Origin: Halalkaliarchaeum sp. AArc-CO
Lineage (GTDB): Archaea > Halobacteriota > Halobacteria > Halobacteriales > Haloferacaceae
Direction of reading: 5' to 3'
DNA length: 64,000 nt
Assembly: GCF_024972735.1 (NCBI RefSeq)
Contig: NZ_CP087723.1
Span: 744,001-808,000 of the forward strand
The notes beneath the pieces were generated by a model, which saw only the letters and a program-made list of their open reading frames with translations, was not told the DNA's origin and searched no databases. The position numbers and the translations under genes are program-made. Each line of letters opens with the position of its first letter. The stretch's first letter is position 1. Below, piece after piece: positions 1 to 64,000 of the stretch.

Positions 1-538
1 CGAACCTGTCGCTTCCGACGGTGGAACATCGGAAGACGGCAGTGGTGCGGAGGGGGGAGAGATCGTCGAACGCGCGGTCGAAGACGAACGAGAGCACGTC
101 GAGATGCTGCTGGATCGCGACGACGGCGTCCACCACGCGGAGATACGGTCCGAACTCCAGGAGTCGATGACCCAGTACGTCAACGTGTTCCGCGAGGAGG
201 GGGGGCTCGAACAGGCACTCCGGGACATCCGACGCGCACGCGAGCGGTACCAGGACGTCGCCGTGGCGGATCCCTCGCGGACGTTCAACACCGACCTGCT
301 TCAGACGATCGAAACCCGGAACCTACTGGATCTGGCGGAGGCAATCACCATCGGTGCGCTGGCGCGCGAGGAGTTCCGGGGGGCCCACTGGCGGAAGGAA
401 CACCAACGGCGAAAGGACGACGAGTGGCTCAAACACACCATGCTCTCGTGGAACGACGGCGATCCGGAGCTGTGGTTCCGGCCGGTCGTTCTCGAGGGTG
501 AAGAGAAGACCTACGAACCGAAGACGCGCAGCTACTGA
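1..538 (+). CDS. sdhA: Succinate dehydrogenase/fumarate reductase flavoprotein subunit, C-terminal part
   Basis: This gene enters from the left; the reading frame is open from base 2, so about 178 C-terminal residues are visible. SdhA carries covalent FAD and oxidises succinate to fumarate in complex II. The visible part is the helical C-terminal domain: a run with LRDIRRARERY, then a segment ending in ETRNLLDLAEA, then the family hallmark EFRGAHWR-EHQRRKDDEWLKHT and a closing YEPKTRSY, which matches the usual SdhA end. The first visible residues are a low-complexity acidic/glycine stretch (SDGGTSEDGSGAEGG) typical of a haloarchaeal loop. The FAD-binding and catalytic regions lie outside the window. 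The identification rests on the conserved tail only, but that tail is distinctive. Confidence 0.85.
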   Translation, partial: EPVASDGGTSEDGSGAEGGEIVERAVEDEREHVEMLLDRDDGVHHAEIRSELQESMTQYVNVFREEGGLEQALRDIRRARERYQDVAVADPSRTFNTDLLQTIETRNLLDLAEAITIGALAREEFRGAHWRKEHQRRKDDEWLKHTMLSWNDGDPELWFRPVVLEGEEKTYEPKTRSY

Positions 539-645
539 TCCGCGTTTCGGTCGTAGTTCCGCCCGCGGACGCGACCTCCCGCAAGCAACGTTTTCGGGAA
601 GCAGGGGATTCATAACGATCGTTTTGTGGTAATTCATAGCAAGCC

Positions 646-653
646 CTTTTACC
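646..653 (+). promoter_or_regulatory. TATA-like box of porAB
   Basis: CTTTTACC lies 52-59 bases before the porA ATG, in an A/T-rich stretch of an otherwise GC-rich region. Transcription starting about 25 bases downstream would leave a leader of roughly 28 nt, so porA is probably not leaderless. Inference from base composition only. Confidence 0.4.
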
Positions 654-704
654 TCGCCCTTGTAAGTTCAGGATACTCGGCCCGAACGGGCCGCGGCCAA
701 AACT

Positions 705-2600
705 ATGACTGAAAGTGAACTCATCTGGCGGATTTCCGGCGGTTCGGGGGACGGTATCGCCTCGACTAGCCAGAACTTCGCCAAGGCGTTGATGCGTTCG
801 GGACTGCACGTGTTTACGCACCGCCACTACCCCTCGCGGATCCGCGGTGGCCACACGTACACGGAGATCCGGGCGTCGGACGAACCCGTCAAGTCACGGG
901 GTGACGGGTACAACTTCCTGCTCGCGCTGGGGGACTCCTTCGCCCGGAACCCACAGGAGGACGCCTACTACGGCAACGAGGAGCTCAAACCGCTCTCGGA
1001 GAACCTCGATGAACTCCGAGAGGGGGGCGTGATCGTCTACGATTCGGGGCTGCTCGACGCAGACGAGATCGAGGGCTTCGACCGACGAGTCGAGGAGAAC
1101 GACTGGCACGTCTATCCGATCGACCTCCGCGGGATGGCTCGCGAGCAGGGGCGTGAGGTCATGCGGAACACGGCCGGCGTCGGTGTGACGTGTGCGCTGA
1201 TCGGGATGGATCTGGAGTACATCCAGGACCTCATGCGCGAGGCGATGCCCGACAAGATCCTGGAGCCGAATCTCGAGATCCTCCAGACGGCGTACGAGCA
1301 GGTCCAGGAGGAGCACGATCCGGACGCCCACGACGTTCGGATCCCGTCCGGGGAACACGACGAACCGCAGCTCCTGATGTCGGGATCGGACGCGATCTCC
1401 TACGGCGCGATCGACGAAGGCTGCCGGTTCATCTCGGGGTATCCGATGACGCCGTGGACGGAGGTGTTCACCATTATGACACAGGCCCTGTCGGGGCTCG
1501 GAGGAATCTCCGAGCAGGTCGAAGACGAGATCGCGGCGGCGGCGCTGGCGCTCGGGGCGTCCCACGCCGGCGTCAAGGCGATGTCCGGCTCCTCCGGCGG
1601 CGGATTCGCGTTGATGTCCGAGCCGCTCGGGCTGGCGGAGATGACCGAGACGCCCGTGGTGTTCGTCGAGGCGATGCGTGCCGGTCCGTCCACAGGAATG
1701 CCGACGAAGACCGAACAGGGCGACCTCGAACACGTCCTGTACACTTCTCAGGGTGACACCCACCGGGTGGTGTTCGCTCCGGGAACCGTCGAGGAGGCGT
1801 ACGACCAGACCCGCACGGCGTTCCGGATCGCCTACGAGTACCAGATTCCGGCGATCGTCCTGTACGACCAGAAGCTCGGCGGGGAGCTGATAAGCGTCCC
1901 CGAGAGCACGTTCGACCGGGAGCCGAACCCGGACCTGGGATCGGTGCTCACGGAAGAAGAGCTCGTGGACGCGCCGCACAACGCCGCCGGCAAGTACGAG
2001 CGGTTCCAGCACGACGTCGAGGACGGCGTGAGCCCGCGCTCGTTGCCCGGCCAGAAGGGTGGTCGATTCCTCGCGACGGGCAACGAACACGAGCCGTCGG
2101 GGCACATAAGCGAGAGTCCCGAAAACCGGGTTGCGCAGGTCGACCGGCGGAGCCAGAAGGTCGAGGCGATCCGGGCGGAGCTCGACGACGAGGGCAACCA
2201 GACGCCGCACGGGCCCGAGGACGCCGAGTACGGCATCCTCACGTGGGGCAGCCAGCAGGGAACTGTCGAGGAGGCGGTCGACGAACTGAACGCTGCCGGC
2301 CATTCGGTGAAGTCGCTCGGAGTCTCCGACCTCACGCCGTATCCGGTCGCGGAGGTCGAGGCGTTCGTCGAAAGCGTCGAGGAAGTGCTCGTCGTGGAGA
2401 TGAACGCGTCGGCACAGTTCCGCGGGCTCACCCAGAAGGAGCTGGGTCGCTACGGGGAGAAGCTGTCGAGCCTGCTGAAGTACAACGGCAACCCGTTCGA
2501 GCCGGCCGACATCGTCGAGGGGTTCGAGTCGACGATGATCGACGGCAACGACGACGTGCCGGGCATTGAAACCACGTTCGTACCAGCGGCGGGTGATTAA
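705..2600 (+). CDS. porA: Pyruvate:ferredoxin oxidoreductase alpha subunit (fused gamma-alpha)
   Basis: Alpha subunit (631 aa) of the two-subunit haloarchaeal 2-oxoacid:ferredoxin oxidoreductase, which decarboxylates pyruvate to acetyl-CoA and reduces ferredoxin. Residues 1-190 form the gamma domain, with GSGDGI at 13-18; residues from about 220 form the pyrimidine-binding alpha domain, with SGYPMTPWTE near 244-253 and the SGSSGGGFALM loop; a transketolase-C-like region closes the protein. From memory, 631 aa for alpha and 312 aa for beta equal the Halobacterium PorA/PorB lengths and differ from KorA/KorB (about 590/290), which is why I call pyruvate rather than 2-oxoglutarate as substrate. 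porB follows after 2 bases, so the two are one operon. The oxygen-tolerant haloarchaeal enzyme replaces pyruvate dehydrogenase. Confidence 0.88.
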   Translation: MTESELIWRISGGSGDGIASTSQNFAKALMRSGLHVFTHRHYPSRIRGGHTYTEIRASDEPVKSRGDGYNFLLALGDSFARNPQEDAYYGNEELKPLSENLDELREGGVIVYDSGLLDADEIEGFDRRVEENDWHVYPIDLRGMAREQGREVMRNTAGVGVTCALIGMDLEYIQDLMREAMPDKILEPNLEILQTAYEQVQEEHDPDAHDVRIPSGEHDEPQLLMSGSDAISYGAIDEGCRFISGYPMTPWTEVFTIMTQALSGLGGISEQVEDEIAAAALALGASHAGVKAMSGSSGGGFALMSEPLGLAEMTETPVVFVEAMRAGPSTGMPTKTEQGDLEHVLYTSQGDTHRVVFAPGTVEEAYDQTRTAFRIAYEYQIPAIVLYDQKLGGELISVPESTFDREPNPDLGSVLTEEELVDAPHNAAGKYERFQHDVEDGVSPRSLPGQKGGRFLATGNEHEPSGHISESPENRVAQVDRRSQKVEAIRAELDDEGNQTPHGPEDAEYGILTWGSQQGTVEEAVDELNAAGHSVKSLGVSDLTPYPVAEVEAFVESVEEVLVVEMNASAQFRGLTQKELGRYGEKLSSLLKYNGNPFEPADIVEGFESTMIDGNDDVPGIETTFVPAAGD

Positions 2601-2602
2601 CT

Positions 2603-3541
2603 ATGAGTGCATTCAACGCGATCGGCGAGGAACGCGAGATCGATCGAGAGGAGTTCACGCCCGGAATCGAACCGCAGCCGACATGGTGTCCCGGCTGTGG
2701 CGACTTCGGCGTACTGAAGGCGCTGAAACAGGCGCTTCCCGAGGTCGGGCGGACGCCCGAGGAGACGCTTCTGGTGACTGGAATCGGCTGTTCGGGCAAG
2801 CTCAACAGCTATCTCGACAGCTACGGCTTCCACACCATCCACGGTCGGTCGCTGCCGGTCGCCCGCGCAGCGAAGCTTGCAAACCCCGGACTCGAGGTCA
2901 TCGCTGCCGGCGGCGACGGCGACGGCTACGGGATCGGCGGGAACCACTTCATGCACACCGCCCGGGAGAACCACGACATGACCTACGTCGTGTTCAACAA
3001 CGAGATCTTCGGCCTCACGAAGGGGCAGACGTCCCCGACGAGCCCGAAGGGACACAAGTCCAAAACACAGCCCCACGGCAGTGCGAAGGATCCCATCCGA
3101 CCGCTGTCGCTGGCGTTGACCTCCGGGGCGTCGTACGTCGCCCGGACCGCCGCAGTGAACCCGAACCAGGCGAAGGAAATCCTCACGGAGGCGATTCAGC
3201 ACGACGGCTTCGCTCACGTCGATTTCCTCACGCAGTGTCCGACCTGGAACAAGGACGCTCGCCAGTACGTCCCGTACACGGACGTGCAGGACTCCGACGA
3301 CTACGACTTCGACGTCCACGATCGCGTCGAGGCCCAGGAGGCGATGCGCACCGCCGAGGAAGCGCTGTACGAGGGGGAAGTGCTCACTGGTCGGTTCTAC
3401 GTCGACGAGGGGCGCCCCTCCTACCAGGAGGAGAAACAGCGCATCGGCGAGATGCCCGAGACGCCGCTTGCAGAGCGGTACTTCGACGACGACTACGAGT
3501 GGGAACGCGCCTACGACGAGTTCATCGACAAACACCGGTAG
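2603..3541 (+). CDS. porB: Pyruvate:ferredoxin oxidoreductase beta subunit
   Basis: Beta subunit (312 aa), which binds thiamine diphosphate and the single [4Fe-4S] cluster of the two-subunit enzyme. Cysteines at 29 and 32 (WCPGCGDFG), 63 (GIGCSGK) and 212 (TQCPTW) match the four ligands known for archaeal beta subunits. The ThDP/Mg motif is GGDGDGYGIGGNH (103-115) followed by VVFNNEIFG, with the usual GD...N spacing. It sits 2 bases after porA and is presumably translationally coupled. A T5 tract (3619-3623) lies about 80 bases downstream. The Lrp-type gene behind it may be a local regulator. Confidence 0.9.
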   Translation: MSAFNAIGEEREIDREEFTPGIEPQPTWCPGCGDFGVLKALKQALPEVGRTPEETLLVTGIGCSGKLNSYLDSYGFHTIHGRSLPVARAAKLANPGLEVIAAGGDGDGYGIGGNHFMHTARENHDMTYVVFNNEIFGLTKGQTSPTSPKGHKSKTQPHGSAKDPIRPLSLALTSGASYVARTAAVNPNQAKEILTEAIQHDGFAHVDFLTQCPTWNKDARQYVPYTDVQDSDDYDFDVHDRVEAQEAMRTAEEALYEGEVLTGRFYVDEGRPSYQEEKQRIGEMPETPLAERYFDDDYEWERAYDEFIDKHR

Positions 3542-3730
3542 GCTGACCGCCGCCGGACGAACCGACCTGCGGCCGCCGTTCTCTCTTTTCGACGGTATAA
3601 ATCACAGACTGGGGCGCCTTTTTCGGCCGACCAAATTCTGTGTTGGCGGAGAGGAAGGGTGTGATCAACTGTTCGACAAACGATTTTGTAATTCGGAAGG
3701 TATTTTTTCTATCCGGCCAAAACACGTGAC

Positions 3731-4159
3731 ATGAGCGCTGCCCCGACGGAGGATCGGATCCTCGAAGCTCTCGAGGAGGACGCCCAGGCGTCGTACGCGG
3801 AGATCGCACAGCAGGCCGGGGTTTCGAAACCCACCGTCCGGAAGTACATCCGCAAGCTGGAGGAGGAGGGGGTCATCGTCGGTTACTCCGCAGAGGTCGA
3901 CCCGAAGAAGCTCTCCTCGCAGTCGATCGCGATGGTCGGAATGGACGTCGACAGCGGGCGGTACGTCGAGGCCACCCGGAAGCTCAAGCAGCTCGACGCC
4001 GTCGAATCGCTGTACACGTCCTCCGGGGACCACATGCTGATGGCGGAGGTCCGGGCCGGAAACGGCGACGAGCTCGGGGACGTCATCGCCGAGGAGATAC
4101 TGGGGATCGAGGGAATCACGGCGGCCCATCCCTCGTTCCTCCAGGAGCGGCTGAAGTGA
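3731..4159 (+). CDS. Lrp/AsnC-family transcriptional regulator
   Basis: Protein of 142 aa with the standard Lrp layout: an N-terminal helix-turn-helix of about 50 residues (SYAEIAQQAGVSKPTVRKYIRKLEEEGVI), then a RAM ligand-sensing domain beginning near VDPKKLSSQSIAMVGMDV and ending in EEILGIEGITAAHPSFL. Such proteins act as dimers or octamers that bind amino acids or other small effectors. A T-rich TATA-like stretch (TATTTTTT, about 3701-3708) lies 24-28 bases before the ATG, so the message is probably leaderless. Its position right behind porAB suggests control of pyruvate or amino-acid metabolism, but the target is not shown by the sequence. Confidence 0.85.
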   Translation: MSAAPTEDRILEALEEDAQASYAEIAQQAGVSKPTVRKYIRKLEEEGVIVGYSAEVDPKKLSSQSIAMVGMDVDSGRYVEATRKLKQLDAVESLYTSSGDHMLMAEVRAGNGDELGDVIAEEILGIEGITAAHPSFLQERLK

Positions 4160-4224
4160 GCCACTGTCGGTTCGAACGGGGGCCAACTGTCGGTTCCACC
4201 GATTCCATCGATTCCATCAGTTCC

Positions 4225-4230
4225 TTTTTT
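4225..4230 (+). terminator. T6 tract after the Lrp-type gene
   Basis: A run of six T residues 65 bases past the stop codon follows two copies of GATTCCATC. Archaeal termination usually relies on U-tracts, so this is a reasonable terminator, but no stem is evident. Confidence 0.35.
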
Positions 4231-4292
4231 CGGCTTCACCGACAGGTTAGGCGGAGCAATTACTAAGGCCGATGGGCAGAGACATTGCAACT

Positions 4293-6395
4293 ATGGGGGG
4301 TGTCGACACGGGGACGCGGATAGCGTTCACTGCCGATGGAGAGACGCTTCGCGTCCGAGATCTCATCGAGGGAAAGGAAATGGTCGTCGAAGCCGACCGG
4401 GAGATCGATCCAGTCCCGGCGCTTACCGACCTGTTCGTCTTTCCGGTCGACCGGGCAGTTTCATTCGAGACGGAATCGATTCATCTGCCATCACACTCGA
4501 TGGTTCGAGTCCGCGATGGAGGCGGGGAATTCCTCGGAAACCTTTTGGAAACAGCGGAATACCCGACTGAAGATTATCTGTTCGATGTGACCGGGAACGT
4601 ACGGACGTACATTCGTGTGGAGGATATAGCGTTTTCAGCTTCTGGGAGAAACGAGGACGACTCATTAACTGTCGAGTTTGAGGACCTGATAACGGTGACT
4701 GTCGGATCCCGCTCACTTCACACCCAACCGGAGGCAACACTCGTCGTGCCCGACGATCCGGCAGCGGCGATGGAGGCGATTTCACATCTCGGTTCGTCGA
4801 TCAAGGAGTTTTCCGCCGAGCGATCCTGGCCGACGCTTCGGGGGCACCCACCGCGGTTCCGGCGCGGTGACACTCTCGAAATTCCTGACTCGATCCACCG
4901 GCCCGATACGGGAATCAGAATCGAGATTCCGCCGACGTTTTCGGACGTCTACCGAATCGCACCGCTTGCGTTTTACCTGGGGGCGACCGTCGAACCCGGC
5001 GATGATGCCGCACTTCACCTAGAGAACGGGTATACCGAACCGCTTCGATCCTCCGGGCGGACGCTTTCGGAGACGGTCGAAGAGCTACTGAAGCGATGTT
5101 TCCTCCTCGACTCGATCGTTCGAACCGAGGGTTACATTCCGTCATGTCGCTACGAATACGAGGAGCTGGGGCCGGATCTTTCGTTTTATCCACCAAACCT
5201 CTACGACGCCACGCTGTCGACGCAGTTGATCGAATATCTGGAGGTGGAGCGATCGGTACTGGAACCGTACTACCCCACGTGGAGCACGACAGCCGTCCTG
5301 CGGCCAGATCCGTCTGACGTCGAACTGCTCCCGTATCTGGCACACACGCTCTCGCCGATACGCGTGAGCGAGCACTTTGCCGACGGCAGCGACGAGGAGG
5401 GGAACGGCAGAACCGTCCCGTACGGTTGGCCCGGCGGACAAGTTCCAAATTTCACGGACGGGGAAACCGTTCCGTCACTGACGCCGGAAATGCTTCCTTC
5501 AACTGCTGCCATCTTGAACGTTCAGACGTACGAGAACGCGTTCGAGCTACCCCCAGCGACCCCCGGGGACGGTGCCGTCGCCCTCGTCACAGACTCACCG
5601 GACCGGAGTCAGCGCTGGCGAGAGCAATTGAGCTCCCTGACCGAAGGTACTGTCGGTCTCGGGAAAATTGACATCCTCCTTCGGCCAGAACGTGACAGCT
5701 TGCGAACGCTGTTTTCCGGGAGGTACGACGGGGTATACGTCGCACTCCCCTTGGAGGAAGACGAAATCGTCTGCGCTAACGGCGGTGTTAGCCTCGACCG
5801 GATTCGGGACGTCGATGCAAGATTCGTTGCCTTCGAAGCAGGCTCAATGGAAAACGCTCAGTCGGTGGTCCGGAACGGTGCCGTCGCCGCTACCGTTGTC
5901 GACGGTCCCGTTTCTGGCGATCGGTTACGCGAGTTCCTGGAACTCCTGGGTATCGGCCTTTCAATAGGAAAGAGCACCGAACTCGCGTTCTCAGAAGAGC
6001 CTATCCAGGTTCGGTTTGTCGGTGACCCAGGCCACCAGATGTCGGTCAACAAGGATGGGACTCCACCACACGTCGTCGAACTCGACCCCGTCGAAATCGA
6101 TCACCATCGAGTGACCACACACAGTTTCCTCTCAGTTCGCCACCGAGCAGGTGAAGAGTTGAAATTCCATGCGGAGTATTTGGGCGAACGGAGTCAACTA
6201 CTCGGTGTTCGTTGCAGCGATTACCGGTCGAAGTCCGCGGAGGAGGTTCTGGAACTTGCAGCCTTCGGTGATTCGATTCTCGAAACCTTGGGAAAGACCG
6301 TCGTTGACCCCGAGCGCTTCACCGAGAAGGACATCAGACGAGCGGTCCGGCGTTCCCGGTGGAAGGAATCGGACCGTGAAATCCCCGAAACCTAG
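4293..6395 (+). CDS. CHAT-family-like haloarchaeal protein lacking the catalytic His and Cys
   Basis: Protein of 700 aa from the ATG at 4293, chosen because an A/T-rich box (about 4257-4266) lies about 30 bases upstream; an ATG at 4272 adds 7 residues. From memory of the family, the overall order matches large haloarchaeal CHAT-domain (caspase-like) proteins: an N-terminal beta-rich part with FVFPVDRAV, a central WPTLRGHPP block, then IAPLAFYLGA, and a C-terminal caspase-fold region from about 440. In active relatives this last part carries a GH motif and an NAC motif. Here the corresponding places read DGVYVALPLEED (479-490) and FVAFEAGSMENAQ (511-523), so both catalytic residues appear lost. 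The gene is visibly richer in A/T and in non-GC3 codons than its neighbours, suggesting a different history. Function unknown; possibly a pseudo-protease scaffold or sensor. Confidence 0.55.
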   Translation: MGGVDTGTRIAFTADGETLRVRDLIEGKEMVVEADREIDPVPALTDLFVFPVDRAVSFETESIHLPSHSMVRVRDGGGEFLGNLLETAEYPTEDYLFDVTGNVRTYIRVEDIAFSASGRNEDDSLTVEFEDLITVTVGSRSLHTQPEATLVVPDDPAAAMEAISHLGSSIKEFSAERSWPTLRGHPPRFRRGDTLEIPDSIHRPDTGIRIEIPPTFSDVYRIAPLAFYLGATVEPGDDAALHLENGYTEPLRSSGRTLSETVEELLKRCFLLDSIVRTEGYIPSCRYEYEELGPDLSFYPPNLYDATLSTQLIEYLEVERSVLEPYYPTWSTTAVLRPDPSDVELLPYLAHTLSPIRVSEHFADGSDEEGNGRTVPYGWPGGQVPNFTDGETVPSLTPEMLPSTAAILNVQTYENAFELPPATPGDGAVALVTDSPDRSQRWREQLSSLTEGTVGLGKIDILLRPERDSLRTLFSGRYDGVYVALPLEEDEIVCANGGVSLDRIRDVDARFVAFEAGSMENAQSVVRNGAVAATVVDGPVSGDRLREFLELLGIGLSIGKSTELAFSEEPIQVRFVGDPGHQMSVNKDGTPPHVVELDPVEIDHHRVTTHSFLSVRHRAGEELKFHAEYLGERSQLLGVRCSDYRSKSAEEVLELAAFGDSILETLGKTVVDPERFTEKDIRRAVRRSRWKESDREIPET

Positions 6396-6437
6396 CGATC
6401 GGCCGCGGTCGAACGCACTCTCGACCCCGACGCGCCG

Positions 6438-6445
6438 CTTATAAG
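6438..6445 (+). promoter_or_regulatory. TATA box of mtnP
   Basis: CTTATAAG is centred 28-29 bases before the mtnP ATG, the spacing expected for a leaderless haloarchaeal transcript; it supports the ATG at 6470. Confidence 0.65.
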
Positions 6446-6469
6446 TTCCGACGGCACCCAGTCCCGGAC

Positions 6470-7339
6470 ATGATCGGATTCATCGGCGGTAGCGGCATCT
6501 ACGAGGCACTTCCCCTCGAGAACGTCCAAAAAAAGGAGTATGCGACCCCGTACGGGGAGCCGAGCGCGCCGGTCACGATCGGCGAGTTCGGCGACACCGG
6601 TCGCGAGGTGGCGTTTCTGCCCCGCCACGGCCCGAACCACGGCAAGTCGCCGACCGACCTGCCGTATCGTGCGAACATGTACGCCCTGAAGCTCGCGGGG
6701 GTCACACACGTCTTCGCGTCGAACGCGGTCGGCAGCCTCAGGGAGGAGCTCCCGCCGGGGACGCTCGTGATCCCGGACAACATCTACGACCGGACGAAAC
6801 ACCGGGAGCTGTCCTTTTACGGCGACGGGATCGTGGTCCACCAGCCGTTCGCGGAGCCGTACAGCCCGGAGCTGGTCGATCACCTCACCGAGTCGGCCCG
6901 GACGGCCGTGTCGGATCGCGGGATGGACGCCGACGTGGTGAAGGGGGGGACGTACGTCTGCATCGAGGGACCGCAGTTCTCCACGAAGGCGGAAAGCGAG
7001 TTCTACCGGTCGCAGGGGTGGGACCTGGTCGGGATGACCACGATCCCGGAAGCGAAACTGGCCCGCGAGGCCGAGATCGCTTACGCGACGATCTGTGGCG
7101 TCACCGACTACGACGTCTGGAAGGAGGACAGCCAGGTGACCCTGGAGGAAGTGCTCGAGAACGCCGAACGGAACCAGCGCGCAATAAAAGCGACCGTCGA
7201 GGAGGCGATTCGGACCCTGCCCGAAGGCCACACCTGCGAGGCGCATTCGGCGCTCGAGGGCACCGTGAACACGCCGACAGAGTCGATTCCCGAGGAAGTC
7301 CGCGATCGGGTGGAACCGCTCGTGGGTGAATACCTGTAA
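6470..7339 (+). CDS. mtnP: S-methyl-5'-thioadenosine phosphorylase
   Basis: Phosphorolyses 5'-methylthioadenosine to adenine and methylthioribose-1-phosphate in methionine/polyamine salvage; 289 aa, the usual length. The phosphate-binding sites are visible: GGSGIY at 6-11 and RHGPNHGKSP at 52-61. The nucleoside pocket MTTIPEAKLAREAEI (189-203) is followed by GVTDYDVW with the paired Asp residues near 213-215, the pattern of MTA rather than inosine phosphorylases. It stands alone behind its own TATA box. A hexameric cytosolic enzyme is expected. An inosine/guanosine phosphorylase specificity cannot be wholly excluded from sequence. Confidence 0.88.
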   Translation: MIGFIGGSGIYEALPLENVQKKEYATPYGEPSAPVTIGEFGDTGREVAFLPRHGPNHGKSPTDLPYRANMYALKLAGVTHVFASNAVGSLREELPPGTLVIPDNIYDRTKHRELSFYGDGIVVHQPFAEPYSPELVDHLTESARTAVSDRGMDADVVKGGTYVCIEGPQFSTKAESEFYRSQGWDLVGMTTIPEAKLAREAEIAYATICGVTDYDVWKEDSQVTLEEVLENAERNQRAIKATVEEAIRTLPEGHTCEAHSALEGTVNTPTESIPEEVRDRVEPLVGEYL

Positions 7340-7364
7340 CAGCGTACCGGAGGCGATCGGGGCG

Positions 7365-7544
7365 TTACTCCTCGTTTTCGTCTTTGATTTCCGCCAGTCG
7401 GTCGACGAGGTCGTCAGTCGACGCGTCCGACTCGAACTTGACTTCCCCCTCGTGGTCGTTTTCGTGGACGTTGACGCCCTTGCTCTCGTCCGCGTCGACT
7501 TCCTGATCCTGTTGTTCGGACTCGTCGTAGCTTCCAAAACCCAT
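7365..7544 (-). CDS. DUF5786-like small haloarchaeal protein
   Basis: A 59-aa acidic protein read on the minus strand, beginning MGFGSYDESEQ and ending in a short predicted helix, DDLVDRLAEIKDENEE. It matches my memory of the conserved haloarchaeal DUF5786 family, whose members share the MGFGSYDESEQ start and the helical end. A TTTTAAT box (7567-7576) is centred about 27 bases upstream, supporting a leaderless start at 7544. It is convergent with mtnP, 25 bases apart. Function unknown; no cysteines or membrane segment. Confidence 0.7.
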   Translation of the reverse strand: MGFGSYDESEQQDQEVDADESKGVNVHENDHEGEVKFESDASTDDLVDRLAEIKDENEE

Positions 7545-7566
7545 ACACGTCCCTAACCCCGTCTCG

Positions 7567-7576
7567 GATTAAAACA
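7567..7576 (-). promoter_or_regulatory. TATA-like box of the DUF5786-like gene
   Basis: GTTTTAATCC on the minus strand, centred about 27 bases before the start codon, is the best A/T-rich element in the gap and fits leaderless transcription. Confidence 0.5.
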
Positions 7577-7654
7577 ACCGATCCGGGCCCGCAGTCGGGC
7601 CGATCGGACGGCACGTTTCGAGGGCCACTCCGACAGTCGAGGCGACCGTACCGA

Positions 7655-8323
7655 CTACTCTGCGTCGGTGTTGGCGTCGCCGTCGACCTGGGTCTCGCCG
7701 TCGGGGTTTTCGACCTCGACGTCGAAGCTGTCCGAGAGCGTCACCGTATCGTCCTCGTTCTGGTTGCCGTCGGCGTCGACGGTCAACTCGAGTTCCACCG
7801 TCGTCGTCTTCGAGTCCCCCGCCTCGAGCGAACTGTCGCTGAAGTCGTCCTCGGTGATGTCGGTGCCGACGCCGGTGATGTCGTGTTGGATGAATGTGAT
7901 TTCAAAAGTCCCCTCTTTTTCAGAAAATTCACTAGTACCCCCTTTGACTTCGTCAACAGAGTCACTACTGTCGTCTTCTGTTCCTTCAAGGGTTACATCG
8001 TATACTAGGTCTGTCTGTTCGCCCACACTCGCCTCGAGCGTTACCGAGACCACGTCGACGCCGTCGGCGAAGTTTTCCCAATCGATCTCGATCTGCGGTG
8101 CGACGTACACCGCCGACACTTCGCCGTCGTTGTTCTCGACGGTCGGCGTGTCGGCGGCGGTGAACTCCGAGGCGTCGGCGTCGACGGCGGCCGTCGAGCC
8201 GGCGAGATGATTCGCGATCCCGGCCGCCAGCAGGGTGGTGCCGGCGGTGGTCCCCAGTCCCCGGAGGAGTCCTCTTCGTGTGCGGTTCGCCTGTCCGTGT
8301 GAATCGACTTGCTCGTCAGTCAT
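7655..8323 (-). CDS. Tat-type secreted acidic protein of the envelope cluster
   Basis: Protein of 222 aa from the ATG at 8323; an upstream in-frame ATG at 8401 would add 26 residues and bury the signal. The N-terminus has a twin-arginine motif RTRRGLLRGLG followed by a hydrophobic stretch and an Ala-rich cleavage region (GSTAAVDA), so it is probably exported folded by Tat. The mature part is Asp/Glu/Thr/Ser-rich, without cysteine or a C-terminal anchor, and looks like a beta-rich extracellular domain. Bases about 7890-8025, encoding a Ser/Asp/Glu-rich loop (EDDSSDSVDEVKGG), are clearly more A/T-rich than the flanks, as if exchanged by recombination. No family recognised. It shares strand and likely envelope role with the next minus-strand gene. 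Confidence 0.65.
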   Translation of the reverse strand: MTDEQVDSHGQANRTRRGLLRGLGTTAGTTLLAAGIANHLAGSTAAVDADASEFTAADTPTVENNDGEVSAVYVAPQIEIDWENFADGVDVVSVTLEASVGEQTDLVYDVTLEGTEDDSSDSVDEVKGGTSEFSEKEGTFEITFIQHDITGVGTDITEDDFSDSSLEAGDSKTTTVELELTVDADGNQNEDDTVTLSDSFDVEVENPDGETQVDGDANTDAE

Positions 8324-8769
8324 CGTTGTGTAGCGATCGGTCGCTACCCCACTGGCTCGATCCCTCTCGGGACGCTCCGACGCTCCGTCTCCGTGAGTCA
8401 TCGCCGAACGCGACGCATCGTGCCGCGTGTCATCCCCCGACGGCGATTCCCTGCCTGTTGTCTTTCCTTCCTTCCTTGTATTCTCGAGATTCCGTAGAGT
8501 ATTTAGTAGTTTTTATTGTGTAAAAAATACCTCAGTTGAAACGTTCGCGGAGAGTCAGCTGTCGTCGACGTGATCGGTTCAGGCCCGGCTGGGCCTGGTC
8601 GTCGATGCCTCGTTCCTCCCCAGCCGCAGCCGTGTCGCCGTCGCGAGCGGTGAAACCGCGAGCCGGACGACACGGCTGCCCTCCGCGCGTTTCTCGCGCG
8701 CGCGCCGAATTTAAAGGGGATCCGCGATGCTGTCCGGTGGTACTTACACTTATCCGACCGTCGGGTTCG
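8324..8769. other. 446-bp intergenic region upstream of the Tat-secreted gene
   Basis: No convincing gene. An A/T-rich block around 8490-8530 (minus-strand AATAAAAACTACTAAATAC) is the likely promoter of the minus-strand gene and would give a leader of over 100 nt to the start at 8323. A purine/pyrimidine-skewed GGAAGGAAGGAAAG stretch and a CG-alternating segment (about 8690-8705) followed by AATTTAAAGG are the only other notable elements. Confidence 0.4.
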
Positions 8770-9504
8770 CTACCCGTTCGAACCCCAGACCGGGTTCGAA
8801 ACCGTACGGTCGCCGATCGTGACCTTGATGATCTGGCCTCCGCCGTCACGGAGGGAAACCTTCTGATTTTCGGGTATCTCGATCTCTTTCTCGGTGGAAG
8901 TCGGTTCACCCTGGCCCTTTTTGTACGTCACCGTCACGGTGTAGTTTCCGGGATCTCCAGAGACGAACACGTTTCCGGTCCCTTTGAACTCCACGGTGAG
9001 ATCCCCTTCGTCGCCGTCGACAGTGCTCACGTTCTCCAGTGTCACGGTCTCCGTTCCGGTAGTCGGCCCGCAATCGACCTCGACTGTCCGAGTGATCTCG
9101 AAGCTCGCGCCGCCCGCCCCGCCTTCGATGTCGAGTTCGACCACGCCAGTTCTTTCGACCGCTGTACACTCGGCTGTTGCGGCCGTCCCTTCGCCGACAC
9201 CGATCGCCGTCGATTCGAGTTCTACTGTGTCGGCGTCGATCACGTCGTTCCCGTCGGCCACCGTGACGTCCAATTCGTCCATCCCGCTCGCGAACTGGTT
9301 CGTGATCGTCAACAGGTGGATTCGGTCCTCTTCGGACAGTTCGTCGCCTACCGTTTCGATTCCGACGTACGCCTCGTCGTCAGGAACGACGCTCACGTCG
9401 ACGCCCCGATCGGCGGTCATCGCCGAGAAGCCGCCGGTCCCGGCGACTAAAAATAGGATTCCCAGCACCGCGAACGCGACGCTCACTCGCGTGAGTGGGC
9501 TCAC
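8770..9504 (-). CDS. DUF1102-like exported protein
   Basis: Protein of 244 aa starting with GTG at 9504. The start is fixed by a perfect Shine-Dalgarno sequence GGAGGTGATC (9509-9518) four bases upstream. Residues 6-28 form a hydrophobic signal or anchor (VAFAVLGILFLVAGTGGFSAM), followed by TADRGVDVSVVPDDEAYVGI, the N-terminal pattern of DUF1102 proteins as I remember it, then LLTITNQF. Two cysteines about 32 residues apart (TAECTAVER and EVDCGPTTG) could form a disulfide outside the cell. The rest is beta-rich. It overlaps the stop codon of a 17-codon ORF and is probably transcribed with the DUF7344 gene upstream. Likely a surface or biofilm-type structural protein; the exact role is unknown. 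Confidence 0.6.
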   Translation of the reverse strand: MSPLTRVSVAFAVLGILFLVAGTGGFSAMTADRGVDVSVVPDDEAYVGIETVGDELSEEDRIHLLTITNQFASGMDELDVTVADGNDVIDADTVELESTAIGVGEGTAATAECTAVERTGVVELDIEGGAGGASFEITRTVEVDCGPTTGTETVTLENVSTVDGDEGDLTVEFKGTGNVFVSGDPGNYTVTVTYKKGQGEPTSTEKEIEIPENQKVSLRDGGGQIIKVTIGDRTVSNPVWGSNG

Positions 9505-9554
9505 CGCTGATCACCTCCCGTGTTCGCACTCGACCCCGTGTGATCGTCCGTCAT
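9501..9554 (-). CDS. Candidate 17-codon leader ORF coupled to the DUF1102-like gene
   Basis: ATG at 9554 opens a reading frame for MTDDHTGSSANTGGDQR. A strong SD-like GGGGGAGA (9556-9563) lies directly before it, and its TGA overlaps the next GTG as GTGA. The perfect SD of the downstream gene lies inside this ORF, so ribosomes translating it would open or compete for that site. It may be a real micro-gene or only a coupling device; the peptide itself has no recognisable feature. Confidence 0.35.
   Translation of the reverse strand: MTDDHTGSSANTGGDQR
9509..9518 (-). promoter_or_regulatory. Perfect Shine-Dalgarno sequence for the DUF1102-like gene
   Basis: GGAGGTGATC on the minus strand is fully complementary to the archaeal 16S rRNA 3' end (GATCACCTCC) and ends four bases before the GTG at 9504. 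This is rare in haloarchaea, where most messages are leaderless, and shows internal initiation within an operon. Confidence 0.75.
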
Positions 9555-9628
9555 ATCTCCCCCAGGTTCACGTTCCGTGTCAGTTTCGCCAGTGGCTGTC
9601 GTGGGTGACTGCCGCGTCGATCCGCTTC

Positions 9629-10222
9629 TCAGGACGACTCCCGTTCCATCTCCGGCGGCACGTCGCCGGCTCCCAGCCGCATCTCGGAGGTGTAGTAGCG
9701 GTGCGCGAGCGCCGACACCAGGAACGCGACCACGATGAACACCCCCCACGAGAGGTCCGGCAACAGCGTGAACGGGTACACCCCCAGCCAGACGGCGGCG
9801 TACAGCGCCGCCGACACCAGCGAGAGGCCGAGGTAGTACTCGCTCCAGGGAATCTCGTTGCCGTGGATGACGTCCATGTAGATCTCGACGTCCTCCATCG
9901 CTGGCGTAGGCTCGACCACCCCGCGGTCCTTGTTGAACGAGACGATCCCCGCCTCGTCCATCTTCGGCAGGTGCGACTGCTGTAAGGCGGTGTACACCCG
10001 CTTGCGCTCGTCGTAGGACACCTCCCCGAGATCCACCTCGTTCTCCCAGGCGGCGACCTGCTCGGCCAGCGTCCCCAGATCGACCTGCTCGTCTGCGCCC
10101 TCCGCGTCGCGTTTGAGCGCGTGCAACGCGTACCGCCGGCGCCGGTTGGCTAACACCTCGAACAACTCGTTTTCGCTTACGTGGCCGGTCCCCCCGCGGC
10201 CTGTGGCTGACGCGACACCCAT
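9629..10222 (-). CDS. DUF7344-type winged-helix protein with two membrane helices
   Basis: Protein of 197 aa. Residues about 17-100 form a winged helix-turn-helix of the DUF7344 type: NELFEVLANRRRRYALHALK, a helix ending LAEQVAAWE, then RKRVYTALQQSHLPKMDEAGIV and a DRGVVEPTP wing. After an EIYMDVIHGNEIPWSEYYLGLSL linker come two hydrophobic helices (about 135-180) and a short tail. The layout implies a DNA-binding domain tethered to the membrane, perhaps reporting envelope state. A TATA-like TTTAATAG lies about 30 bases before the ATG. A paralogue sits at 14674-15276 at the far side of the same cluster. The genes downstream on this strand encode exported proteins, the most obvious regulatory targets (inference). 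Confidence 0.75.
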   Translation of the reverse strand: MGVASATGRGGTGHVSENELFEVLANRRRRYALHALKRDAEGADEQVDLGTLAEQVAAWENEVDLGEVSYDERKRVYTALQQSHLPKMDEAGIVSFNKDRGVVEPTPAMEDVEIYMDVIHGNEIPWSEYYLGLSLVSAALYAAVWLGVYPFTLLPDLSWGVFIVVAFLVSALAHRYYTSEMRLGAGDVPPEMERESS

Positions 10223-10246
10223 CTCGGTTCACATGTTGCTCGGAAT

Positions 10247-10256
10247 ACTATTAAAG
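10247..10256 (-). promoter_or_regulatory. TATA-like box of the first DUF7344 gene
   Basis: TCTTTAATAG-type sequence on the minus strand is centred about 30 bases before the ATG at 10222, consistent with a leaderless or very short-leader transcript. Confidence 0.5.
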
Positions 10257-10674
10257 ATAAACGACTGTTTTACTTTCTCCCCCGTTCAGGCGGGGCTTGA
10301 GAATCACTGACAGAGAATGCCTTCCCGACCGGGCTCGCGTGCGTTGCGCTATCTCCACTGACATTTCCGTTTAATCGCCGATTAGCTGGCGATTGGATCC
10401 CCCGAATATCGGATTCAGCTCCGACGCGCCGCCCGAGTGGGTATTTCAACCGCGTATACACCGGTGGTGTGTCGCACTCCGGAGTCGTTCGGCAACCGGT
10501 CGGTTCGGGACGCTCTCGTGTCGACGGGTCGGTGGGCATAAAACGTCTCAAGGTCACCCTGAGCGACACCGAACGAAAAAACCGTTCCGGAGCTCTCGTT
10601 CAAACGGATCAATACCTTATATGTTGGACGGATAGGTCGAACCGAACGCGAACCCGAGGACTCGGTAGCACACG
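10257..10674. other. Divergent intergenic region between the two arms of the envelope cluster
   Basis: No gene seen. On the right, CTTATATG (about 10616-10623) is a good TATA box for the plus-strand operon beginning at 10675 and implies a leader of about 25-30 nt. The middle part (10270-10610) has no recognised motif; with a DNA-binding gene diverging from it, it is a likely place for operators. Confidence 0.4.
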
Positions 10675-12351
10675 ATGGACCGGACGCATTTCGTCCTCCT
10701 TGCGGCTGCGCTCGCAAGCGGCCTCGTGGTAGTGGCGACTGCCGGAGCGCCGATCGACGCGCTCGCGTCCGGGGACCGAATCGACGTGATCGGGCCGGAC
10801 GACGGGGGGGACGCGACCGGGCATCTGGAGCTCGAACCACATGACGGACCGAACGGCAAGTACGCGTTCGTAAACGACGACGACGAGATCGAGATCGCCA
10901 TCGACGCTTCCAATCCGAACATCGACGGGGAGCGCGGCGTCAACGTCGAAGCGGGGACGACGATACACGACGTGTTCACGGTGACGTACAACGCATCGAC
11001 GACCGAAAACGACACGCCGGTGACGGTGTGGATCGAACACGGCGACGATCCGGACACCGACGTCGCGGAAAGCGAACTACTCACCTTCACCAGCGACGGC
11101 AAATCGATCGAAGGCGAGAACGCGAACCTCACCCTGTCCCCGAACGAGACGGCGTCGATCGGCCTGCACGTCGACTCGACCGGCGCAGATCCGGGCCTGG
11201 TGACGAGTAACTTCACGATTCGCGCCCAGTTCCCCACGGAACCGGAGACGGACGACCGGGCGGTGACGACGACCCGGACGAGTTTCTCCTTCACCTCGCC
11301 GGCGCCGACCCTGTGTGAGGGGACGGTGTACAACGCCAGGGGCGGCGAGACGACGCGCGTCGACGCCTGTTCCGTGGAGATCGTCGACGGTGTTACGCTC
11401 GAGTCGGCGGCGTTCACGACGTCATCCGACGACACTGTCGACGTCCGCCTCGAAGGGAGCCCAACGCAGCTCTCCGACCGGCCTGCGCTCGATCCGGCCG
11501 GGACCGGTGCCGCCCCGCTCGGTTACTTCACCGCCGAGTTCGAGCCCCACGCCGGAGACGCGACGTCGGTGACGGACGTCAGTTACGACGTCTTCGTGTC
11601 GTCGGAACGACTCGCGACGCCCGGTATCGAGACGCCCGGAACGGTACGCAACCCCGATCCGATCGACGAACTCGATCCGGCGTCGATTCGACTGTACGGC
11701 TTCGATCCGGTCAACGAGAGCTGGATATCCCTCGAAACGGAAGTCGTGGAAACGACCGACGAAGGCGTGCTCCTCCGAACCGACGCGGGTCGGTTCCCGG
11801 TGTACGCTGTCGGCGTCGACGCCCCGGTCCTGCGCGTCGAGGAGACGAGTCTCGATCCGTCGACCGTCGCGGTCGACGAACCGGCGACGGTCACTGTGAC
11901 GCTCGCAAACGATGGTCTCGCCGGAGGGGACGCCAACCTCACTCTGCGGGCGAACGAAACGGTGATCGCGACGACAACGGTCGCAGTTCCGGCAGGAAAC
12001 CGGACGGTCGCCACCGTCGAGGCAGTGTTCGACGAGCCGGGTGTCTACGAGATAACCGTCGACGGCGAGGCTGTCGGGGAGCTCACCGTCGAGGCGCCGC
12101 CGATCGGGGATCCGCCGGAAACCGAGGAGCCGTCGGTCACGACGCCGGGGGCGGCGGATTCGACCCCCTCCACCCCGGACGATCCCGAGGTGACGCCCGA
12201 ACCAGAGGACACCCCGGCCGAGATCGACGAACCGTTCGACGGGATCGAGGAGCCCGCCGGGATCGATCTCGAGCGGACGGTCGGACTCGTTTCGTTGCTC
12301 GTCATCGTCCTGGCAACGACGTATCTCGTCAGGCGGATGCCGCGGAGATGA
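10675..12351 (+). CDS. Large secreted, C-terminally membrane-anchored protein with DUF1102-like and CARDB-like domains
   Basis: Protein of 558 aa. Residues 5-27 form a signal sequence. Residues about 40-205 resemble DUF1102: LEPHDGPNGKYAFV, then ERGVNVEAGTTIHDVFTVTYN, a pattern I remember from that family. A beta-rich middle region contains one cysteine pair (TLCEGT and DACSVEI). Residues about 384-475 look like a CARDB-type adhesion module (VEETSLDPSTVAVDEPATVTVTL). A Pro/Glu/Thr-rich stalk (about 478-525) leads to a C-terminal helix (VGLVSLLVIVLATTYLV, about 538-554) and a basic stop (RRMPRR). It is therefore a surface protein on a stalk. The next gene is a rhomboid-type intramembrane protease, which could release it. 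Confidence 0.65.
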   Translation: MDRTHFVLLAAALASGLVVVATAGAPIDALASGDRIDVIGPDDGGDATGHLELEPHDGPNGKYAFVNDDDEIEIAIDASNPNIDGERGVNVEAGTTIHDVFTVTYNASTTENDTPVTVWIEHGDDPDTDVAESELLTFTSDGKSIEGENANLTLSPNETASIGLHVDSTGADPGLVTSNFTIRAQFPTEPETDDRAVTTTRTSFSFTSPAPTLCEGTVYNARGGETTRVDACSVEIVDGVTLESAAFTTSSDDTVDVRLEGSPTQLSDRPALDPAGTGAAPLGYFTAEFEPHAGDATSVTDVSYDVFVSSERLATPGIETPGTVRNPDPIDELDPASIRLYGFDPVNESWISLETEVVETTDEGVLLRTDAGRFPVYAVGVDAPVLRVEETSLDPSTVAVDEPATVTVTLANDGLAGGDANLTLRANETVIATTTVAVPAGNRTVATVEAVFDEPGVYEITVDGEAVGELTVEAPPIGDPPETEEPSVTTPGAADSTPSTPDDPEVTPEPEDTPAEIDEPFDGIEEPAGIDLERTVGLVSLLVIVLATTYLVRRMPRR

Positions 12352-12362
12352 GGCAATAATTC

Positions 12363-13262
12363 ATGAACGGTGCACGCGATACGGGAACCCGAGCCCTGAA
12401 TGACGGCGAACTGCCGCCGTTTTCTGCGGTGCTCTGGCGGCTCGTCTCACTCCGGGACAGTGCGCTGCTCGCAGTTTTCCCCCTCGTGCTCGTGGGAACC
12501 GCTCTGCTCCCGGCGGAAACGAAGCGCACACTCGTGTTTGCGTACACCGACCCGACGGTGATCACTGCGTACGCCTCCCACTTCGTTCATTTCCACGTCG
12601 ATCATCTCCTCGCGAACCTGCTCGGATACCTGCTCGTGGTGCCGACGACGTATCTCCTTTCGATCTTTGCAGATCGTCGCCGACTGTTCTGGACCATGTT
12701 CGCCACCGTACTGCTGGCGGGGCCGTTCGTCCTCTCGGGGCTGAACCTCGCGGTCCCCCGGGACGCGATCGGGTACGGGAGCTCGGGTGTCATCATGGCG
12801 TTTTTCGGCATCCTTCCGGTCGCGCTGTACAACTACGCTCGTCCGTTTTTCGTCTCCGACCTGCGAGCCCGTGATCTGCCCGTGCTGTTTTTCCTCGTGG
12901 TCGGGATCATCAGCGGAATCGTCCTCCCGCGGTCGGACGCGACGGTGGCGATAGCGGTCGTCTCCGGACTCCTCGCCGCCGGCTACGGTGGATTTATTCT
13001 CGTCCGGGAACGTCGTGCCCGGAACAGATTGGGATCCCCGTCACGTCCGGTACGACCGTTCGGATACGTCGAACTCCCCCTCGTCGGCGGGGTGTTGCTC
13101 GTCGGCTATCCCCTCGTCGGATTCCCGTCGGAACTCGTCGCTGCTAACCGCGTCGTCAACCTCTACGTGCACTTCCTGGGTTTTGCGATCGCGTTCGTCG
13201 CCGCGTACGTCGGGGAAGTAACTCACGTACTGGCAGAGACGACCGGAGCGGACGCGGAGTGA
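12363..13262 (+). CDS. Rhomboid-family intramembrane serine protease
   Basis: Integral membrane protein of 299 aa with about six helices. The rhomboid catalytic features are present: HFVHFHVDHLLANLLGY with the H81-x3-N85 pair, the GSSG motif with Ser141 (YGSSGVIMAFFG), and the last-helix His270 in NLYVHFLGFAIAF. Rhomboids cleave single-pass membrane proteins within or next to the membrane helix. The gene begins 11 bases after the stop of the stalked surface protein and precedes the DUF5305 gene by about 60 bases, so the three form one transcription unit. Overall similarity to bacterial GlpG is low; the motif order and spacing support the call. The obvious substrate candidates are its operon neighbours. 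Confidence 0.72.
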   Translation: MNGARDTGTRALNDGELPPFSAVLWRLVSLRDSALLAVFPLVLVGTALLPAETKRTLVFAYTDPTVITAYASHFVHFHVDHLLANLLGYLLVVPTTYLLSIFADRRRLFWTMFATVLLAGPFVLSGLNLAVPRDAIGYGSSGVIMAFFGILPVALYNYARPFFVSDLRARDLPVLFFLVVGIISGIVLPRSDATVAIAVVSGLLAAGYGGFILVRERRARNRLGSPSRPVRPFGYVELPLVGGVLLVGYPLVGFPSELVAANRVVNLYVHFLGFAIAFVAAYVGEVTHVLAETTGADAE

Positions 13263-13320
13263 GTTCGCGACCGGCCGAAGCTATAAGACGACGACCGGCA
13301 AACGGTGAAAAGTAACAACA

Positions 13321-14670
13321 ATGTCACGTCGTCGGGGCATGCGGGGGGACAGAGCCGTGAACGAACGGACACTCCGGGTTCGCGCGTTCGTCGACTCGAA
13401 CTGGGGCGTCCTGCTTGCGGTGTTTCTGCTGGTGGCGCTCGCGGGGGGCTGGTTCGCCTACGGCGCGTACGTCGATCCTCCGGAGGAGACGACGACCGAA
13501 ACGGTCTCCTCCTGGAGCGTCGACGCGGAGTGGAGCCACAGTGCGACCGTCACGGAGGACAACACCGTGTTCCCGGTCGGCACCGAACTCGACGACCGGA
13601 CTACCTACTTCGGCGCGATCGCGCCGACCCTCTCGGGAGCGTTCGAAGTCGGCTACACCGCGACGGACGCCTCGGACGTCTCGATCGACACGGAGAGCAC
13701 GCTCGTCGCGCAGTCGGTAGACGAAGAGACGGAGACGGTTTACTGGTCGGAAACTGACGTGCTGGATTCGGCGTCGGCCGACGGGCTCGATCCGGACGGG
13801 ACCGTCGAGACGACGTTCTCGATCAACACCACCGCCCTCGACGAGCGGATCGGGCAGATCCGCGAGGAAATCGGTGCCGATCCCGGCACGCTCGAACTGT
13901 TCGTCGAGACGACAGTAACGATCGAGGGCACGTTCGACGGCGACCGGGAGACGGCGGAACTGACCTACGAGCTGCCGCTCGACCTGGACGGAACGACATA
14001 CCGCGTCGACGATCCCGGTTTCCTGACCGAGGAGTTCGAGCGGACCGAACCCGTCTCCGAGCCGGCAGACCCCGGGCTTTTGGGTGGCGTCCTCGCGCCG
14101 ATTCTCCTTTTCGTCGGTCTGGTGGGCGGGGCAGGCGTCGCCGCCGGGCGTCACACCGGCCGGTTCGCGGTCGACGACGCCGAACGCGACTGGCTCGCGT
14201 TCCGCGACGACAGGTCCGAGTTCGACGAGTGGGTGACCCGGATCTCGCTGCCCGGTGATGCGCTCGAACGCCCGACTGCTCGCGCCGCATCGCTACAGGA
14301 TCTGGTCGACTTCGCGATCGACAACTCCGCCGGAGTCATCGAGGACCCCGAACGGAACACGTTCTACGTGATCACCGACGAGTACGTCTACACGTACGAA
14401 CCGCCCGCGGTTCCCACCCCTGGTCGGGATCGTGACGGCAGCGACGAGGAGCTCCTGCAGCCCAAAAGCGAGAATACACCGATGTCCGACGGCGTGTTCG
14501 AGTCCGAGGAGATCGTCTCCGCGTCCGTCCCGAAAACCGGGACAGCGGAGGACGACGTTTCGGCTGGGGATGAGGAGAACGGAACCGGGGCGGCCGACGG
14601 ACAGCCCTCCGGCTCCGTCGACGGAAACGGTGGCTCGGATAACAACCGACGTTCGGACGGCGGCTCCTAG
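13321..14670 (+). CDS. DUF5305-type membrane protein
   Basis: Protein of 449 aa with a short basic N-terminus, a first helix (about 28-50, WGVLLAVFLLVALAGGWFAYG), an external domain of about 200 residues, a second helix (about 253-276) and a cytoplasmic part. The external part begins WSVDAEWSHSATVTEDNTVFPVG and contains DRTTYFGAIAPTLSGAFEVGY, which I recognise as the haloarchaeal DUF5305 family. The cytoplasmic part contains DWLAFRDDRSEFDEWVTRISLP and a low-complexity Asp/Gly/Ser tail. In other haloarchaea this family sits beside SipW-like signal peptidases; none is seen here and a rhomboid protease takes that position. Role unknown, presumably envelope or secretion related. A GTG at 13357 is a possible alternative start. 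Confidence 0.68.
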   Translation: MSRRRGMRGDRAVNERTLRVRAFVDSNWGVLLAVFLLVALAGGWFAYGAYVDPPEETTTETVSSWSVDAEWSHSATVTEDNTVFPVGTELDDRTTYFGAIAPTLSGAFEVGYTATDASDVSIDTESTLVAQSVDEETETVYWSETDVLDSASADGLDPDGTVETTFSINTTALDERIGQIREEIGADPGTLELFVETTVTIEGTFDGDRETAELTYELPLDLDGTTYRVDDPGFLTEEFERTEPVSEPADPGLLGGVLAPILLFVGLVGGAGVAAGRHTGRFAVDDAERDWLAFRDDRSEFDEWVTRISLPGDALERPTARAASLQDLVDFAIDNSAGVIEDPERNTFYVITDEYVYTYEPPAVPTPGRDRDGSDEELLQPKSENTPMSDGVFESEEIVSASVPKTGTAEDDVSAGDEENGTGAADGQPSGSVDGNGGSDNNRRSDGGS

Positions 14671-14673
14671 CCG

Positions 14674-15276
14674 CTATCCCGCGTCTCCGTCGGCCCGGAG
14701 ACGTGCAAACCCGCCGGTCGTTCGCCGAACCGACCACACGTGGATCACGGCCGATCCCAGGAATCCGACGACGACGCCCGCGACCCAGGCTTCGACCGGG
14801 AGCAGCGTAAACGGGTACAGTTCGAGCGAGACCAGCACGAACACCGCGAGTGTAACCAGCGACAGCCCGAGGTAGTAGCCGCTCCAGGAGATTTCCTCCG
14901 CGCCGACGACGTCGAGGTAGACGTCGTACGTCTCGATCCCCGGCGACGGGTCGACGACCCCCTGGTCCTCGTCGAACCGGACGAGATCGGCCTCGTCGAG
15001 CCGGGGGAGGTGAACCTGCTGTAGGGACGTGTACACCCGATGACGCTCGCGTTCGGTTATCTGCTCGACGGTGGTGTCGTGTTCCCACGCGGCCACTCGA
15101 TCCGCGAGATCCCCGACCGACACGGGCCCGTCGGCGACGGACAACGCGTGGAGGGCGTACCTGCGTCGTTCGTTGCGAAGGAGCTCGTAGACGTCCTGTG
15201 TGTCCTGGCGCTGACGCTTATCCCGCTGCAGTAGCTGTCCCCCCGTCGCTTCACTCGACGACCCACGCACTACCAC
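14674..15276 (-). CDS. Second DUF7344-type winged-helix protein with two membrane helices
   Basis: Protein of 200 aa, clearly paralogous to the product of 9629-10222. Shared blocks include RRRYALHAL, RVAAWEHD against QVAAWENE, RVYTSLQQVHLPRLDEADLV, the QGVVDPSP wing, GYYLGLSLVT and LYPFTLLP. The first about 110 residues form the winged helix, two membrane helices follow (about 137-182), and the end is short and Arg/Ala-rich. It faces the DUF5305 gene tail to tail, three bases apart. The two paralogues bracket the cluster, each on the minus strand, which suggests duplication and a paired regulatory role. The exact start is uncertain within about 30 residues because the N-terminal region is not conserved. 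Confidence 0.72.
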   Translation of the reverse strand: MVVRGSSSEATGGQLLQRDKRQRQDTQDVYELLRNERRRYALHALSVADGPVSVGDLADRVAAWEHDTTVEQITERERHRVYTSLQQVHLPRLDEADLVRFDEDQGVVDPSPGIETYDVYLDVVGAEEISWSGYYLGLSLVTLAVFVLVSLELYPFTLLPVEAWVAGVVVGFLGSAVIHVWSVRRTTGGFARLRADGDAG

Positions 15277-15354
15277 ATACTGGGTGGTTACTCGGACATA
15301 AGTGTTCTGTCGACGACACGATCCGCGGTTGCCGCCCCGGCTAGTCGGGGCTTC

Positions 15355-16638
15355 TCATTCGATCCGGGCGAGTAGATTCATCACGAACGCGGTGCGTAAA
15401 AGCGAGGCAGACTGCCCCTTCTCGAACACCAGATCGTCGGTATCCATCACGTGTTCGAGCACGTCCGTGGAGGCGTGTGCGGGTGCTGCCGCGACCCCGG
15501 TGTCGTGTTCCTCGGCCCACCGCATCACTCGGAGGTCCGACTTGCTGTCGCCCATCACCAGCACGAACGGGTCCTCGATTTCGAGCACGTCGAGGGCGGC
15601 TTCGACCCCGGCGACCTTGTTGAGTTCCAGCGAACCGATCTCGGCGGCGTCGGCGTGGTAGTAGGCGACGTCGATCCGCTCGAAGAGCGCCCGGACGGGG
15701 TCGGGGACGTCGTCGACCCCGATCGAGGACGTCTCCCGTTCGGTTTCCAGCACCTCGCGGACCTCCGGATCCGCGTCGGCGTAGAACGCCCGGGCCCACG
15801 CCGGACCCGGATCGAGGCCGCCGTCCTCGGTGTGATGTTCCGGGAACTCCTCGCCAGCGCCGTCCACGTGTGTGGCGACAGCCTCCCCGAGTAGATCGAG
15901 CAGATACACCACCCCCGAGTCGATCACGGCCTCGGCGCGGTCGCTTCCGGTCTCGAAGTTCGGCTTCAGCGTGACGTTGAACTCGTTGCCCTGGAGGTGA
16001 CAGCCCCGGCGGATCTCCTCTGGAGCGTCCGGCAGCACCCGCGAGCGGATCTCGTCGAAGACGGATCGGACGCCCTCGTCGAGATCTTCATACAGGAGCT
16101 GTTTCGTCCGGGAGCCGTGGCCGGGCGTGAACACGCCGGTTCCCGCCTCGTAGACGATACTCATCTTCCCCGAGTGGACGATCTCGTTTCCCAGCCCCTG
16201 GATCATAAAGCCCTTGACGTTCTCGAGGGTCTGGCCGGTGCAGATGACGATCGGAACGCCCGCCTCGTGGAACTCGGTCAACACGTGGAGCGTGTCCCGA
16301 GGGATCTCGTTGTCGGTACCCCCTGCGGATCGAAGCGTCTCGTCGACGTCGAGCACGAGCGCATTCAGAGCCCGGTCGTAGGATGTGAGCAGATCCAGCG
16401 CAGTGAACGCCGACTCCCGGTCGGCTCGGGCGGCAACCTCGGCGAACACCCCGCCGGACGGGAAGGCGGTCCGGATCTCTTCTTTCCGGCGGTCGAGTTC
16501 GTCGTTCGCGTCCTGCCAGTGGTCGAGTGCGACCCGGGAGTCGACGGGCGGGAACAGGTCGACAAAGTCCTGGTACTCGCGGAGCGTCTCGGTGTCGAAC
16601 TCGTCGTAGAGCCTGTAGAGGAGATCGTACCGTTCCAT
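15355..16638 (-). CDS. HAD-superfamily hydrolase with unusual N- and internal extensions
   Basis: Protein of 427 aa. HAD motif I LVLDVDETL carries the nucleophile D97 and D99; motif II is VICTGQT near 131-137; motif IV is MGDSKSDLRVM with D364 and D368, preceded by a conserved Lys in NKVAGVEAAL (341). The cap between motifs II and III is of the C2/Cof type. An N-terminal helical segment of about 90 residues precedes the HAD fold. Mg-dependent dephosphorylation of a small phosphorylated metabolite is expected; the substrate is unknown. It stands alone, with a CACTTAAC box about 28-30 bases before the ATG. Confidence 0.75.
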   Translation of the reverse strand: MERYDLLYRLYDEFDTETLREYQDFVDLFPPVDSRVALDHWQDANDELDRRKEEIRTAFPSGGVFAEVAARADRESAFTALDLLTSYDRALNALVLDVDETLRSAGGTDNEIPRDTLHVLTEFHEAGVPIVICTGQTLENVKGFMIQGLGNEIVHSGKMSIVYEAGTGVFTPGHGSRTKQLLYEDLDEGVRSVFDEIRSRVLPDAPEEIRRGCHLQGNEFNVTLKPNFETGSDRAEAVIDSGVVYLLDLLGEAVATHVDGAGEEFPEHHTEDGGLDPGPAWARAFYADADPEVREVLETERETSSIGVDDVPDPVRALFERIDVAYYHADAAEIGSLELNKVAGVEAALDVLEIEDPFVLVMGDSKSDLRVMRWAEEHDTGVAAAPAHASTDVLEHVMDTDDLVFEKGQSASLLRTAFVMNLLARIE

Positions 16639-16686
16639 TTTCGGCGAGTTCGCCGTCCAGCCAGTTAAGTGCGTCCCGGCTGGCAG

Positions 16687-18885
16687 CTATTTCCTCTCGT
16701 CCCTCGTCTCGAACCAGTCGAGCGCGTCGGAAATCGAGTGATTCGGCGGTGAGCAACTGAACTCCCGACAGGCGTACACCGTCGGTTCGCCGTCGACGGC
16801 GTTCCTGTCCGCCCAGACCGGCGGTGCCGCAGACAGCCCGAGCGTCTCGAGCCACCCGTCGAGACCGTCGTCAGTCGGTGGCCGATGTGCGAGGATCGAT
16901 CCCGGAAGGTACCGTTTCGAGAGAGACTCTCGCCACGGTTCGGGGAACTCGTCGGCAGCGACCGTCAGTTCGAATGATCCGCGCCGGCGGCGCTCTGCGG
17001 CCCTGACGAGAGAGACGTGCTCGATCGGGCTCGCCCGGATCCGGTCGGCGTGAGTCCCGAGGATGCGGTCGGCGCGGTCGCCGAACTCCTCTTCCGGCGC
17101 GAACGCGTCGAGTTGGATCAGTAGCTCCGCCGCGACACCGAGGCTCGACGGCGTGGACCCGTCGGTGAACTCCTGGGGACGGACCTGGAGCGTTTCCCCC
17201 GATTCGGGAGTGTAGTACAGCGTTTCGTCCACTTCCTCCCAGAACTCCGCGATCGCGGCTCTGGAAAGCGAGAGTGCAACAGAGAGGGGTTCGACGTCCC
17301 CGGTGGCCTGATACAGGTCGAACGCGCCCCGCGCGAGGAACGCGTAATCGTCGAGATAGCCCGGCCCCGCCACGTCGTCGTCGAGCCACCGGCGGTCGAG
17401 CCGTCCCGCCTCCCCGGCGTCGGGATCCCACAGCCGATCGCGAAGGAACGCAAGCGCTTCCCGGGCGGTGTCCGCGAGGCTGTCGTCCCCCAGCACCAGC
17501 GCGCCCCGGGCAAACGCCGAGATCGCGAGCCCGTTCCACGCCGCGATCACTTTCCCGTCGCGATCGGGACGCGGTCGATCTTCCCGAGCGGCGAACAGCG
17601 ACTCGCGGCCCTCTTCGATCGCCTCCTCGACCGCGTCGACGGCCATCTCGTGATCGTCGGCGATCTCCTCGACCCGCTTCGAGATCGTCGGCACGGTGGT
17701 TCCCCCTTCGAAGTTCCCGCCGTCGGTGATCCCGTACCGCTCGCACACCAGGGTCGCGGTCGGCTCCGCCAGGACGTCGTGCACCTCCCCGGGGGTCCAG
17801 ACGTAAAAGGCGCCTTCGGTCGGGCCGCCGTCGCGGCCGACCGGCGGCTCGCTTTCGGCGTCGAGCGTGGCGGCGAAGCCACCGTGGTCCTCCTGGAACT
17901 CCCGTTTCAGGAACTCGAAGGTCTCCGTCGCGATCCGGGCGTACGATTCGGTTCCCGTGATCCGATACGCGTCCAGATACACCGGGGGTAACAGCGCGTT
18001 GTCGTACAGCATCTTCTCGAAGTGCGGGACCGTCCACTCTCGGTCGACCGCGTATCTGTGGAACCCGCCGCCGACGTGGTCGTACATTCCACCGGCTGCC
18101 ATCGCGTCGAGCGTCCGCGTTGCAGCCGACAGCGCTGCGTCCCGTCCTCCTGCCGTGGCGCCGTACAAAAGTAGATCCAGCCGCCCGGGCTGGGGGAACT
18201 GCGGGCCCTCGGAGCCGAACCCGCCGTGGTCGGCGTCCGCGCTCCGCAGCGCGGCATTCGTCGCCGACGCGAGCAGGTCGCTGCCCGTCTCGTCGTCCAG
18301 ACCCAGGGGATCGACGACGCCGTCTGCCGTATTCGATGCCTCGGAGGATTCCCCGGTCGATTCCAGGTGACTTCGGGCCGCCTGGATCCACTGGTCGGCG
18401 CGCGATTCCATCTCCGTACGCTGCTTTGGATCCGCCCAGGAATCGGCGATCCGTCGGCACAGTTCTTCGAATCCCGGTCGACCGCGTTGCGACTCCGGCG
18501 GGAAGTACGTCCCCACGTAGAACGGCTTTCCATCCGGCGTGAGCCACGCCGAAAGCGGCCAGCCGCCACCCCCGGTGACGAGCTGACACACCGTCATGTA
18601 GAGGCTGTCGACGTCGGGTCGGTCCTCGCGGTCGACCTTGATCGGGACGAACTCCTCGTTTATCACCGCCGCAATCGACTCGTCGGCGAACGACTCCGAC
18701 TCCATCACGTGACACCAGTGACACGCCGAGTAGCCGATCGAAAGAAAGATCGGGCGGTCGCGCTTGCGGGCGGCCGAAAGCGCCGTTTCGTCCCACGGCT
18801 GCCAGTTGACCGGGTTGTCGGCGTGCTGCCGGAGATACGGGCTGGCCTCCTCGTCGAGGCGGTTCCTGGATAGCGGGTCAGACAT
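16687..18885 (-). CDS. DUF255 (YyaL/SPATA20-like) thioredoxin-domain protein
   Basis: Protein of 732 aa, the normal length for this widespread family. The N-terminus has the hallmark NRLDEEASPYLRQHADNPVNW and a thioredoxin-like domain with CHWC at 55-58 followed by HVMESESF. The remainder is an (alpha/alpha)6 barrel resembling N-acylglucosamine epimerases, with AWNGLAISAFARGALVL and the C-terminal VYACREFSC. The biochemical function is not established; proposed roles include redox handling and sugar metabolism. It is a single-gene unit with an A/T-rich box about 28 bases upstream of the ATG at 18885. All expected motifs are intact. Confidence 0.82.
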   Translation of the reverse strand: MSDPLSRNRLDEEASPYLRQHADNPVNWQPWDETALSAARKRDRPIFLSIGYSACHWCHVMESESFADESIAAVINEEFVPIKVDREDRPDVDSLYMTVCQLVTGGGGWPLSAWLTPDGKPFYVGTYFPPESQRGRPGFEELCRRIADSWADPKQRTEMESRADQWIQAARSHLESTGESSEASNTADGVVDPLGLDDETGSDLLASATNAALRSADADHGGFGSEGPQFPQPGRLDLLLYGATAGGRDAALSAATRTLDAMAAGGMYDHVGGGFHRYAVDREWTVPHFEKMLYDNALLPPVYLDAYRITGTESYARIATETFEFLKREFQEDHGGFAATLDAESEPPVGRDGGPTEGAFYVWTPGEVHDVLAEPTATLVCERYGITDGGNFEGGTTVPTISKRVEEIADDHEMAVDAVEEAIEEGRESLFAAREDRPRPDRDGKVIAAWNGLAISAFARGALVLGDDSLADTAREALAFLRDRLWDPDAGEAGRLDRRWLDDDVAGPGYLDDYAFLARGAFDLYQATGDVEPLSVALSLSRAAIAEFWEEVDETLYYTPESGETLQVRPQEFTDGSTPSSLGVAAELLIQLDAFAPEEEFGDRADRILGTHADRIRASPIEHVSLVRAAERRRRGSFELTVAADEFPEPWRESLSKRYLPGSILAHRPPTDDGLDGWLETLGLSAAPPVWADRNAVDGEPTVYACREFSCSPPNHSISDALDWFETRDERK

Positions 18886-18984
18886 GCCAGTAGCTTGGAG
18901 CCCAGACCGAAAAGCGTGTATCCCGCGGGAGAGCCGCCCGCGAAACGTCCCCCCGGTCGCCGAGAATTCGGGACGGCTTTCGGG

Positions 18985-19428
18985 TCAGACGTAGCTTTCC
19001 TGCTCTTCGAGCAGGGAGTCGAGATACTCGTGTGCCTCCTCGAGTATCTCCCGGGGGCCGTCCTGAGTGATGGTGTTTATCGCCTGTTCGTAGTCGCGCC
19101 ACTGGAGGTCGCGGTGCTCCTTCGACAGCTCCGCGCTCGCCTCGAACGAGTGGGCGATGAACAGGTGGACCGTCTTGTGGATCGTTTTGCCGTTCGCTTC
19201 GAAGACGTAATCGTAGTCTTCGCGGAAGCCGTCGATCAGCCGGAACTCCTCGATCCCGGCCTCCTCTTCGACCTCCCGTATCGCCGTCTGCTGGAGCTCC
19301 TCGTCGCCTTCGACCCCGCCTTTGGGGAACTCCCAGTCCCCCGGTCGGCTCTTCAGGAGGAGATACTCCCTCCGATCGCGGGTGTCGCGGAAGAGGATGG
19401 CTCCAGCGCTGGTCGCTTGGACCGCCAT
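18985..19428 (-). CDS. Nudix hydrolase, diadenosine-tetraphosphatase-like
   Basis: Protein of 147 aa with a complete Nudix box GGVEGDEELQQTAIREVEEEAGI (36-58 approx.), preceded by DWEFPKGG, as in asymmetric Ap4A hydrolases and related archaeal members. It hydrolyses a nucleoside diphosphate linked to another moiety, with Mg bound by the REVEEE glutamates. TTTAAC on the minus strand lies about 28 bases before the ATG at 19428. The next gene, on the opposite strand, is unrelated. Ap4A is a guess from overall size and motif context; the substrate could differ. Confidence 0.78.
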   Translation of the reverse strand: MAVQATSAGAILFRDTRDRREYLLLKSRPGDWEFPKGGVEGDEELQQTAIREVEEEAGIEEFRLIDGFREDYDYVFEANGKTIHKTVHLFIAHSFEASAELSKEHRDLQWRDYEQAINTITQDGPREILEEAHEYLDSLLEEQESYV

Positions 19429-19547
19429 TGACGAGAGGTAAGCTATCGGCGGTTAAATGGGTGTCGGAGGAACGGCCATCCCGGTTCCGCTGCCGTGTTT
19501 CGCCACGTGGGTCCCGATCCAGCCCGTTCGACCGTCGATCCCGCGGA

Positions 19548-19554
19548 TTTATAT
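19548..19554 (+). promoter_or_regulatory. TATA box deciding the start of the DUF7115-like gene
   Basis: TTTATAT is centred 28 bases before the ATG at 19579. In-frame ATGs at 19495 and 19558 lie upstream of or too close to it, so the leaderless start at 19579 is preferred. Confidence 0.65.
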
Positions 19555-19578
19555 CGCATGGGGGACACGTCGGAGGTG

Positions 19579-20745
19579 ATGAGTCTGCCCGAGACACTCG
19601 CGACACGTCTGGACGACGAGGAGGCCGTCGCGACGGTCCCGCTGGGCGGCGACGACCGGCTCGTCGTGACGCCGTCTCGGACCCTCGTTTACCGTGCGGA
19701 GGGGTTGCTCTCCGACGAATCAGTCGAGGAGTATCCCCACGGGGCGGAACGTCTCACGGTCTCGCAGGGGCGACGGAAAGCGAAGCTCACCTTCGATTAC
19801 GGGCTCGACGGCGAACGGACCGTCTCGATTCCGGCAAAACGGCTCGAGGACGCGCTTCACCCGGTGCTCGCGGGGACGCTCAGCGCGGCTGGAATCACGG
19901 ATCCGGGGGAATCCGCGCTTCGCACCTTCCGGTTCAGCGAACTGACGCTGATAATCACCAGCGACCGGGTCGTCAAACACGTCGGCACCGCCGTGTGGGA
20001 CGACGACTACGAGGAGTTCCACTACGACGACGTCACCGACCTGGGGTTCGAGGAAGGATCGGTCGCGACGTCGGTCGTCTTGACCGTCGATGGCCGACAG
20101 CAGCGGTTCAAGGCGCCCAACGAGCAGGCGCGGGCCGTCCAGGAGACGCTCGTGGACGCGCTGTGTGATCACTACGATGTCGCCAGCCTCGAGGAGTTCC
20201 GACTCGCGGTCGAACCGGAGGAGGAAGGCGGGAAGGAGACGACCGATCCGACAGACTTCGGCGAAGGTCCGGATCCCCTCTCGGCGGAACCGGCCGAAGT
20301 CGACGCTGCCGACGACGCAACGACCGTCTCGGAGGGGGCCACGGCGGCGGACGCGGTCTCCTCGGGTTCCGACGCGACGGGCACCGGCCCGGAGTCGAGG
20401 GGAGACGGTCCCTCTGGCACCGAACACGCCGCCGCTGTCGACGACGCGATCGACGACGTCCTCTCCGCCGCCGAATCCGGTGAGTCGGCGTCGAAGCCCG
20501 GGGACAGAGAACACGCCGGAACCGGTGCAGCGCCGGACGCGACGGCTGCCTCCGGGACAGATTCCGAAAGCGATAATGGGTTCGAAGGAACCTTCGAGCC
20601 CGCACGCGCCGCCGACGGCGATTTCCAACAGCTCATCGAGGAGGTCGAAACGCTGCGGGAGACCGTCGAACGGCAGGGCGAGCGCCTCGATCGACAGTCA
20701 CAACTCATCGAGCAGTTGATCGAAGAACTCCGCCGCGGACGGTAG
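19579..20745 (+). CDS. Conserved haloarchaeal protein, probably DUF7115, with C-terminal coiled coil
   Basis: Protein of 388 aa from the TATA-supported ATG. Residues 1-210 form a beta-rich conserved region: RLDDEEAVATVPLGGDDRLVVT, LTFDYGLDGERTVSIP, HPVLAGTLSAAG and VVLTVDGRQQRFKAPN. A long acidic, Ala/Thr/Ser-rich linker without predicted structure (about 225-345) follows, and the last about 40 residues form a heptad-type coiled coil (FQQLIEEVETLRETVERQ, then SQLIEQLIEELRRGR). The layout suggests a PH-like or beta-sheet domain plus an oligomerising tail. The DUF number is from memory. No catalytic motif, no membrane segment. Function unknown. Confidence 0.6.
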   Translation: MSLPETLATRLDDEEAVATVPLGGDDRLVVTPSRTLVYRAEGLLSDESVEEYPHGAERLTVSQGRRKAKLTFDYGLDGERTVSIPAKRLEDALHPVLAGTLSAAGITDPGESALRTFRFSELTLIITSDRVVKHVGTAVWDDDYEEFHYDDVTDLGFEEGSVATSVVLTVDGRQQRFKAPNEQARAVQETLVDALCDHYDVASLEEFRLAVEPEEEGGKETTDPTDFGEGPDPLSAEPAEVDAADDATTVSEGATAADAVSSGSDATGTGPESRGDGPSGTEHAAAVDDAIDDVLSAAESGESASKPGDREHAGTGAAPDATAASGTDSESDNGFEGTFEPARAADGDFQQLIEEVETLRETVERQGERLDRQSQLIEQLIEELRRGR

Positions 20746-20764
20746 TGCACTGCTGTCGTGTCAA

Positions 20765-20834
20765 TCGCGTCTCGTCGCCTCCCGTCGGATCGATCGCGTC
20801 CCATCGCGTCTCGTTTGCGTTTCATTCGCGTCCC
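20765..20834. repeat. Four degenerate copies of TCGCGTCYC between convergent genes
   Basis: TCGCGTCYC occurs at 20765, 20794, 20804 and 20826, interspersed with near matches, in the gap between two convergent genes and reaching into the end of the DUF5830 gene. It may be slippage-derived low-complexity sequence; no stem-loop or T-tract is evident. Confidence 0.4.
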
Positions 20835-21187
20835 AGCACTTTTCTGACACAGGAGGAGCCGAACGGGCCGAGCTCTCCGGCGTCGAACCGGACGAAGTGA
20901 CCGTTCGTGATCGAGGCCCCACACCGTCTGCACTCGAACTCCCCGTCCCGCTGGATCACCTGGCTTTCGAACCTGACGAACGTCCCGCCGCGTCGGACCC
21001 GGATCCGTCCGTCCTCGCGGTCGATCAGTCCGCGCCGATCGGCGGTGTCGAGGATCTCTCGAGTGAGCGACGGGCTCGTCGTGATCGTCTCGATCCGGTC
21101 GACGACCGCCGACATCGGGAGGTCCTCGTCCTCGAGGCTGGCAAGTAGCTCGAGACCGAGTTCCCGTTTGCGCTCGCGCTCGCTCAC
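20822..21187 (-). CDS. DUF5830-like protein with zinc-finger-like C-terminus
   Basis: Protein of 121 aa from the GTG at 21187 (SERERKRELGLELLASLED). The open frame extends to 21343, but that would overlap the opposite-strand gene and add sequence absent, as I remember, from the family. A winged-helix-like N-terminal half (MSAVVDRIETITTSPSLTREILDTADRRGLI) is followed by ECRRCGASITNGHFVRF and FGSSCVRKVLGRE, giving a CxxC...C cluster that probably binds metal. It is conserved in haloarchaea as a single-copy protein. Function unknown; a nucleic-acid-binding role is plausible from the fold and the zinc-like site. Confidence 0.66.
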   Translation of the reverse strand: MSERERKRELGLELLASLEDEDLPMSAVVDRIETITTSPSLTREILDTADRRGLIDREDGRIRVRRGGTFVRFESQVIQRDGEFECRRCGASITNGHFVRFDAGELGPFGSSCVRKVLGRE

Positions 21188-21321
21188 GTCGCCACGTTGT
21201 CCGGGGGGCACAATAACGGTTTCCGCAACCGTCCGTTCGCGGCCGGTCGTCCCCGTTTCGATCCGCGGGCGATCACAAAGCGTTTGTCCGGAAGGCCGGG
21301 AACAACGGTCGAGAACGGATC

Positions 21322-21969
21322 GTGAACCGTCGTCGGATCGCACTCGGAACTGCCGTGCTCGTCGTCGTCCTCGTGGGAGCGTGGACCACCTCCCCGGAGC
21401 GTGCGCTGTCGGCGCTCGTCTGGCTCGCCGACCGTCCGATCGCGTTCGGCACCCTCCTGCTTGTGGTCGCGGTCGTCCGACCGTTTCTCGCGTGGCCGAC
21501 CACGCCGCTTGCGATCGCTGCGGGATACGGTTACGGCCTGTGGGGAGTTCCGATCGGCGTCGGGCTGCTCACGCTGACGGCAGTACCGCCGTACCTCCTC
21601 GCGATCCGGACGGTTCCCGACGGACGGTTCTCGGCGGCCGGGGCTCGCCTCGTCGACGCGGGCGGCGGGATCCGGACCGTGACTGCCAGCCGACTGCTCC
21701 CGGCGCCTTCCGACGTGATCACAGTCGCGTGTGGCGCCGCCCGGGTCCCGCCGCGTCCGTTCCTCGTGGGGACGGCCGCCGGAGAACTTCCCTGGGTGAT
21801 CGCCGGCGTCCTGATCGGGGTCTCCGCGGAGTCGCTGCTGGCCGACGGGCTGGTTCTCGACTGGCGGTTCGTCGCCGGTCTCGCGCTCCTGGGCGTCCTG
21901 TTGCTCGCGGGACCGGTGTATCGGACGTATCGTGGCGACCCCTCACCGGCGGGGAGTTCCGAAGGGTAG
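21322..21969 (+). CDS. VTT/DedA-type (TVP38/TMEM64-like) membrane protein
   Basis: Protein of 215 aa starting at a GTG. About six hydrophobic helices are visible. The VTT-domain signature is present: VRPFLAWPTTPLAIAAGYGYGLWGVPIG in the first half and the second re-entrant part SRLLPAPSDVITVACGAARVPPRPFLVGTAAGELPWVI. Members of this superfamily act as lipid scramblases or flippases or in membrane homeostasis. It diverges from the DUF5830 gene. A promoter was not identified with confidence. The tail after the last helix is short and polar. Confidence 0.72.
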   Translation: MNRRRIALGTAVLVVVLVGAWTTSPERALSALVWLADRPIAFGTLLLVVAVVRPFLAWPTTPLAIAAGYGYGLWGVPIGVGLLTLTAVPPYLLAIRTVPDGRFSAAGARLVDAGGGIRTVTASRLLPAPSDVITVACGAARVPPRPFLVGTAAGELPWVIAGVLIGVSAESLLADGLVLDWRFVAGLALLGVLLLAGPVYRTYRGDPSPAGSSEG

Positions 21970-22015
21970 CCCGAAATCGCCGAGATGCTGCGCTCGCGAC
22001 CCACTTCCGTGGCCG

Positions 22016-22945
22016 CTACTCGCGGGCGACCCGCGTGAACGCGTCGAGGTGGTCCCGGATCTCGTCGGCGACGGCGACCGGCTCCTCGTGGTGGACCCAG
22101 TGGGTCGCGTCCTCGTGGGTTTTCAATCGCCCGTCAGCACAGTATTCGAGGCTCTCTCTGGCCATTTCGCGTTCCAGATACTGGTCCCGGGCGCCCCAGA
22201 TTACGAGCGTCTCCGGTTCGACGCGTGCGGTCTCCGGCCGGGGACGGTCGCGCCCGACCGCCCGGTACCAGTTCACCATCGCGGTGAACGCTCCCGGGCG
22301 ACTCCAGGCTCGCCGATACCGACGAAAATCGACCGGAGAGAACGTCCCGGGGAGGCTGCTCTTTTGCATCCCCCGCACGATGAGCCGCCAGTTTCCGGCG
22401 CGGGCGACCGCTTCCGGGACTCGGGGAACCTGAAACCCGAGGATGTACCAGCTTCGGAGCCGCTGGCTCCAGCTTTCCCCGAGCCTTCGATACATGACTG
22501 AGGGATGTGGGGCGTTGACGGCCACGAGCGAGGAGACACGCTCGGGTCGGTGCATCGCGAGCCACCAGCCGACCGCCGCGCCCCAGTCGTGACCGACGAT
22601 CCCCGCGGATTCACAGCCGTGCGCCTCGACGATGTCGGCCACGTCGGCGGCGAGTTCGTCGATGTGGTACGGCCACACGCCGGACGGTTTTTCGCTTCTG
22701 TTGTATCCCCGCTGGTCCGGGACGACGACCCGGTACCCCGCGTTCGCGAGCGGCGCGATCGCCTCGCGCCATCCGTACCAGAACTCCGGAAAGCCGTGTA
22801 ACAACACGACGAGTGGGCCCTCCGACGGCCCGGCGCGAACGGCGTGCAGCTTCGCCCCGCTCGTTCGGATCCGGACCGACTCTCCGGGTACCTCCGGCGG
22901 GATCTCCGGGAGGTCGTCCCCGCTCGCTGTCCCGTCTCCGGACAT
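22016..22945 (-). CDS. Alpha/beta hydrolase, epoxide hydrolase-like
   Basis: Protein of 309 aa from the ATG at 22945, chosen because TTTATATA (22970-22977) lies about 28 bases upstream; an in-frame ATG at 23023 adds 26 residues. The fold motifs are clear: oxyanion HGFPEFWYGWR (50-60), nucleophile D120 in GHDWGA, and a C-terminal HWVHHEEP carrying the catalytic His. An Asp nucleophile with WG after it is the pattern of soluble epoxide hydrolases and haloalkane dehalogenases rather than esterases. The cap domain contains two Tyr-bearing segments (SWYILGF and VNWYRAV), in line with the Tyr pair of epoxide hydrolases. Substrate unknown. Confidence 0.75.
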   Translation of the reverse strand: MSGDGTASGDDLPEIPPEVPGESVRIRTSGAKLHAVRAGPSEGPLVVLLHGFPEFWYGWREAIAPLANAGYRVVVPDQRGYNRSEKPSGVWPYHIDELAADVADIVEAHGCESAGIVGHDWGAAVGWWLAMHRPERVSSLVAVNAPHPSVMYRRLGESWSQRLRSWYILGFQVPRVPEAVARAGNWRLIVRGMQKSSLPGTFSPVDFRRYRRAWSRPGAFTAMVNWYRAVGRDRPRPETARVEPETLVIWGARDQYLEREMARESLEYCADGRLKTHEDATHWVHHEEPVAVADEIRDHLDAFTRVARE

Positions 22946-22969
22946 GGCCGAATCTACGTCCGCCCCGGA

Positions 22970-22977
22970 TTTATATA
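22970..22977 (-). promoter_or_regulatory. TATA box of the epoxide-hydrolase-like gene
   Basis: TATATAAA on the minus strand is a near-consensus archaeal TATA element centred about 28 bases before the ATG at 22945, and it fixes the shorter start. Confidence 0.7.
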
Positions 22978-23119
22978 TCCTGCCGGCAGGAGTCCGGCCG
23001 TCCGTTTTCGATTCGAAAGCCAATCCGGGGAAATCTTACGGAAACAAAACTTTCCGGTCCACGATAGCCTCGACCGACCAACGAAAAGGGGGAAAAAACC
23101 CGACAGCGTATCTGTATCC

Positions 23120-23530
23120 ATGAGCGACAACGGTTTGCTACGAACGCTGCTTCTGGTGGGGGTGGTGCTTCTTTTCGCCCCCCTTCTGCTCGGCTGGTTG
23201 TTCACGTTCGGCGGATCGACGATGATGGGTGGTGGGATGATGGCGTTCGGGGCACCGATGTTCGGCGGGTGGCTGCTGTTTGTCGCGCTGGTGCTCGGTG
23301 CCGGGTACCTCCTTTTGAGCGGCCGGGAAACGGGAGCAGAGGAGCCGGCGGATCGGACTGCTCGGACGCGAGATCGCGAGAACACAGACGACGAGGCGCT
23401 CGCGACGCTCCGGGACCGATACGCACGCGGCGACCTCGGCGACGAGGAGTTCGAACGAAAGGTTGAGGCACTGTTGGAGACGGAGTCGCCCGAAGACGCC
23501 CGCGATCGGATCCGGGATCGGGAGCGGTGA
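23120..23530 (+). CDS. SHOCT-domain membrane protein
   Basis: Protein of 136 aa. Two membrane helices (about 7-28 and 47-68) flank a Gly/Met-rich turn (GGSTMMGGGMMAFGAP). A charged linker leads to a SHOCT domain: DDEALATLRDRYARGDLGDEEFERKVEALLE (about 92-122). SHOCT regions are short helical appendages thought to promote oligomerisation. The start ATG lies in a long reading frame that opens far upstream; the chosen start begins directly before the first helix. Haloarchaea carry many such proteins; their function is unknown. Confidence 0.7.
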   Translation: MSDNGLLRTLLLVGVVLLFAPLLLGWLFTFGGSTMMGGGMMAFGAPMFGGWLLFVALVLGAGYLLLSGRETGAEEPADRTARTRDRENTDDEALATLRDRYARGDLGDEEFERKVEALLETESPEDARDRIRDRER

Positions 23531-23614
23531 ACCGCCCCGGGGTCGGCGTCGCGTGGGCGTCGTATCGAGCCAGGTGCAAAGCGTACAAATCCGGTCCCTG
23601 CGTCCGTCGAATTG

Positions 23615-24622
23615 ATGCCGGATACCGGAAAGGTCGACCGCGAGTTCTTCGAGACGCAGATCGAACCGAAGCTGGGCGCAACGCGGGACGACGTTGCACT
23701 CGGGCCGAAACACGGTGTCGATTTCGGGGTCGTTACCGTCGAGGACACTGCCGTCGTGACGGCGACTGACCCGGTGTCGATCCTCCCCCAACTCGGCTTT
23801 CGGCGCGCCGGCCGGTTCGCGGTTCGGATCGTCCTCTCGGACGTCGCCGTCTCGGGACTGCCTCCTTCGCATCTCTCGATCGCGTTCACGCTTCCCCCGT
23901 CGATGACCGACGGGGAGTTCGCGCAGGTCTGGGACGCCGTCCACGAGGAGTGCAGCGATCTGGGCGTAAGCGTCGTCACCGGACACACGGCCAGATACGA
24001 GGGATGTTCGTACCCCTGGGTCGGCGGCGCGACCGCGATGGCGGTCGGAGATCCCGAAGGGATCGTTCGTCCCGACGGCGCACGCCCCGGGGACGACCTT
24101 CTCGTCACCCGCGGACCGGCGGTCGAGGCAGCCGGCCTGCTGTCGTCGCTGTTTCCCGACGAGGTCGACGTCGACGAGTCGACGCTTGCAACCGTTCAGT
24201 CCGGGCTGGACGATCTGGACGCGGTTCGGGACGCGGCGACGGCGGCCGCCGCCGGTCGGGTGACAGCGATGCACGACGTCACCGAGGGAGGGCTCGTCGG
24301 TGCACTCCACGAGATCACCGAAAGCGGCGACGTCCGAATCGCATTCGACACCGACGCGGTGCCCACACAGTCACCTGTTCTGAAAACGTGTGAGGCGCTC
24401 GGGATGGATCCGTGGCGTGCGACGAGTGCGGGGACGCTCCTGATCGCGGTCGATCCGGAGGACACCGACCGCGTGGTCGAGGCGCTCCGGGAACGGGACA
24501 CCCCGGTCGGGGTCGCTGGGCGGGTGGAAGCCGGCAGCGGCGTCGTTATCGACGGCGAGGAGATCCCCCCGCCGGATGGTGACGCGTCGTGGCCGGTGTA
24601 CGAGCGACTTCTCGAGGGGTAG
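23615..24622 (+). CDS. AIR-synthase-related (PurM/HypE-like) protein
   Basis: Protein of 335 aa from the ATG at 23615 (a TTG immediately before it is also in frame). TACAAAT lies about 28 bases upstream. The two-domain PurM fold is visible: an N-terminal ATP-binding half with VTATDPVSILPQ and VRIVLSDVAVSGLPP, and a C-terminal half beginning MHDVTEGGLVGALHEI, a HypE/ThiL-like signature, followed by WRATSAGTLLIAVDPED. Such enzymes use ATP to activate an acyl or carbamoyl group. No hydrogenase-maturation neighbours are present, so it is probably not HypE in function. Archaeal members of this subgroup remain uncharacterised. Confidence 0.7.
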   Translation: MPDTGKVDREFFETQIEPKLGATRDDVALGPKHGVDFGVVTVEDTAVVTATDPVSILPQLGFRRAGRFAVRIVLSDVAVSGLPPSHLSIAFTLPPSMTDGEFAQVWDAVHEECSDLGVSVVTGHTARYEGCSYPWVGGATAMAVGDPEGIVRPDGARPGDDLLVTRGPAVEAAGLLSSLFPDEVDVDESTLATVQSGLDDLDAVRDAATAAAAGRVTAMHDVTEGGLVGALHEITESGDVRIAFDTDAVPTQSPVLKTCEALGMDPWRATSAGTLLIAVDPEDTDRVVEALRERDTPVGVAGRVEAGSGVVIDGEEIPPPDGDASWPVYERLLEG

Positions 24623-24958
24623 GGATCCCCGAATCGTGTCGTTGTCGACTATTTATCTTTCTTTGACTTTCGGAAAAAAGCGTCATTCCTTTCAGTTTCC
24701 GGGCCCTACCTTCCGGTGCCGGACGGTTCACGCCGTTCCACGCGCCGCCCGACATGCGTGGTCGCCCACCTTTCGCTCGGACGCTTCCCCAGCGTCCGGC
24801 GACATCCCCCACGCGCGGATCATCCCCCCGACGCCGCGCACCCTGCCACCGTCCACGCCTCGATTTTCCCGGCGCGGCGGCGCCGGACCGCTCCGGTCGT
24901 TTTTCGGACGCGTCGGATACTCGCTCCCGAGCTTCGAATCGGCAGACGGAGCCGCGGA
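24623..24958. other. Intergenic region upstream of ctaB
   Basis: About 340 bases without a convincing gene. The reading frame of ctaB stays open to 24716, but the translated stretch is Arg/Ser/Pro-rich and unlike a protein domain. An A/T-rich piece at 24645-24700 (TATTTATCTTTCTTTGACTTTCGG) follows the previous stop codon and may act as terminator or promoter. Confidence 0.4.
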
Positions 24959-24966
24959 ACATATAT
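24959..24966 (+). promoter_or_regulatory. TATA box deciding the start of ctaB
   Basis: ACATATAT is centred about 29 bases before the GTG at 24992. The ATG at 24965 overlaps the box itself and so cannot be the start of a transcript made from it. Confidence 0.65.
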
Positions 24967-24991
24967 GTGGAACGCGCCCTACGTGCTGATA

Positions 24992-26434
24992 GTGACCCGT
25001 TTCCCTTCGATTTCCCTTCCCGGACTGCTGGCCGCGACAGCGATGGGCGTATATCTCTTGCTGGTCGCCGGCGCGGTTACGGCAGTGACGGATGCGGCGT
25101 CGGCGTGTATGGCGTGGCCGGCCTGTGGGGACGGGTTGAGCCTTCCGACGACGACCGACGGTTGGGTCGCGGTCGGTCACCGACTGGCGGCGGTCGTCGT
25201 CGGGATCGTTCTGTCGTTCACGACGGTTCTCGCGTGGCGACGCGGCGTCGAACGCCGCGTCATGGCAGCACTCGGGGTCGCACTCGCGTTGTACCCGATC
25301 CAGGCCGGGATCGGCGCAGTCGTGGCGGTCGCCGGCGCGAACGCTCCCCTGTCCGTGATCCACCTCGTAGTCGGCGTCCTCATTTTTGCGAGTACGCTCG
25401 CAGCACTTGCGTGGCGGCTCGAGATCCTGACCGGTCACGACGAGGACACCGACACGGGTGGAGTCGACACGCCCGGACTCGTCTCGACGGACGGTTCGGG
25501 GGCTCCCCCGGCAGACGGTGGGGGTATGAAAGCGTCGAAGCGACCGGAGCTACCGACCTCGTCGATCGTCCGCGTGAAACTCACCGTGCGGGCGTACTAC
25601 AGCCTGATGAAGCCCCGGCTGATGTGGTTGCTGTGTCTGGTCGCCGCCGCCGCGATGGCGCTTGCAGGTGGCCCCGGCTTCACGCCGAGCACCGTCGTGG
25701 CGACGCTCGGCGGTGGCGCGCTCGCGATCGGCGCCTCGGGAACGTTCAATCACGTTCTCGAGCGGGACGTCGACAGACGGATGCAGCGAACGAGCGACAG
25801 GCCGCTCGCGATCGACCTGATTCCGATCCGCAACGCGGTGGCGTTCGGGCTCGTTCTGGCGACAGCCTCGCTCGTGCTGTTCGCGTGGGTAAACCTGCTC
25901 GCGGCGGCGCTTGGACTCGTCGCGATCCTGTTTTACAGCGTGATCTACACGCTGGTGTTGAAGCCCAACACGGTCCAGAACACGGTCATCGGTGGCGCCG
26001 CCGGGGCACTGCCGGCGCTCATCGGCTGGGCGGCGGTCACCGGCGAGATCGGTCTCGGCGGGGTGCTGCTCGCGACGTTGATCTTCGCGTGGACGCCCGC
26101 CCACTTCTACAATCTCGCGCTGGCGTACAAGGAGGACTACGCCCGCGGCGGCTTCCCGATGATGCCGGTGGTTCGCGGCGAGACGGCCACGCGGAGACAC
26201 ATCGTCTGGTATCTGGGCGCCACGCTCGTGGTGGCGGCCGTCCTGGCGGCGTGGACCGACCTGGGGTGGCTGTTCGCTGCGACGACTGTCGGCGTCGGGG
26301 GCGTGTTCCTGTGGGCCGTGATCCGGCTCCACTTCGAACGCACCGAAAAAGCCGCGTTCCGTGCGTTTCACGCCTCGAACGCGTATCTGGGGCTCGCGTT
26401 GCTCGCAGTGCTTTTCGACGCGACCCTGTTTTGA
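24992..26434 (+). CDS. ctaB: Haem O synthase with N-terminal COX15/CtaA-like half
   Basis: Protein of 480 aa starting with GTG at 24992. Residues 1-150 form four helices with ASACMAWPACGDG and HRLAAVVVGIVLS, as in a half-length COX15/CtaA haem A synthase module. A hydrophilic linker of about 50 residues leads to the UbiA-type prenyltransferase domain: YYSLMKPRLMWLLCL, the Mg-diphosphate motif NHVLERDVDRRMQRT, RPL, and FAWTPAHFYNLALAYKEDY. It farnesylates protohaem IX to haem O for haem-copper oxidases. From memory, Halobacterium protohaem farnesyltransferase has the same long N-terminal section. The ABC exporter genes follow 74 bases downstream and could serve cytochrome or copper assembly. 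Confidence 0.82.
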   Translation: MTRFPSISLPGLLAATAMGVYLLLVAGAVTAVTDAASACMAWPACGDGLSLPTTTDGWVAVGHRLAAVVVGIVLSFTTVLAWRRGVERRVMAALGVALALYPIQAGIGAVVAVAGANAPLSVIHLVVGVLIFASTLAALAWRLEILTGHDEDTDTGGVDTPGLVSTDGSGAPPADGGGMKASKRPELPTSSIVRVKLTVRAYYSLMKPRLMWLLCLVAAAAMALAGGPGFTPSTVVATLGGGALAIGASGTFNHVLERDVDRRMQRTSDRPLAIDLIPIRNAVAFGLVLATASLVLFAWVNLLAAALGLVAILFYSVIYTLVLKPNTVQNTVIGGAAGALPALIGWAAVTGEIGLGGVLLATLIFAWTPAHFYNLALAYKEDYARGGFPMMPVVRGETATRRHIVWYLGATLVVAAVLAAWTDLGWLFAATTVGVGGVFLWAVIRLHFERTEKAAFRAFHASNAYLGLALLAVLFDATLF

Positions 26435-26508
26435 CCGACGTTCGCATGCGAGGCTCGATCCCCGGATCGAAAAGGAACGCTTAGGGCCGTCGCTGGCTTT
26501 CGGAGGGT

Positions 26509-27507
26509 ATGGACGCGGCGCTCGTCGCCGAGGACGTACGCAAGCGGTACGGCGAGACCACGGCGCTTTCGGGGGTCTCCCTGTCGGTCGACGGAGGCGA
26601 GGTGTTCGGGCTCATCGGCCCGAACGGCGCGGGAAAGACGACGCTCGTGCGGGCGCTTTCGGGAACGATCCGGTACGACGGTTCGATAACCGTCCTCGGC
26701 GACCGCCCCACCGAAGTCAGCCGCCAGCGGATCGGGCTCCTCCCGCAGTCGTTTTCTCCACCCGCCCGACTCACGGCCCGCGAGTTGATCGGCTACTACG
26801 CGGGGCTCTACAAAAGTCCACGGCAGGTGGGGGAGGTCCTCGCCGACGTCGGACTCGAAGACGCCGCCGACACCTGGTACGAGAACCTCTCGGGGGGACA
26901 GCGTCGCCGAACCTGTGTCGGGACCGCGCTGGTGAACGATCCGGACGTGCTGTTCCTCGACGAGCCGACGACGTCGATCGATCCCGCCGGCCGTCGGTCG
27001 CTGTGGAGCCTGATCGACAGGCTCGCGGAAGGCGGGACCACTGTCTTCCTCACGAGTCACTCGATGGCGGAGGTCGAGCGGCTCGCCGACAGGGTCGGGA
27101 TGCTTCGGGACGGCGAACTCGTGGCTGCCGGTACGCCGGCGTCGCTGATCGCCGAGTACGGCGGCCGGAGCCGGCTGGTCGTCCGTGGCACTGTGGCACC
27201 GAGCGACATCACCGACGCTCTCGCCGACGCGACCGGCTTCGAGGTTACGGCCGCCGGCGGGAACGTCGTGTTCTCCGGCGTGACGCCGGCCGACATCCCG
27301 GCTGCAGTCGACGCCCTGGAGTCGGCGGGCGCGAGCTACGAGTCGTTGACCTGGACGGAACCTTCCCTCGAAGACGTGTATCTCTCCTTGACTGGGGAAT
27401 CGTTCGAGGGACGGCGGGCCCCTGGCGCGGGAATCGCCGTCGACGGTTCGGCGACGGCGACACCGGAGATTGAACCGACCGTCTCCGCCGACGGGGGGGA
27501 CGAATGA
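26509..27507 (+). CDS. ABC transporter ATP-binding protein
   Basis: Protein of 332 aa. Walker A GPNGAGKTT (near 37-45), the LSGGQ-type signature NLSGGQRRRTCVG, Walker B VLFLDEPTTSIDPAG and the switch His in LTSHSMAEVERL are all present. The roughly 90-residue C-terminal extension (RSRLVVRGTVAPSDITDAL) is typical of drug/lipid exporter ATPases of the CcmA/NatA type. GGAGGG sits just before the ATG, and an A/T-poor box about 28 bases upstream may be the promoter. Its stop overlaps the permease start as ATGA, so the two subunits are made together. Confidence 0.85.
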   Translation: MDAALVAEDVRKRYGETTALSGVSLSVDGGEVFGLIGPNGAGKTTLVRALSGTIRYDGSITVLGDRPTEVSRQRIGLLPQSFSPPARLTARELIGYYAGLYKSPRQVGEVLADVGLEDAADTWYENLSGGQRRRTCVGTALVNDPDVLFLDEPTTSIDPAGRRSLWSLIDRLAEGGTTVFLTSHSMAEVERLADRVGMLRDGELVAAGTPASLIAEYGGRSRLVVRGTVAPSDITDALADATGFEVTAAGGNVVFSGVTPADIPAAVDALESAGASYESLTWTEPSLEDVYLSLTGESFEGRRAPGAGIAVDGSATATPEIEPTVSADGGDE

Positions 27508-28286
27508 CCGATCGACCCGGGCGCGTCGGGAGTCGAGTTCGACGCGTCCGAGCCGAGTCGCTCGCCGCCTGGCGCTCGTTTTTCCGGCGGCGCACCGCGG
27601 TGTTTTTTACGTTCCTCTTTCCGGCACTTCTGGTGTTGATCTTCGGGGCGCTCATCCAGACGCAGTCGGCCGACGGCGGGCTGTTCGCGGAGCCTGCGGG
27701 CTTTTACGTTCCGGGGTACGTCGTCACGGTGGTCCTGTTTACCCCACTTTCGCGCATCGGTAGCGAGGTCGCCCGCCACCGCGAGGACAACCGGTTCGAG
27801 AAACTCGCGACGACGCCGCTGTCCCGGGCGGAGTGGCTGTTTTCTCACACCATGGTCAACGTGTTGATCATCGTCGCGGCGAGCCTCCTCATCCTGGTTC
27901 TGGTCGTCGGACTTACCGGTGCGGCGATCCCACTATCCGGGCAGCTTGTGGTTTTGCTCCCCTTCGTCGCGTTCGCGTCTGCGCTGTTCTGTGGGGTCGG
28001 CGCTGTCCTCGGCCGAATCACCGACTCGCGCGACGGCGCGATCGCCGCCTCGAACGGCATCGCGTTCCCACTTTTGTTCCTCTCGGAGGCGTTCGTGAGC
28101 GGCGAGATGTTCCCCGCCTGGATCCTCCCGATCGTCGAGCACTCGCCGGTCACCTACTTCGCCCGGGGCGTGCGGGCGATCACGTTCGATCCGACGATGT
28201 CCTGGAAGCCGGAGCTCGCGGTCGTGATCGGGCTCGCGGTCGTCGCCTTCGCTGTCGGGGCGTACGCGATCCCCCGCACCGACTGA
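27504..28286 (+). CDS. ABC-2-type transporter permease
   Basis: Protein of 260 aa with six membrane helices. After a cytosolic amphipathic start (RVRAESLAAWRSFFRRRTAVFF) come an external loop and the conserved ABC-2 core: EVARHREDNRFEKLATTPLSRAEWL between helices 2 and 3, then FPLLFLSEAFVSGEMFP and the final HSPVTYFARGVRAITF. It pairs with the ATPase it overlaps by four bases. The transported substrate is unknown; location behind ctaB hints at respiratory-complex assembly, but this is inference only. Confidence 0.83.
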   Translation: MTDRPGRVGSRVRRVRAESLAAWRSFFRRRTAVFFTFLFPALLVLIFGALIQTQSADGGLFAEPAGFYVPGYVVTVVLFTPLSRIGSEVARHREDNRFEKLATTPLSRAEWLFSHTMVNVLIIVAASLLILVLVVGLTGAAIPLSGQLVVLLPFVAFASALFCGVGAVLGRITDSRDGAIAASNGIAFPLLFLSEAFVSGEMFPAWILPIVEHSPVTYFARGVRAITFDPTMSWKPELAVVIGLAVVAFAVGAYAIPRTD

Positions 28287-28320
28287 TACTTTTATTCCGG
28301 TGCTCGCCCGACACCGGGAC

Positions 28321-28977
28321 ATGGCTCACGAGACCGACGAATCGCTGGGGACGTTCGAAGCGCTGCGGGAAAGCGGCGTCGTGGCGGTCATGCGCGGCGG
28401 GGATCCGGACACGGTGATCGACACCGTCGACGCGCTGGTGGCCGGCGGGGTGACCGCCATCGAGATCACCGCCGACACCGACGGCGCGAGCGACCTCATC
28501 GCGGAGGTGAACGCGAGCGTTCCGGAGGCGGTCGTCGGCGCGGGGACGGTTCTCGATTCGGAGACTGCCCGGGCCTGCCTGCTTGCCGGTGCGGAGTTCG
28601 TCGTCTCACCGTCGCTGCATGCCGATGTGATCGAGACGGCGAACCGCTACGGCGCGCTGGTCGCGCCCGGGATCATGACGCCGACGGAGGCGATCCGCGG
28701 CTACGAGGCCGGCGCCGACCTGGTGAAGGTGTTCCCGGCGTCGACGCTCGGCCCGGGGCACCTGTCGTCGATGAAGGGCCCGCTCGGACAGATCCCGATG
28801 ATGCCCACCGGCGGAGTCGATCTCGACAACGTCGCCGACTTCGTCGAGGCCGGGGCGGTCTGCGTCGGGGCCGGAAGCTCGCTCGTGGACTACGACGCAG
28901 TCGAACGGGGCGACCCGGAGTCGATCACGGAGACGGCCCGGGAGTTCCGCGAGCGGATCGAGGCGGCACGGGAGTAG
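28321..28977 (+). CDS. KDPG/KHG aldolase-family (Eda-type) protein
   Basis: Protein of 218 aa with the class I aldolase barrel of the Eda family. The Schiff-base lysine is K136 in ADLVKVFPAS, the general base is E48 in AIEIT, and GAGTVLD, SPSLH and MPTGGVDLDN complete the active site. At the position of the E. coli Arg49 (after E48) the sequence reads ADT rather than LRT, so an otherwise conserved basic residue is replaced by Asp52; substrate preference may differ. The start at 28321 fits an ACTTTTATT box 28-30 bases upstream. Haloarchaea use a different KDPG aldolase (DHDPS family) for glucose, so this paralogue may serve another 2-oxo-3-deoxy acid. Confidence 0.75.
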   Translation: MAHETDESLGTFEALRESGVVAVMRGGDPDTVIDTVDALVAGGVTAIEITADTDGASDLIAEVNASVPEAVVGAGTVLDSETARACLLAGAEFVVSPSLHADVIETANRYGALVAPGIMTPTEAIRGYEAGADLVKVFPASTLGPGHLSSMKGPLGQIPMMPTGGVDLDNVADFVEAGAVCVGAGSSLVDYDAVERGDPESITETAREFRERIEAARE

Positions 28978-29047
28978 GCTCCGGAAAATATCCGTCGTGA
29001 GTAGTTTCCGTCAACTACAATACCTGGCAACCACGTGCTGTCGTAGC

Positions 29048-29677
29048 ATGGTAGAGAAGGACGCCGTTCGTCGCGGATACGACGAGGTGGCCGAGGCGTT
29101 CGCCGCCTGGCGCTCGTTCGACGACGAGGAACGGGAGATATTCGAGGAGTTCCTCGACTCGCTTCCGCCGGGCTCGTCGGTACTCGACGCCGGCTGTGGC
29201 CAGGGGACGCCGATCTTGCGAGCGCTCGCGGAGCGGACGTCCGAGTCGCCGCCGATCGGACTCGATGTCTCGGCCGTACAGTTGGATCTGGCGTCCGAAC
29301 GGGTCCCCGAGGCGACCCTGATACAGGGCGATTTCACCCAGCTTCCCCTCCCGGAGTCGTCGGTCGACGGGCTGGTCGCCTTCCACTCGCTGATTCACGT
29401 CCCGGCGGACCAGCACCGGCGGGCCATCGAGGAGTTCGCACGCGTCGTCCGTCCGGGCGGTCGAGTACTCCTCTCGGAGGGCACCGAACCGTGGCGTGGA
29501 AAAAACCCCGACTGGCTCGAGACGGGCGCGGAGATGCAGTGGCACATCGCCGGCGCACGGACGACCAGAGAGCAGCTCCGGGATGTGGGACTCGCGATCG
29601 AGAACGAATGGACGACCGGCGACGTCCTGGTGGAGGGCGAGTCGTGGACCTTCTTCGAGGCCGTGCTGCCGGAGTGA
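29048..29677 (+). CDS. Class I SAM-dependent methyltransferase
   Basis: Protein of 209 aa from the ATG at 29048; an upstream in-frame start at 28997 would add 17 residues lacking family character. The SAM-binding motif I is VLDAGCGQGTP, the acidic motif II end is IGLDVS, motif III is GDFTQLPLPESSVDG, and VRPGGRVLLSEG is the usual post-motif strand. It belongs to the UbiE/BioC-like Methyltransf_11 group. The substrate is not indicated by sequence or context. It ends about 190 bases before the convergent helicase gene. Confidence 0.75.
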   Translation: MVEKDAVRRGYDEVAEAFAAWRSFDDEEREIFEEFLDSLPPGSSVLDAGCGQGTPILRALAERTSESPPIGLDVSAVQLDLASERVPEATLIQGDFTQLPLPESSVDGLVAFHSLIHVPADQHRRAIEEFARVVRPGGRVLLSEGTEPWRGKNPDWLETGAEMQWHIAGARTTREQLRDVGLAIENEWTTGDVLVEGESWTFFEAVLPE

Positions 29678-29745
29678 CGCCACATCCGCTGGAGGTGAAA
29701 CTGTCCCTGGAACACTTACCGGGGAGACGGGATCCCGTCGGCGAC

Positions 29746-29753
29746 TTTTTAAG
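29746..29753 (+). promoter_or_regulatory. Orphan TATA-like box between convergent genes
   Basis: TTTTTAAG preceded by GGCGAC has the same form as the boxes before the FMN-reductase and dacZ genes, yet points into the 3' end of the convergent helicase gene with no plausible protein-coding gene downstream. It could drive an antisense or 3'-UTR-overlapping RNA starting near 29776. Confidence 0.35.
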
Positions 29754-29864
29754 TAGGATCCGGGTGGTATAGAAGGGTTAGTCGTGCTCGACGAACACGG
29801 CGAGGGATCCGTGAAGGGGGCGAGACGGGTTTCGTGGAGTCGCAGCCGTCACCGACCCTGCCCA

Positions 29865-32249
29865 CTAGAGATCCAACTGCGTCCCGACCAGCTTACTCAA
29901 AAGCAACGCGGCGGGCTCGGGCGCGAGCGGTTCGTTCGCGTTGCCGCAGTGGGGCGACTGCACGCACGCGGGACAGCCGTCCTCGCAGCCGCAGCCGTCG
30001 ATCAGGCGCGCGGTTCGCTCGAATAGCGATTCGGCGACGTCGAACCCCCGCCGGGTGAGGCCGACACCGCCGGGGTACCCGTCGTAGACGAACACTGTCG
30101 CACGGTCGGTGTGGGGGTGACACGGCGTCGAGAGCCCGCCGACGTCCGCCCGGTCACAGAGAAACGCAAGCGGGAAAAGCGAGATCACGCCGTGTTCGGC
30201 GGCGTGGATCCCGCCCGCGAGCGCCCACTCGCCGTTCGTCCCGCCCGCGTCGCCGGCGTCTCCGGTACCGAATGCACGCATATCTTGCTCCACGTCCGGC
30301 GGCACCGTCACGTACAGCCCGGTCGTCGACAGCGTCGTCTCCGGCAGGTCGAGGTCGACCCGCCCCAACGGCTCCCCGGTGGAGCCGTCCCGGCGCTCGT
30401 AGCCGGTCACCCGCTCGGTGACGGTGAGATCCGCAAATCGGACGGTCGTCTCCGGCCGGGCCGGGAGGGGTCGTCGTTTCCGGTCCTCGTCGACGACGAT
30501 CGTCTTGTCCGTGAGCACCCGGGTGTAGTAGTCCGCCCACGTCGGGGTGAGCTCGGCGACGTCGCGATCGAGATCCAGCTCCGCCACCTCGTAGGTCTCC
30601 CCCTGGTGGTGGTAGATCGCGCCGGGATGGGCGTCACGGAGCGCGTCCGAAAACCCCAGTGAGGCGATGACCTCCCCGTCCCGCCGATCGAGCAGGTCCA
30701 CCTCCCGGTCGTCGATCGTCCGGAGGCTCATCCCGTGCTGGGGGCTTCCGTCCCCGTCGAAGAGCCACCGGAGCCCGGCGTCGGTCTCCCGCCGCGAGAG
30801 CGTTCCCGCCGCTTCCAGGTCGCTGACGACGTCCGGGAACGATTCCCCGAAATACGCCTCGTCGTCGGGCGACAGCCAGTTCTCGGTTGCGGCACAGGGA
30901 ACGTGATTCCGGAGCAGTCGCCCGTTCTCGGGATCCGTGATCGCCTCCTCCGGATCGCCGTCGAACAGCTCGTTCGGCTGACCCATCAGGTACTGGTCGA
31001 GCTGATCCTCGCCGGCGACCATGACGACTGCCGCCGGCTCCGATCCCCTGCCGGCACGGCCGGCTCGCTGGAACGTCTCCATCCGGGTTCCGGGGTACCC
31101 ATCGAGGATCACCGCGTCGAGCCCGCCGACGTCGACGCCGAGTTCGAGCGCGTTCGTCGACCAGACGCCCCGGATCTCGCCAGCGTCGAGCTGCCGTTCG
31201 ATCGATCTGCGACGGTCGCCCCGCACCGACCCCTGATACGCCTGGACCGCCCCCGCCAGGTCGTGGTGTCCTCGCTCTCGCAGCTCCCGTGTGCTCTCCT
31301 GGGCGTACCGTTCGGCGGTCTGGCGCGCCCGGGTAAACGACAGCGTCTGGTGGCCGCGGACGAGCAGGTCGACGAACAGCCGCATCGACTCGACGTGGCT
31401 CGACCGCCTGCGGCCGCTGTCTCCGGGTGTCCGGTCACTCCAGTCTGCGTCGTACTCCGGCGGGTTCCAGAGGATCCAGTGGCGTGGACCCCGACCGGAG
31501 GCGTCGGTGTCGACCAGCCGGAACCCCTCGGCCGGTCGGCCAGTCACCCGCGAGGCGTGTTCGACCGGGTTGCCGATCGTCGCCGAACAGCAGACGAACT
31601 GCGGGTCCGAACCGAACCGTTCACACAGCCGCCGGAGCCGTCGGAGCGTCAACGCCATCTGGGAACCGAACACGCCCCGGTAGCTGTGGACTTCGTCGAC
31701 GACGACCAGCTCCAGCGAGGAGAACAGCCACTCCCACAGCCGGTGGGCGTGGGGCAACAGCGCGTAGTGGACCATATCGGGGTTCGAAAGCAGCACCGTC
31801 GGCCGCCGATCGCGAACCTCGCGCTTTTCGGTTTTCGAGAGGCGTCCGGTGTACTGGTCGACGGAGACTCGGGAGCCGAACCCCAGCCCACGGGCCAGTT
31901 CCGACAGCGTCTCCAGCTGATCGGCGATCAGGGCGTTCTGTGGGCCGAGATACAGCGTCCGCCCGCCGTGATCCATCGCGCGCTCGAACGCCGGCACCGT
32001 GTACGCGAGCGACTTCCCGCTCGCCGTCTCGGTCGCGAGCACGACGTCGTACCCCTTTCGGATCTCCTCGATAGCGTCCGCCTGGTGGGCGTACAGCGAA
32101 GCGATCCCTCGCTCCGCGAGGGCGCTCTCGAGCCGTGGCTCCAGGTCGAGGTCGGAAAACTGCGGGTCGCGTGCCGGGCGCCGCTCGTGGGCGACGATCT
32201 GTCCCTCGTAGTACGGTCGGTCCCGGAGCCAGGAAAGGAGATCGTCCAC
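29865..32249 (-). CDS. MrfA/YprA-type DEAD/H helicase with zinc-binding C-terminus
   Basis: Protein of 794 aa. Domain 1 has the Q-like motif YAHQADAIEEI, Walker A ATETASGKSLAY, the DEVH box VVVDEVHSY and motif III CSATIGNP. Domain 2 has LSFTRARQTAERYAQ, VWSTNALELGVDVGGLDAVIL and the arginine finger QRAGRAGRG. The DUF1998 region carries a four-cysteine cluster GCGCEDGCPACVQSPHCGN near the end, the mark of MrfA, a Bacillus helicase used in mitomycin-type DNA damage repair. No MrfB exonuclease gene is beside it. A 3'-5' DNA helicase in DNA repair is likely. Confidence 0.82.
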   Translation of the reverse strand: MDDLLSWLRDRPYYEGQIVAHERRPARDPQFSDLDLEPRLESALAERGIASLYAHQADAIEEIRKGYDVVLATETASGKSLAYTVPAFERAMDHGGRTLYLGPQNALIADQLETLSELARGLGFGSRVSVDQYTGRLSKTEKREVRDRRPTVLLSNPDMVHYALLPHAHRLWEWLFSSLELVVVDEVHSYRGVFGSQMALTLRRLRRLCERFGSDPQFVCCSATIGNPVEHASRVTGRPAEGFRLVDTDASGRGPRHWILWNPPEYDADWSDRTPGDSGRRRSSHVESMRLFVDLLVRGHQTLSFTRARQTAERYAQESTRELRERGHHDLAGAVQAYQGSVRGDRRRSIERQLDAGEIRGVWSTNALELGVDVGGLDAVILDGYPGTRMETFQRAGRAGRGSEPAAVVMVAGEDQLDQYLMGQPNELFDGDPEEAITDPENGRLLRNHVPCAATENWLSPDDEAYFGESFPDVVSDLEAAGTLSRRETDAGLRWLFDGDGSPQHGMSLRTIDDREVDLLDRRDGEVIASLGFSDALRDAHPGAIYHHQGETYEVAELDLDRDVAELTPTWADYYTRVLTDKTIVVDEDRKRRPLPARPETTVRFADLTVTERVTGYERRDGSTGEPLGRVDLDLPETTLSTTGLYVTVPPDVEQDMRAFGTGDAGDAGGTNGEWALAGGIHAAEHGVISLFPLAFLCDRADVGGLSTPCHPHTDRATVFVYDGYPGGVGLTRRGFDVAESLFERTARLIDGCGCEDGCPACVQSPHCGNANEPLAPEPAALLLSKLVGTQLDL

Positions 32250-32344
32250 GGTACTCGTCGGCGTTGCCGGCGCCTAACAGTTGTGGTCGGTGGTAGACGG
32301 AAACGTGTCCGGCCGAAAAGCGGCGTCGACGCGGTTGGTGCGGT

Positions 32345-32602
32345 TCAGTCGCCGCCGTCGGTCAGTGCCCGCCGGTCGAGCACGTCCTTCGCGAGGGCGT
32401 TCGCCTCGTCGGCTGTCGGCCGCCGTCCGTCGCTGATTCGGGCGCCGAGTTCGCCGGCGACGGTCGCGATGTCCCGTCCAGTGCCGTGCTCGGCGACGCG
32501 CTCGAACGTCTGCCCGTACATCGGGGCACAGCGACCGCCGACCGCGTCGGTCTTCGCGTCGAAGACGTACTCGAGTTGTTTCACCGCGTCGCTGGGGTCC
32601 AT
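32345..32602 (-). CDS. Small conserved protein of unknown function
   Basis: Protein of 85 aa from the ATG at 32602, supported by a CTTATAAG box (32625-32632) about 26 bases upstream; a longer frame to 32680 is open but lies across that box. The sequence is helical and charged (MDPSDAVKQLEYVFDAK, then RRPTADEANALAKDVLDRRAL) with one cysteine and no membrane helix. I do not recognise the family. It is on the same strand as the helicase gene downstream, about 95 bases away. Confidence 0.55.
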   Translation of the reverse strand: MDPSDAVKQLEYVFDAKTDAVGGRCAPMYGQTFERVAEHGTGRDIATVAGELGARISDGRRPTADEANALAKDVLDRRALTDGGD

Positions 32603-32624
32603 ATGCGTCTTATACTGCCGAATC

Positions 32625-32632
32625 CTTATAAG
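32625..32632 (-). promoter_or_regulatory. TATA box of the 85-aa protein gene
   Basis: The self-complementary CTTATAAG is centred about 26 bases before the chosen ATG; it is the same element as that before mtnP. Confidence 0.6.
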
Positions 32633-32676
32633 TGTACTCGAATACGGAACTGAGTAAATTTCGGTCGAACGGCGGC

Positions 32677-33441
32677 TCACATCTCACCGGTTCGATCGAC
32701 CGTCCGGCGGTGGACGACGGCGGCCAGTTCGCCGGCGGCGTCGGGCTCGAACCGGAGGACGCGGCGCCACCACGGTCCCCGCCCGGAGTCGTTTGACAGC
32801 CGGGTTACCAGTTCGTTCGCTTCGCTTCCGGCCTCTGGGGTCGAAAGCGGAACTGCGCGGTCGTACAGCCTGGAGTCGTCGGTTCCGAGCACGAACACCT
32901 CGGCGTCGACCGTCGATCGCTTCACGTGGGCGTTGTTCGCGAACGGTCGGCGTCCGTCGCGGGACAGTTCTGCGTACTCCTCCCCGGTGAGGCTCCGTTC
33001 CACCTCGAAGTGACCGATGAGAAACGCGCCCCACTCCGGCGGGATCCAGTCGTTCCCGCCGTGGCTGTCCGCCACTCCGACGGATTCGACAGTCGACAGG
33101 GTGGCATAAAAGTACAGCCGGTCGCCGGGGTCGAGCCTGGAGAGCGGTCCAGCTTTCACGCCGTGCTCGTCGCCGTACGTGTACCGTTCACAACACGGAT
33201 AGCCCGCGAACTCGGGATCGAGGTGGACTTCCCGGTCGAACAGATCCTCGGGAATCGGCGTCGTGAGGGATGCCGCGAGGTCGCCGTACGTCGGAACCGA
33301 CGCCTCGGGATCGGTCGGTTCCCGTTCCGGGATGGGGACGTACTCGAAGCTCCCGTCGGGATAAATCGGCCCTCGAAAGCCGGGAAGTGCGGTGTTCGCG
33401 CCGACGTTGATCGCCACGGCGCGGTGAAGTGATGGCGACAT
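32677..33441 (-). CDS. Nmad3-like (nucleotide-modification-associated) protein
   Basis: Protein of 254 aa from the ATG at 33441; the frame is open to 33612, but that stretch would overlap the divergent oxidoreductase gene and lacks domain character. The order AVAINVGANT, GFRGPIYPDGSFEYVPIPE, PTYGDL, VHLDPEFAGYPCCERYTYGD, LDPGDRLYFYATL and GAFLIGHFEV matches my memory of the Nmad3 domain, predicted by others to act in DNA base modification or its readout. There is no restriction or phage gene nearby, so the role may be housekeeping. Assignment is by pattern memory and is moderate. Confidence 0.5.
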   Translation of the reverse strand: MSPSLHRAVAINVGANTALPGFRGPIYPDGSFEYVPIPEREPTDPEASVPTYGDLAASLTTPIPEDLFDREVHLDPEFAGYPCCERYTYGDEHGVKAGPLSRLDPGDRLYFYATLSTVESVGVADSHGGNDWIPPEWGAFLIGHFEVERSLTGEEYAELSRDGRRPFANNAHVKRSTVDAEVFVLGTDDSRLYDRAVPLSTPEAGSEANELVTRLSNDSGRGPWWRRVLRFEPDAAGELAAVVHRRTVDRTGEM

Positions 33442-33568
33442 CGACGCCGCGGGCTTCGAACTACGGCTCCAAAGTGGTTGCGTCCCGCTGGGTCGGCCTG
33501 CTGGCACCGATCGGAGGGTCGCGACGAGAGGCCGTACAGTTTTCACGGCCCCGCCCGGTTCATCACGT

Positions 33569-34609
33569 ATGAAGGCGGTGCAATTCACCGAGCACGGGGA
33601 CCGGAACGTCATCGCCTACGACGACTATCCGGAGCCCGAGGTCGGCCGGAACGAGGTGCTGATCGACGTGAAGGCCGGTGCGCTCAATCATCTGGACGTC
33701 TGGACCCGTCGGGGGCTGCCGGGGATCGATCCCGAAATGCCACACGTGCCCGGTAGCGACGCCGCCGGCGTCGTGCTCGAGACGGGTACGGACGTCTCGA
33801 GGTTCCACGAGGGGGATCGGGTCGCGGTCTCGGCGGGCGTCGGCTGTGGGCGCTGTGAGTTCTGCCGGGACGGCGACGAGTCGATGTGCGTCCGGTACCG
33901 TATTATCGGTGAGCATCTACCGGGGGTCCACGCCGAGCGCGCTGCGGTCCCCGAGGACAACCTGATCCCCGTCCCGGAGGGAGTCGACTGGGCGGTCGCC
34001 GGCTCCGCGACGCTGGTGTTTCAGACCGCCTGGCGGATGCTCGTCGATCGGGCGGATCTCGAGGCCGGGGAGGCGGTACTCGTTTTGGGTGCCTCCGGCG
34101 GCGTCGGCCACGCGGCCGTCCAGATCGCAGCCCACACCGGGGCCGAAGTGTTCGCGACCGCGTCGACCGACGAAAAACTGCAGTATGCGGCCGACTGCGG
34201 TGCGGATCACCTGATCAACTACGAGACGCAGAACTTCGCGGCGGCGATCCGGGAGCTCACCGGGAAACGCGGCGTCGACGTCGTGGTCGATCACATCGGG
34301 GAAGCGACGTACGACGACTCGCTGAAGTCGCTCGCGAAGGGCGGTCGGCTGGTCACCTGTGGTGCGACTACGGGCCCGAACCCGCCGGCCGGTCTCAACC
34401 GGATCTTCTGGAACCAGCTGTCCGTGATCGGATCGACGATGGCGACGCCGGGTCAGGCGGACGACGTGCTCTCGCTCGTCTGGGACGGGACGTTCGAACC
34501 CCGGATCCGGGAGGTGCTGCCGATGAGCCGCACCGCGCGGGCCCACGAACTGCTGGAGAACCGTGAGGGCTTTGGCAAGGTGGTCGTAAAACCCGACAGT
34601 GAACTCTGA
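33569..34609 (+). CDS. Zinc-lobe MDR oxidoreductase (quinone-oxidoreductase-like)
   Basis: Medium-chain dehydrogenase/reductase of 346 aa. The structural-zinc lobe is intact: C93, C96, C99 and C107 in CGRCEFCRDGDESMC. The catalytic-zinc ligands are not: the usual Cys position reads N40 (ALNHLDVW) and the GHE motif reads GSD. So the protein probably reduces without catalytic zinc, like quinone oxidoreductases. The cofactor site is VLGASGGVGHAAVQIA, and an Ala/Thr follows the second strand (ATASTDEK), which favours NADPH. The gene overlaps the downstream membrane-protein gene by 11 bases. Confidence 0.8.
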   Translation: MKAVQFTEHGDRNVIAYDDYPEPEVGRNEVLIDVKAGALNHLDVWTRRGLPGIDPEMPHVPGSDAAGVVLETGTDVSRFHEGDRVAVSAGVGCGRCEFCRDGDESMCVRYRIIGEHLPGVHAERAAVPEDNLIPVPEGVDWAVAGSATLVFQTAWRMLVDRADLEAGEAVLVLGASGGVGHAAVQIAAHTGAEVFATASTDEKLQYAADCGADHLINYETQNFAAAIRELTGKRGVDVVVDHIGEATYDDSLKSLAKGGRLVTCGATTGPNPPAGLNRIFWNQLSVIGSTMATPGQADDVLSLVWDGTFEPRIREVLPMSRTARAHELLENREGFGKVVVKPDSEL

Positions 34610-34955
34610 TCGACGCGACGGGACGGTGGACGGCGAAGCGACGGGGACGGCCGCCGAGTCTCTGGGATCCGCCGAGTCTCTGGGATCCGCCGAGTCTCTG
34701 GGATCCGCCGAGTCTCTGGGATCCGCCGAGTCAGCGGAACGCGAGGAAGGGCTCGGCAGCGTCGGGTGGCTGCTCGTCGGCGTCGTGTTCGTGGCGTTTC
34801 TGCTCGTGCCGGGCGTGATCTATCTGTATCCACTTGCCGTCGGCGCGTTCGGCCTGTCGTTTTTCGCGACGTATCTCGTGTTACCGCTGATTCCGGCGAT
34901 CGGACTCGGGCTGCTCGGTGTGTGGCTGCTGAAACGGGGCGACGGGAACGCCTGA
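34599..34955 (+). CDS. Two-helix membrane protein with an N-terminal tandem-repeat segment
   Basis: Protein of 118 aa starting with GTG inside the end of the preceding gene. The cytosolic N-terminus consists largely of four perfect AESLGS units, encoded by an 18-bp tandem repeat, followed by ESAEREEGLGS. Two hydrophobic segments follow (about 50-68 and 75-105 as a longer hydrophobic stretch), then LLKRGDGNA. Without the repeat the protein resembles many small haloarchaeal membrane proteins. No family recognised. Overlap with the oxidoreductase gene indicates co-translation. Confidence 0.62.
   Translation: MNSDRRDGTVDGEATGTAAESLGSAESLGSAESLGSAESLGSAESAEREEGLGSVGWLLVGVVFVAFLLVPGVIYLYPLAVGAFGLSFFATYLVLPLIPAIGLGLLGVWLLKRGDGNA
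34653..34724 (+). repeat. Perfect 18-bp tandem repeat, four copies
   Basis: GCCGAGTCTCTGGGATCC is repeated four times without a mismatch, plus a partial fifth copy (34725-34732). It is in frame and encodes AESLGS. Perfect identity implies recent expansion, and copy number should vary between strains. Confidence 0.95.
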
Positions 34956-34992
34956 GGGCCGCAATCGTGGCCGGTCGACTCCACGGAGGAGT

Positions 34993-35175
34993 TCACCGAC
35001 GTGGGACGGGATCGGCGACGAGATACGTGCGTCCACCCCGCCGTTCGAGAGACAGTTCCGCGCCACGAACGCGGTACTCCCGGCTCCGCCGGAACAGTTC
35101 CTCGGCCGTCCAGTCGGTGACGTCCACCTCGACGCCGGCTCCGAATCGGGGTGTCGGTGCGGTTTTCGCGTCCAT
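34993..35175 (-). CDS. Small protein of unknown function
   Basis: Protein of 60 aa from the ATG at 35175 (MDAKTAPTPRFGAGVEV, then TAEELFRRSREYRVRGAELSLERRGG). It has an alpha/beta-looking centre and a positively charged end (PVPRR). The frame is open further upstream, but the upstream part is Ser/Pro/Thr-rich and lies opposite the FtsZ-like gene. TATA-like sequence was not found with confidence. No family recognised. Confidence 0.45.
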   Translation of the reverse strand: MDAKTAPTPRFGAGVEVDVTDWTAEELFRRSREYRVRGAELSLERRGGRTYLVADPVPRR

Positions 35176-35290
35176 ATAGGCGACTCCGCGGCCGTCCCCC
35201 TTGTACGTCCTCCACGGGCGGAGTGAAAGTGAAAGTGATGGCTCCGGCGGACGGTTTATGACCCTCGGTCCGAAACGTCCGACAACGGCG

Positions 35291-36223
35291 ATGACGACCG
35301 ACGAGGAACTCCGACACGTTGCCGACGCGGTCGAGTCGTCGCTTTCGGTCGTCGGCTGTGGCGCTCTCGGAACTGCTGCAGTCGAGGGGTTCCGTGGGGA
35401 CTGTTCGCTCGTCCCCGGAAGCGGCGACGCGGGACAGTCGGTACACCGGCAGGCAACCGTCGTCGCGGTCGGCGTCGGCGACGTCGACATGGAGCGTTCC
35501 GACGCCGCAACCCGGAAGGTCGCCCCCGAGACCGGGGAAACGCTGCCGTCCGTCGAGTCGGCATGTCGAGGTGACGACTCGTTTTCGATCGTCGTCGTCG
35601 GGATCCCCTCGCGGTTCGGGGTGAGCGAACGGGCGGCGATCGACCGACTTCAGGGGATCGCCGACGCAGTCGTACTCGTCCGGAACGAATGGCTCTCCGG
35701 TGCGATCTCGCAGCTAGTCGCGCTGATCGAGGAAGCCGGAGTCGTGAACCTCGATCTGGCCGACGTTCGGACGCTGTTGTCGTCCGACGGGCTGGGGGTA
35801 CTCTCCAGTGGCTCCGGTCCGGAGTCGGCGCCGGAGACCGCCGTCACCGCCGCGATCGGGAGGGTTGTTTCCGACGTCGACGTGGCGGCCGCAACCGGTG
35901 CGATCGTCGACGTGTCTGGGACTCCTGATCTGAGCGTCGACGGTGCTGCGTCTCTGGTTGGACGTGTTCGGGATCGCATCGACGGGGAAGCCCACGTCAT
36001 CTGGGGAACCGCAGTCGAAGAGGAGCCGTCCGGATCGACGCAGTCGCGGGACAACAGCGTTCGCGTCCGGCTGCTCCTTTCGGGGATCGAGCCGCCGGAA
36101 CCGACGCGTTCCCCCGGCGACAGGTGTCCCCGGTGTGACGGGACGCTTTCGGGCTACTCGATGGGCGACCGCACGACGATCGCCTGTGACGACTGCGGTT
36201 ACGCCGGCGTCTCGAGGCGATGA
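35291..36223 (+). CDS. FtsZ-family homologue without the GTPase signature, fused to a zinc ribbon
   Basis: Protein of 310 aa from the ATG at 35291, about 34 bases after a GTTTATG box; ATGs at 35258 and 35201 are alternatives. It aligns by eye with haloarchaeal FtsZ in three places: VVGCGALG (20-27) with VVGCGGAG, VVLVRNEWLSGA with VIVVPNDRLLDA, and above all GVVNLDLADVRTLL (150-163) followed by DVDVAAATGAIVDVSGTPDLSV and HVIWGTAVEE with the FtsZ C-terminal subdomain. The tubulin GGGTGTG loop is absent and about 28 residues before the T7-loop region are missing, so GTP hydrolysis is unlikely. The last about 35 residues form a zinc ribbon (C279, C282, C299, C302). It could be a cell-division adaptor or regulator. 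Neighbours give no further clue. Confidence 0.68.
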   Translation: MTTDEELRHVADAVESSLSVVGCGALGTAAVEGFRGDCSLVPGSGDAGQSVHRQATVVAVGVGDVDMERSDAATRKVAPETGETLPSVESACRGDDSFSIVVVGIPSRFGVSERAAIDRLQGIADAVVLVRNEWLSGAISQLVALIEEAGVVNLDLADVRTLLSSDGLGVLSSGSGPESAPETAVTAAIGRVVSDVDVAAATGAIVDVSGTPDLSVDGAASLVGRVRDRIDGEAHVIWGTAVEEEPSGSTQSRDNSVRVRLLLSGIEPPEPTRSPGDRCPRCDGTLSGYSMGDRTTIACDDCGYAGVSRR

Positions 36224-36245
36224 GCTCTCTCCGCTCGGTCGACGA

Positions 36246-36253
36246 CTTTTAAG
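36246..36253 (+). promoter_or_regulatory. TATA box of the FMN reductase gene
   Basis: CTTTTAAG is centred 28 bases before the ATG at 36278. Confidence 0.6.
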
Positions 36254-36277
36254 CCGCCGCCGTTCGTTTCCGACGGT

Positions 36278-36844
36278 ATGACACACGTGGTAGCTGTCTC
36301 CGGAAGCCTCCGGGACGCGAGCCGGACCCGTCGCTCGCTGCGGGTCGTACTGGACGGGGTGACCGACGCCGGCGGAGAGGGTGAACTGCTCGACCTCCGG
36401 GAGTACGCGCTTCCGCTGCTGAATCCGGAAGACGATTTCGGTGACGACGTCGAGGCGTTCACGGAGTCGCTGCGAGCGGCCGACGCGATCGTGCTCGGAA
36501 CGCCGATGTACCACGGCTCGTATTCGGGCGTGTTGAAGAACGCGATCGACCACTGCGGCTTCGACGAGTTCGAGGGAAAGACGGTCGGGCTGCTCGCGGT
36601 CGCCGGCGGCTCCTTTCCCGTCACTGCGCTGGATCACCTCCGGTCGGTGTGTCGGTCGCTGAACGCCTGGGTGCTCCCACACCAGGCGGCCGTTCCCCGG
36701 GCCGGAAGCGCCTTCGAGGGGGAACAGGTCGTCGACGACGGGCTCCAGGAACGCCTCGAGACGCTCGGCCGCCGGACGGTGACGTACGCGAACATCGAAC
36801 CCGACCCGGCGACGTTCGAGAGCGACCACAACGAGGGGGCCTGA
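36278..36844 (+). CDS. NAD(P)H-dependent FMN reductase
   Basis: Flavodoxin-fold protein of 188 aa. The FMN-phosphate loop is VSGSLRDASRTRRSL and the isoalloxazine-side motif is GTPMYHGSYSGVLKNAID, both hallmarks of the NADPH-dependent FMN reductase family (azobenzene/chromate reductase type). VGLLAVAGGSFPV follows as the third flavin-contacting strand. It likely reduces FMN or quinone-like substrates in the cytosol. A Nudix gene begins 2 bases after its stop codon, so the two are co-transcribed; a shared role in oxidised nucleotide or flavin handling is possible. Confidence 0.82.
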   Translation: MTHVVAVSGSLRDASRTRRSLRVVLDGVTDAGGEGELLDLREYALPLLNPEDDFGDDVEAFTESLRAADAIVLGTPMYHGSYSGVLKNAIDHCGFDEFEGKTVGLLAVAGGSFPVTALDHLRSVCRSLNAWVLPHQAAVPRAGSAFEGEQVVDDGLQERLETLGRRTVTYANIEPDPATFESDHNEGA

Positions 36845-36846
36845 GC

Positions 36847-37410
36847 GTGGACGAGAACGATTCCACAGGGGGCGAACTGGCCTGGGAGACGATCGACTCC
36901 GAGATCGACTACACGTGTCCGGGGTTCGACGTCCGTCGGGACGACGTGACGCTCCCCGACGGAACCGACACCGACTACCACTACGTCGAGGAATCCCCCG
37001 CAGTCGTCGTGTTGCCGTTCACCCCCGAAGGGGACGTTGTCGTGATCGAGGAGTGGAGACAGGCGGTCGGTCGGGTGAACCGCGGGCTCCCGGCCGGAAG
37101 CGTCGACGAGAAAGATCCCGACCTGCAGGCCACAGCCCGGCGGGAGCTCGCCGAAGAGACCGGCTACGAGGCCGCGTCGCTCGAGCGGCTCACCACGGTC
37201 GAGCCGACCAACGGGATCGCCAACTCGGTGCATCACCACTTCCTCGCCCGGGGATGTGAGCCGACGGCCGACCGCGATCTCGACTTCAACGAGACGATCC
37301 GTGTCGACACTACAGACTACGACGACCTGCTTTCCGGCGTCGTCGACGGGCGACTCCGGGACGGGAGAACTGCAATGGCAGTATTACAGTACGAGTTGAC
37401 GCGCCGATGA
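36847..37410 (+). CDS. Nudix hydrolase, ADP-ribose-pyrophosphatase-like
   Basis: Protein of 187 aa starting with GTG at 36847, two bases after the previous stop; a GAGGGGG stretch lies just upstream as a ribosome site. The Nudix helix is RRELAEETGYEA, with the metal-binding REL-EE intact; the preceding loop (GLPAGSVDEKDPDLQATA) is longer by about one residue, displacing the usual first Glu. VVVIEEWRQAVGR and VEPTNGIANSVHHHFLARG correspond to ADP-ribose hydrolases. It probably hydrolyses ADP-ribose or a related sugar nucleotide. Confidence 0.78.
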   Translation: MDENDSTGGELAWETIDSEIDYTCPGFDVRRDDVTLPDGTDTDYHYVEESPAVVVLPFTPEGDVVVIEEWRQAVGRVNRGLPAGSVDEKDPDLQATARRELAEETGYEAASLERLTTVEPTNGIANSVHHHFLARGCEPTADRDLDFNETIRVDTTDYDDLLSGVVDGRLRDGRTAMAVLQYELTRR

Positions 37411-37483
37411 GATCGAACGTGACCGTCGTTTTCCGGTGTCCGAGTGCGGAACCGTTTTCGGTGTGAATTCCCTACTGGGGGGC

Positions 37484-38314
37484 ATGTCTACCTCCACTGC
37501 CGGCCCGTCGGGATTCGTCAGGCCGGCGTTCGCCATCGTCAGCGGTACACTGATCGGTGCGTTCGGCCTCGCGCTCGGTACGGTCCTCACGCTGTTCGTC
37601 GCGACCCTGCTTTTCGGTTTCGGCGTCGAACTCACTGCCGCGTCGTTGCTCGTTCTCGGATTGATATTCACTCAGGGCGTTGGCTGTGCCGGCGTCGCGC
37701 TGGCGTATCCCCGACTGCGTCCACGGGTCGCGGCGTTTCTCCGCGAGCGAGTGCCGGCGTTCGAGGACGCCCGGGAAGATTTCAGTCTGCCCGCGTCCGT
37801 CCCCTCCGTGCGCGAGGTTTTCCTCGTCGTCGGTGGTTACGTGGCGGCGCTCGGGTTGGCATTTGGCGGGGCGTTCCTGTTGACCCTCCTGGAGACGGAT
37901 GCAGGAACGAACCAGGCGGCAGAGATCGGGATGCAGAACCCGGAGGTGCTGTTGTTTTTGATCCCGGCGTCGTTTTTGATCATCGGACCGGGGGAGGAAC
38001 TGCTGTTCCGGGGCGTCGTCCAGGGGCGGTTCCGGGAGGTACTCGGTCCCGTTGCCGGAATCGCGCTCGCGAGCGCCATCTTCGCCGGAATCCACATCTT
38101 CGCGCTCACAGGTGGCACGCTAACCGGGAACCTCCTCGCGCTCGGCGTGTTGTTCTTCCCGAGCCTCGTCTTCGGGGTCGCCTACGAACTGACCGACAAC
38201 CTCGTCGTTCCCTCGCTGATCCACGGGGCGTACAACGCCACGCTGTTTTCGATCCTCTACGTCGTCGTCCGGTTCGGGCCGGAAATGGAGGAGATGGCGG
38301 CGGCGACGCTGTGA
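37484..38314 (+). CDS. CPBP-family intramembrane glutamic endopeptidase
   Basis: Membrane protein of 276 aa from the ATG at 37484; upstream in-frame codons to 37436 add no membrane segment. About seven helices are visible. The Rce1/CPBP motifs are complete: E171-E172 in GEELLFRGVVQGRF, the second motif FAGIHIFAL with its His, and HGAYNAT for the third. Family members cleave CAAX or bacteriocin-like substrates within the membrane; the archaeal substrates are unknown. It stands alone between the Nudix gene and a small conserved gene. Confidence 0.8.
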   Translation: MSTSTAGPSGFVRPAFAIVSGTLIGAFGLALGTVLTLFVATLLFGFGVELTAASLLVLGLIFTQGVGCAGVALAYPRLRPRVAAFLRERVPAFEDAREDFSLPASVPSVREVFLVVGGYVAALGLAFGGAFLLTLLETDAGTNQAAEIGMQNPEVLLFLIPASFLIIGPGEELLFRGVVQGRFREVLGPVAGIALASAIFAGIHIFALTGGTLTGNLLALGVLFFPSLVFGVAYELTDNLVVPSLIHGAYNATLFSILYVVVRFGPEMEEMAAATL

Positions 38315-38464
38315 TAATGATCATTGTAGTGATTTACCGGTCGATCGGTCACCCGTCCCGTCGATCGTCCGGTTACGGCCGAGAATAATCAGTATGAGAT
38401 AGCTTCCTCGAACCGAATCGTCCCGGTCGGACGGCTTTTGAACGGTCGAACCGTATCCCTGTGT

Positions 38465-38830
38465 ATGAGTGACACGGACACTGCCGCCGCCGAGCTCGTC
38501 GTACTGTCCTACCCGGACGAACTGAGCGAGTGGGGGCGCGATCAGATCGAGTCGGACAGATACCGGGGCTACTTCCGGCGGACGCTCGGCACCGTCTCCG
38601 TCGGCGAGATCCGCGAGGAGTTCGTCGACGTGGGCTGTTGTGGCGACAGCCTCGACGTGCCGTTCCGGATCGAACGGATCGACGGCGGGGATCGGGTCGA
38701 CTCGGGGACCGAAATCGAGTTCGTCGAGAGAGACGAATCCATGGCTGGCGGCTGGCTGGTCCAGAGCGCAGCCGGCCCGGAAGGTGCCGACCCGGGGGGT
38801 TCGTGTGATCCCCTCTCAAAAATAGAATAG
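38465..38830 (+). CDS. Conserved haloarchaeal protein with a CC motif
   Basis: Protein of 121 aa (ELVVLSYPDELSEWGRDQIESD, then VGEIREEFVDVGCCGDSLDVPF and IERIDGG). The paired cysteines in VGCCGDSLDVP and one near the C-terminus are the only cysteines. A short alpha/beta domain is expected. It is convergent with sufD, 16 bases apart; whether it works with iron-sulfur assembly is not shown. I have a vague memory of related haloarchaeal sequences but no function. Confidence 0.55.
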   Translation: MSDTDTAAAELVVLSYPDELSEWGRDQIESDRYRGYFRRTLGTVSVGEIREEFVDVGCCGDSLDVPFRIERIDGGDRVDSGTEIEFVERDESMAGGWLVQSAAGPEGADPGGSCDPLSKIE

Positions 38831-38846
38831 CCGGGGGTACCGTCGA

Positions 38847-40058
38847 TCAGCGCAGTCGGGCGGCGATCAGTTCTCGGAGGTCCTCGCGGAACGCGTCGAC
38901 TTCGATCTCCTCGAGCACCGGGACGAAAAAGCCCTCGACGAGCATGTTCCGAGCGGTCGTCGCGTCGAGCGCCCGGGAGGTCATGTAGAACAGCTCCTCG
39001 GCGTCGACCTGGCCGACCGTCGCCGAGTGGCTCGCCTCGGTGTCGTGGTTGTGGATGATCAGCTTCGGGGACGCGTCCGCCTCGGACTCGTCCGAGAGCA
39101 TCAGCGTGTTCTCCCGCTGGTAGGAGGAGGTGTTCCAGGCGTCGCGACCGACGTCCTGGACGCCCTCGTACACCGAGCGCGATTCGTCGTCGAGGACGCC
39201 CCGCGTGACGAGGTCGGCGGTGGTGTGCTCCGCCTTGTGCCACACGCGGGCATTGACGTCGAAGTGCTGATCCTCGTGGCCGAAGAAGGCGCCGACGATC
39301 TTCGTCTCGGAGCCGTCGCCGTTGAGTTCGGTCTCGACGTCCGAACGGGTGAGCCTGGAGCCGACGTTGCCCTCGATCCAGTTTACCGTGGCGTAGGTGT
39401 CGGCGTCGCCACGCTTGAGCGTGTAGGTGTACGTCTCCTCGTCGACGTTCTGAAGCGAGCCGTACTGGACGTAGCTGTTCTCGCCAGCGACGACCTCCAC
39501 CAGATTGCTGAAGTAGCGGTGGCCGTCGAGGGCGGCGTCGCCGGTCTCGATGCTCTCGAGGATCGTGACGGAGGACGACTGCTCGGTGATGACGAGCGTC
39601 TGGCTGAACAGCGACCGGGAGTTCATCTCCGCCCGGATGGTCACGTCCCCGGCGTCGACGCCTTCGGGAACGTAGACGACGGTCCCAGTCGTGAACAGCG
39701 CAGTCGACAGGGCCGTCAGGTAGTTCTCCTGGGGGTCCACGACGGTGCCGAACTGCTCGCGGACGAGCGCTTCGTGTTCCTCGATCGCCTCGAGGAACGT
39801 GAGTACCTCCGCGTCGCCCTCGACCTCGCGAACCGTCTCGTCGGACTGATTCAGCGGATCGACCAGCGTCTCGAAGTCGAGCGCCTCGAGGTTCGTCCAC
39901 CGTCGGCCCGGCGTCTGGATGACATCCGGGAGGTCGAGCTCCTCGAGGGCGGCAAGCGACTCGAGCCGCACGTTCAAAAGCCAATCCGGTTCGTCTCGTT
40001 TCTCGGAGAGCTGTCGGACGACGTCCTCCGAGAGATTTGCTGTGACCTGTGTACTCAT
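38847..40058 (-). CDS. sufD: Fe-S cluster assembly protein SufD
   Basis: Protein of 403 aa with the SufB/D right-handed beta-helix (SVTILESIETGDAALDGHRYF, then TGTVVYVPEGVDAGDVTIR) flanked by helical termini. The conserved C-terminal block is present (LIIHNHDTEASHSATVGQVDAEELFYMTSRALD), including the His of the SufC-contact region. With SufB and SufC it forms the SufBC2D scaffold that assembles Fe-S clusters. It follows sufB by 14 bases in the operon sufC-sufB-sufD on the minus strand. The N-terminus starts MSTQVTANLSEDVVRQLSEK. Confidence 0.92.
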   Translation of the reverse strand: MSTQVTANLSEDVVRQLSEKRDEPDWLLNVRLESLAALEELDLPDVIQTPGRRWTNLEALDFETLVDPLNQSDETVREVEGDAEVLTFLEAIEEHEALVREQFGTVVDPQENYLTALSTALFTTGTVVYVPEGVDAGDVTIRAEMNSRSLFSQTLVITEQSSSVTILESIETGDAALDGHRYFSNLVEVVAGENSYVQYGSLQNVDEETYTYTLKRGDADTYATVNWIEGNVGSRLTRSDVETELNGDGSETKIVGAFFGHEDQHFDVNARVWHKAEHTTADLVTRGVLDDESRSVYEGVQDVGRDAWNTSSYQRENTLMLSDESEADASPKLIIHNHDTEASHSATVGQVDAEELFYMTSRALDATTARNMLVEGFFVPVLEEIEVDAFREDLRELIAARLR

Positions 40059-40072
40059 GTTGACTCCGGGGG

Positions 40073-41500
40073 TTACCCGAGGCTACCCTCCATCTCCAGT
40101 TCGACGAGCCGGTTGAGCTCGACGGCGTACTCGATGGGCAGTTCCTCCGTGATCGGCTCGATGAATCCCGAGACGATCATTTGTTTCGCGTCGTCGTCGT
40201 CGAGGCCGCGCGACTGGAGATAGAAGACGTCCTCGTCGCCGATCTTCCCGACGGTCGCCTCGTGGGCGACGTCGACCTTCGACTCGTTGATCTCCATGTA
40301 CGGCATCGTGTCCGACGTCGACTCGTTGTCGAACATCAGCGCGTCACACTCGACGGCTGTCGAAGAGTTTTCGGCGCCATCGGCGATGTGGACCAGGCCG
40401 CGGTAGTTCGTGCGGCCGCCGTCCTTGGCGACGGACTTCGACTCGATCGTCGACTTCGTCTCGGGGGCGTTGTGGTACACCTTTGCACCGGTGTCGATGT
40501 CCTGCCCCTCGCCGGCGAACGCGATCGTGATGTGGTTGTCGCTTGCGCCCCGTCCCTTCAGGATCGACGCGGGGTACAGCATCGTCGCCTTCGATCCCAT
40601 CGAGCCGGAGATCCACTCCATGCGGCCGCCCTTCTCGACGAGTGCGCGCTTGGTGTTGAGGTTGTAGGTGTTCTTCGACCAGTTCTGGACGGTCGAGTAC
40701 TGGACGTGGGCGTCCTCCCCGACGAACACCTCGACGCCGCCGGAGTGGAGGTTAAACGCCGAGTACTGCGGCGCGGAACAGCCCTCGATGTAGTGGACTT
40801 CAGAGCCCTCCTCGGCGATGATGAGCGTGTGCTCGAACTGTCCCATCCCCTCGGAGTTCATCCGGAAGTACGCCTGGACGGGCATCTCGACGGTGACGCC
40901 CTCCGGAACGTACACGAACGAGCCGCCAGACCAGATGGCGCCGTGGAGCGCGGCGAACTTGTTGTCGCTCGGTGGGACGCACTTCGTCATGAAGTGCTCG
41001 CGCACGAGGTCCTCGTGCTCCTGGACGGCCTCGTCCATGTTGCAGAAGATGACCCCCTTCTCCTCCCACTGTTCTTGCATGTTCTGGTAGACGATCTCCG
41101 ACTCGTACTGCGCGCCGACGCCCGAGAGGGCGTTCTTTTCGGCTTCCGGAATGCCGAGCTTGTCGAAGGTGTCCTTGATCTCGTCGGGCAGATCGCGCCA
41201 GTCGTCGACGCCGCCTCTGACCTCGACGTCCGGGCGGATGTACGGGACGATCTTGTCGACGTCGACCTCCGAGAGGTCCGGCTGGCCGGGCCAGTCGGTC
41301 GGCATCGGCATCTTCTTGAACTGTTCCAGTGCACGGAGGCGACGCTGCAGCATCCACTCGGGCTCGTCTTTGTCCTCCGAGATGACGCGGATCGTCTCCT
41401 CGGTGAGCCCCTTCTCGGCTGCGAAGGCCGCCTTCTCCTCTTTTTTGAACTCGAAGCGGGCCTCTGTGTCCGTCTCCTTGAGATGTTCTTCTGAACTCAT
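40073..41500 (-). CDS. sufB: Fe-S cluster assembly protein SufB
   Basis: Protein of 475 aa, nearly invariant in archaea. Recognisable blocks are EKNALSGVGAQYESEIVYQNM, HEDLVREHFMTKCVPPSDNKFAALHGAIWSGGSFVYVPEGV, the ligand-bearing EGCSAPQYSAFNLHSGGVEV and YMEINESKVDVAHEATVGKIGDEDVFYLQSRGL. The Cys in EGCSAP and the C-terminal region are implicated in cluster assembly. It is the scaffold subunit of SufBC2D and lies between sufC and sufD. Short A/T-rich sequence (41501-41551) before it might hold an internal promoter. Confidence 0.95.
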   Translation of the reverse strand: MSSEEHLKETDTEARFEFKKEEKAAFAAEKGLTEETIRVISEDKDEPEWMLQRRLRALEQFKKMPMPTDWPGQPDLSEVDVDKIVPYIRPDVEVRGGVDDWRDLPDEIKDTFDKLGIPEAEKNALSGVGAQYESEIVYQNMQEQWEEKGVIFCNMDEAVQEHEDLVREHFMTKCVPPSDNKFAALHGAIWSGGSFVYVPEGVTVEMPVQAYFRMNSEGMGQFEHTLIIAEEGSEVHYIEGCSAPQYSAFNLHSGGVEVFVGEDAHVQYSTVQNWSKNTYNLNTKRALVEKGGRMEWISGSMGSKATMLYPASILKGRGASDNHITIAFAGEGQDIDTGAKVYHNAPETKSTIESKSVAKDGGRTNYRGLVHIADGAENSSTAVECDALMFDNESTSDTMPYMEINESKVDVAHEATVGKIGDEDVFYLQSRGLDDDDAKQMIVSGFIEPITEELPIEYAVELNRLVELEMEGSLG

Positions 41501-41551
41501 GGTCGTAATTACGTTTGGTTAGTTATGTAGGCTTTGGATAACCATATGTGG

Positions 41552-42469
41552 TTACGCAGCGCCCTGGAGTTCCTCGCGGACCCAGTCGTACCCTTCGTCT
41601 TCGAGCTCGTGGGCCAGCTCCGCCCCGCCGCTTTTGGCGATCTTCCCGTCGAGCATGACGTGGACGTAGTCGGGTTCGACGTACTCGAGGATGCGCTGGT
41701 AGTGGGTGATCTGGAGGATCCCGCTGCCCTGTTCGTCCCGCAGCGCGTTGATCCCGTTCGAGACGTCCTGGAGTCGGTCGATGTCGAGCCCGGAGTCGAT
41801 CTCGTCGAGCACCGCGATCGCCGGTTCCAGGAGTGCCGCCTGCAGCACCTCGTTTTGCTTCTTCTCGCCGCCCGAGAAGCCGGCGTTGAGGTACCGCTGA
41901 GCGAACTTCGAGTCCATGTCCAGAAGCTCCATTTTCTCCTGGAGCAACTGCTGGAACTCGGCGACGCTGACGTCACCGTCGTCGGCAGGCCCTTCCATCG
42001 GGGAGGTGTCGTAGCCCGTCTCGTCTTCTGTGTCCTCTTCTTCGTCGTCTTCACCTTCGAACAGCTCCTCGCGCTCCTCGAGTTTGGCGTTGAGTGCCTG
42101 CCGGAGGAAGTTCGTCATCGTGACGCCCTCGATCTCGACGGGGTACTGGAACCCGAGGAAGATCCCGAGTGCTGCTCGTTCGTTGGGTTCCAGGTCGAGC
42201 AGTTCCCAGGTGTAGTCGTCCTCGTCGAGCTCCGCCTCGATGTCCGAGAGGTCCTCGTCAGTCAGTTCGAGGGCGATCGATCCCTCGGTTACTTCGTAGG
42301 CAGGATGGCCGGCGATGACCTTCGCCAGCGTCGACTTCCCGGAGCCGTTCGGCCCCATCAGCGCGTGGATCTCCCCGGAACTGACTTCCAGATCGACGCC
42401 CCGGAGGATTTTCTCACCCTCTTCCTGTGCGACTTCGGCGTGGAGGTTCGAAATAGTAAGCGTTGCCAT
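41552..42469 (-). CDS. sufC: Fe-S cluster assembly ATPase SufC, with acidic insert
   Basis: Protein of 305 aa. Walker A is GPNGSGKST (39-47), the ABC signature [14 protein letters not shown], Walker [19 protein letters not shown] and the switch His is in [11 protein letters not shown]. Bacterial SufC is about 250 aa; the extra length is a highly acidic insert (about 150-190, [14 protein letters not shown]) between [12 protein letters not shown] and the signature helix, a haloarchaeal adaptation. The ATG at 42469 starts the protein although the frame is open to 42727. It heads the sufCBD operon; the transcript probably begins near 42530, with a leader of about 60 nt. Confidence 0.94.
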
Positions 42470-42553
42470 CGTAGTGTGTCTCACCGACGAAAAGGGCGAT
42501 ACACGCATAATGGTTACGGATTCTCTTGGCGTAGTTTCTTCATTAGAAAGAAA

Positions 42554-42564
42554 TATTTTATAAT
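42554..42564 (-). promoter_or_regulatory. TATA box of the sufCBD operon
   Basis: Minus-strand TATTATAAAAT is the strongest A/T element between polB and sufC. It lies about 90 bases before the sufC ATG, so the operon has a leader of about 60 nt, unlike the mostly leaderless genes around it. The leader could host regulation by iron or cluster status. Confidence 0.6.
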
Positions 42565-42723
42565 AGCCAAGTTCCCGTTCACGACTCGGTGGATTTGAGA
42601 CCCCGTATCGGAGAAATTCTTCGCGTGTATTGGTGCCAATTACCGTTGTGAATCGCCTCGGGGTCAAGCCCCGGGGCATTCTCCTTGCACTCTGTAAAAG
42701 CCGGTCGCCGCTGTGAAAACCGC

Positions 42724-45700
42724 TCACATGAAGTTGCCGAGTCCAGTCTGTTGTTGCCCGGTCTTGATCTCCTCCCAGGACATTCCCAGGGCTTCGATCA
42801 CGCGCTCGATGGGTCCTTTGAGGGTCTTATCGAGCATCTTCTCCCAGTCGATTTCGAACTCCTCGGGGATCTGATCCGCGTACTCGAAGCAGATTACGTC
42901 GGGATCCCGCTTGAACTCGCCGTACAGCGGATCCGCTTGCGGGTCGAGCCCGAGTTCGTCCTCCATGCGCTGCCAGAAGTCGGGGTGGACCTTCTCCAGG
43001 TACAGCCGCTTTGGCTTCGAGCCGCGATCGAAGTTCGTCCCGAGCATGAGGTTGGCGTACTTCGCCCCACGGACCTGTGCGGTGTCGGTCTCGTAGGCGT
43101 CGAGTCGCTTGCCGATCCCACCCGGGATGGCGACCTCGTCGGGGGAGAGCTCGCCCGCCAGGACGTCGTCGATCACCTCGCTGAGGTACGTCTTCACCCC
43201 CTCCAGGTCGGCCTCGAGGTCGTCGCCGGTGACGATTCGCTCGATGACCTCTCGCTGTACCTCCTTCGTGATCGGCGCGATGTCCGATCGTTTGTACTCG
43301 AAGCCGGTGATGTCGACGTCGTCGACGTCCTTGCCCTCCTTCCAGACGATATGGCCCGCGTATCGCTTCTTCTTGCCCGCCTGGAAGAACCGGCGATACA
43401 GTTTCTCGAACTCGATCTGGAACCGGTGGGACTCGGCGTTTAGCTCCTCTCTCGCGAAGTCGTCGTATCGCCCGTTGATGTGGTTCTCGATCTCGAAGGA
43501 GACGTCGATGGCTTCCGACTTGGAAACGTCCTGTCCGAGTTCTAACATGACGCTGTCGGTGTTGTGAAGCACTATCCCACCGACGGCGTCCACGAAGTTT
43601 TCGTTCTCGGCGACGCTGAGGTCGTACACGTACCCGTCGTGGTCGACCTCCGAGACGACCGGATCCCGCCCCTGTCGGTAGAAGTCACACGTCCGGATCG
43701 TGTAGCTTCCCTTGTTCTGTCGGTACTTCAGCGAGTGTTTCTCGCCGCGCTGCGTGAGGAGCGTCGAGAGGCCAGCTGCCAGTTCGCGACTCGTCGTCTC
43801 GAAGTCGAAGTTGCGCTCGGCGTACTCCTCGCTGTACCGTGGGAACGACCGCGAACCGTCCCCCTCGACGAGGACCTCGAGGAACAACTCCTGGAGGTCG
43901 GCCGGGAGATTGAACACGAATCCAGGGAGCTGTTTGCCACGGGACCGCTGTCCTGCGAACTCTCTGAAGAAGACTGCCGAGAGTTCGTTCATCATCTGGA
44001 GCTTGTACGTCGCGTCGTCGTACGTGACGGTCTGTTGCCCTGTATCGGTATCGTACTCGATCGTCCGTTCGTCGGTGGAGTCCGACGCGACGATTCCCGC
44101 AGTCGCACCGTCGAACAGCCGTTCGTAGTCCCGTTTGAGTCCCTCCAGCCACTCGCGTCTCGATTCGGCGATACTCGCCCCGAACTTCGAATCGGTGGTT
44201 TCGATCGTCGAGGCGCTACCCTCGGTGACGTAAGCTGCGAGCAGTCGGATCAGCGCCTTCCCGTCGGGAGAGTCGAGATCGACGTACCGCTGTACGGTGA
44301 TCGCCCTGTCGATGTCGGGGTGGTGTTTGTGTCCGAACCAGACCGTCTCATCGTCGGCGTGAACGCGTTTGACCTTCGTTTCGGCGTTCTCGCTGCCGAC
44401 GCTCCGACCGTCCTCGTACTCCCGCGTGTACCCGTTCAACACTTCGTAAACGTCGATCGTCTCGACTGTTTCGATGTCGGGGAGTCCGGGAATCCGGAGC
44501 GGTTCCTCGACTTCCTCGGGCGTTGCTTCGACGAGTTCCCCGCCCTCGTCGACGACGAAAGAGTGGTCCCGTGTCGTCGTCGATTCGCCGAACTTGTGCT
44601 GGAGGTTGACGACGGGTTTGTCGGCTTCGTGTCGGATCACCTGCCGGATCGTCTGCCACTCGGGTTCCATCTCCGCCGACAGCGACAGCGCCTCCCACCC
44701 CTCGAGAGGGCGCCTGTCCTTTCCGGCCGCGTTCGAGGCGACGACGCCGCCGTCGGCGGTGACGACGACGTCCGCCGCTTCCGTTTCGATGGCGTTCGCG
44801 AACAGCTCTTCGATCCGGAGTATCCGAACGATCCCGTCCGGATCCCGCACCACGACCGGGCGATCGCCCGTCACGCTGTCGCCGTAGGTGACTTCTCTGT
44901 CGAGTTCGGCGGCGGCCTCCTCGGTGAAGGATATGACCTCGCGCCCTGTTGCGGTTACGGCAGCAGCGCCCTCCTTGTCGTAGAGGCGAAAACGGTCCCA
45001 CCCCGTAACTCCATAGAGCGATTGCCCAACGAACTGGAACTTCCCGTTCCGACCTGCAAGCAACGTGTGGTTGTCCGCGACGGTGACGCAGTAGACGCCG
45101 TCTTCGGCCTCGGTTCGTTCGGAACTGCGGTGCATCCGGAGGGTGTTCTTCGCCCTCTCGTTCGCGTAAATCCGCCAGACGTTCCCGTCGTGGCGGTAAT
45201 TCGCCGTGATTCCCAGGTGTGCACACAGCCGAAGTACGTCATCGCGCAGCTGCTCGCTCGCGGTGGTATACCGCCAACTCTCGACCTGTCGGTCTCCATC
45301 ACCGTCGATCAGAGTCTCGAGGAAGCGCCGCTTCTGGTCCGTCGACGCCCCGAAGACGAACTCCGGCACCCGCTTGTCGGCGCTCCCGTCTCCACAGTGC
45401 TCCCGAAGCCACTCACCGAGGAGCTTCGACGTGAACTGGTAGGACCGATCGTTCACGTAGTAGTCGATCTTCATGCGATCGAGCAGTCGACCGATGGTCG
45501 CGTGCGTCGACCCGTCGATGAGCGTTCCGTCGTCGTCGCCGACGTCGAGCGTTCCGCCGTCTGCGACGGCGTCCTGGGCGATTTTTACGGTGGTCGCGGA
45601 TCCCCGGACAGCGTCGTCGAAGACCTTCTCCGTACTGGTGTACACGTTCCCCTCGGAGACGTACCACGCGAGCAGTTCGAGGAAGTCGTCGCCGTCGTAC

Positions 45701-48081
45701 GTCCGCGGGATCCACTTCCGCCCGGATTCGGCGTGGACGTAACTGTACTCGCAGATCGACTCGACGTACTCGCGGTCGGCCTCGAATTCGTCGGCGTCGA
45801 ATACGTATCCCGTCTCGCCGACGTCAGCTTTCGGGACCCGCCGGGGCGTCCAGCCGAGTTCGTCGGTGAACGTCTGGCCGTGAACTTCCGGCCGGACCCA
45901 TACCTCGTGCTCCCCGTCGACGAGTTCCGTGAGGTCCACCCGTTCGATGCGTTCCCCGTCCGGTCCGGACCAGTCGTGGGGGAGTTCGTAGTTCGTGGCG
46001 CGATCGAGGTCACCGGCCTCGACGAATCGGTATCTCTCCTCGGAGATCCCGTTTGTCTCGTTCTTCCGAACGAGCATTCGGTGGTTCGGCGTCACCCGGC
46101 AGTCGATTTTCTCGGTCTCGATATCGACGAGTTCTCCCCGATAGTCGGGGTACTCGTGGGTCTCCTCGACCTCCTTGACCTCCATCTCGAGCGTCTCGGG
46201 ATCGAGCGAGTACACCTCGTCGCCGACGTCGAGATCGGTGATCCCCTGGATCCCCGCGGGCGTCAGGACCTCCGTGTCCGGCGTGAAGCAGTTCATAATA
46301 ACCTTGACAGCTCCCTGCTGCCGGTCGTACTGCTCGTAGGCGTTGCTTCCCGGATCGTGTTCGTTGCGCAGCGCCTTCTTCTCCTCGCGCTCTTCGAGCA
46401 GCTCGTCGATCATCTCGCGCATCATCCCGTCTGGCTCCTTCCGGAAGTGGGTCCCGTTGGGGGCGACGTACGTCTCACCCCCGTAGGCGTCGGGATCGAC
46501 CTTCGTCTCCGGCCCCGCGTTAATTGTTGTCATGCACATCGGATAGAGGCTTTTGAGGTCTAGCACAGTTACCATTTCTCTGACACCAGTAACTGGCTCG
46601 AAGACGGCCCCGCCCTCGAAGTCCTCGGACTCCTGTTGTCCCTTCGAGGGGAGCGCGAACGTCCCGTGGGCCTTGTGGAGCACGTACATGTCGACCGCAT
46701 CGCCGGGGGTAGGGGCGTCCTCCAGCTTGCAGCCGACGACCTTTCGCGCCTCCTCCCAGAAGGCGATCACGTCCTGCTTGCGGTCGATCTCGACGCACAA
46801 CTCGACGTCCCGGAGGTTGTACTCCAGCAGGCGTTCGGGATCCTGCTCCCAGAGGTCGCCGATGTCGCCGGGATATCGCTCCTTGCCGACGTCGAGTTCG
46901 AGTTCGCCGACAGCGTCGAGCCGGTACGACTCCAGCTCCGTAAACTGCGTGCGCTTGTAGGCGTACAGCAGGTCGAAGACGACCCGTCCCTTGACGTCCG
47001 GGCCACCCCACCCGGAGCGCCACACCTCGCCGATCCGCGAGAGCCGCTCGATCGAGAGATCGAGGTCGGTGTTCGGATCGAGCCGCTCGAGGCGGTCGAG
47101 GAGGTATGCGGCGTCGAAGTCCTCGACGTTCCACCCCGAGATGAGGTCTGCGTCGGTTTCGGAGACGTACGTCAGATAGGCGTCGAGCATCGACTCCTCC
47201 TCGTCGAACGTTTCCACCCGGACGTCAACCTCGTCGCGGAGGGGCTCGTAGCCGTCAAGCGTCGTCGGTAGCGGGGCGTCGCCGTCGGGCGCGTCGAACA
47301 GCCAGGCGACGTACTCGTCGCGGTAGGAGTCGTGGCTCGTGAGACAGACGATCGGCTCCTCGCCGTCCTCGGGGAATCCCGACCGGTCGTCGACCTCGAT
47401 GTCCATCATGTGTACCCGGAGGTCGGCGTCGACCTCGGTCGGTTCGAGGTGTCCCTCGTGGACCTGTAGCCGGCCGTCCTCGAGCCGGCGCTCCTCCACC
47501 CGGATCCCGCCGGAGATCCCGTTGTCGATCAGGAACCTGTTGGGAAACAGGATGTCCGCCTCGAACGTCGTCTCGAAGTCGTCCCGGATGTTGCCGACGT
47601 CCCGGGGCGTCCGAGTGATGACTTTCGTCAGCTTCTCCCCCCGGATGCTCTCGAACGGCTCCCCCTCGCGGTCGGTTTCGCGGGTCGTCACGACGACGTC
47701 GTACGATTCCGTGAGATCCTCCTCCAGGTCGGCGGTTGGGACGTAGAAGTACGGCTCGATGCCGAGCACCCGGACGTGTTCGGCCTCGTTGTCTTCGGTC
47801 CGGCCGAAGACGTGGACGACTGGATACTCTTCACGGCCGTTCCGTTCGACGGTGTAGTCGATCTGGGTAACGAGCAGCTCGAGGACGCCCTCCGAATCCG
47901 GAAAACGCGCCTCTTCGAGGTCGACGACATCGCTCACGTGTGTGACGTCGCCCGCGACGGCGATCGCCTCCGCGTCGGGTCGCCCATCCTCGGTCGCCGA
48001 ATCGGGCGCCGAGTCGTCCGCCGAATCGGTGGATGCCCCCTCGGCGTCCGGAGAGAAGTCGGAAAGCCCCGTCTGATCCAT
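42724..48081 (-). CDS. polB: Family B replicative DNA polymerase with two inteins
   Basis: Precursor of 1785 aa; removing both inteins (423 and 439 aa) leaves a 923-aa polymerase, within the normal range. The exonuclease domain shows [30 protein letters not shown] and the YNLRDVEL region. Polymerase motif A is [11 protein letters not shown], motif B is AVKVIMN/SLYG, motif C is YGD/TDSVMLE. Both splice sites interrupt the palm's catalytic core, so splicing is essential for activity. The protein ends in a PIP-box-like [10 protein letters not shown] for the sliding clamp. A minus-strand CTTTTTACC box lies 26 bases before the ATG, indicating a leaderless transcript. Confidence 0.93.
43561..44877 (-). 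other. PolB intein 2 (439 aa), Ser1 to His-Asn
   Basis: Residues 1069-1507. It begins [15 protein letters not shown] (block A, Ser1), has block [11 protein letters not shown], endonuclease motifs [14 protein letters not shown] and [13 protein letters not shown], block [19 protein letters not shown] and ends VLHN before Thr+1. It splits YGD from TDS in polymerase motif C, the same site as intein 2 of Thermococcus polymerases. All splicing residues are canonical. Only 48 extein residues separate it from intein 1. Confidence 0.9.
45022..46290 (-). other. PolB intein 1 (423 aa), C-terminal Gly-Gln
   Basis: Residues 598-1020 of the precursor. It begins [13 protein letters not shown] (block A, Cys1), has block [20 protein letters not shown]-type endonuclease motifs [11 protein letters not shown] and [11 protein letters not shown], and block [19 protein letters not shown]. 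It ends FQFVGQ before Ser+1, so the usual terminal His-Asn is replaced by Gly-Gln. Inserted between KVIMN and SLYG, a known PolB site. Gln can cyclise in some inteins, so splicing is probably retained; loss of the penultimate His may slow it. Confidence 0.88.
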
Positions 48082-48102
48082 GGGAGGGGTTCGGCGGTAC
48101 TG

Positions 48103-48111
48103 GGTAAAAAG
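48103..48111 (-). promoter_or_regulatory. TATA-like box of polB
   Basis: CTTTTTACC on the minus strand is centred about 26 bases before the polB ATG at 48081. Confidence 0.5.
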
Positions 48112-48176
48112 TCCAGCCTTCGATCCGTTGCCTTCCCTGGAAGCCTTTTGTGTCGTGGGACCGTATCGATGGAAGA

Positions 48177-49193
48177 ATGAACCGACTCGTCGACGGGGAG
48201 TGGCGGACCGACTATCGACTGACGGACGAGGGGGGCACGTTCCAGCGCGGGGAGACGACGTTTCGCGACTGGGTCGCCGGCAGCGACGTGCCCGCTCACG
48301 TCGACGCGGAGCCCGACGACAGGTTCCAGCCCGAAGCGGGCCGGTATCACCTGTACGTCTCCTACGCCTGTCCCTGGGCCCACCGGACGCTCCTGGCCCG
48401 GTCGCTTCTGGGGCTCGAGGACGTCATTGACGTGTCGGTCGTCGACCCCTGGCGCGGCGAGGGCGGCTGGCAGTTCACCCCCGAAAAGGACGGCTGTACC
48501 GAGGACAAATTGTACGGCTCGTCGTTCCTCCGGGAGCTGTACGTCGAAGCCGACCCCGACGTGACGTGTCGAGTGACGGTGCCAGTGCTGTGGGACACGG
48601 TGGAGGAGACAATCGTCAACAACGAGTCCAGGGAGATCCTCCGCCAGCTCACGACCGCGTTCGCGGATCTGGGAAACGGGGCTGACCTCGCTCCCACCCC
48701 TCGCCGCGAAGAGATCGACCGGATCATCACCGAGATCTACGAGCCGATCAACAACGGCGTCTACCGCGCGGGGTTCGCAGGCGAGCAGGAGCCGTACGAC
48801 GAGGCGATCGACGAGCTGTTCGGCGCGCTCGATCACTGGGACGATCAGCTCGCGGATCGTCGCTACCTCGCGGGCGACCGCCTCACCGAGGCGGACCTCT
48901 GCATGTTCACGACGCTCGTTCGGTTCGATCAGGTGTATCACACGCACTTTATGTGCAACGTGCGGCACGTCCACGAATACGAGAACCTCTGGCCGTACCT
49001 CCGTGACGTGTATCAAACCGCGGGGGTTGCCGAGACCGTCCGGATGGATCACATCAAGGAACACTACTACACCACCCACCCGGACGTAACTCCCTCGGGA
49101 ATCGTCGCCCGCGGACCGGACCTGGATTTCACCGCGCCGCACGGCCGGGAGGAACTGCCCGGCCGCCCGCCGGAGCCGATCGCCGCGGACTGA
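48177..49193 (+). CDS. Glutathionyl-hydroquinone reductase-like (GST omega/ECM4) protein
   Basis: Protein of 338 aa from the ATG at 48177; a TTTTG-containing box lies about 30 bases upstream. The catalytic Cys65 sits in YVSYACPWAHRTLL, and the family blocks VVDPWRGEGGWQF, LYGSSFLRELY, VPVLWD, IVNNESREILR and YEPINNGVYRAGFA are all present, as is the C-terminal ADLCMFTTLVRFD. Bacterial relatives reduce S-glutathionyl-hydroquinones. Haloarchaea contain gamma-glutamylcysteine in place of glutathione, so that thiol is the probable co-substrate. It diverges from polB, about 95 bases apart. Confidence 0.82.
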   Translation: MNRLVDGEWRTDYRLTDEGGTFQRGETTFRDWVAGSDVPAHVDAEPDDRFQPEAGRYHLYVSYACPWAHRTLLARSLLGLEDVIDVSVVDPWRGEGGWQFTPEKDGCTEDKLYGSSFLRELYVEADPDVTCRVTVPVLWDTVEETIVNNESREILRQLTTAFADLGNGADLAPTPRREEIDRIITEIYEPINNGVYRAGFAGEQEPYDEAIDELFGALDHWDDQLADRRYLAGDRLTEADLCMFTTLVRFDQVYHTHFMCNVRHVHEYENLWPYLRDVYQTAGVAETVRMDHIKEHYYTTHPDVTPSGIVARGPDLDFTAPHGREELPGRPPEPIAAD

Positions 49194-49232
49194 GCCGAAC
49201 GCGGGGACGCGGACACCCGACCGGCAACTCGT

Positions 49233-50624
49233 CTACTCCCGGTCGACCGGGAACCGCTCGACGCGCTCTGTGGTGACCTCGCCGGGCTCGATCGTTTCCC
49301 CGTCGACAGTGACCGACTGGCCGGCGGACAGTTTCCCGAAGGCGGGGCCCTCCGGGACGCCGAGTTCCGCGGCCCGTTCGGGATCGAACCCCTCGGTTCG
49401 GGCGACGACCTCGCCGGCCTCGCGAGTGACGTCGTCGTACTGTCGACGCAGGACGTCCGCGAGCGCGTCGACGAGTGCGTCCCGATCGGAGGATTCCGCG
49501 AACGCGGCCCGTCCGGCCGCCCGGGTTCCAGCCTGTTCGGTCTCGAAGCCGACTGTGTGTGACTCGACCGCCTCGCGGGCGGCGTCTGCGTCGATCCCCT
49601 GTGCTTCGGCGGTCAGCGCTGCAGGCAGAGATTCGACTTCGACGTCGTCGGCTCCGTCGTCCGGTCTGACGGCCCCGAACCGGAGACCTTCCTCGACGGT
49701 CGAAAGCTCCGTTTCGAGCCGATCGACCGTCGCGAGCGGTCGCTCCCCGACCTCGCGGACCCAGGTTTCGGTGACGACCCGGTAGCCGAGCTGTTCGATG
49801 GTTTCGGTCAACTGTGGTTTCGTCCCCTCGATCACCGCGTGTTCGGCCCGGCTCGCGTCGAAGGCCCCCTCCAGTACCGTCCCGTTTTCGGCGGGTGGGC
49901 CCAGTTCTTCGAGCTGCCAGTCGGAGCCGACGTGGCCGACGGCCCAGTCGGTCTCGCGGACGATCCGTTCGAACCGCGGTGCGTAGTGTCCCCCGCCGAA
50001 GCCGACGACGTGACGAGGGTGCCCGTCCTCGCCGAGGCGGTCGGGGCCCGTCGGCGTCCCCTGGTCGTCGACCAGCTCCAATACCGACCGGGCGACTGCA
50101 GCGGCGCCGTCCGGGTCGTTCCACTCCGCCTCGCCGCTTCCCAGTTCGACGAACAGCGAGGGGAGATCGATCGCGGTCGGCCCGTGATGGGTGCATTCGA
50201 TGCCGACGTCGTAGCCGTCGGGGGCGTGTTCGTCGAACGCCCGCACCAGCCGCTTTTGAATCGCCGGCGCAGCCCGGGCAAGGTCGCCGTCCTCGCCGCC
50301 GAACTCCGCGGCCCCCAAGTTGCCGGTGAAGTGGGCAGTCAACAGGGGTCCCGTCTCCCCGGAGTGCCGGGAGACGAACGCGATTGCCTCCGCCGACCGA
50401 TCGTCCGTCTCGAACGCCGGAGCGGGATCGGTCATGTCGATGTGCAACTCGTCGAACGTGCGCAGCTCGAACCCCGGGCGACGGTAGTAGGTTCCGCCCC
50501 CGTCGGCGTCGGGGCGGGAGCCGTCGGTTCTGCGCTCCCAGTCGGCGAGTTCGAGCAGCTGGTCGCCGATGTGCACAGAGGCGCGGTCGGCGCGGCTGAC
50601 GACGATTCCGATCACGGGCAACAC
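49233..50624 (-). CDS. dtdA: D-aminoacyl-tRNA deacylase, archaeal type
   Basis: Protein of 463 aa, starting with GTG at 50624. The first about 280 residues match the archaeal DtdA/GEK1 family: IGIVVSRADRAS, FVSRHSGETGPLLTAHFTGN, DVGIECTHHGPTAIDLPSLFVELGS and VVGFGGGHYAPRF. The conserved His residues of THHGPT and GGHYAP form the zinc site. A haloarchaeal C-terminal extension of about 180 residues ends in a beta module (LSAGQSVTVDGETIEPGEVTTERVERFPV). It hydrolyses D-amino acids from mischarged tRNA. A second tRNA-editing gene, alaX, lies 1.2 kb downstream on the same strand. Confidence 0.86.
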   Translation of the reverse strand: MLPVIGIVVSRADRASVHIGDQLLELADWERRTDGSRPDADGGGTYYRRPGFELRTFDELHIDMTDPAPAFETDDRSAEAIAFVSRHSGETGPLLTAHFTGNLGAAEFGGEDGDLARAAPAIQKRLVRAFDEHAPDGYDVGIECTHHGPTAIDLPSLFVELGSGEAEWNDPDGAAAVARSVLELVDDQGTPTGPDRLGEDGHPRHVVGFGGGHYAPRFERIVRETDWAVGHVGSDWQLEELGPPAENGTVLEGAFDASRAEHAVIEGTKPQLTETIEQLGYRVVTETWVREVGERPLATVDRLETELSTVEEGLRFGAVRPDDGADDVEVESLPAALTAEAQGIDADAAREAVESHTVGFETEQAGTRAAGRAAFAESSDRDALVDALADVLRRQYDDVTREAGEVVARTEGFDPERAAELGVPEGPAFGKLSAGQSVTVDGETIEPGEVTTERVERFPVDRE

Positions 50625-50705
50625 TGCGGGATCCGTCGTTGAATACCCGTCGTTTGCGACAGACGTCGGCGTTCCGTCACGGGGAGCAAGCCGCCAATCT
50701 GTTTC

Positions 50706-51656
50706 TCACGGCAGCAACAGCCAGATGAACGCCACGTAGCCGACCAAAAGAACTGCCCCGTCGAGTCGCGAGAGCCGGTCGCCGTGCCACATCATCGCAA
50801 CAAGCGCCAGCGTAAACGCGACAAGCGCGGGGAACTCGAAGGTCAGAACGCCCGGCGAGATATGGATCGGCGTGACGACCGCGAGGATACCGATCACTGC
50901 AAGGACGTTGTAGATGTTCGATCCCACGACGTTGCCGACGCTGAATCCGGCCTCGTCACGGTACGCCGACACAATCGACGCGGCGAGTTCCGGCAGCGAG
51001 GTTCCGATCGCGAGCACGGTCAGCCCCACGAACAGGTCGCTAAAGCCCATCGCAGTCAGGATCCCCCGCCCGCCGTCGATGAGCCACCGCGAGCCGAGCA
51101 CGAGCAGGACCAGCCCGAGTGCGATCACCGCCCAGTCGCGAATCGTCGGGTCCGGCTGGTTCGGCAACGCGTTCGGCGAGAACGCGGCCCCTGCCTGCAC
51201 CCGCCGGACAATGTAATAAGAAAACCCAGCGAGGACAGTAAGCAGTACGATCCCGTCCAGTCGCCCGATCCGGCCGTTCGCTCCCAAAACTACGAGCAAC
51301 AGCGCTGCGAGAACCATGAACGGAACGTGACGGCGGAACACGGTTTCGGAGATCGGCAGCGGTCGAATGAGCGCAGCCAGCCCCAGTACGAGCCCGATGT
51401 TGGCGACGTTCGACCCGATCACCGCACCCAGGCCGATGTCGGTCGTGGCAGTGACCGTCCCCACGACGGCGACGAACAGCTCCGGGGCGGTCGTCGCGAA
51501 CGCGACGACGGTGACGCCGACGGTCGCCCGGCGGAGGCCGAACCCGAGCGCGACAGTCCCGGCGCCGGTGACGAGCAGATCCGCTCCCTTCCACAGGAGG
51601 AGTACGCCGGCGACGAGAAACAGCGTCTCGATCGACACCAGGGCTCCGTATGACAC
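50706..51656 (-). CDS. CaCA-family sodium/calcium exchanger
   Basis: Membrane protein of 316 aa with ten helices in two inverted halves. The alpha repeats are VVAFATTAPELFVAVVGT with IGSNVANIGLVLG, and LAIGTSLPELAASIVSA with VGSNIYNVLAVIG, carrying the ion-binding Glu residues. The central loop (RRVQAGAAFSPNALPNQ) is short, as in prokaryotic YrbG/NCX_Mj proteins. It exports Ca2+ in exchange for Na+ or H+. It lies between dtdA and alaX on the same strand without overlap. The start ATG is followed by SYGALVSIETLFLVAG. Confidence 0.85.
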   Translation of the reverse strand: MSYGALVSIETLFLVAGVLLLWKGADLLVTGAGTVALGFGLRRATVGVTVVAFATTAPELFVAVVGTVTATTDIGLGAVIGSNVANIGLVLGLAALIRPLPISETVFRRHVPFMVLAALLLVVLGANGRIGRLDGIVLLTVLAGFSYYIVRRVQAGAAFSPNALPNQPDPTIRDWAVIALGLVLLVLGSRWLIDGGRGILTAMGFSDLFVGLTVLAIGTSLPELAASIVSAYRDEAGFSVGNVVGSNIYNVLAVIGILAVVTPIHISPGVLTFEFPALVAFTLALVAMMWHGDRLSRLDGAVLLVGYVAFIWLLLP

Positions 51657-51681
51657 GTGAGATGACTGTCTCGGGAAACTC

Positions 51682-51855
51682 TTAAAGCCCGCCGATGTGA
51701 CGGCTCACCGCTCGGAACCCGTCGGGTACGCGATGCCAGTCGTAGCCGGGGTCCTCGAACGCGTGAATCCCGTCCTCGGTCGCGAAGACGACGACGCCGA
51801 GCCCGCCGACGGTCGCCGTGACGACGCCGTCGGCGCGTTTCACCTCCACGGTCAC
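51682..51855 (-). CDS. Small protein translationally coupled to alaX
   Basis: Protein of 57 aa beginning at a GTG that overlaps the alaX stop as GTGA (51852-51855). It reads as a short beta-rich domain (VVTATVGGLGVVVFATEDGIHAFED, then GYDWHRVPDGFRAV). In-frame overlap and shared strand show co-translation with alaX. It may aid tRNA editing or be unrelated; I do not recognise a family. Confidence 0.5.
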   Translation of the reverse strand: MTVEVKRADGVVTATVGGLGVVVFATEDGIHAFEDPGYDWHRVPDGFRAVSRHIGGL

Positions 51856-52667
51856 TCCCCCGCGTTCCCGGTGTCGTGATCGGCGAGGACGAACTGGATC
51901 CGCTCTTCGTTGCTCCCTTTCGTCTCCCTGCCGTCGACGACGATTTCGCCGATTTCGGCGGTGTTTTTCATGTGGGTTCCCGCACAGGCGGTCCGGTCGT
52001 ACGGTGGTACTCGATCGGCGTCTGCGGGCGGTCCGTCGATCGCGCCGCCGCCGGCCCGGGCCCGCTCCCCGCCGATTTCGACGATCCGCAGCTCCTGGAT
52101 CGAGTCGGGCAGCAGATCGATCCGGGTACGATCCGTATCGAGCGTCTCTTCTGCCCGATCGCGGTCCATCGTGTACCACCGTACCGGTCGCTCCTCGTCG
52201 ACGAGTTCGTTCAACCGACGCTCGATCGAGGAAAGCTCTGCGCCGTCGAACCGGTCGTATTCGCAGTCGAGATGCGCGTGATCGTGATACAGCTGGTTGC
52301 CGGTCGTGGGGGCGTCGAACTCCTCGAGCAACAGGGCTGACAGCAGGTGCTGTGCGGTGTGGTACCGCATGTGTGCGTCGCGTCGGTCCCAGTCGAGGTG
52401 GCCGGTGACGGTTGTCCCCGCTGTCGGCGTCGAGGCTGCAGTTCCGTCGACCGGTTCGAGACGGTGGTAGATCGCGTCTTTCTTCTCGACGTCGACGACC
52501 CGCCAGCTGTCGCCGTCGACTCCGATCCGTCCGGTGTCGTGGGGCTGGCCGCCGCCGGTCGGATAGAAGTGGGTCCCGTCGAGGACGATTCGGTCGTCGA
52601 GAGCACGTTCGACGGTCGCTTCGAACGTCCGGACGGTGGCGTCCTCCAGGTAGCGTTGGTCGGTCAC
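51852..52667 (-). CDS. alaX: Trans-editing alanyl-tRNA hydrolase (AlaX-type)
   Basis: Protein of 271 aa starting with GTG at 52667, with a CATATG-containing box about 28 bases upstream. The zinc site of the AlaRS editing domain is complete: H103-x3-H107 in HTAQH, and C228 with H232 in CAGTH. The N-terminal GGGQPHDTG block (HFYPTGGGQ) shows it is a longer AlaX-L/M type with the glycine-rich beta-barrel. It hydrolyses Ser or Gly wrongly attached to tRNA-Ala. With dtdA it gives two translation proofreading enzymes within 3.5 kb. Confidence 0.86.
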   Translation of the reverse strand: MTDQRYLEDATVRTFEATVERALDDRIVLDGTHFYPTGGGQPHDTGRIGVDGDSWRVVDVEKKDAIYHRLEPVDGTAASTPTAGTTVTGHLDWDRRDAHMRYHTAQHLLSALLLEEFDAPTTGNQLYHDHAHLDCEYDRFDGAELSSIERRLNELVDEERPVRWYTMDRDRAEETLDTDRTRIDLLPDSIQELRIVEIGGERARAGGGAIDGPPADADRVPPYDRTACAGTHMKNTAEIGEIVVDGRETKGSNEERIQFVLADHDTGNAGE

Positions 52668-52719
52668 GAGCGAACGGACGCATTCGAGCTACATATGCCC
52701 TCTCCACGGACGCGGGCGA

Positions 52720-54028
52720 TCACGCGAGGCGGGCCAGCGCCCCGGCGAGCACCGCTGCCCCGGCGGCACAGTCGTCCCAGTCGGTCCACTCCCGTGGGCT
52801 GTGGGAGATCCCGTTCCGGGAGGGGGCGAAAAGCAGCGCCGCGTCGGTCGCGCGGGCGACCATCATCGCGTCGTGGGCCGCCCCCGACGGCAGATCCAGC
52901 GTCTCGATTTCGGCGTCCGTTCCCGCCCGATCGGCCGCCTCCCGCAACCGGTCGCTCATCGGCGTCGGCGAAACGTCGAGAGTGCGTTCCATCGACGTTT
53001 CGACGCCTCGTTCCGTCTCGATCCGGGCGAGACTCTCCTCCGCGTCGGCGAGGATCCGCCGCGTCGACTCCGCCTCGACGTCCCGCACGTCCACGCCGAG
53101 GGTTGCCCGTCCCGGAACGACGTTCGTCGCGTTCGGCTCGACGTCGATCGAGCCGACTGTCCCCACCGCCGTCTCCGAGTAGCCGTCCGCGAGTTCGCGT
53201 GCACTCTCTTCGACGTCGAGGACGAACTCGGCGGCGGCAGCGAGGGCGTCGAGCCGTTCTTCCATCCCGGTCGCGCCGGCGTGGTTCGCCTCGCCGACCA
53301 GCTCCGCCGTCACGTGGGTGATCCCCGTGATCGTCGTGACGACGCCAACCGGACCCGGCCCGTCTCTCTCCGACTCGACTGCTGCCTGCTCCAGGACGGT
53401 GTCCTGTTCGACGTGGAGTTCGAGGAACGCGTGCCACTCGCCGACGTCGAGGCGTCCCTCCCCGTCGTAACCGATCTCCGCCAGGGCTTCGCCGAGCGTC
53501 GTTTCCTCGCCGGTCACGGCCCCGCCATCGGAGAGCGAGCGTGCCTCCGCAACGGAACGGTCTCCTGCGGCGACCGACGAGCCCAGCAGCCCCTCGCCGA
53601 ACCGCTGTCCCTCCTCTTCAGTGAAGCTCACGACCCCGACTGGACGGTCCGGTTCGACGTCTCCTGCCTGCATTGCCCGGATGGCCTCCAGTGCAGCGTA
53701 CACACCGAGTGGTCCGTCGAAGATTCCACCTCCCGGAACCGAATCGAGGTGGCTTCCGGCCACGACCGGCGCTGCGTCGGGATCCGCCGACGGTGGGGTC
53801 CACGTTCCCAGCACGTTCCCCACCGCGTCGACGGTCACCTCGAATCCGGCGTCGCCGAGTCGCCCACACAGTCGGTCGCGGGCCGCCTTGTTGGCGGACG
53901 TTCCCGCGAGCACCGTTCTCCCCCCACCGCCGTGGCGGATCTCGCTCAGTTGTTCCGAACTCGCCGTTTTCCTCGAGATCCAGCCGGAGCCGCTCGGCGT
54001 CGATCTCGACGGTCGGTGTGGCCGTCAT
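52720..54028 (-). pseudogene. Frameshifted M20-family N-carbamoyl amino acid/allantoate amidohydrolase
   Basis: The main open part (52720-53913) encodes a zinc amidase of the HyuC/AllC type: GSHLDSVPGGGIFDGPLGVYAAL, TEEEGQRFGEGLLGS, LELHVEQDTVLEQ, GEANHAGATGM and SGAAHDAMMVA carry the di-metal ligands. Its natural N-terminus, MTATPTVEIDAERLRLDLEE to GEFGTTERD, lies in another frame starting at 54028. Removing one base from the six-G run at 53920-53925 (minus strand) joins the two as ...RRWGRTVLAGTSANKAA, which restores the family pattern. So one base is extra: a true disabling mutation, phase variation, or an assembly error. The rest of the frame is intact and shows no decay. Confidence 0.8.
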
Positions 54029-54140
54029 ACCCGGCGATCGATTCCCCGCGGACAAGGCTTTTGCCGTCGGGGGTCGCTGTCGAGGTCAGCAGTTTCGGGA
54101 TCGCTCCAGCTATCAAATGCGATTGACGCGGGGCAATCCC

Positions 54141-54146
54141 TTTAAG
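54141..54146 (+). promoter_or_regulatory. TATA box of dacZ-mscS
   Basis: TTTAAG following CAATCCC is centred about 28 bases before the dacZ ATG, giving a leaderless message. Confidence 0.6.
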
Positions 54147-54170
54147 TGGGGGAGTCCTCGCTTGAGTTAA

Positions 54171-54986
54171 ATGGCCCCACTGGATGGTTTTCTGGAGGAT
54201 CTGGTCGCCGGAATCGACGCCGCGATGCTGTTCTCGCCGGGCGGCTCTCTTTACGAGTCGTTTGTGGATGCCGATCCCGAGTACGAGGTCGTCGTCGTTT
54301 CCGGAGAAAACGCCGTCGGCGCCGAATCGTTCCTCGAGTTACCACTCGAGTTCGAGAACGTTCGCGACCGCATCCACTATGCGATCGAGGGGGCGATGGA
54401 ACAGGACTACCTGGAGGAGGGGGACGTCGTTGCGTGTGTGGCCAACGTCTTCGACTCCGATCCGGACGCGGTGTTTCGCGTCCGTGTCGAGGAGTCCGTC
54501 CGGGGAGGTGTCTACGACCTGTTCGTCAACAGCAGGGCCGAACCGAGCGTGATCCGCAACGTCTTCGAGGTCGCGATCGAGTTGGGGAAGAAAGGACAGA
54601 AGGGAAAGCCCGTCGGCGCCCTGTTCGTCGTCGGCGACGCCGGGAAGGTGATGAACAAGTCCCGACCGCTGTCGTACAACCCCTTCGAGAAGTCTCACGT
54701 CCACGTGGGGGACCCTATCGTCGACGTAATGTTGAAAGAATTCTCCCGGCTCGATGGCGCATTCGTCATCTCCGACTCGGGAAAGATCGTGAGCGCGTAC
54801 CGGTATCTCGAACCGGCCGCCGAGGGCGTCGACATTCCCAAAGGGCTGGGGGCCCGCCACATGGCGGCGGGTGCGATCACCAGAGACACGAACGCGACGG
54901 CGATCGTGCTCTCGGAGTCGGACGGGCTGGTCAGAGCGTTTAAAGGGGGCCGTCTCGTCATGGAGATCGATCCGGAGGACTACTGA
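54171..54986 (+). CDS. dacZ: Diadenylate cyclase DacZ
   Basis: Protein of 271 aa. The DAC domain is C-terminal: DGAFVISDSG with D195-G-A, and GARHMAAGAITRDTNATAIVLSESDG with R229-H, the two active-site motifs that bind and condense two ATP into c-di-AMP. The N-terminal half (ESFLELPLEF, then KKGQKGKPVGALFVVGD) matches euryarchaeal DacZ; Haloferax DacZ has been shown experimentally to make c-di-AMP and to be essential. The gene shares one base with the mscS start. c-di-AMP controls osmolyte and ion transport in other organisms, which suits a halophile. Confidence 0.88.
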   Translation: MAPLDGFLEDLVAGIDAAMLFSPGGSLYESFVDADPEYEVVVVSGENAVGAESFLELPLEFENVRDRIHYAIEGAMEQDYLEEGDVVACVANVFDSDPDAVFRVRVEESVRGGVYDLFVNSRAEPSVIRNVFEVAIELGKKGQKGKPVGALFVVGDAGKVMNKSRPLSYNPFEKSHVHVGDPIVDVMLKEFSRLDGAFVISDSGKIVSAYRYLEPAAEGVDIPKGLGARHMAAGAITRDTNATAIVLSESDGLVRAFKGGRLVMEIDPEDY

Positions 54987-55777
54987 TGTCGGTCGGCCAG
55001 ACGCCGCTCCAGTGGGAGGTCGTTTCTACCGTTCCGACGCGGCTGTGGGTCGCTGCCGGCGTGTTGTTGCTCGGTCTCGTGCTCGCGATCCTGGCCGGAC
55101 GGCTCAACCGTCGGTTACTGGTACGGGCGGGGGTCCCCGAGACGATAGAGGGAACCGCCTTCGAGCGCACTGCACGGGAGTTCGGGACTTCGACGGTCGA
55201 CCTCGTCGCGAAACTCACCTTCTACTTCATCGCGGCCATCGCACTTCTGGCTGCGCTGACGGTTGCAGAACTCCAGTATGTCGACATCTTCTGGTCCGGT
55301 GTTGCGGTCCTGCTCCCGCAGTTCTTCGTTGCGGTGTTCATCCTTCTCGTGGGGATCGTCATCGGCGACAAGGTGGAACTGCTCATCGCCGAACGGCTCA
55401 AAGGGGTCAAACTCCCCGAGATCAACGTCGTCCCGGTCGTCGCCAACTACTCGATCGTGTTCGTCGCGATCCTGCTCGCGCTCGCGCAGGTGGGCGTGGC
55501 GACGCTGGTCCTCGTCGTCTTGATGGGGATGTACGCGTTCGCACTGATCGTCTTCACCGCGATTGCGACCAAGGACCTGCTGGCGTCGGGCGCTGCCGGC
55601 GTGTACCTGCTTCTCGCCCAGCCGTACAGCATCGGCGACGAGGTGAAGGTCGGCGGACAGCGCGGCATCGTCCAGGAAGTGAACCTGCTCGTCACGCACA
55701 TCGAAACCGACGGCGAGGAGCACATCGTCCCGAATCACTCGGTCTTCAGGGACGGAATCGTCCGGATCCGACGCTGA
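54986..55777 (+). CDS. MscS-like mechanosensitive channel
   Basis: Membrane protein of 263 aa with four to five helices and a short MscS beta domain: QPYSIGDEVKVGGQRGIVQEVNLLVTHIETDGEEHIVPNHSVF. The pore-helix region is LLASGAAGVYLLLA, and the large cytoplasmic vestibule of bacterial MscS is missing. It overlaps dacZ by one base, so synthesis is coupled. Gating by turgor, possibly modulated by c-di-AMP, is a reasonable hypothesis. The conserved dacZ-mscS pairing in euryarchaea (from memory) supports a shared role in osmotic control. Confidence 0.82.
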   Translation: MSVGQTPLQWEVVSTVPTRLWVAAGVLLLGLVLAILAGRLNRRLLVRAGVPETIEGTAFERTAREFGTSTVDLVAKLTFYFIAAIALLAALTVAELQYVDIFWSGVAVLLPQFFVAVFILLVGIVIGDKVELLIAERLKGVKLPEINVVPVVANYSIVFVAILLALAQVGVATLVLVVLMGMYAFALIVFTAIATKDLLASGAAGVYLLLAQPYSIGDEVKVGGQRGIVQEVNLLVTHIETDGEEHIVPNHSVFRDGIVRIRR

Positions 55778-55792
55778 ACGCGGCGTTTCAGG

Positions 55793-56359
55793 TCAGTTTT
55801 CTCGATCGCTCGGTTCGTCGTCTCGGTTCGCGTGATCCTCTTTTGGGCCGTTCGAGACGATCTCCGCCGGGACGCCGGCGACGGTTACGTTCGGAGGGAC
55901 GTCCTCGGTCACGAGGGAGTTTGCGGCCACCTGTGCACCCTCCCCGATCTCGACGCCCGGGAGGAGGATCGCCCCCGCGCCGACCATCGCCCGTTCGCCG
56001 ACGACGACGTCGCCGAGCCGGTACTCGTCCTGGAGGAACTCGTGACAGAGGATCGTCGCGTCGTAGCCGATGATGGCGTGGTCTTCGACGGTGATGCGCT
56101 CGGGCCAGAACACGTCCGGCGTGGACTCGAGCCCCCACGAGACGCCCGTGCCGACAGTCACGCCGATCCGGCGCAACAGCCAGTTTTTGAGTCGGAGGCT
56201 CGGGGCGATCCGTGCGAGCACGATCACGACGTAGTTTCGCACGACTGCAAGTGGGGACTTCGCCGACGGCCACGACCACAGGGAGTTTCGCGTCCCCGGC
56301 GTCGGGTGACGTTCGAGCCGGGACCGCCGCGTTCGATCGTCGTCGTTCGGACTCGTCAC
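55793..56359 (-). CDS. Hexapeptide-repeat acyltransferase
   Basis: Protein of 188 aa. After a basic N-terminus with a hydrophobic segment (VRNYVVIVLARIAPSL) comes a left-handed beta-helix: ITVEDHAIIGYDATILCHEF, VVVGERAMVGAGAILLPGVEIGEGAQVAANSLVTEDVPPN and VAGVPAEIV. The H in CHEF fits the catalytic His of this trimeric family. It probably acetylates a sugar or amino sugar of surface glycans; the substrate is unknown. It is convergent with mscS, with 15 bases between the stop codons. Confidence 0.75.
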   Translation of the reverse strand: MTSPNDDDRTRRSRLERHPTPGTRNSLWSWPSAKSPLAVVRNYVVIVLARIAPSLRLKNWLLRRIGVTVGTGVSWGLESTPDVFWPERITVEDHAIIGYDATILCHEFLQDEYRLGDVVVGERAMVGAGAILLPGVEIGEGAQVAANSLVTEDVPPNVTVAGVPAEIVSNGPKEDHANRDDEPSDREN

Positions 56360-56448
56360 GGTTCGGGATTCGCTCCGCGACAGTTAAAAGGGGACGGCTC
56401 CGCCGAGACAAAAGTCGGGAGGCCCCTCGTCGTCGGACTCGGACGGCC

Positions 56449-57732
56449 CTACCGACGCAACTCGTCCATGTGATCGATCCGGCGCTGGACGAGATCCGGC
56501 TTCCCGACGTCGTGTCGCACTCGAAGCCCATCGCCTGCGGCCGAAAGCCCCGCTTCGGCGTTCCGTTCGGCCTCGGCGATCGACTCCCCGAGTCCGACGA
56601 CTGCGAACGACCGAGAGGTCGTGGTGTACAGGCCGTCCTCGCGCTCGTCGACGCTGGCGTAAAACAGCAGGGCGTTCCCGACGGTCGACTCGTCGACCTC
56701 GATCCGGGCGCCCGCCGAGGGGTCGGTCGGATAGCCGTCGGGTACCGCGTACTTGCAGACGGTCGCCTCGCCGGTCGTCGACACTGCCGGCAGCGGCTCC
56801 CCGTCGCGCGCGGCCGTAAGAACCTCGAACAGCGGCGTCTCCAGCACCGGCAGGGTGTTCATCGCCTCGGGATCGCCGAACCGGGCGTTGAACTCCACCA
56901 CTTTGGGGCCGTCGGCGGTGAGCATGAACTGCCCGTACAGCACGCCTTTGTACCCGGGGAGCGCCTCGATTACCTCCTCGAGGATCGACACCGCGTCGTC
57001 GTAGCCCTCCCGCGTCATGAACGGCAGCTCGGGTGTGGTGTCGCTGTAGCTTCCCATCCCGCCAGTGTTGGGGCCTTCGTCGCCCTCGTAGGCGCGCTTG
57101 TGGTCCTGGATCGCCGGTGTCGGCCGGACGTCGCCGTTGGCGACGAACGCCTGGACCGTGAACTCCTCCCCGACGAGTCGCTCCTCGAGCACGACTCGAT
57201 CGTAGCTCGACTCGCGGAGATACTGCTTTGCCTCCTCGCGGGTGACCTGATCGCCGATCACTTTCACGCCCTTGCCGCCGGTGAGCCCTGCGGGCTTTAC
57301 GGCGAGGTCGTGCTCGACCGCGTCGATGTACGCGCAGGCGGCGTCCACGTCGTCGAACGTCTCGAATTCGGGACAGCCGGTGATCCCGTGCTCCTGCATG
57401 AACTGTCGCTGAAACGCCTTGTCGGTCTCGATGCGGGCGGCCTCCGCCCGTGGACCGAACGTGTAGACGCCCGCGTCGTCGAGCGCGTCCGCCACTCCCG
57501 CCTCCAGGGCCGCCTCCGGGCCGATCACCGCCAGGTCGGCGTCGATCTCGGTCGCGAACTCGACGATCGCGTCGATGTCGGTCCCGGACAGCGTCTCGAA
57601 CCGTGAAGCGAGCTCCGTGATTCCGGGGTTCCTGTTGCTCGCACACGCACACAGCGTACAGTCGTCGGCGAGCGCCCTGGCGATCGCGTGTTCCCGCCCG
57701 CCACCCCCGACGAGGAGTACGGTCTCGGTCAT
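56449..57732 (-). CDS. purD: Phosphoribosylamine-glycine ligase
   Basis: Protein of 427 aa from the ATG at 57732; an ATG at 57741 (MSS) is an alternative. It joins glycine to phosphoribosylamine, the second step of purine synthesis. All ATP-grasp features are present: VLLVGGGGREHAIARAL, IGPEAALEAGVADAL, VKPAGLTGGKGVKV, AFVANGDVRPTPAIQDHKRAYEGDEGPNTGGMGSY and VVEFNARFGDPEAMNTL. The gene stands alone with a long A/T-rich region upstream that contains a 14-bp palindrome. Confidence 0.92.
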   Translation of the reverse strand: MTETVLLVGGGGREHAIARALADDCTLCACASNRNPGITELASRFETLSGTDIDAIVEFATEIDADLAVIGPEAALEAGVADALDDAGVYTFGPRAEAARIETDKAFQRQFMQEHGITGCPEFETFDDVDAACAYIDAVEHDLAVKPAGLTGGKGVKVIGDQVTREEAKQYLRESSYDRVVLEERLVGEEFTVQAFVANGDVRPTPAIQDHKRAYEGDEGPNTGGMGSYSDTTPELPFMTREGYDDAVSILEEVIEALPGYKGVLYGQFMLTADGPKVVEFNARFGDPEAMNTLPVLETPLFEVLTAARDGEPLPAVSTTGEATVCKYAVPDGYPTDPSAGARIEVDESTVGNALLFYASVDEREDGLYTTTSRSFAVVGLGESIAEAERNAEAGLSAAGDGLRVRHDVGKPDLVQRRIDHMDELRR

Positions 57733-57741
57733 ACTGGACAT

Positions 57742-58085
57742 CGAACCACATGAGAGTGTAAATCTTTCCCTGAACAGTCGGATACATATACACAATTGTG
57801 TACAACAGGAGGGCGTCTGCGGGAGTGGCTGCCCGGAGTGACTCTCGTCGCCGGCGGGACGATCCCGTCGTCCACGTGGGGGTACTGACGACACGGATAC
57901 GGACGGGATGTTGTCGTATATACCAACTTCATTATCAATCTATAGTGTGTACCGTGTCAAAGCTTACATGGCCTTTTAGGCTGTAATACGCGCGATCGTA
58001 TCAATATATATGGTAACACTTCTCAATTCCTATCTATAATCTGAAGATTTAAGATGACGGAGGTCGTATCTCGAAACGAAATACC
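57742..58085. other. A/T-rich divergent regulatory region between purD and a small membrane-protein gene
   Basis: About 344 bases without a protein gene. Bases 57900-58060 are strongly A/T-rich for this genome, with several TATA-like runs (TCGTATATACC, TCAATATATATGG, CTATAATCTG, GATTTAAG). It must hold the purD promoter on the left and that of the 93-aa protein on the right. Nothing in it resembles an RNA gene or insertion sequence end. Confidence 0.45.
57789..57802. promoter_or_regulatory. 14-bp perfect palindrome upstream of purD
   Basis: TACACAATTGTGTA is a perfect inverted repeat 57-70 bases before the purD ATG and overlaps the TATA-like TATATGTAT on the purD strand. This size and place fit an operator for a dimeric repressor, possibly purine-linked. 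Only the symmetry is seen; the regulator is unknown. Confidence 0.45.
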
Positions 58086-58367
58086 ATGACCCTGCAACAC
58101 GGAGCCCCGCTTGCCGCCGAACGGCACGTCCCTCCATCCGGATGGCCGTCGCTGGTGAGCCTCCTCGCTGTGCCGGTGGTCCTGCTCTCGCTCATGTGGG
58201 CGATGAACTATCCGCTGCTCGCGGTGGCTTCGCTGTCGGTCGTGATCGCGGGCGTCGTTCTCCTGCGACGCGGTGGACGGCGACTCCTCCGACGACTGTA
58301 CGACCGGACACGCCGACTCACGATCCCCGGCGTCGGAACCGTCGAATACCGGATCACGTCGCCCTGA
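58086..58367 (+). CDS. Small two-helix membrane protein
   Basis: Protein of 93 aa with two adjoining hydrophobic helices (about 21-40 and 43-62, SLVSLLAVPVVLLSLMW and LLAVASLSVVIAGVVLL) and a strongly basic cytoplasmic tail (RRGGRRLLRRLYDRTRR), ending with VEYRITSP. The upstream A/T-rich region gives a plausible promoter. I do not recognise the family. It ends 28 bases before menB, which is convergent. Confidence 0.5.
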   Translation: MTLQHGAPLAAERHVPPSGWPSLVSLLAVPVVLLSLMWAMNYPLLAVASLSVVIAGVVLLRRGGRRLLRRLYDRTRRLTIPGVGTVEYRITSP

Positions 58368-58395
58368 TCCCCGGTCGGGTCTGGTACGGTCGGGT

Positions 58396-59307
58396 CTAGT
58401 AGTGCCAGGGGTACGCTCGGAAGTTCGGCTCCCGCTTTTCTAAAAACGCGTCCCGCCCTTCCTGTGCTTCCTCGGTCATGTACGCCAGCCGCGTCGCCTC
58501 CCCGGCGAACACCTGCTGGCCGACCATCCCGTCGTCGGCGAGGTTGAAGGCGTATTTGAGCATCCGCATCGCGGTCGGGGACTTCTTCGTCATTTCGTCG
58601 GCCCACTCCAGCGCCACCGCCTCCAGTTTTTCGTGGGGTACCGCCTCGTTGACCATCCCCATCTCTGCTGCCTCCGTTGCCGAGTAGGTCTTTCCGCGGA
58701 AGAACACCTCCCGTGCTTTCTTCTGACCGATCTGTCTGGCGAGATACGCCGAACCGAAGCCGCCGTCGAAGGAGGCGACGTCCGGGTCCGTCTGGAGGAA
58801 CTTCGCGTGCTCCTCGCTGGCGAGCGTGAGATCACACACCACGTGCAGCGAGTGGCCGCCGCCGACCGCCCAGCCGGGGACGACGGCGACGACCGGTTTC
58901 GGCATAAACCGGATCAACCGCTGGACTTCCAGCACGTGGAGCCGGCCGGCTTTCGCCTCCCGGACGAGCGGGTCGTCCGTCTCGCCGGCCTCGTCGTCGT
59001 CGCGATACTCGTAGCCGGAGCCACCCCGGACTGACTGATCTCCGCCCGCCGAAAAGGCCCAGCCGCCGTCCTTCGGAGAGGGACCGTTTCCCGTCAGGAG
59101 GACACAGCCGACGTCGGCCTGCTTTCGGGCGTGATCGAGCGCGGCGTACAGTTCGTCGACGGTTCCGGGCCGGAACGCGTTTCGCACTTCCGGCCGGTCG
59201 AACGCGATCCGGACGGCGGGAACCTCGCTCGCCCGGTGGTAGGTGACGTCCTCGAACTCCTCGGTGACGGGCTCCCACCGATCCGGATCGAAGATCTCCG
59301 AGACCAT
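58396..59307 (-). CDS. menB: 1,4-dihydroxy-2-naphthoyl-CoA synthase
   Basis: Crotonase-fold protein of 303 aa that closes the second ring of menaquinone. Diagnostic blocks are RIAFDRPEVRNAFRPGTVDELYAAL, FSAGGDQSVRGGSGY, VVPGWAVGGGHSLHVVCDLTLASE, QTDPDVASFDGGFGSAYLARQIG and MGMVNEAVPHEKLE, with the MenB-specific C-terminal RDAFLEKREPNFRAYPWHY. The SxGGDQ loop is specific to MenB rather than enoyl-CoA hydratases. TATAAAAG (59331-59338) lies 27 bases before the ATG, so the message is leaderless. Menaquinone is the haloarchaeal respiratory quinone. Confidence 0.93.
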   Translation of the reverse strand: MVSEIFDPDRWEPVTEEFEDVTYHRASEVPAVRIAFDRPEVRNAFRPGTVDELYAALDHARKQADVGCVLLTGNGPSPKDGGWAFSAGGDQSVRGGSGYEYRDDDEAGETDDPLVREAKAGRLHVLEVQRLIRFMPKPVVAVVPGWAVGGGHSLHVVCDLTLASEEHAKFLQTDPDVASFDGGFGSAYLARQIGQKKAREVFFRGKTYSATEAAEMGMVNEAVPHEKLEAVALEWADEMTKKSPTAMRMLKYAFNLADDGMVGQQVFAGEATRLAYMTEEAQEGRDAFLEKREPNFRAYPWHY

Positions 59308-59330
59308 ACCGGATCGACGGCCGAGTCCCG

Positions 59331-59338
59331 TATAAAAG
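59331..59338 (-). promoter_or_regulatory. TATA box of menB
   Basis: CTTTTATA on the minus strand, centred about 27 bases before the menB ATG. Confidence 0.65.
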
Positions 59339-59448
59339 CGTTCGACTTACCGTCCGGGACGCCGCAAACGCGAGCGGCACGCTGCCCGCAAAGCGGGTCG
59401 ACTGGCCGGCTCCCGGACATTCACGGTTCGGGACTGTGTGGGGCAAAC

Positions 59449-60951
59449 ATGGACACGCTCATCGAGAACGCGCTGCTCGTGACGATGGATCCGCAGGTCC
59501 GGGGTGCGACCGGCGAGCTCGGCATCGTCGAGAACGGTGCGGTCGGGATCGCGGACGGGCGAATCGAGTACGTCGGCCCGGTGGCGGACGTCGACGACGC
59601 GGTCGCACGTCCCCGTGCGGGAGCTGTCGTCGACGCCGAGGGAGCAATCGTGTGCCCCGGGTTCGTCAACGCCCACGCGCACACTCGACACACGATCGTC
59701 CGCGGGGCGGCACAGGACCTCCCCGAAATCGAGTGGATGAATCGCGGGCTCGGCCCGATCAGCGCCCACGCGACCCGGGAGGACGGCGTCGTCGGCGCGA
59801 AGTTGGGCGTCATCGAGGCACTCGCGTCGGGAACGACGACCGTCTGCGAGTACGGGACCCGGGTGGGGGAACTCGTCGAGGAGGTGTACGAGCCCTTTTC
59901 CGTGCGATGTGTGGCGACCGAGACGATCAACGAGGTGCCCGACGACCGGGCCGACCTGGGGCCCGAGGAGCTGTACCCGTTCGACAGGGGGAACGGCGAC
60001 GCTGCGCTCGAACGCACGGAGGCGCTGTTCGACGACTACGGCGCCGAGACGGAATCTCTCGTGGAACCGGCGTACGGCCCGCAGGCGCTGGACATGATCT
60101 CGCTTCCGTTGCTCGAGGAGATCGATCGCCGGGCGGAAGAATCCGGCCGTCGGATTCACATGCACGTCGCGCAGGGGGAGCGTGAGGCGATCCAGATCCG
60201 GGAGCGATACGGCGAGGGCGGCCCGAACCCGATTCCCGACGCCGGCGAGGAGCCTACCACGGTGTCGGTCCTCGACGCGGCGGGGCTGCTCTCCGACCGG
60301 CTGATCGCCACCCACCTCCACGGCGCGACGCCCGACGAACGCGCCCGTCTCGCCGACGCCGGCGTCTCGATGGTGGGCTGTCCCTCCTCGATCGCTGCCA
60401 TCGACGGCATCGTTCCGCCCCTCGTGGAGTACCGGGAGCACGGCGGCGTGGTCGGCATTGGCACCGACCAGGCGCCCGGGCCAGGCGGACACAACGCCGT
60501 GCGCGAACTCCGGACGGCGGCCCTGCTGTCGAAAACCGACCGCGATGACCCGACCGCGATGCCCGCATGGGCAACGCTCGAGATCGCCACGATCGGCGGG
60601 GCACGGGCGCTGGGAATCGACGATCGAGTCGGCACGCTGACGGAGGGGAAGCGCGCGGACGTCGCGGTGTTCGACCTCGAGACGTCCGGAATCGCGCCGA
60701 CCGTCGACGAGCCGTTCCACACCGCGGTCCCGAACCTCGTGTACGGCGGAACCGGCACCGAGGCGACCGACGTCTTTGTCGACGGGCGACGCCTCCTCCG
60801 CGAGGGGGAGGTTGCAATCGAAGGGCTCGACGCCGATGAACTGATCGCCGAGGCGAACCGCCGGGCAGAACGGATATTCGCCGACGCCGAGGAGGACTGG
60901 CGAAACGCCGGATCGAAACTGGTCGCGGACGTCGACGCCGGACGACTGTAG
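59449..60951 (+). CDS. Amidohydrolase, SAH/MTA deaminase-like (cyclic amidine deaminase family)
   Basis: Protein of 500 aa from the ATG at 59449. The metal-dependent hydrolase motifs are in order: NAHAHTRHTIVRG (strand 1 HxH), MHVAQGERE with its substrate-side Glu, THLHGATPDE, and GTDQAPGPGGHN with the strand-8 Asp. The C-terminal composite sheet closes with GTLTEGKRADVAVFDL. This arrangement fits deaminases acting on SAH, MTA or related purines, though typical MtaD proteins are about 430 aa; extra residues lie before the final sheet and at the end. It could instead be an atrazine-chlorohydrolase-like or guanine deaminase enzyme. No operon partner. Confidence 0.72.
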   Translation: MDTLIENALLVTMDPQVRGATGELGIVENGAVGIADGRIEYVGPVADVDDAVARPRAGAVVDAEGAIVCPGFVNAHAHTRHTIVRGAAQDLPEIEWMNRGLGPISAHATREDGVVGAKLGVIEALASGTTTVCEYGTRVGELVEEVYEPFSVRCVATETINEVPDDRADLGPEELYPFDRGNGDAALERTEALFDDYGAETESLVEPAYGPQALDMISLPLLEEIDRRAEESGRRIHMHVAQGEREAIQIRERYGEGGPNPIPDAGEEPTTVSVLDAAGLLSDRLIATHLHGATPDERARLADAGVSMVGCPSSIAAIDGIVPPLVEYREHGGVVGIGTDQAPGPGGHNAVRELRTAALLSKTDRDDPTAMPAWATLEIATIGGARALGIDDRVGTLTEGKRADVAVFDLETSGIAPTVDEPFHTAVPNLVYGGTGTEATDVFVDGRRLLREGEVAIEGLDADELIAEANRRAERIFADAEEDWRNAGSKLVADVDAGRL

Positions 60952-60975
60952 CCCCCGCTATCCACGAGGAGCGGC

Positions 60976-61476
60976 TCAAACGATCCGAATCGACGTCGAC
61001 GCCTCCGGCCGTTCCCCGCCCGTGGTCGTGGCCAGAAACGCGGTAATCACGTGATCGCCCTTCGAGGCGGGCCGGGAGACGTCCATGCCGTCCTCGCCAG
61101 CCTCCCGGAAGTGTCCGTTCCATTCGACGCTGAAGCGTTTCCGTTCCCCCGCGCGGAACTGGAACGTCGACGGCGTGTCCGAGGTGTATCGGCGCTCGTC
61201 GGTCGCCTCGACCACCCCGTCCACCTCCCAGCCCCATCTGCGCTGTCTGGGCGTGGGGACCCGGACCGGAACGGGAAGTCTGTTTTTGAACTCCACTCGG
61301 ATCGTCACCGTCTCGCCGACCTCGTAGGCCTTCTTGCCCGTCGAGACGTCGACGGCGATCGCGCGGCGAGCGACGGCGTTCGGCACGAACTTCGCCACCG
61401 CGTCGCTCACGTAGTTTCTGGTTTCGTCGAAGCCGAGCCGATCCGCGTCGGTTCCGTCGTATCGTTTGCGTACCAT
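60976..61476 (-). CDS. Conserved haloarchaeal beta-sandwich (BsuPI-like) protein
   Basis: Protein of 166 aa. After RNYVSDAVAKFVPNAVARR comes an Ig/BsuPI-like sandwich: VSTGKKAYEVGETVTIRVEFKN, RRWGWEVDGVVEAT, FRAGERKRFSVEWNGHF and ASKGDHVITAFL. Such domains occur in protease inhibitors and accessory cell-surface proteins. No signal peptide is evident, so it is probably cytosolic. It sits 16 bases before the site-2 protease gene's end on the same strand, downstream of it, and so may be co-transcribed; a link to membrane proteolysis is possible but unproven. Confidence 0.55.
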   Translation of the reverse strand: MVRKRYDGTDADRLGFDETRNYVSDAVAKFVPNAVARRAIAVDVSTGKKAYEVGETVTIRVEFKNRLPVPVRVPTPRQRRWGWEVDGVVEATDERRYTSDTPSTFQFRAGERKRFSVEWNGHFREAGEDGMDVSRPASKGDHVITAFLATTTGGERPEASTSIRIV

Positions 61477-61492
61477 CGTCCTCTCCGGTCGG

Positions 61493-63301
61493 TCAGGTCA
61501 GCAGCTGGGGGCCGAACAGCATTACCAGCAGTGCGAGAAGCATCGTGAGCCCGATGCTGGTGGTTATCGCCCGGGTCAGCTGTGGCTTCGATTCGATCGG
61601 CAGCCGGGAGACTACCGCCTCCGTGGACGCACGGAGGATGTGGCCGCCGTCGAGCGGAAACGCGGGGATGCAGTTGAAGAACGCGAGGTTGAGGTTGATC
61701 CAGCCGGTCCAGAAGATCACGTTCACGAGCAGGAACGCGATCGGCTCGCCGGCGACGCCGAAGAGGCCCGAGACCTCATAGAAGTTCGTGTTCGCCGAGA
61801 CGAAGCCGGCGAAGTTGAACTCCACGCCCGCCCCGAAGAGGCTGAAAAGCGGCAACACGAGCAGGAAGAAGGCGCCGAGGAACGGCGAGTCGACGAACCC
61901 ACCAGTGAGCACCGAGAGGAAGGTATCGGCCGGATACGCCCGCACGCCGAAGCTGTCGACGGCGACGCCGCTGAAGCCGCGAGCACTGGAGACGCCGAGG
62001 AATGCACCGCCACGGTCGGGGTTCTCGCCGAGAGTGACGGTGAACGTCTCCTCGTCCGATTCGTCCCACGAACCGTCCTCTCCGGGGACGTACGCCTCGA
62101 CTTCGACGGTGTCGCCGGGCTCGTACGGCTGCAGCGCCCGGTTCACGTCGCGGTGGTCGTACACCCGCGTGTCGCCGATTTCCGCGACGACGAACCGTCG
62201 GTCGGTGGGTGCGTCCGCATCGGCGAGGGGACCGTCGTCCGTCGTGGCCACGAGCGCGCCGACCGGTCCGGTTGCGGTCTCACCGTCGGCAGTTTCGAAC
62301 GTCGCGACGTGGTCGACGCCAACGGTGTCCCTGAGTTCGGCTTCCGTCCGGACCTCGGTTCCGTCGACGGCGGTCACGGTGTCGTTGATCGACAGGCCGG
62401 CGCGATCGCCCCGGGACGCGAACGGCGAGTCGGCCACCAGCGTCGTCACGAGCAGCGACCGCTCGACGGTCGTTTCTGTCCGCTCGTCGCCGTCGGCGAG
62501 CGTCACGCTGACGGATCGCTCCTCGAGGTCGTCGAGCACTGCAAAGAGGTCGTCGTTCGAGCCCACCTCGACGCCGTCGACGGCGACGATCCGGTCGCCA
62601 GCCTCGATTCCCGCTTCGTCGGCTGCCGAGCCCGGGTACACGCCACCGACCGCAGCGCCCGGGGAGACCGCAACCGCGCCGGCGATCGGGCCGAACAGCA
62701 GCCCGAACGCGATGATCGTGACGATGATGTTGTTGGTCACGCCGGCGGCGAACATCCGCGAGCGAGCCCCACGTGAGGCCGCCTGCGCGCTCTCTTCGTC
62801 CGGCTGGACGAACGCGCCCAGCGGAATGAACGCCAGTAGCACCACACCCATCGACTCGATGTCGATGTCTTCCACGCGACACAGCAGTCCGTGGCCTCCT
62901 TCGTGGACGACGAGCCCGACCAGCAGGCCGATGACGATCTCCGGGGCCACCTCCAGCGGGAGGAACTCGTTGACGCCGGGGATCACGAGCACGTTCTGCG
63001 GGCCGCCGGCGATCGCGCTGTCCGGCGGCGATTCGAGGATAAAAAGCGCCTGCCCGACGAGCATCAGGAACGCGCCCGCCATCGCGACTAAGGCGAGGCC
63101 GAGTCCGAGGTTCGAGACCGCCCGCCAGAACCGCTTCGGACGGGAGAGACGCGTGAGAAACTCCCGTCCGCGTTTCGTGTGGACCGTCATGAGCGGCCCG
63201 GAGACGCGGACAGAGTCCGGGAGATACCCGCGGTTCCGCAGCGCCATCGCCGCGAACGTGTACGCGAGGATCCCCGCTAGGACCCAAAGCAGCGTATTCA
63301 T
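61493..63301 (-). CDS. Site-2 protease (M50) with tandem PDZ-like domains
   Basis: Membrane zinc protease of 602 aa from the ATG at 63301; the frame is open to 63394 without a good start. The active site is H133-E-x2-H137 in VVHEGGHGLLC, with the third ligand in FPLDGGHIL near the C-terminus. Two PDZ-like repeats lie between them: VYPGSAADEAGIEAGDRIVAVDGVEV and DSPFASRGDRAGLSINDTVTAVDGTEV. Eight or so helices surround them. Archaeal homologues of this kind are thought to process membrane-bound regulators or signal peptides. The promoter may share the TACAAATA box region with the divergent small gene. Confidence 0.85.
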   Translation of the reverse strand: MNTLLWVLAGILAYTFAAMALRNRGYLPDSVRVSGPLMTVHTKRGREFLTRLSRPKRFWRAVSNLGLGLALVAMAGAFLMLVGQALFILESPPDSAIAGGPQNVLVIPGVNEFLPLEVAPEIVIGLLVGLVVHEGGHGLLCRVEDIDIESMGVVLLAFIPLGAFVQPDEESAQAASRGARSRMFAAGVTNNIIVTIIAFGLLFGPIAGAVAVSPGAAVGGVYPGSAADEAGIEAGDRIVAVDGVEVGSNDDLFAVLDDLEERSVSVTLADGDERTETTVERSLLVTTLVADSPFASRGDRAGLSINDTVTAVDGTEVRTEAELRDTVGVDHVATFETADGETATGPVGALVATTDDGPLADADAPTDRRFVVAEIGDTRVYDHRDVNRALQPYEPGDTVEVEAYVPGEDGSWDESDEETFTVTLGENPDRGGAFLGVSSARGFSGVAVDSFGVRAYPADTFLSVLTGGFVDSPFLGAFFLLVLPLFSLFGAGVEFNFAGFVSANTNFYEVSGLFGVAGEPIAFLLVNVIFWTGWINLNLAFFNCIPAFPLDGGHILRASTEAVVSRLPIESKPQLTRAITTSIGLTMLLALLVMLFGPQLLT

Positions 63302-63389
63302 CGTGGGTACCTGGGGCTTCAGCGGGCAAAGGAGTTCGGATTCGGCGGACGTCGTACTGACTGGCGACGGGCGATCGGGAGCATCAACG

Positions 63390-63397
63390 TACAAATA
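63390..63397 (+). promoter_or_regulatory. TATA-like box of the 76-aa membrane protein gene
   Basis: TACAAATA is centred 27-28 bases before the ATG at 63420. On the other strand the same place reads TATTTGTA and could serve the site-2 protease gene with a leader of about 60 nt. Confidence 0.55.
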
Positions 63398-63419
63398 CCC
63401 ACCCGTTCAAGCCTCCAGT

Positions 63420-63650
63420 ATGTACACGCCCGCCGAACTCGTCATCGAACTGGTCGCCAACCTCTGGGAGATGATCGTCATCATTGCGACGGAAGTCGCA
63501 CTGGCAGATCCGTTGAGCACCGTCGCGGTCGCTGGCGGCGCCGCGTTCATCACGGTTGCCGTCGTCGTGTTCCTCTATGCGGCGATCGGTGCGGTCCTGG
63601 CCGAAGTCGGAATTAGGCTCCCCCGAATCGGCGACGGACAGTCGTCTTGA
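63420..63650 (+). CDS. Small membrane protein with two hydrophobic helices
   Basis: Protein of 76 aa (start MYTPAELVIELVANLWEM). Two helices are visible (about 8-27, IELVANLWEMIVIIATEVAL, and 34-58, STVAVAGGAAFITVAVVVFLYAAIG) followed by a short cytoplasmic tail. The start is set by the TATA box 27 bases upstream. No family recognised. It diverges from the protease gene and is convergent with cofE. Confidence 0.55.
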   Translation: MYTPAELVIELVANLWEMIVIIATEVALADPLSTVAVAGGAAFITVAVVVFLYAAIGAVLAEVGIRLPRIGDGQSS

Positions 63651-63709
63651 CTTTCTCTCCGCCCTGAAGCGCGAAGATTCCTCCGTGGGTAAGGGGTACC
63701 CGAAGCCGG

Positions 63710-64000
63710 TCAGGCATCGACAGCCCAATCCCGAAGCGCCTGCCGAACGAAGTCGCTCTCGATCTCGCGGAACAGTTCTTCTGAACCGTCGTGGTCGCCG
63801 AATTCGAACCCCCGGATCACGACGACCGGCGTCCCGTCGTCGCCCTCGCCCGCGAGCAGGTTCGCCGCCGCGGCGAGTTCGTCGACGACGTTCTGGACGG
63901 TGACTCCCAGCTCGCGTCCCGTTCGATCTCGCTCGCCCCGCCAGTCCCGGCTCGCCGGAAGGCCGGTCCAGCCGATCGCGACGCCCCGCTGCCCGTGTCG
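63710..64000 (-). CDS. cofE: Coenzyme F420-0:L-glutamate ligase, C-terminal part
   Basis: Minus-strand gene cut by the window end; 96 C-terminal residues are visible. CofE adds glutamate residues to F420-0. The visible sequence contains RHGQRGVAIGWTGLPASRDW, DRTGRELGVTVQNVVDELAAAANLLAGEGD, TPVVVIRGFEFGDHDGSEELFREIE and FVRQALRDW, matching the CofE end; the RTGREL block and DELA helix belong to the metal/GTP region. The haloarchaeal enzyme normally is about 250-260 aa, so the rest is outside. It is convergent with the small membrane-protein gene. Confidence 0.85.
   Translation of the reverse strand, partial: RHGQRGVAIGWTGLPASRDWRGERDRTGRELGVTVQNVVDELAAAANLLAGEGDDGTPVVVIRGFEFGDHDGSEELFREIESDFVRQALRDWAVDA

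Follow-up and report, generated by a model that had tools for sequence, protein, structure and literature searches.

The locus studied here raises the question of what a rhomboid protease does among the surface-protein genes of a haloarchaeon, and which protein it acts on. The window is the whole stretch of DNA that was analysed, 64,000 nucleotides from Halalkaliarchaeum sp. AArc-CO (contig NZ_CP087723.1, positions 744,001 to 808,000), and gene coordinates are given within it. A preliminary description had taken positions 7655-15276 for an envelope cluster, which was borne out: the genes form a variant of the haloarchaeal TasA-like (Taf) fimbria locus. We consider it likely that E is a rhomboid dedicated to D, the membrane-anchored TafF-type protein of this Taf system, and that it processes the D C-terminus.

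Gene content and conservation of the locus

All seven genes named in the preliminary description, here A to G, are open reading frames. Three of them lie on the minus strand at the left. A (7655-8401) encodes an exported, acidic protein with a Tat-like N-terminus (RRGLLRGLG). No Pfam or NCBIfam family matched A above cut-off and no relatives of A were found in the fetched loci, which places it outside the conserved locus. B (8770-9504) encodes a TafC-like fimbrial protein with a TasA/SipW-type N-terminus (GTGGFSAMTADR). It matched NCBIfam TafC (NF052521) with E=2.9e-12, below the equivalog cut-off, and in the neighbourhood table this family recurs next to DUF7344 in most relatives. C (9629-10222) encodes a DUF7344 winged-helix protein with C-terminal membrane helices (PF24035, E=4.9e-31) and is a conserved member of the locus, being the divergent neighbour in most relatives. 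D (10675-12351) and E (12363-13262) follow on the plus strand. F, also on the plus strand (13321-14670, or from a GTG at 13305), encodes a membrane protein of the DUF5305 family (PF17231, E=3.2e-55). G (14674-15276, minus strand) is a second DUF7344 membrane protein (PF24035, E=1.3e-28). G was not seen at the corresponding place in most relatives.

Seventy-odd loci containing relatives of E were retrieved, and their genes were called and labelled. A DUF1102 protein, the rhomboid, SipW and DUF5305 recur together across Halobacteria far beyond chance. The preliminary description had made a conserved neighbourhood in other genomes its own test, and the neighbourhood proved to be conserved. Its statement that DUF5305/DUF1102 genes accompany SipW-like signal peptidases also agrees with the relatives' loci. 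The usual order is a TafC-like gene, a divergent DUF7344 gene, one to three small Taf pilins, D, the rhomboid, a protein of ~387 residues, and DUF5305. The product of ~387 residues is a SipW-like signal peptidase of the archaeal type (TIGR02228, 3.7e-15; SipW, 3.8e-8), and its gene usually lies <200 bp from the rhomboid. All named hosts are Halobacteria, among them Halorubrum, Halobellus, Haloplanus, Halolamina, Halobacterium, Natronomonas and Halomicrobium. DUF5305 was found in 158/194 Halobacteria genomes, mostly with SipW and often without the rhomboid.

The locus in the window has no small pilins between C and D, and no SipW in the gap between E and F (13263-13320, plus strand) where the signal peptidase gene sits in relatives. 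The preliminary description had proposed that here the rhomboid takes the place of SipW. That proposal was rejected. Most rhomboid loci carry both genes side by side, and this genome encodes a matching SipW 1.36 Mb away (C2:2112462-2113613) that is 63% identical to the standard one over its length. In the SipW tree it falls inside the rhomboid-linked clade, sister to the Halorubrum-type genes (support 100/96). Pilins resembling TafE and TafA are encoded at C2:2.538-2.546 Mb, with a second set near 1.232-1.243 Mb, and one of the genome's pilins matched the 'Pilin' chain of PDB 9p0a (6.1e-12). A second system at 1.232-1.250 Mb has its own SipW and DUF5305 and no rhomboid. The gene set is therefore dispersed in this genome, with SipW and pilins retained and SipW not replaced by the rhomboid.

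The rhomboid and the tail of its neighbour

E matched the Pfam Rhomboid family weakly (0.002, below cut-off), and its assignment was made from fold and active site. The predicted structure (mean pLDDT 87) superimposed on GlpG over ~165 residues with Z 13.7 and an rmsd of 2.9 A, and the best chain that is neither a rhomboid nor an iRhom reached Z 6.9. Foldseek gave no match for E at E < 0.001, and a second aligner placed E clearly with GlpG. H81 (12603-12605), N85 (12615-12617), S141 (12783-12785) and H270 (13170-13172) are invariant in 37/37 operon-linked relatives, and S141 and H270 are also invariant in 34 other relatives. S141 lies within GxSG and H270 within HxxG, the motifs that together with a six-helix GlpG core define the rhomboid superfamily. 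E is thus a member of the rhomboid protease superfamily with all catalytic residues present and looks active, and the active site of the preliminary description was right because these four residues are invariant.

The best NCBIfam model for E was rhombosortase, TIGR03902 (E=0.0011, below cut-off). Five members of the E family had any match to this model, at 15-31 bits against a curated cut-off of 84 bits.

D was described as a stalked, C-terminally anchored surface protein, and its domains agree with this. It carries a DUF1102 domain (residues 61-185, 10855-11229; PF06510, E=5.7e-8), a CARDB-type β-sandwich (residues 384-462, 11824-12060; Pfam CARDB, 3.5e-4) and a C-terminal helix. The genome search matched D to TafF (NF052523) with 28.4 bits and E=9.5e-7, below the equivalog cut-off; hmmscan of the window copy did not list TafF. 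Close relatives of D reached 4.5e-15. Over 94 residues, this part of D resembled in structure the CARDB domain of PF1109 (Z 11.1). Structure matches of D were mainly confined to its CARDB domain, and there was no TasA match among the matches listed. The stalk that follows, about residues 476-525, is unstructured with low pLDDT.

D ends in EEPAGIDLERTVGLVSLLVIVLATTYLVRRMPRR. The tail (12250-12348), which we call EPxG-CTERM, consists of EPAGI at residues 526-530 (12250-12264), a transmembrane helix at 532-554 and the basic end RRMPRR. The same three parts, EP[ASGF]G[IF], a transmembrane helix and RR, are present in D and 20 relatives. In an alignment of 20 sequences E526 and R553 are invariant, R554 is nearly invariant, and P527 and G529 are conserved in at least 90%. 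GlyGly is not the rule, two glycines being found in some members only. A profile of the tail searched against the whole genome matched D alone (E=4.5e-19; next best 0.3), so that one protein carries the tail in this genome and it is encoded beside E. Two known tails were considered for D and rejected. D had no match to PGF-CTERM (TIGR04126) up to E=10, which argues against an archaeosortase substrate. NCBIfam CoaP_CTERM had no match over cut-off in the genome and none at D.

Association of the tail with the rhomboid

A strict pattern of the tail (E, P or A, a small residue, G or A, a hydrophobic residue, then a C-terminal helix) was found in 40/5900 frames of the fetched loci. 37/40 are open reading frames within 600 bp of an E-family rhomboid. 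Two of the remaining three resemble non-coding frames, and the third (L143) is a real exception. Among coding-looking frames with a C-terminal helix the motif was present in 37/68 near a rhomboid versus 3/209 elsewhere, a contrast whose p-value is not to be taken at face value because the loci are related and were fetched by rhomboid similarity or DUF5305, and significance overstates their independence. A second genome set, which has many species in common with the first, gave a motif-bearing neighbour in 52/71 loci with a looser pattern. In most independent rhomboid-bearing lineages E-x-x-G-hydrophobic precedes the helix, including ELAGF, EVGGF and EIGGF.

In some loci the neighbour with the tail is a giant surface protein, 1800-2600 residues long and rich in repeats of the choice-of-anchor D or other types (L072, L083, L089, L185, L195, L205, L224). 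These genes are arranged in tandem with the rhomboid or convergent to it, some on the opposite strand. The association therefore holds for cargo other than TafF and is not merely operon inheritance. In places the giant proteins share stalk modules (CARDB-like, TIGR04213) with D, although as whole proteins they are not D orthologues, so the tail could have travelled together with the stalk module. The CoaP_CTERM model matched one large cargo protein weakly.

Exceptions were also found. Near intact rhomboids, one TafF ends in several helices (L086) and another has no motif (L066). In L080 and L082 the TafF protein has several helices and the reading frame of the rhomboid starts late. In three loci (L068, L070, L073) another ~130-150 residues follow the internal motif and helix, unlike in a classic sorting tail. 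Some E-type rhomboids have no tail-bearing neighbour.

The tail was then compared between DUF5305 loci with and without the rhomboid. A C-terminally anchored DUF1102/Taf protein was found in 37/46 loci with the rhomboid and 6/41 without, 87 loci in all. Two of the six rhomboid-less proteins (L125, L138) end in PGF-CTERM (TIGR04126, 2.1e-11 and 9.2e-7) and two (L132, L142) in other tails. The other two have EPxG tails: in L146 the rhomboid is broken into two frames, and L143 has no neighbouring rhomboid. TafF proteins above the NCBIfam cut-off end in several helices, not in EPxG; from its place beside Halomicrobium, their genus is probably Haloarcula. In L240 and L248 a multi-helix TafF is followed by rhomboid fragments only. 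Rhomboid presence changed about nine times on the SipW tree. These substitutions suggest that one type of fimbria can be anchored in any of three ways, by a rhomboid tail, by an archaeosortase tail or by plain membrane helices, which offers a natural comparison for the role of C-terminal processing in a surface fibre.

Proposed processing and related systems

E is probably devoted to processing the C-terminus of the fimbrial anchor, which would make it a rhombosortase analogue in archaea. D would be exported and its tail threaded through the membrane in type I topology: EPAGI immediately outside, a single helix, and RR inside. The EPxG motif would thus lie at the place where rhomboids cut substrates of type I, and rhomboids prefer a small residue before the cut and a hydrophobic residue two after. 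The co-occurrence and the invariant catalytic residues suggest that the EPxG[IF] tail is what E recognises and that the cut falls at, or close to, the small residue and glycine preceding the helix; given general rhomboid specificity, the likeliest cut in EPAGI would be between A and G. The cut would swap the protein anchor of D for another (most probably a lipid, on the model of rhombosortase and archaeosortase A), or else would release D from the cell. Anchored D may be the base on which subunits of the TafA/TafE/TafC type polymerise. In Bacillus, SipW cuts the N-terminal signals of the fibre subunits, and the SipW encoded elsewhere in this genome would do the same here.

The preliminary description had spoken of a shedding or assembly system. 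Its direction was right, and what the data support better is a C-terminal processing pair of one enzyme and one substrate. Shedding would make E a sheddase whose cut at EPxG frees D, with any fibre on it, for a biofilm matrix or for detachment. The same co-occurrence and substrate data fit such a role, classical rhomboids outside the rhombosortase group do release ectodomains, and the locus has no gene for a lipid-transfer partner. Rhombosortase, however, has no separate transferase known either (PMC6219818). The equivalents in rhomboid-less loci use PGF-CTERM or several helices, and because both keep the same protein on the cell, the shared role looks like anchoring. Anchoring is favoured for this reason, and we regard the sheddase as unlikely.

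The pairing of E with D could also be mistaken. The tail resembles PGF-CTERM, particularly in its EPGGFG and EPAGFG forms, the TIGR04213 domain before it also occurs in PGF-CTERM proteins, and archaeosortase A (ArtA) is present in the genome. The tail might then be a variant ArtA substrate, and the rhomboid would have a different task, for instance quality control or cleavage of some other protein of the locus. We consider this quite improbable, as TafF relatives with PGF-CTERM do match the TIGR04126 model that D fails to match, and they are found where the rhomboid is absent. The EPxG form, by contrast, adjoins the rhomboid almost without exception, unrelated cargo included. Least probable by far is that the locus is a surface-protein island whose genes merely travel together, the rhomboid having no specific link to D. 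Rhomboid relatives without a tail-bearing neighbour would fit an island, but the same tail on unrelated cargo, the convergent as well as tandem arrangements, and the repeated joint gain and loss speak strongly against it.

The system that the proposed E-D pair most resembles is rhombosortase with GlyGly-CTERM (Haft and Varghese 2011, PMC3237569; Vibrio cholerae VesB, PMC6219818), in which a rhomboid-family protease acts with a tripartite C-terminal tail made up of a glycine-containing motif, a helix and basic residues. Cleavage by rhombosortase leaves a glycine at the C-terminus, and this glycine receives a glycerophosphoethanolamine group (PMC6219818). In rhombosortase genomes with a single target, the target gene tends to adjoin the enzyme (PMC3237569); a single tail in this genome, next to E, fits that logic, and the best NCBIfam match of E is TIGR03902. 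The E system differs in being archaeal and known from its genes, in having EPxG[IF] in place of GlyGly, in scoring far below the rhombosortase cut-off, and in being linked to a TasA-like fimbria rather than to type II secretion cargo. Archaeosortase A with PGF-CTERM (PMC7157517) shares with the D tail a haloarchaeal setting, a Pro-Gly-Phe motif, a helix and a basic end, and its signal is found on the TafF-type proteins of two rhomboid-less loci (L125, L138). ArtA, however, is an unrelated cysteine enzyme with many targets, and the enzyme adjoining D is a rhomboid.

The subunits resemble those of Bacillus TasA/TapA/SipW fibres and of archaeal bundling pili, AbpA (PMC9674648), systems that likewise combine small exported proteins bearing SipW-type signals with a peptidase resembling SipW. 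By analogy, the fibres may be of the donor-strand kind. The Taf locus differs from those systems in its rhomboid, its DUF5305 and DUF7344 genes and a TafF-type protein anchored at the C-terminus, and no TapA was seen. B, D and the pilins elsewhere match NCBIfam TafA, TafC, TafE and TafF (NF052520-NF052523), although all matches here are below the cut-offs and TafF proteins above cut-off have several helices in place of EPxG.

The preliminary suggestion that the system may be undescribed has to be narrowed, as NCBIfam already names these Taf fimbrial proteins. Within the open-licence literature, whose silence is weak evidence of absence, no paper was found on DUF5305, DUF1102 or DUF7344, and none dealt with the Taf names or with a rhomboid sorting tail in archaea. 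The new part is the dedicated rhomboid/EPxG-CTERM pair, which we could not find described in archaea in that literature. Two haloarchaeal rhomboids, Rho1 and Rho2 of Haloferax volcanii, affect adhesion and biofilm, and in a 2025 study their natural substrates were still to be found (PMC11985538). DUF5305 was not found in H. volcanii among the control genomes. For the haloarchaeal E family as a whole, genome comparison predicts both a specific substrate and the site of the cut, which makes the question of rhomboid substrates directly testable. The same comparison suggests that surface anchoring by a rhombosortase-like route, so far described in bacteria, is in use in archaea too. More tentatively, haloarchaea may possess a second C-terminal sorting route beside archaeosortase A. 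The EPxG-CTERM rhomboid would serve one adjacent protein each, a fimbrial base or a giant adhesin-like protein, by lipid transfer, and tails and enzymes would have been exchanged with PGF-CTERM/archaeosortase and multi-helix anchors in evolution.

The DUF7344 proteins probably regulate the genes of the locus, and the preliminary description had put forward membrane-linked feedback by them. C and G each combine the DUF7344 domain and C-terminal hydrophobic helices in one chain. A winged helix with membrane helices is the plan of transmembrane transcription regulators (PMC10269533), a likeness of domain plan drawn from sequence. Relatives regularly carry one DUF7344 gene in the locus, and the present genome has 13 copies.

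Rhomboid-associated tails on other surface proteins

The TafF-like surface protein D (10675-12351, +) ends in an EP[ASG]G[IF] motif, a transmembrane helix and RR, the predicted substrate signal of the adjoining rhomboid E (12363-13262, +). The same EPxG tail terminates giant surface proteins of 1800-2600 residues in seven fetched loci (L083, L089, L072, L185, L195, L205 and L224), some with choice-of-anchor D repeats (up to 13). These giants are adjoined by a rhomboid of E's family, often in convergent orientation. More distant, longer rhomboids, with reading frames of about 535-550 residues, were found in L101 and L103 near proteins with a different C-terminal tail (QSVPGF, helix and RR), possibly another rhomboid-tail pair.

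TafF variants

The TafF-type proteins of L068, L070 and L073 depart from the pattern expected of a simple sorting tail. Their EIGGF motif and helix are internal and followed by about 130-150 residues, and an intact rhomboid adjoins each gene. In L240 and L248 (genomes G016 and G106), rhomboid fragments lie downstream of multi-helix TafF genes and look like decaying copies following a switch of anchor type.

Other genes in the AArc-CO genome

The acidic, Tat-type exported protein A (7655-8401, -) matched no family and had no relative among the fetched loci. DUF7344 membrane winged-helix genes are numerous, occurring at 13 places in the genome, including pairs at 723873/724658 and 869959/870768. 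A second Taf-like system (L093 and L114; C2:1.232-1.250 Mb) has a SipW and a DUF5305 of its own, together with DUF7344 and four larger proteins of the DUF1102/TafE type. It contains no rhomboid. Dispersed Taf pilin genes (L116:7705-14721; C2:2.538-2.546 Mb) encode TafE/TafA-like proteins of 189, 201 and 440 residues, the last with a TafC match in its C-terminal part, and a 308-residue relative. Transposase-like frames lie close to these pilin genes.
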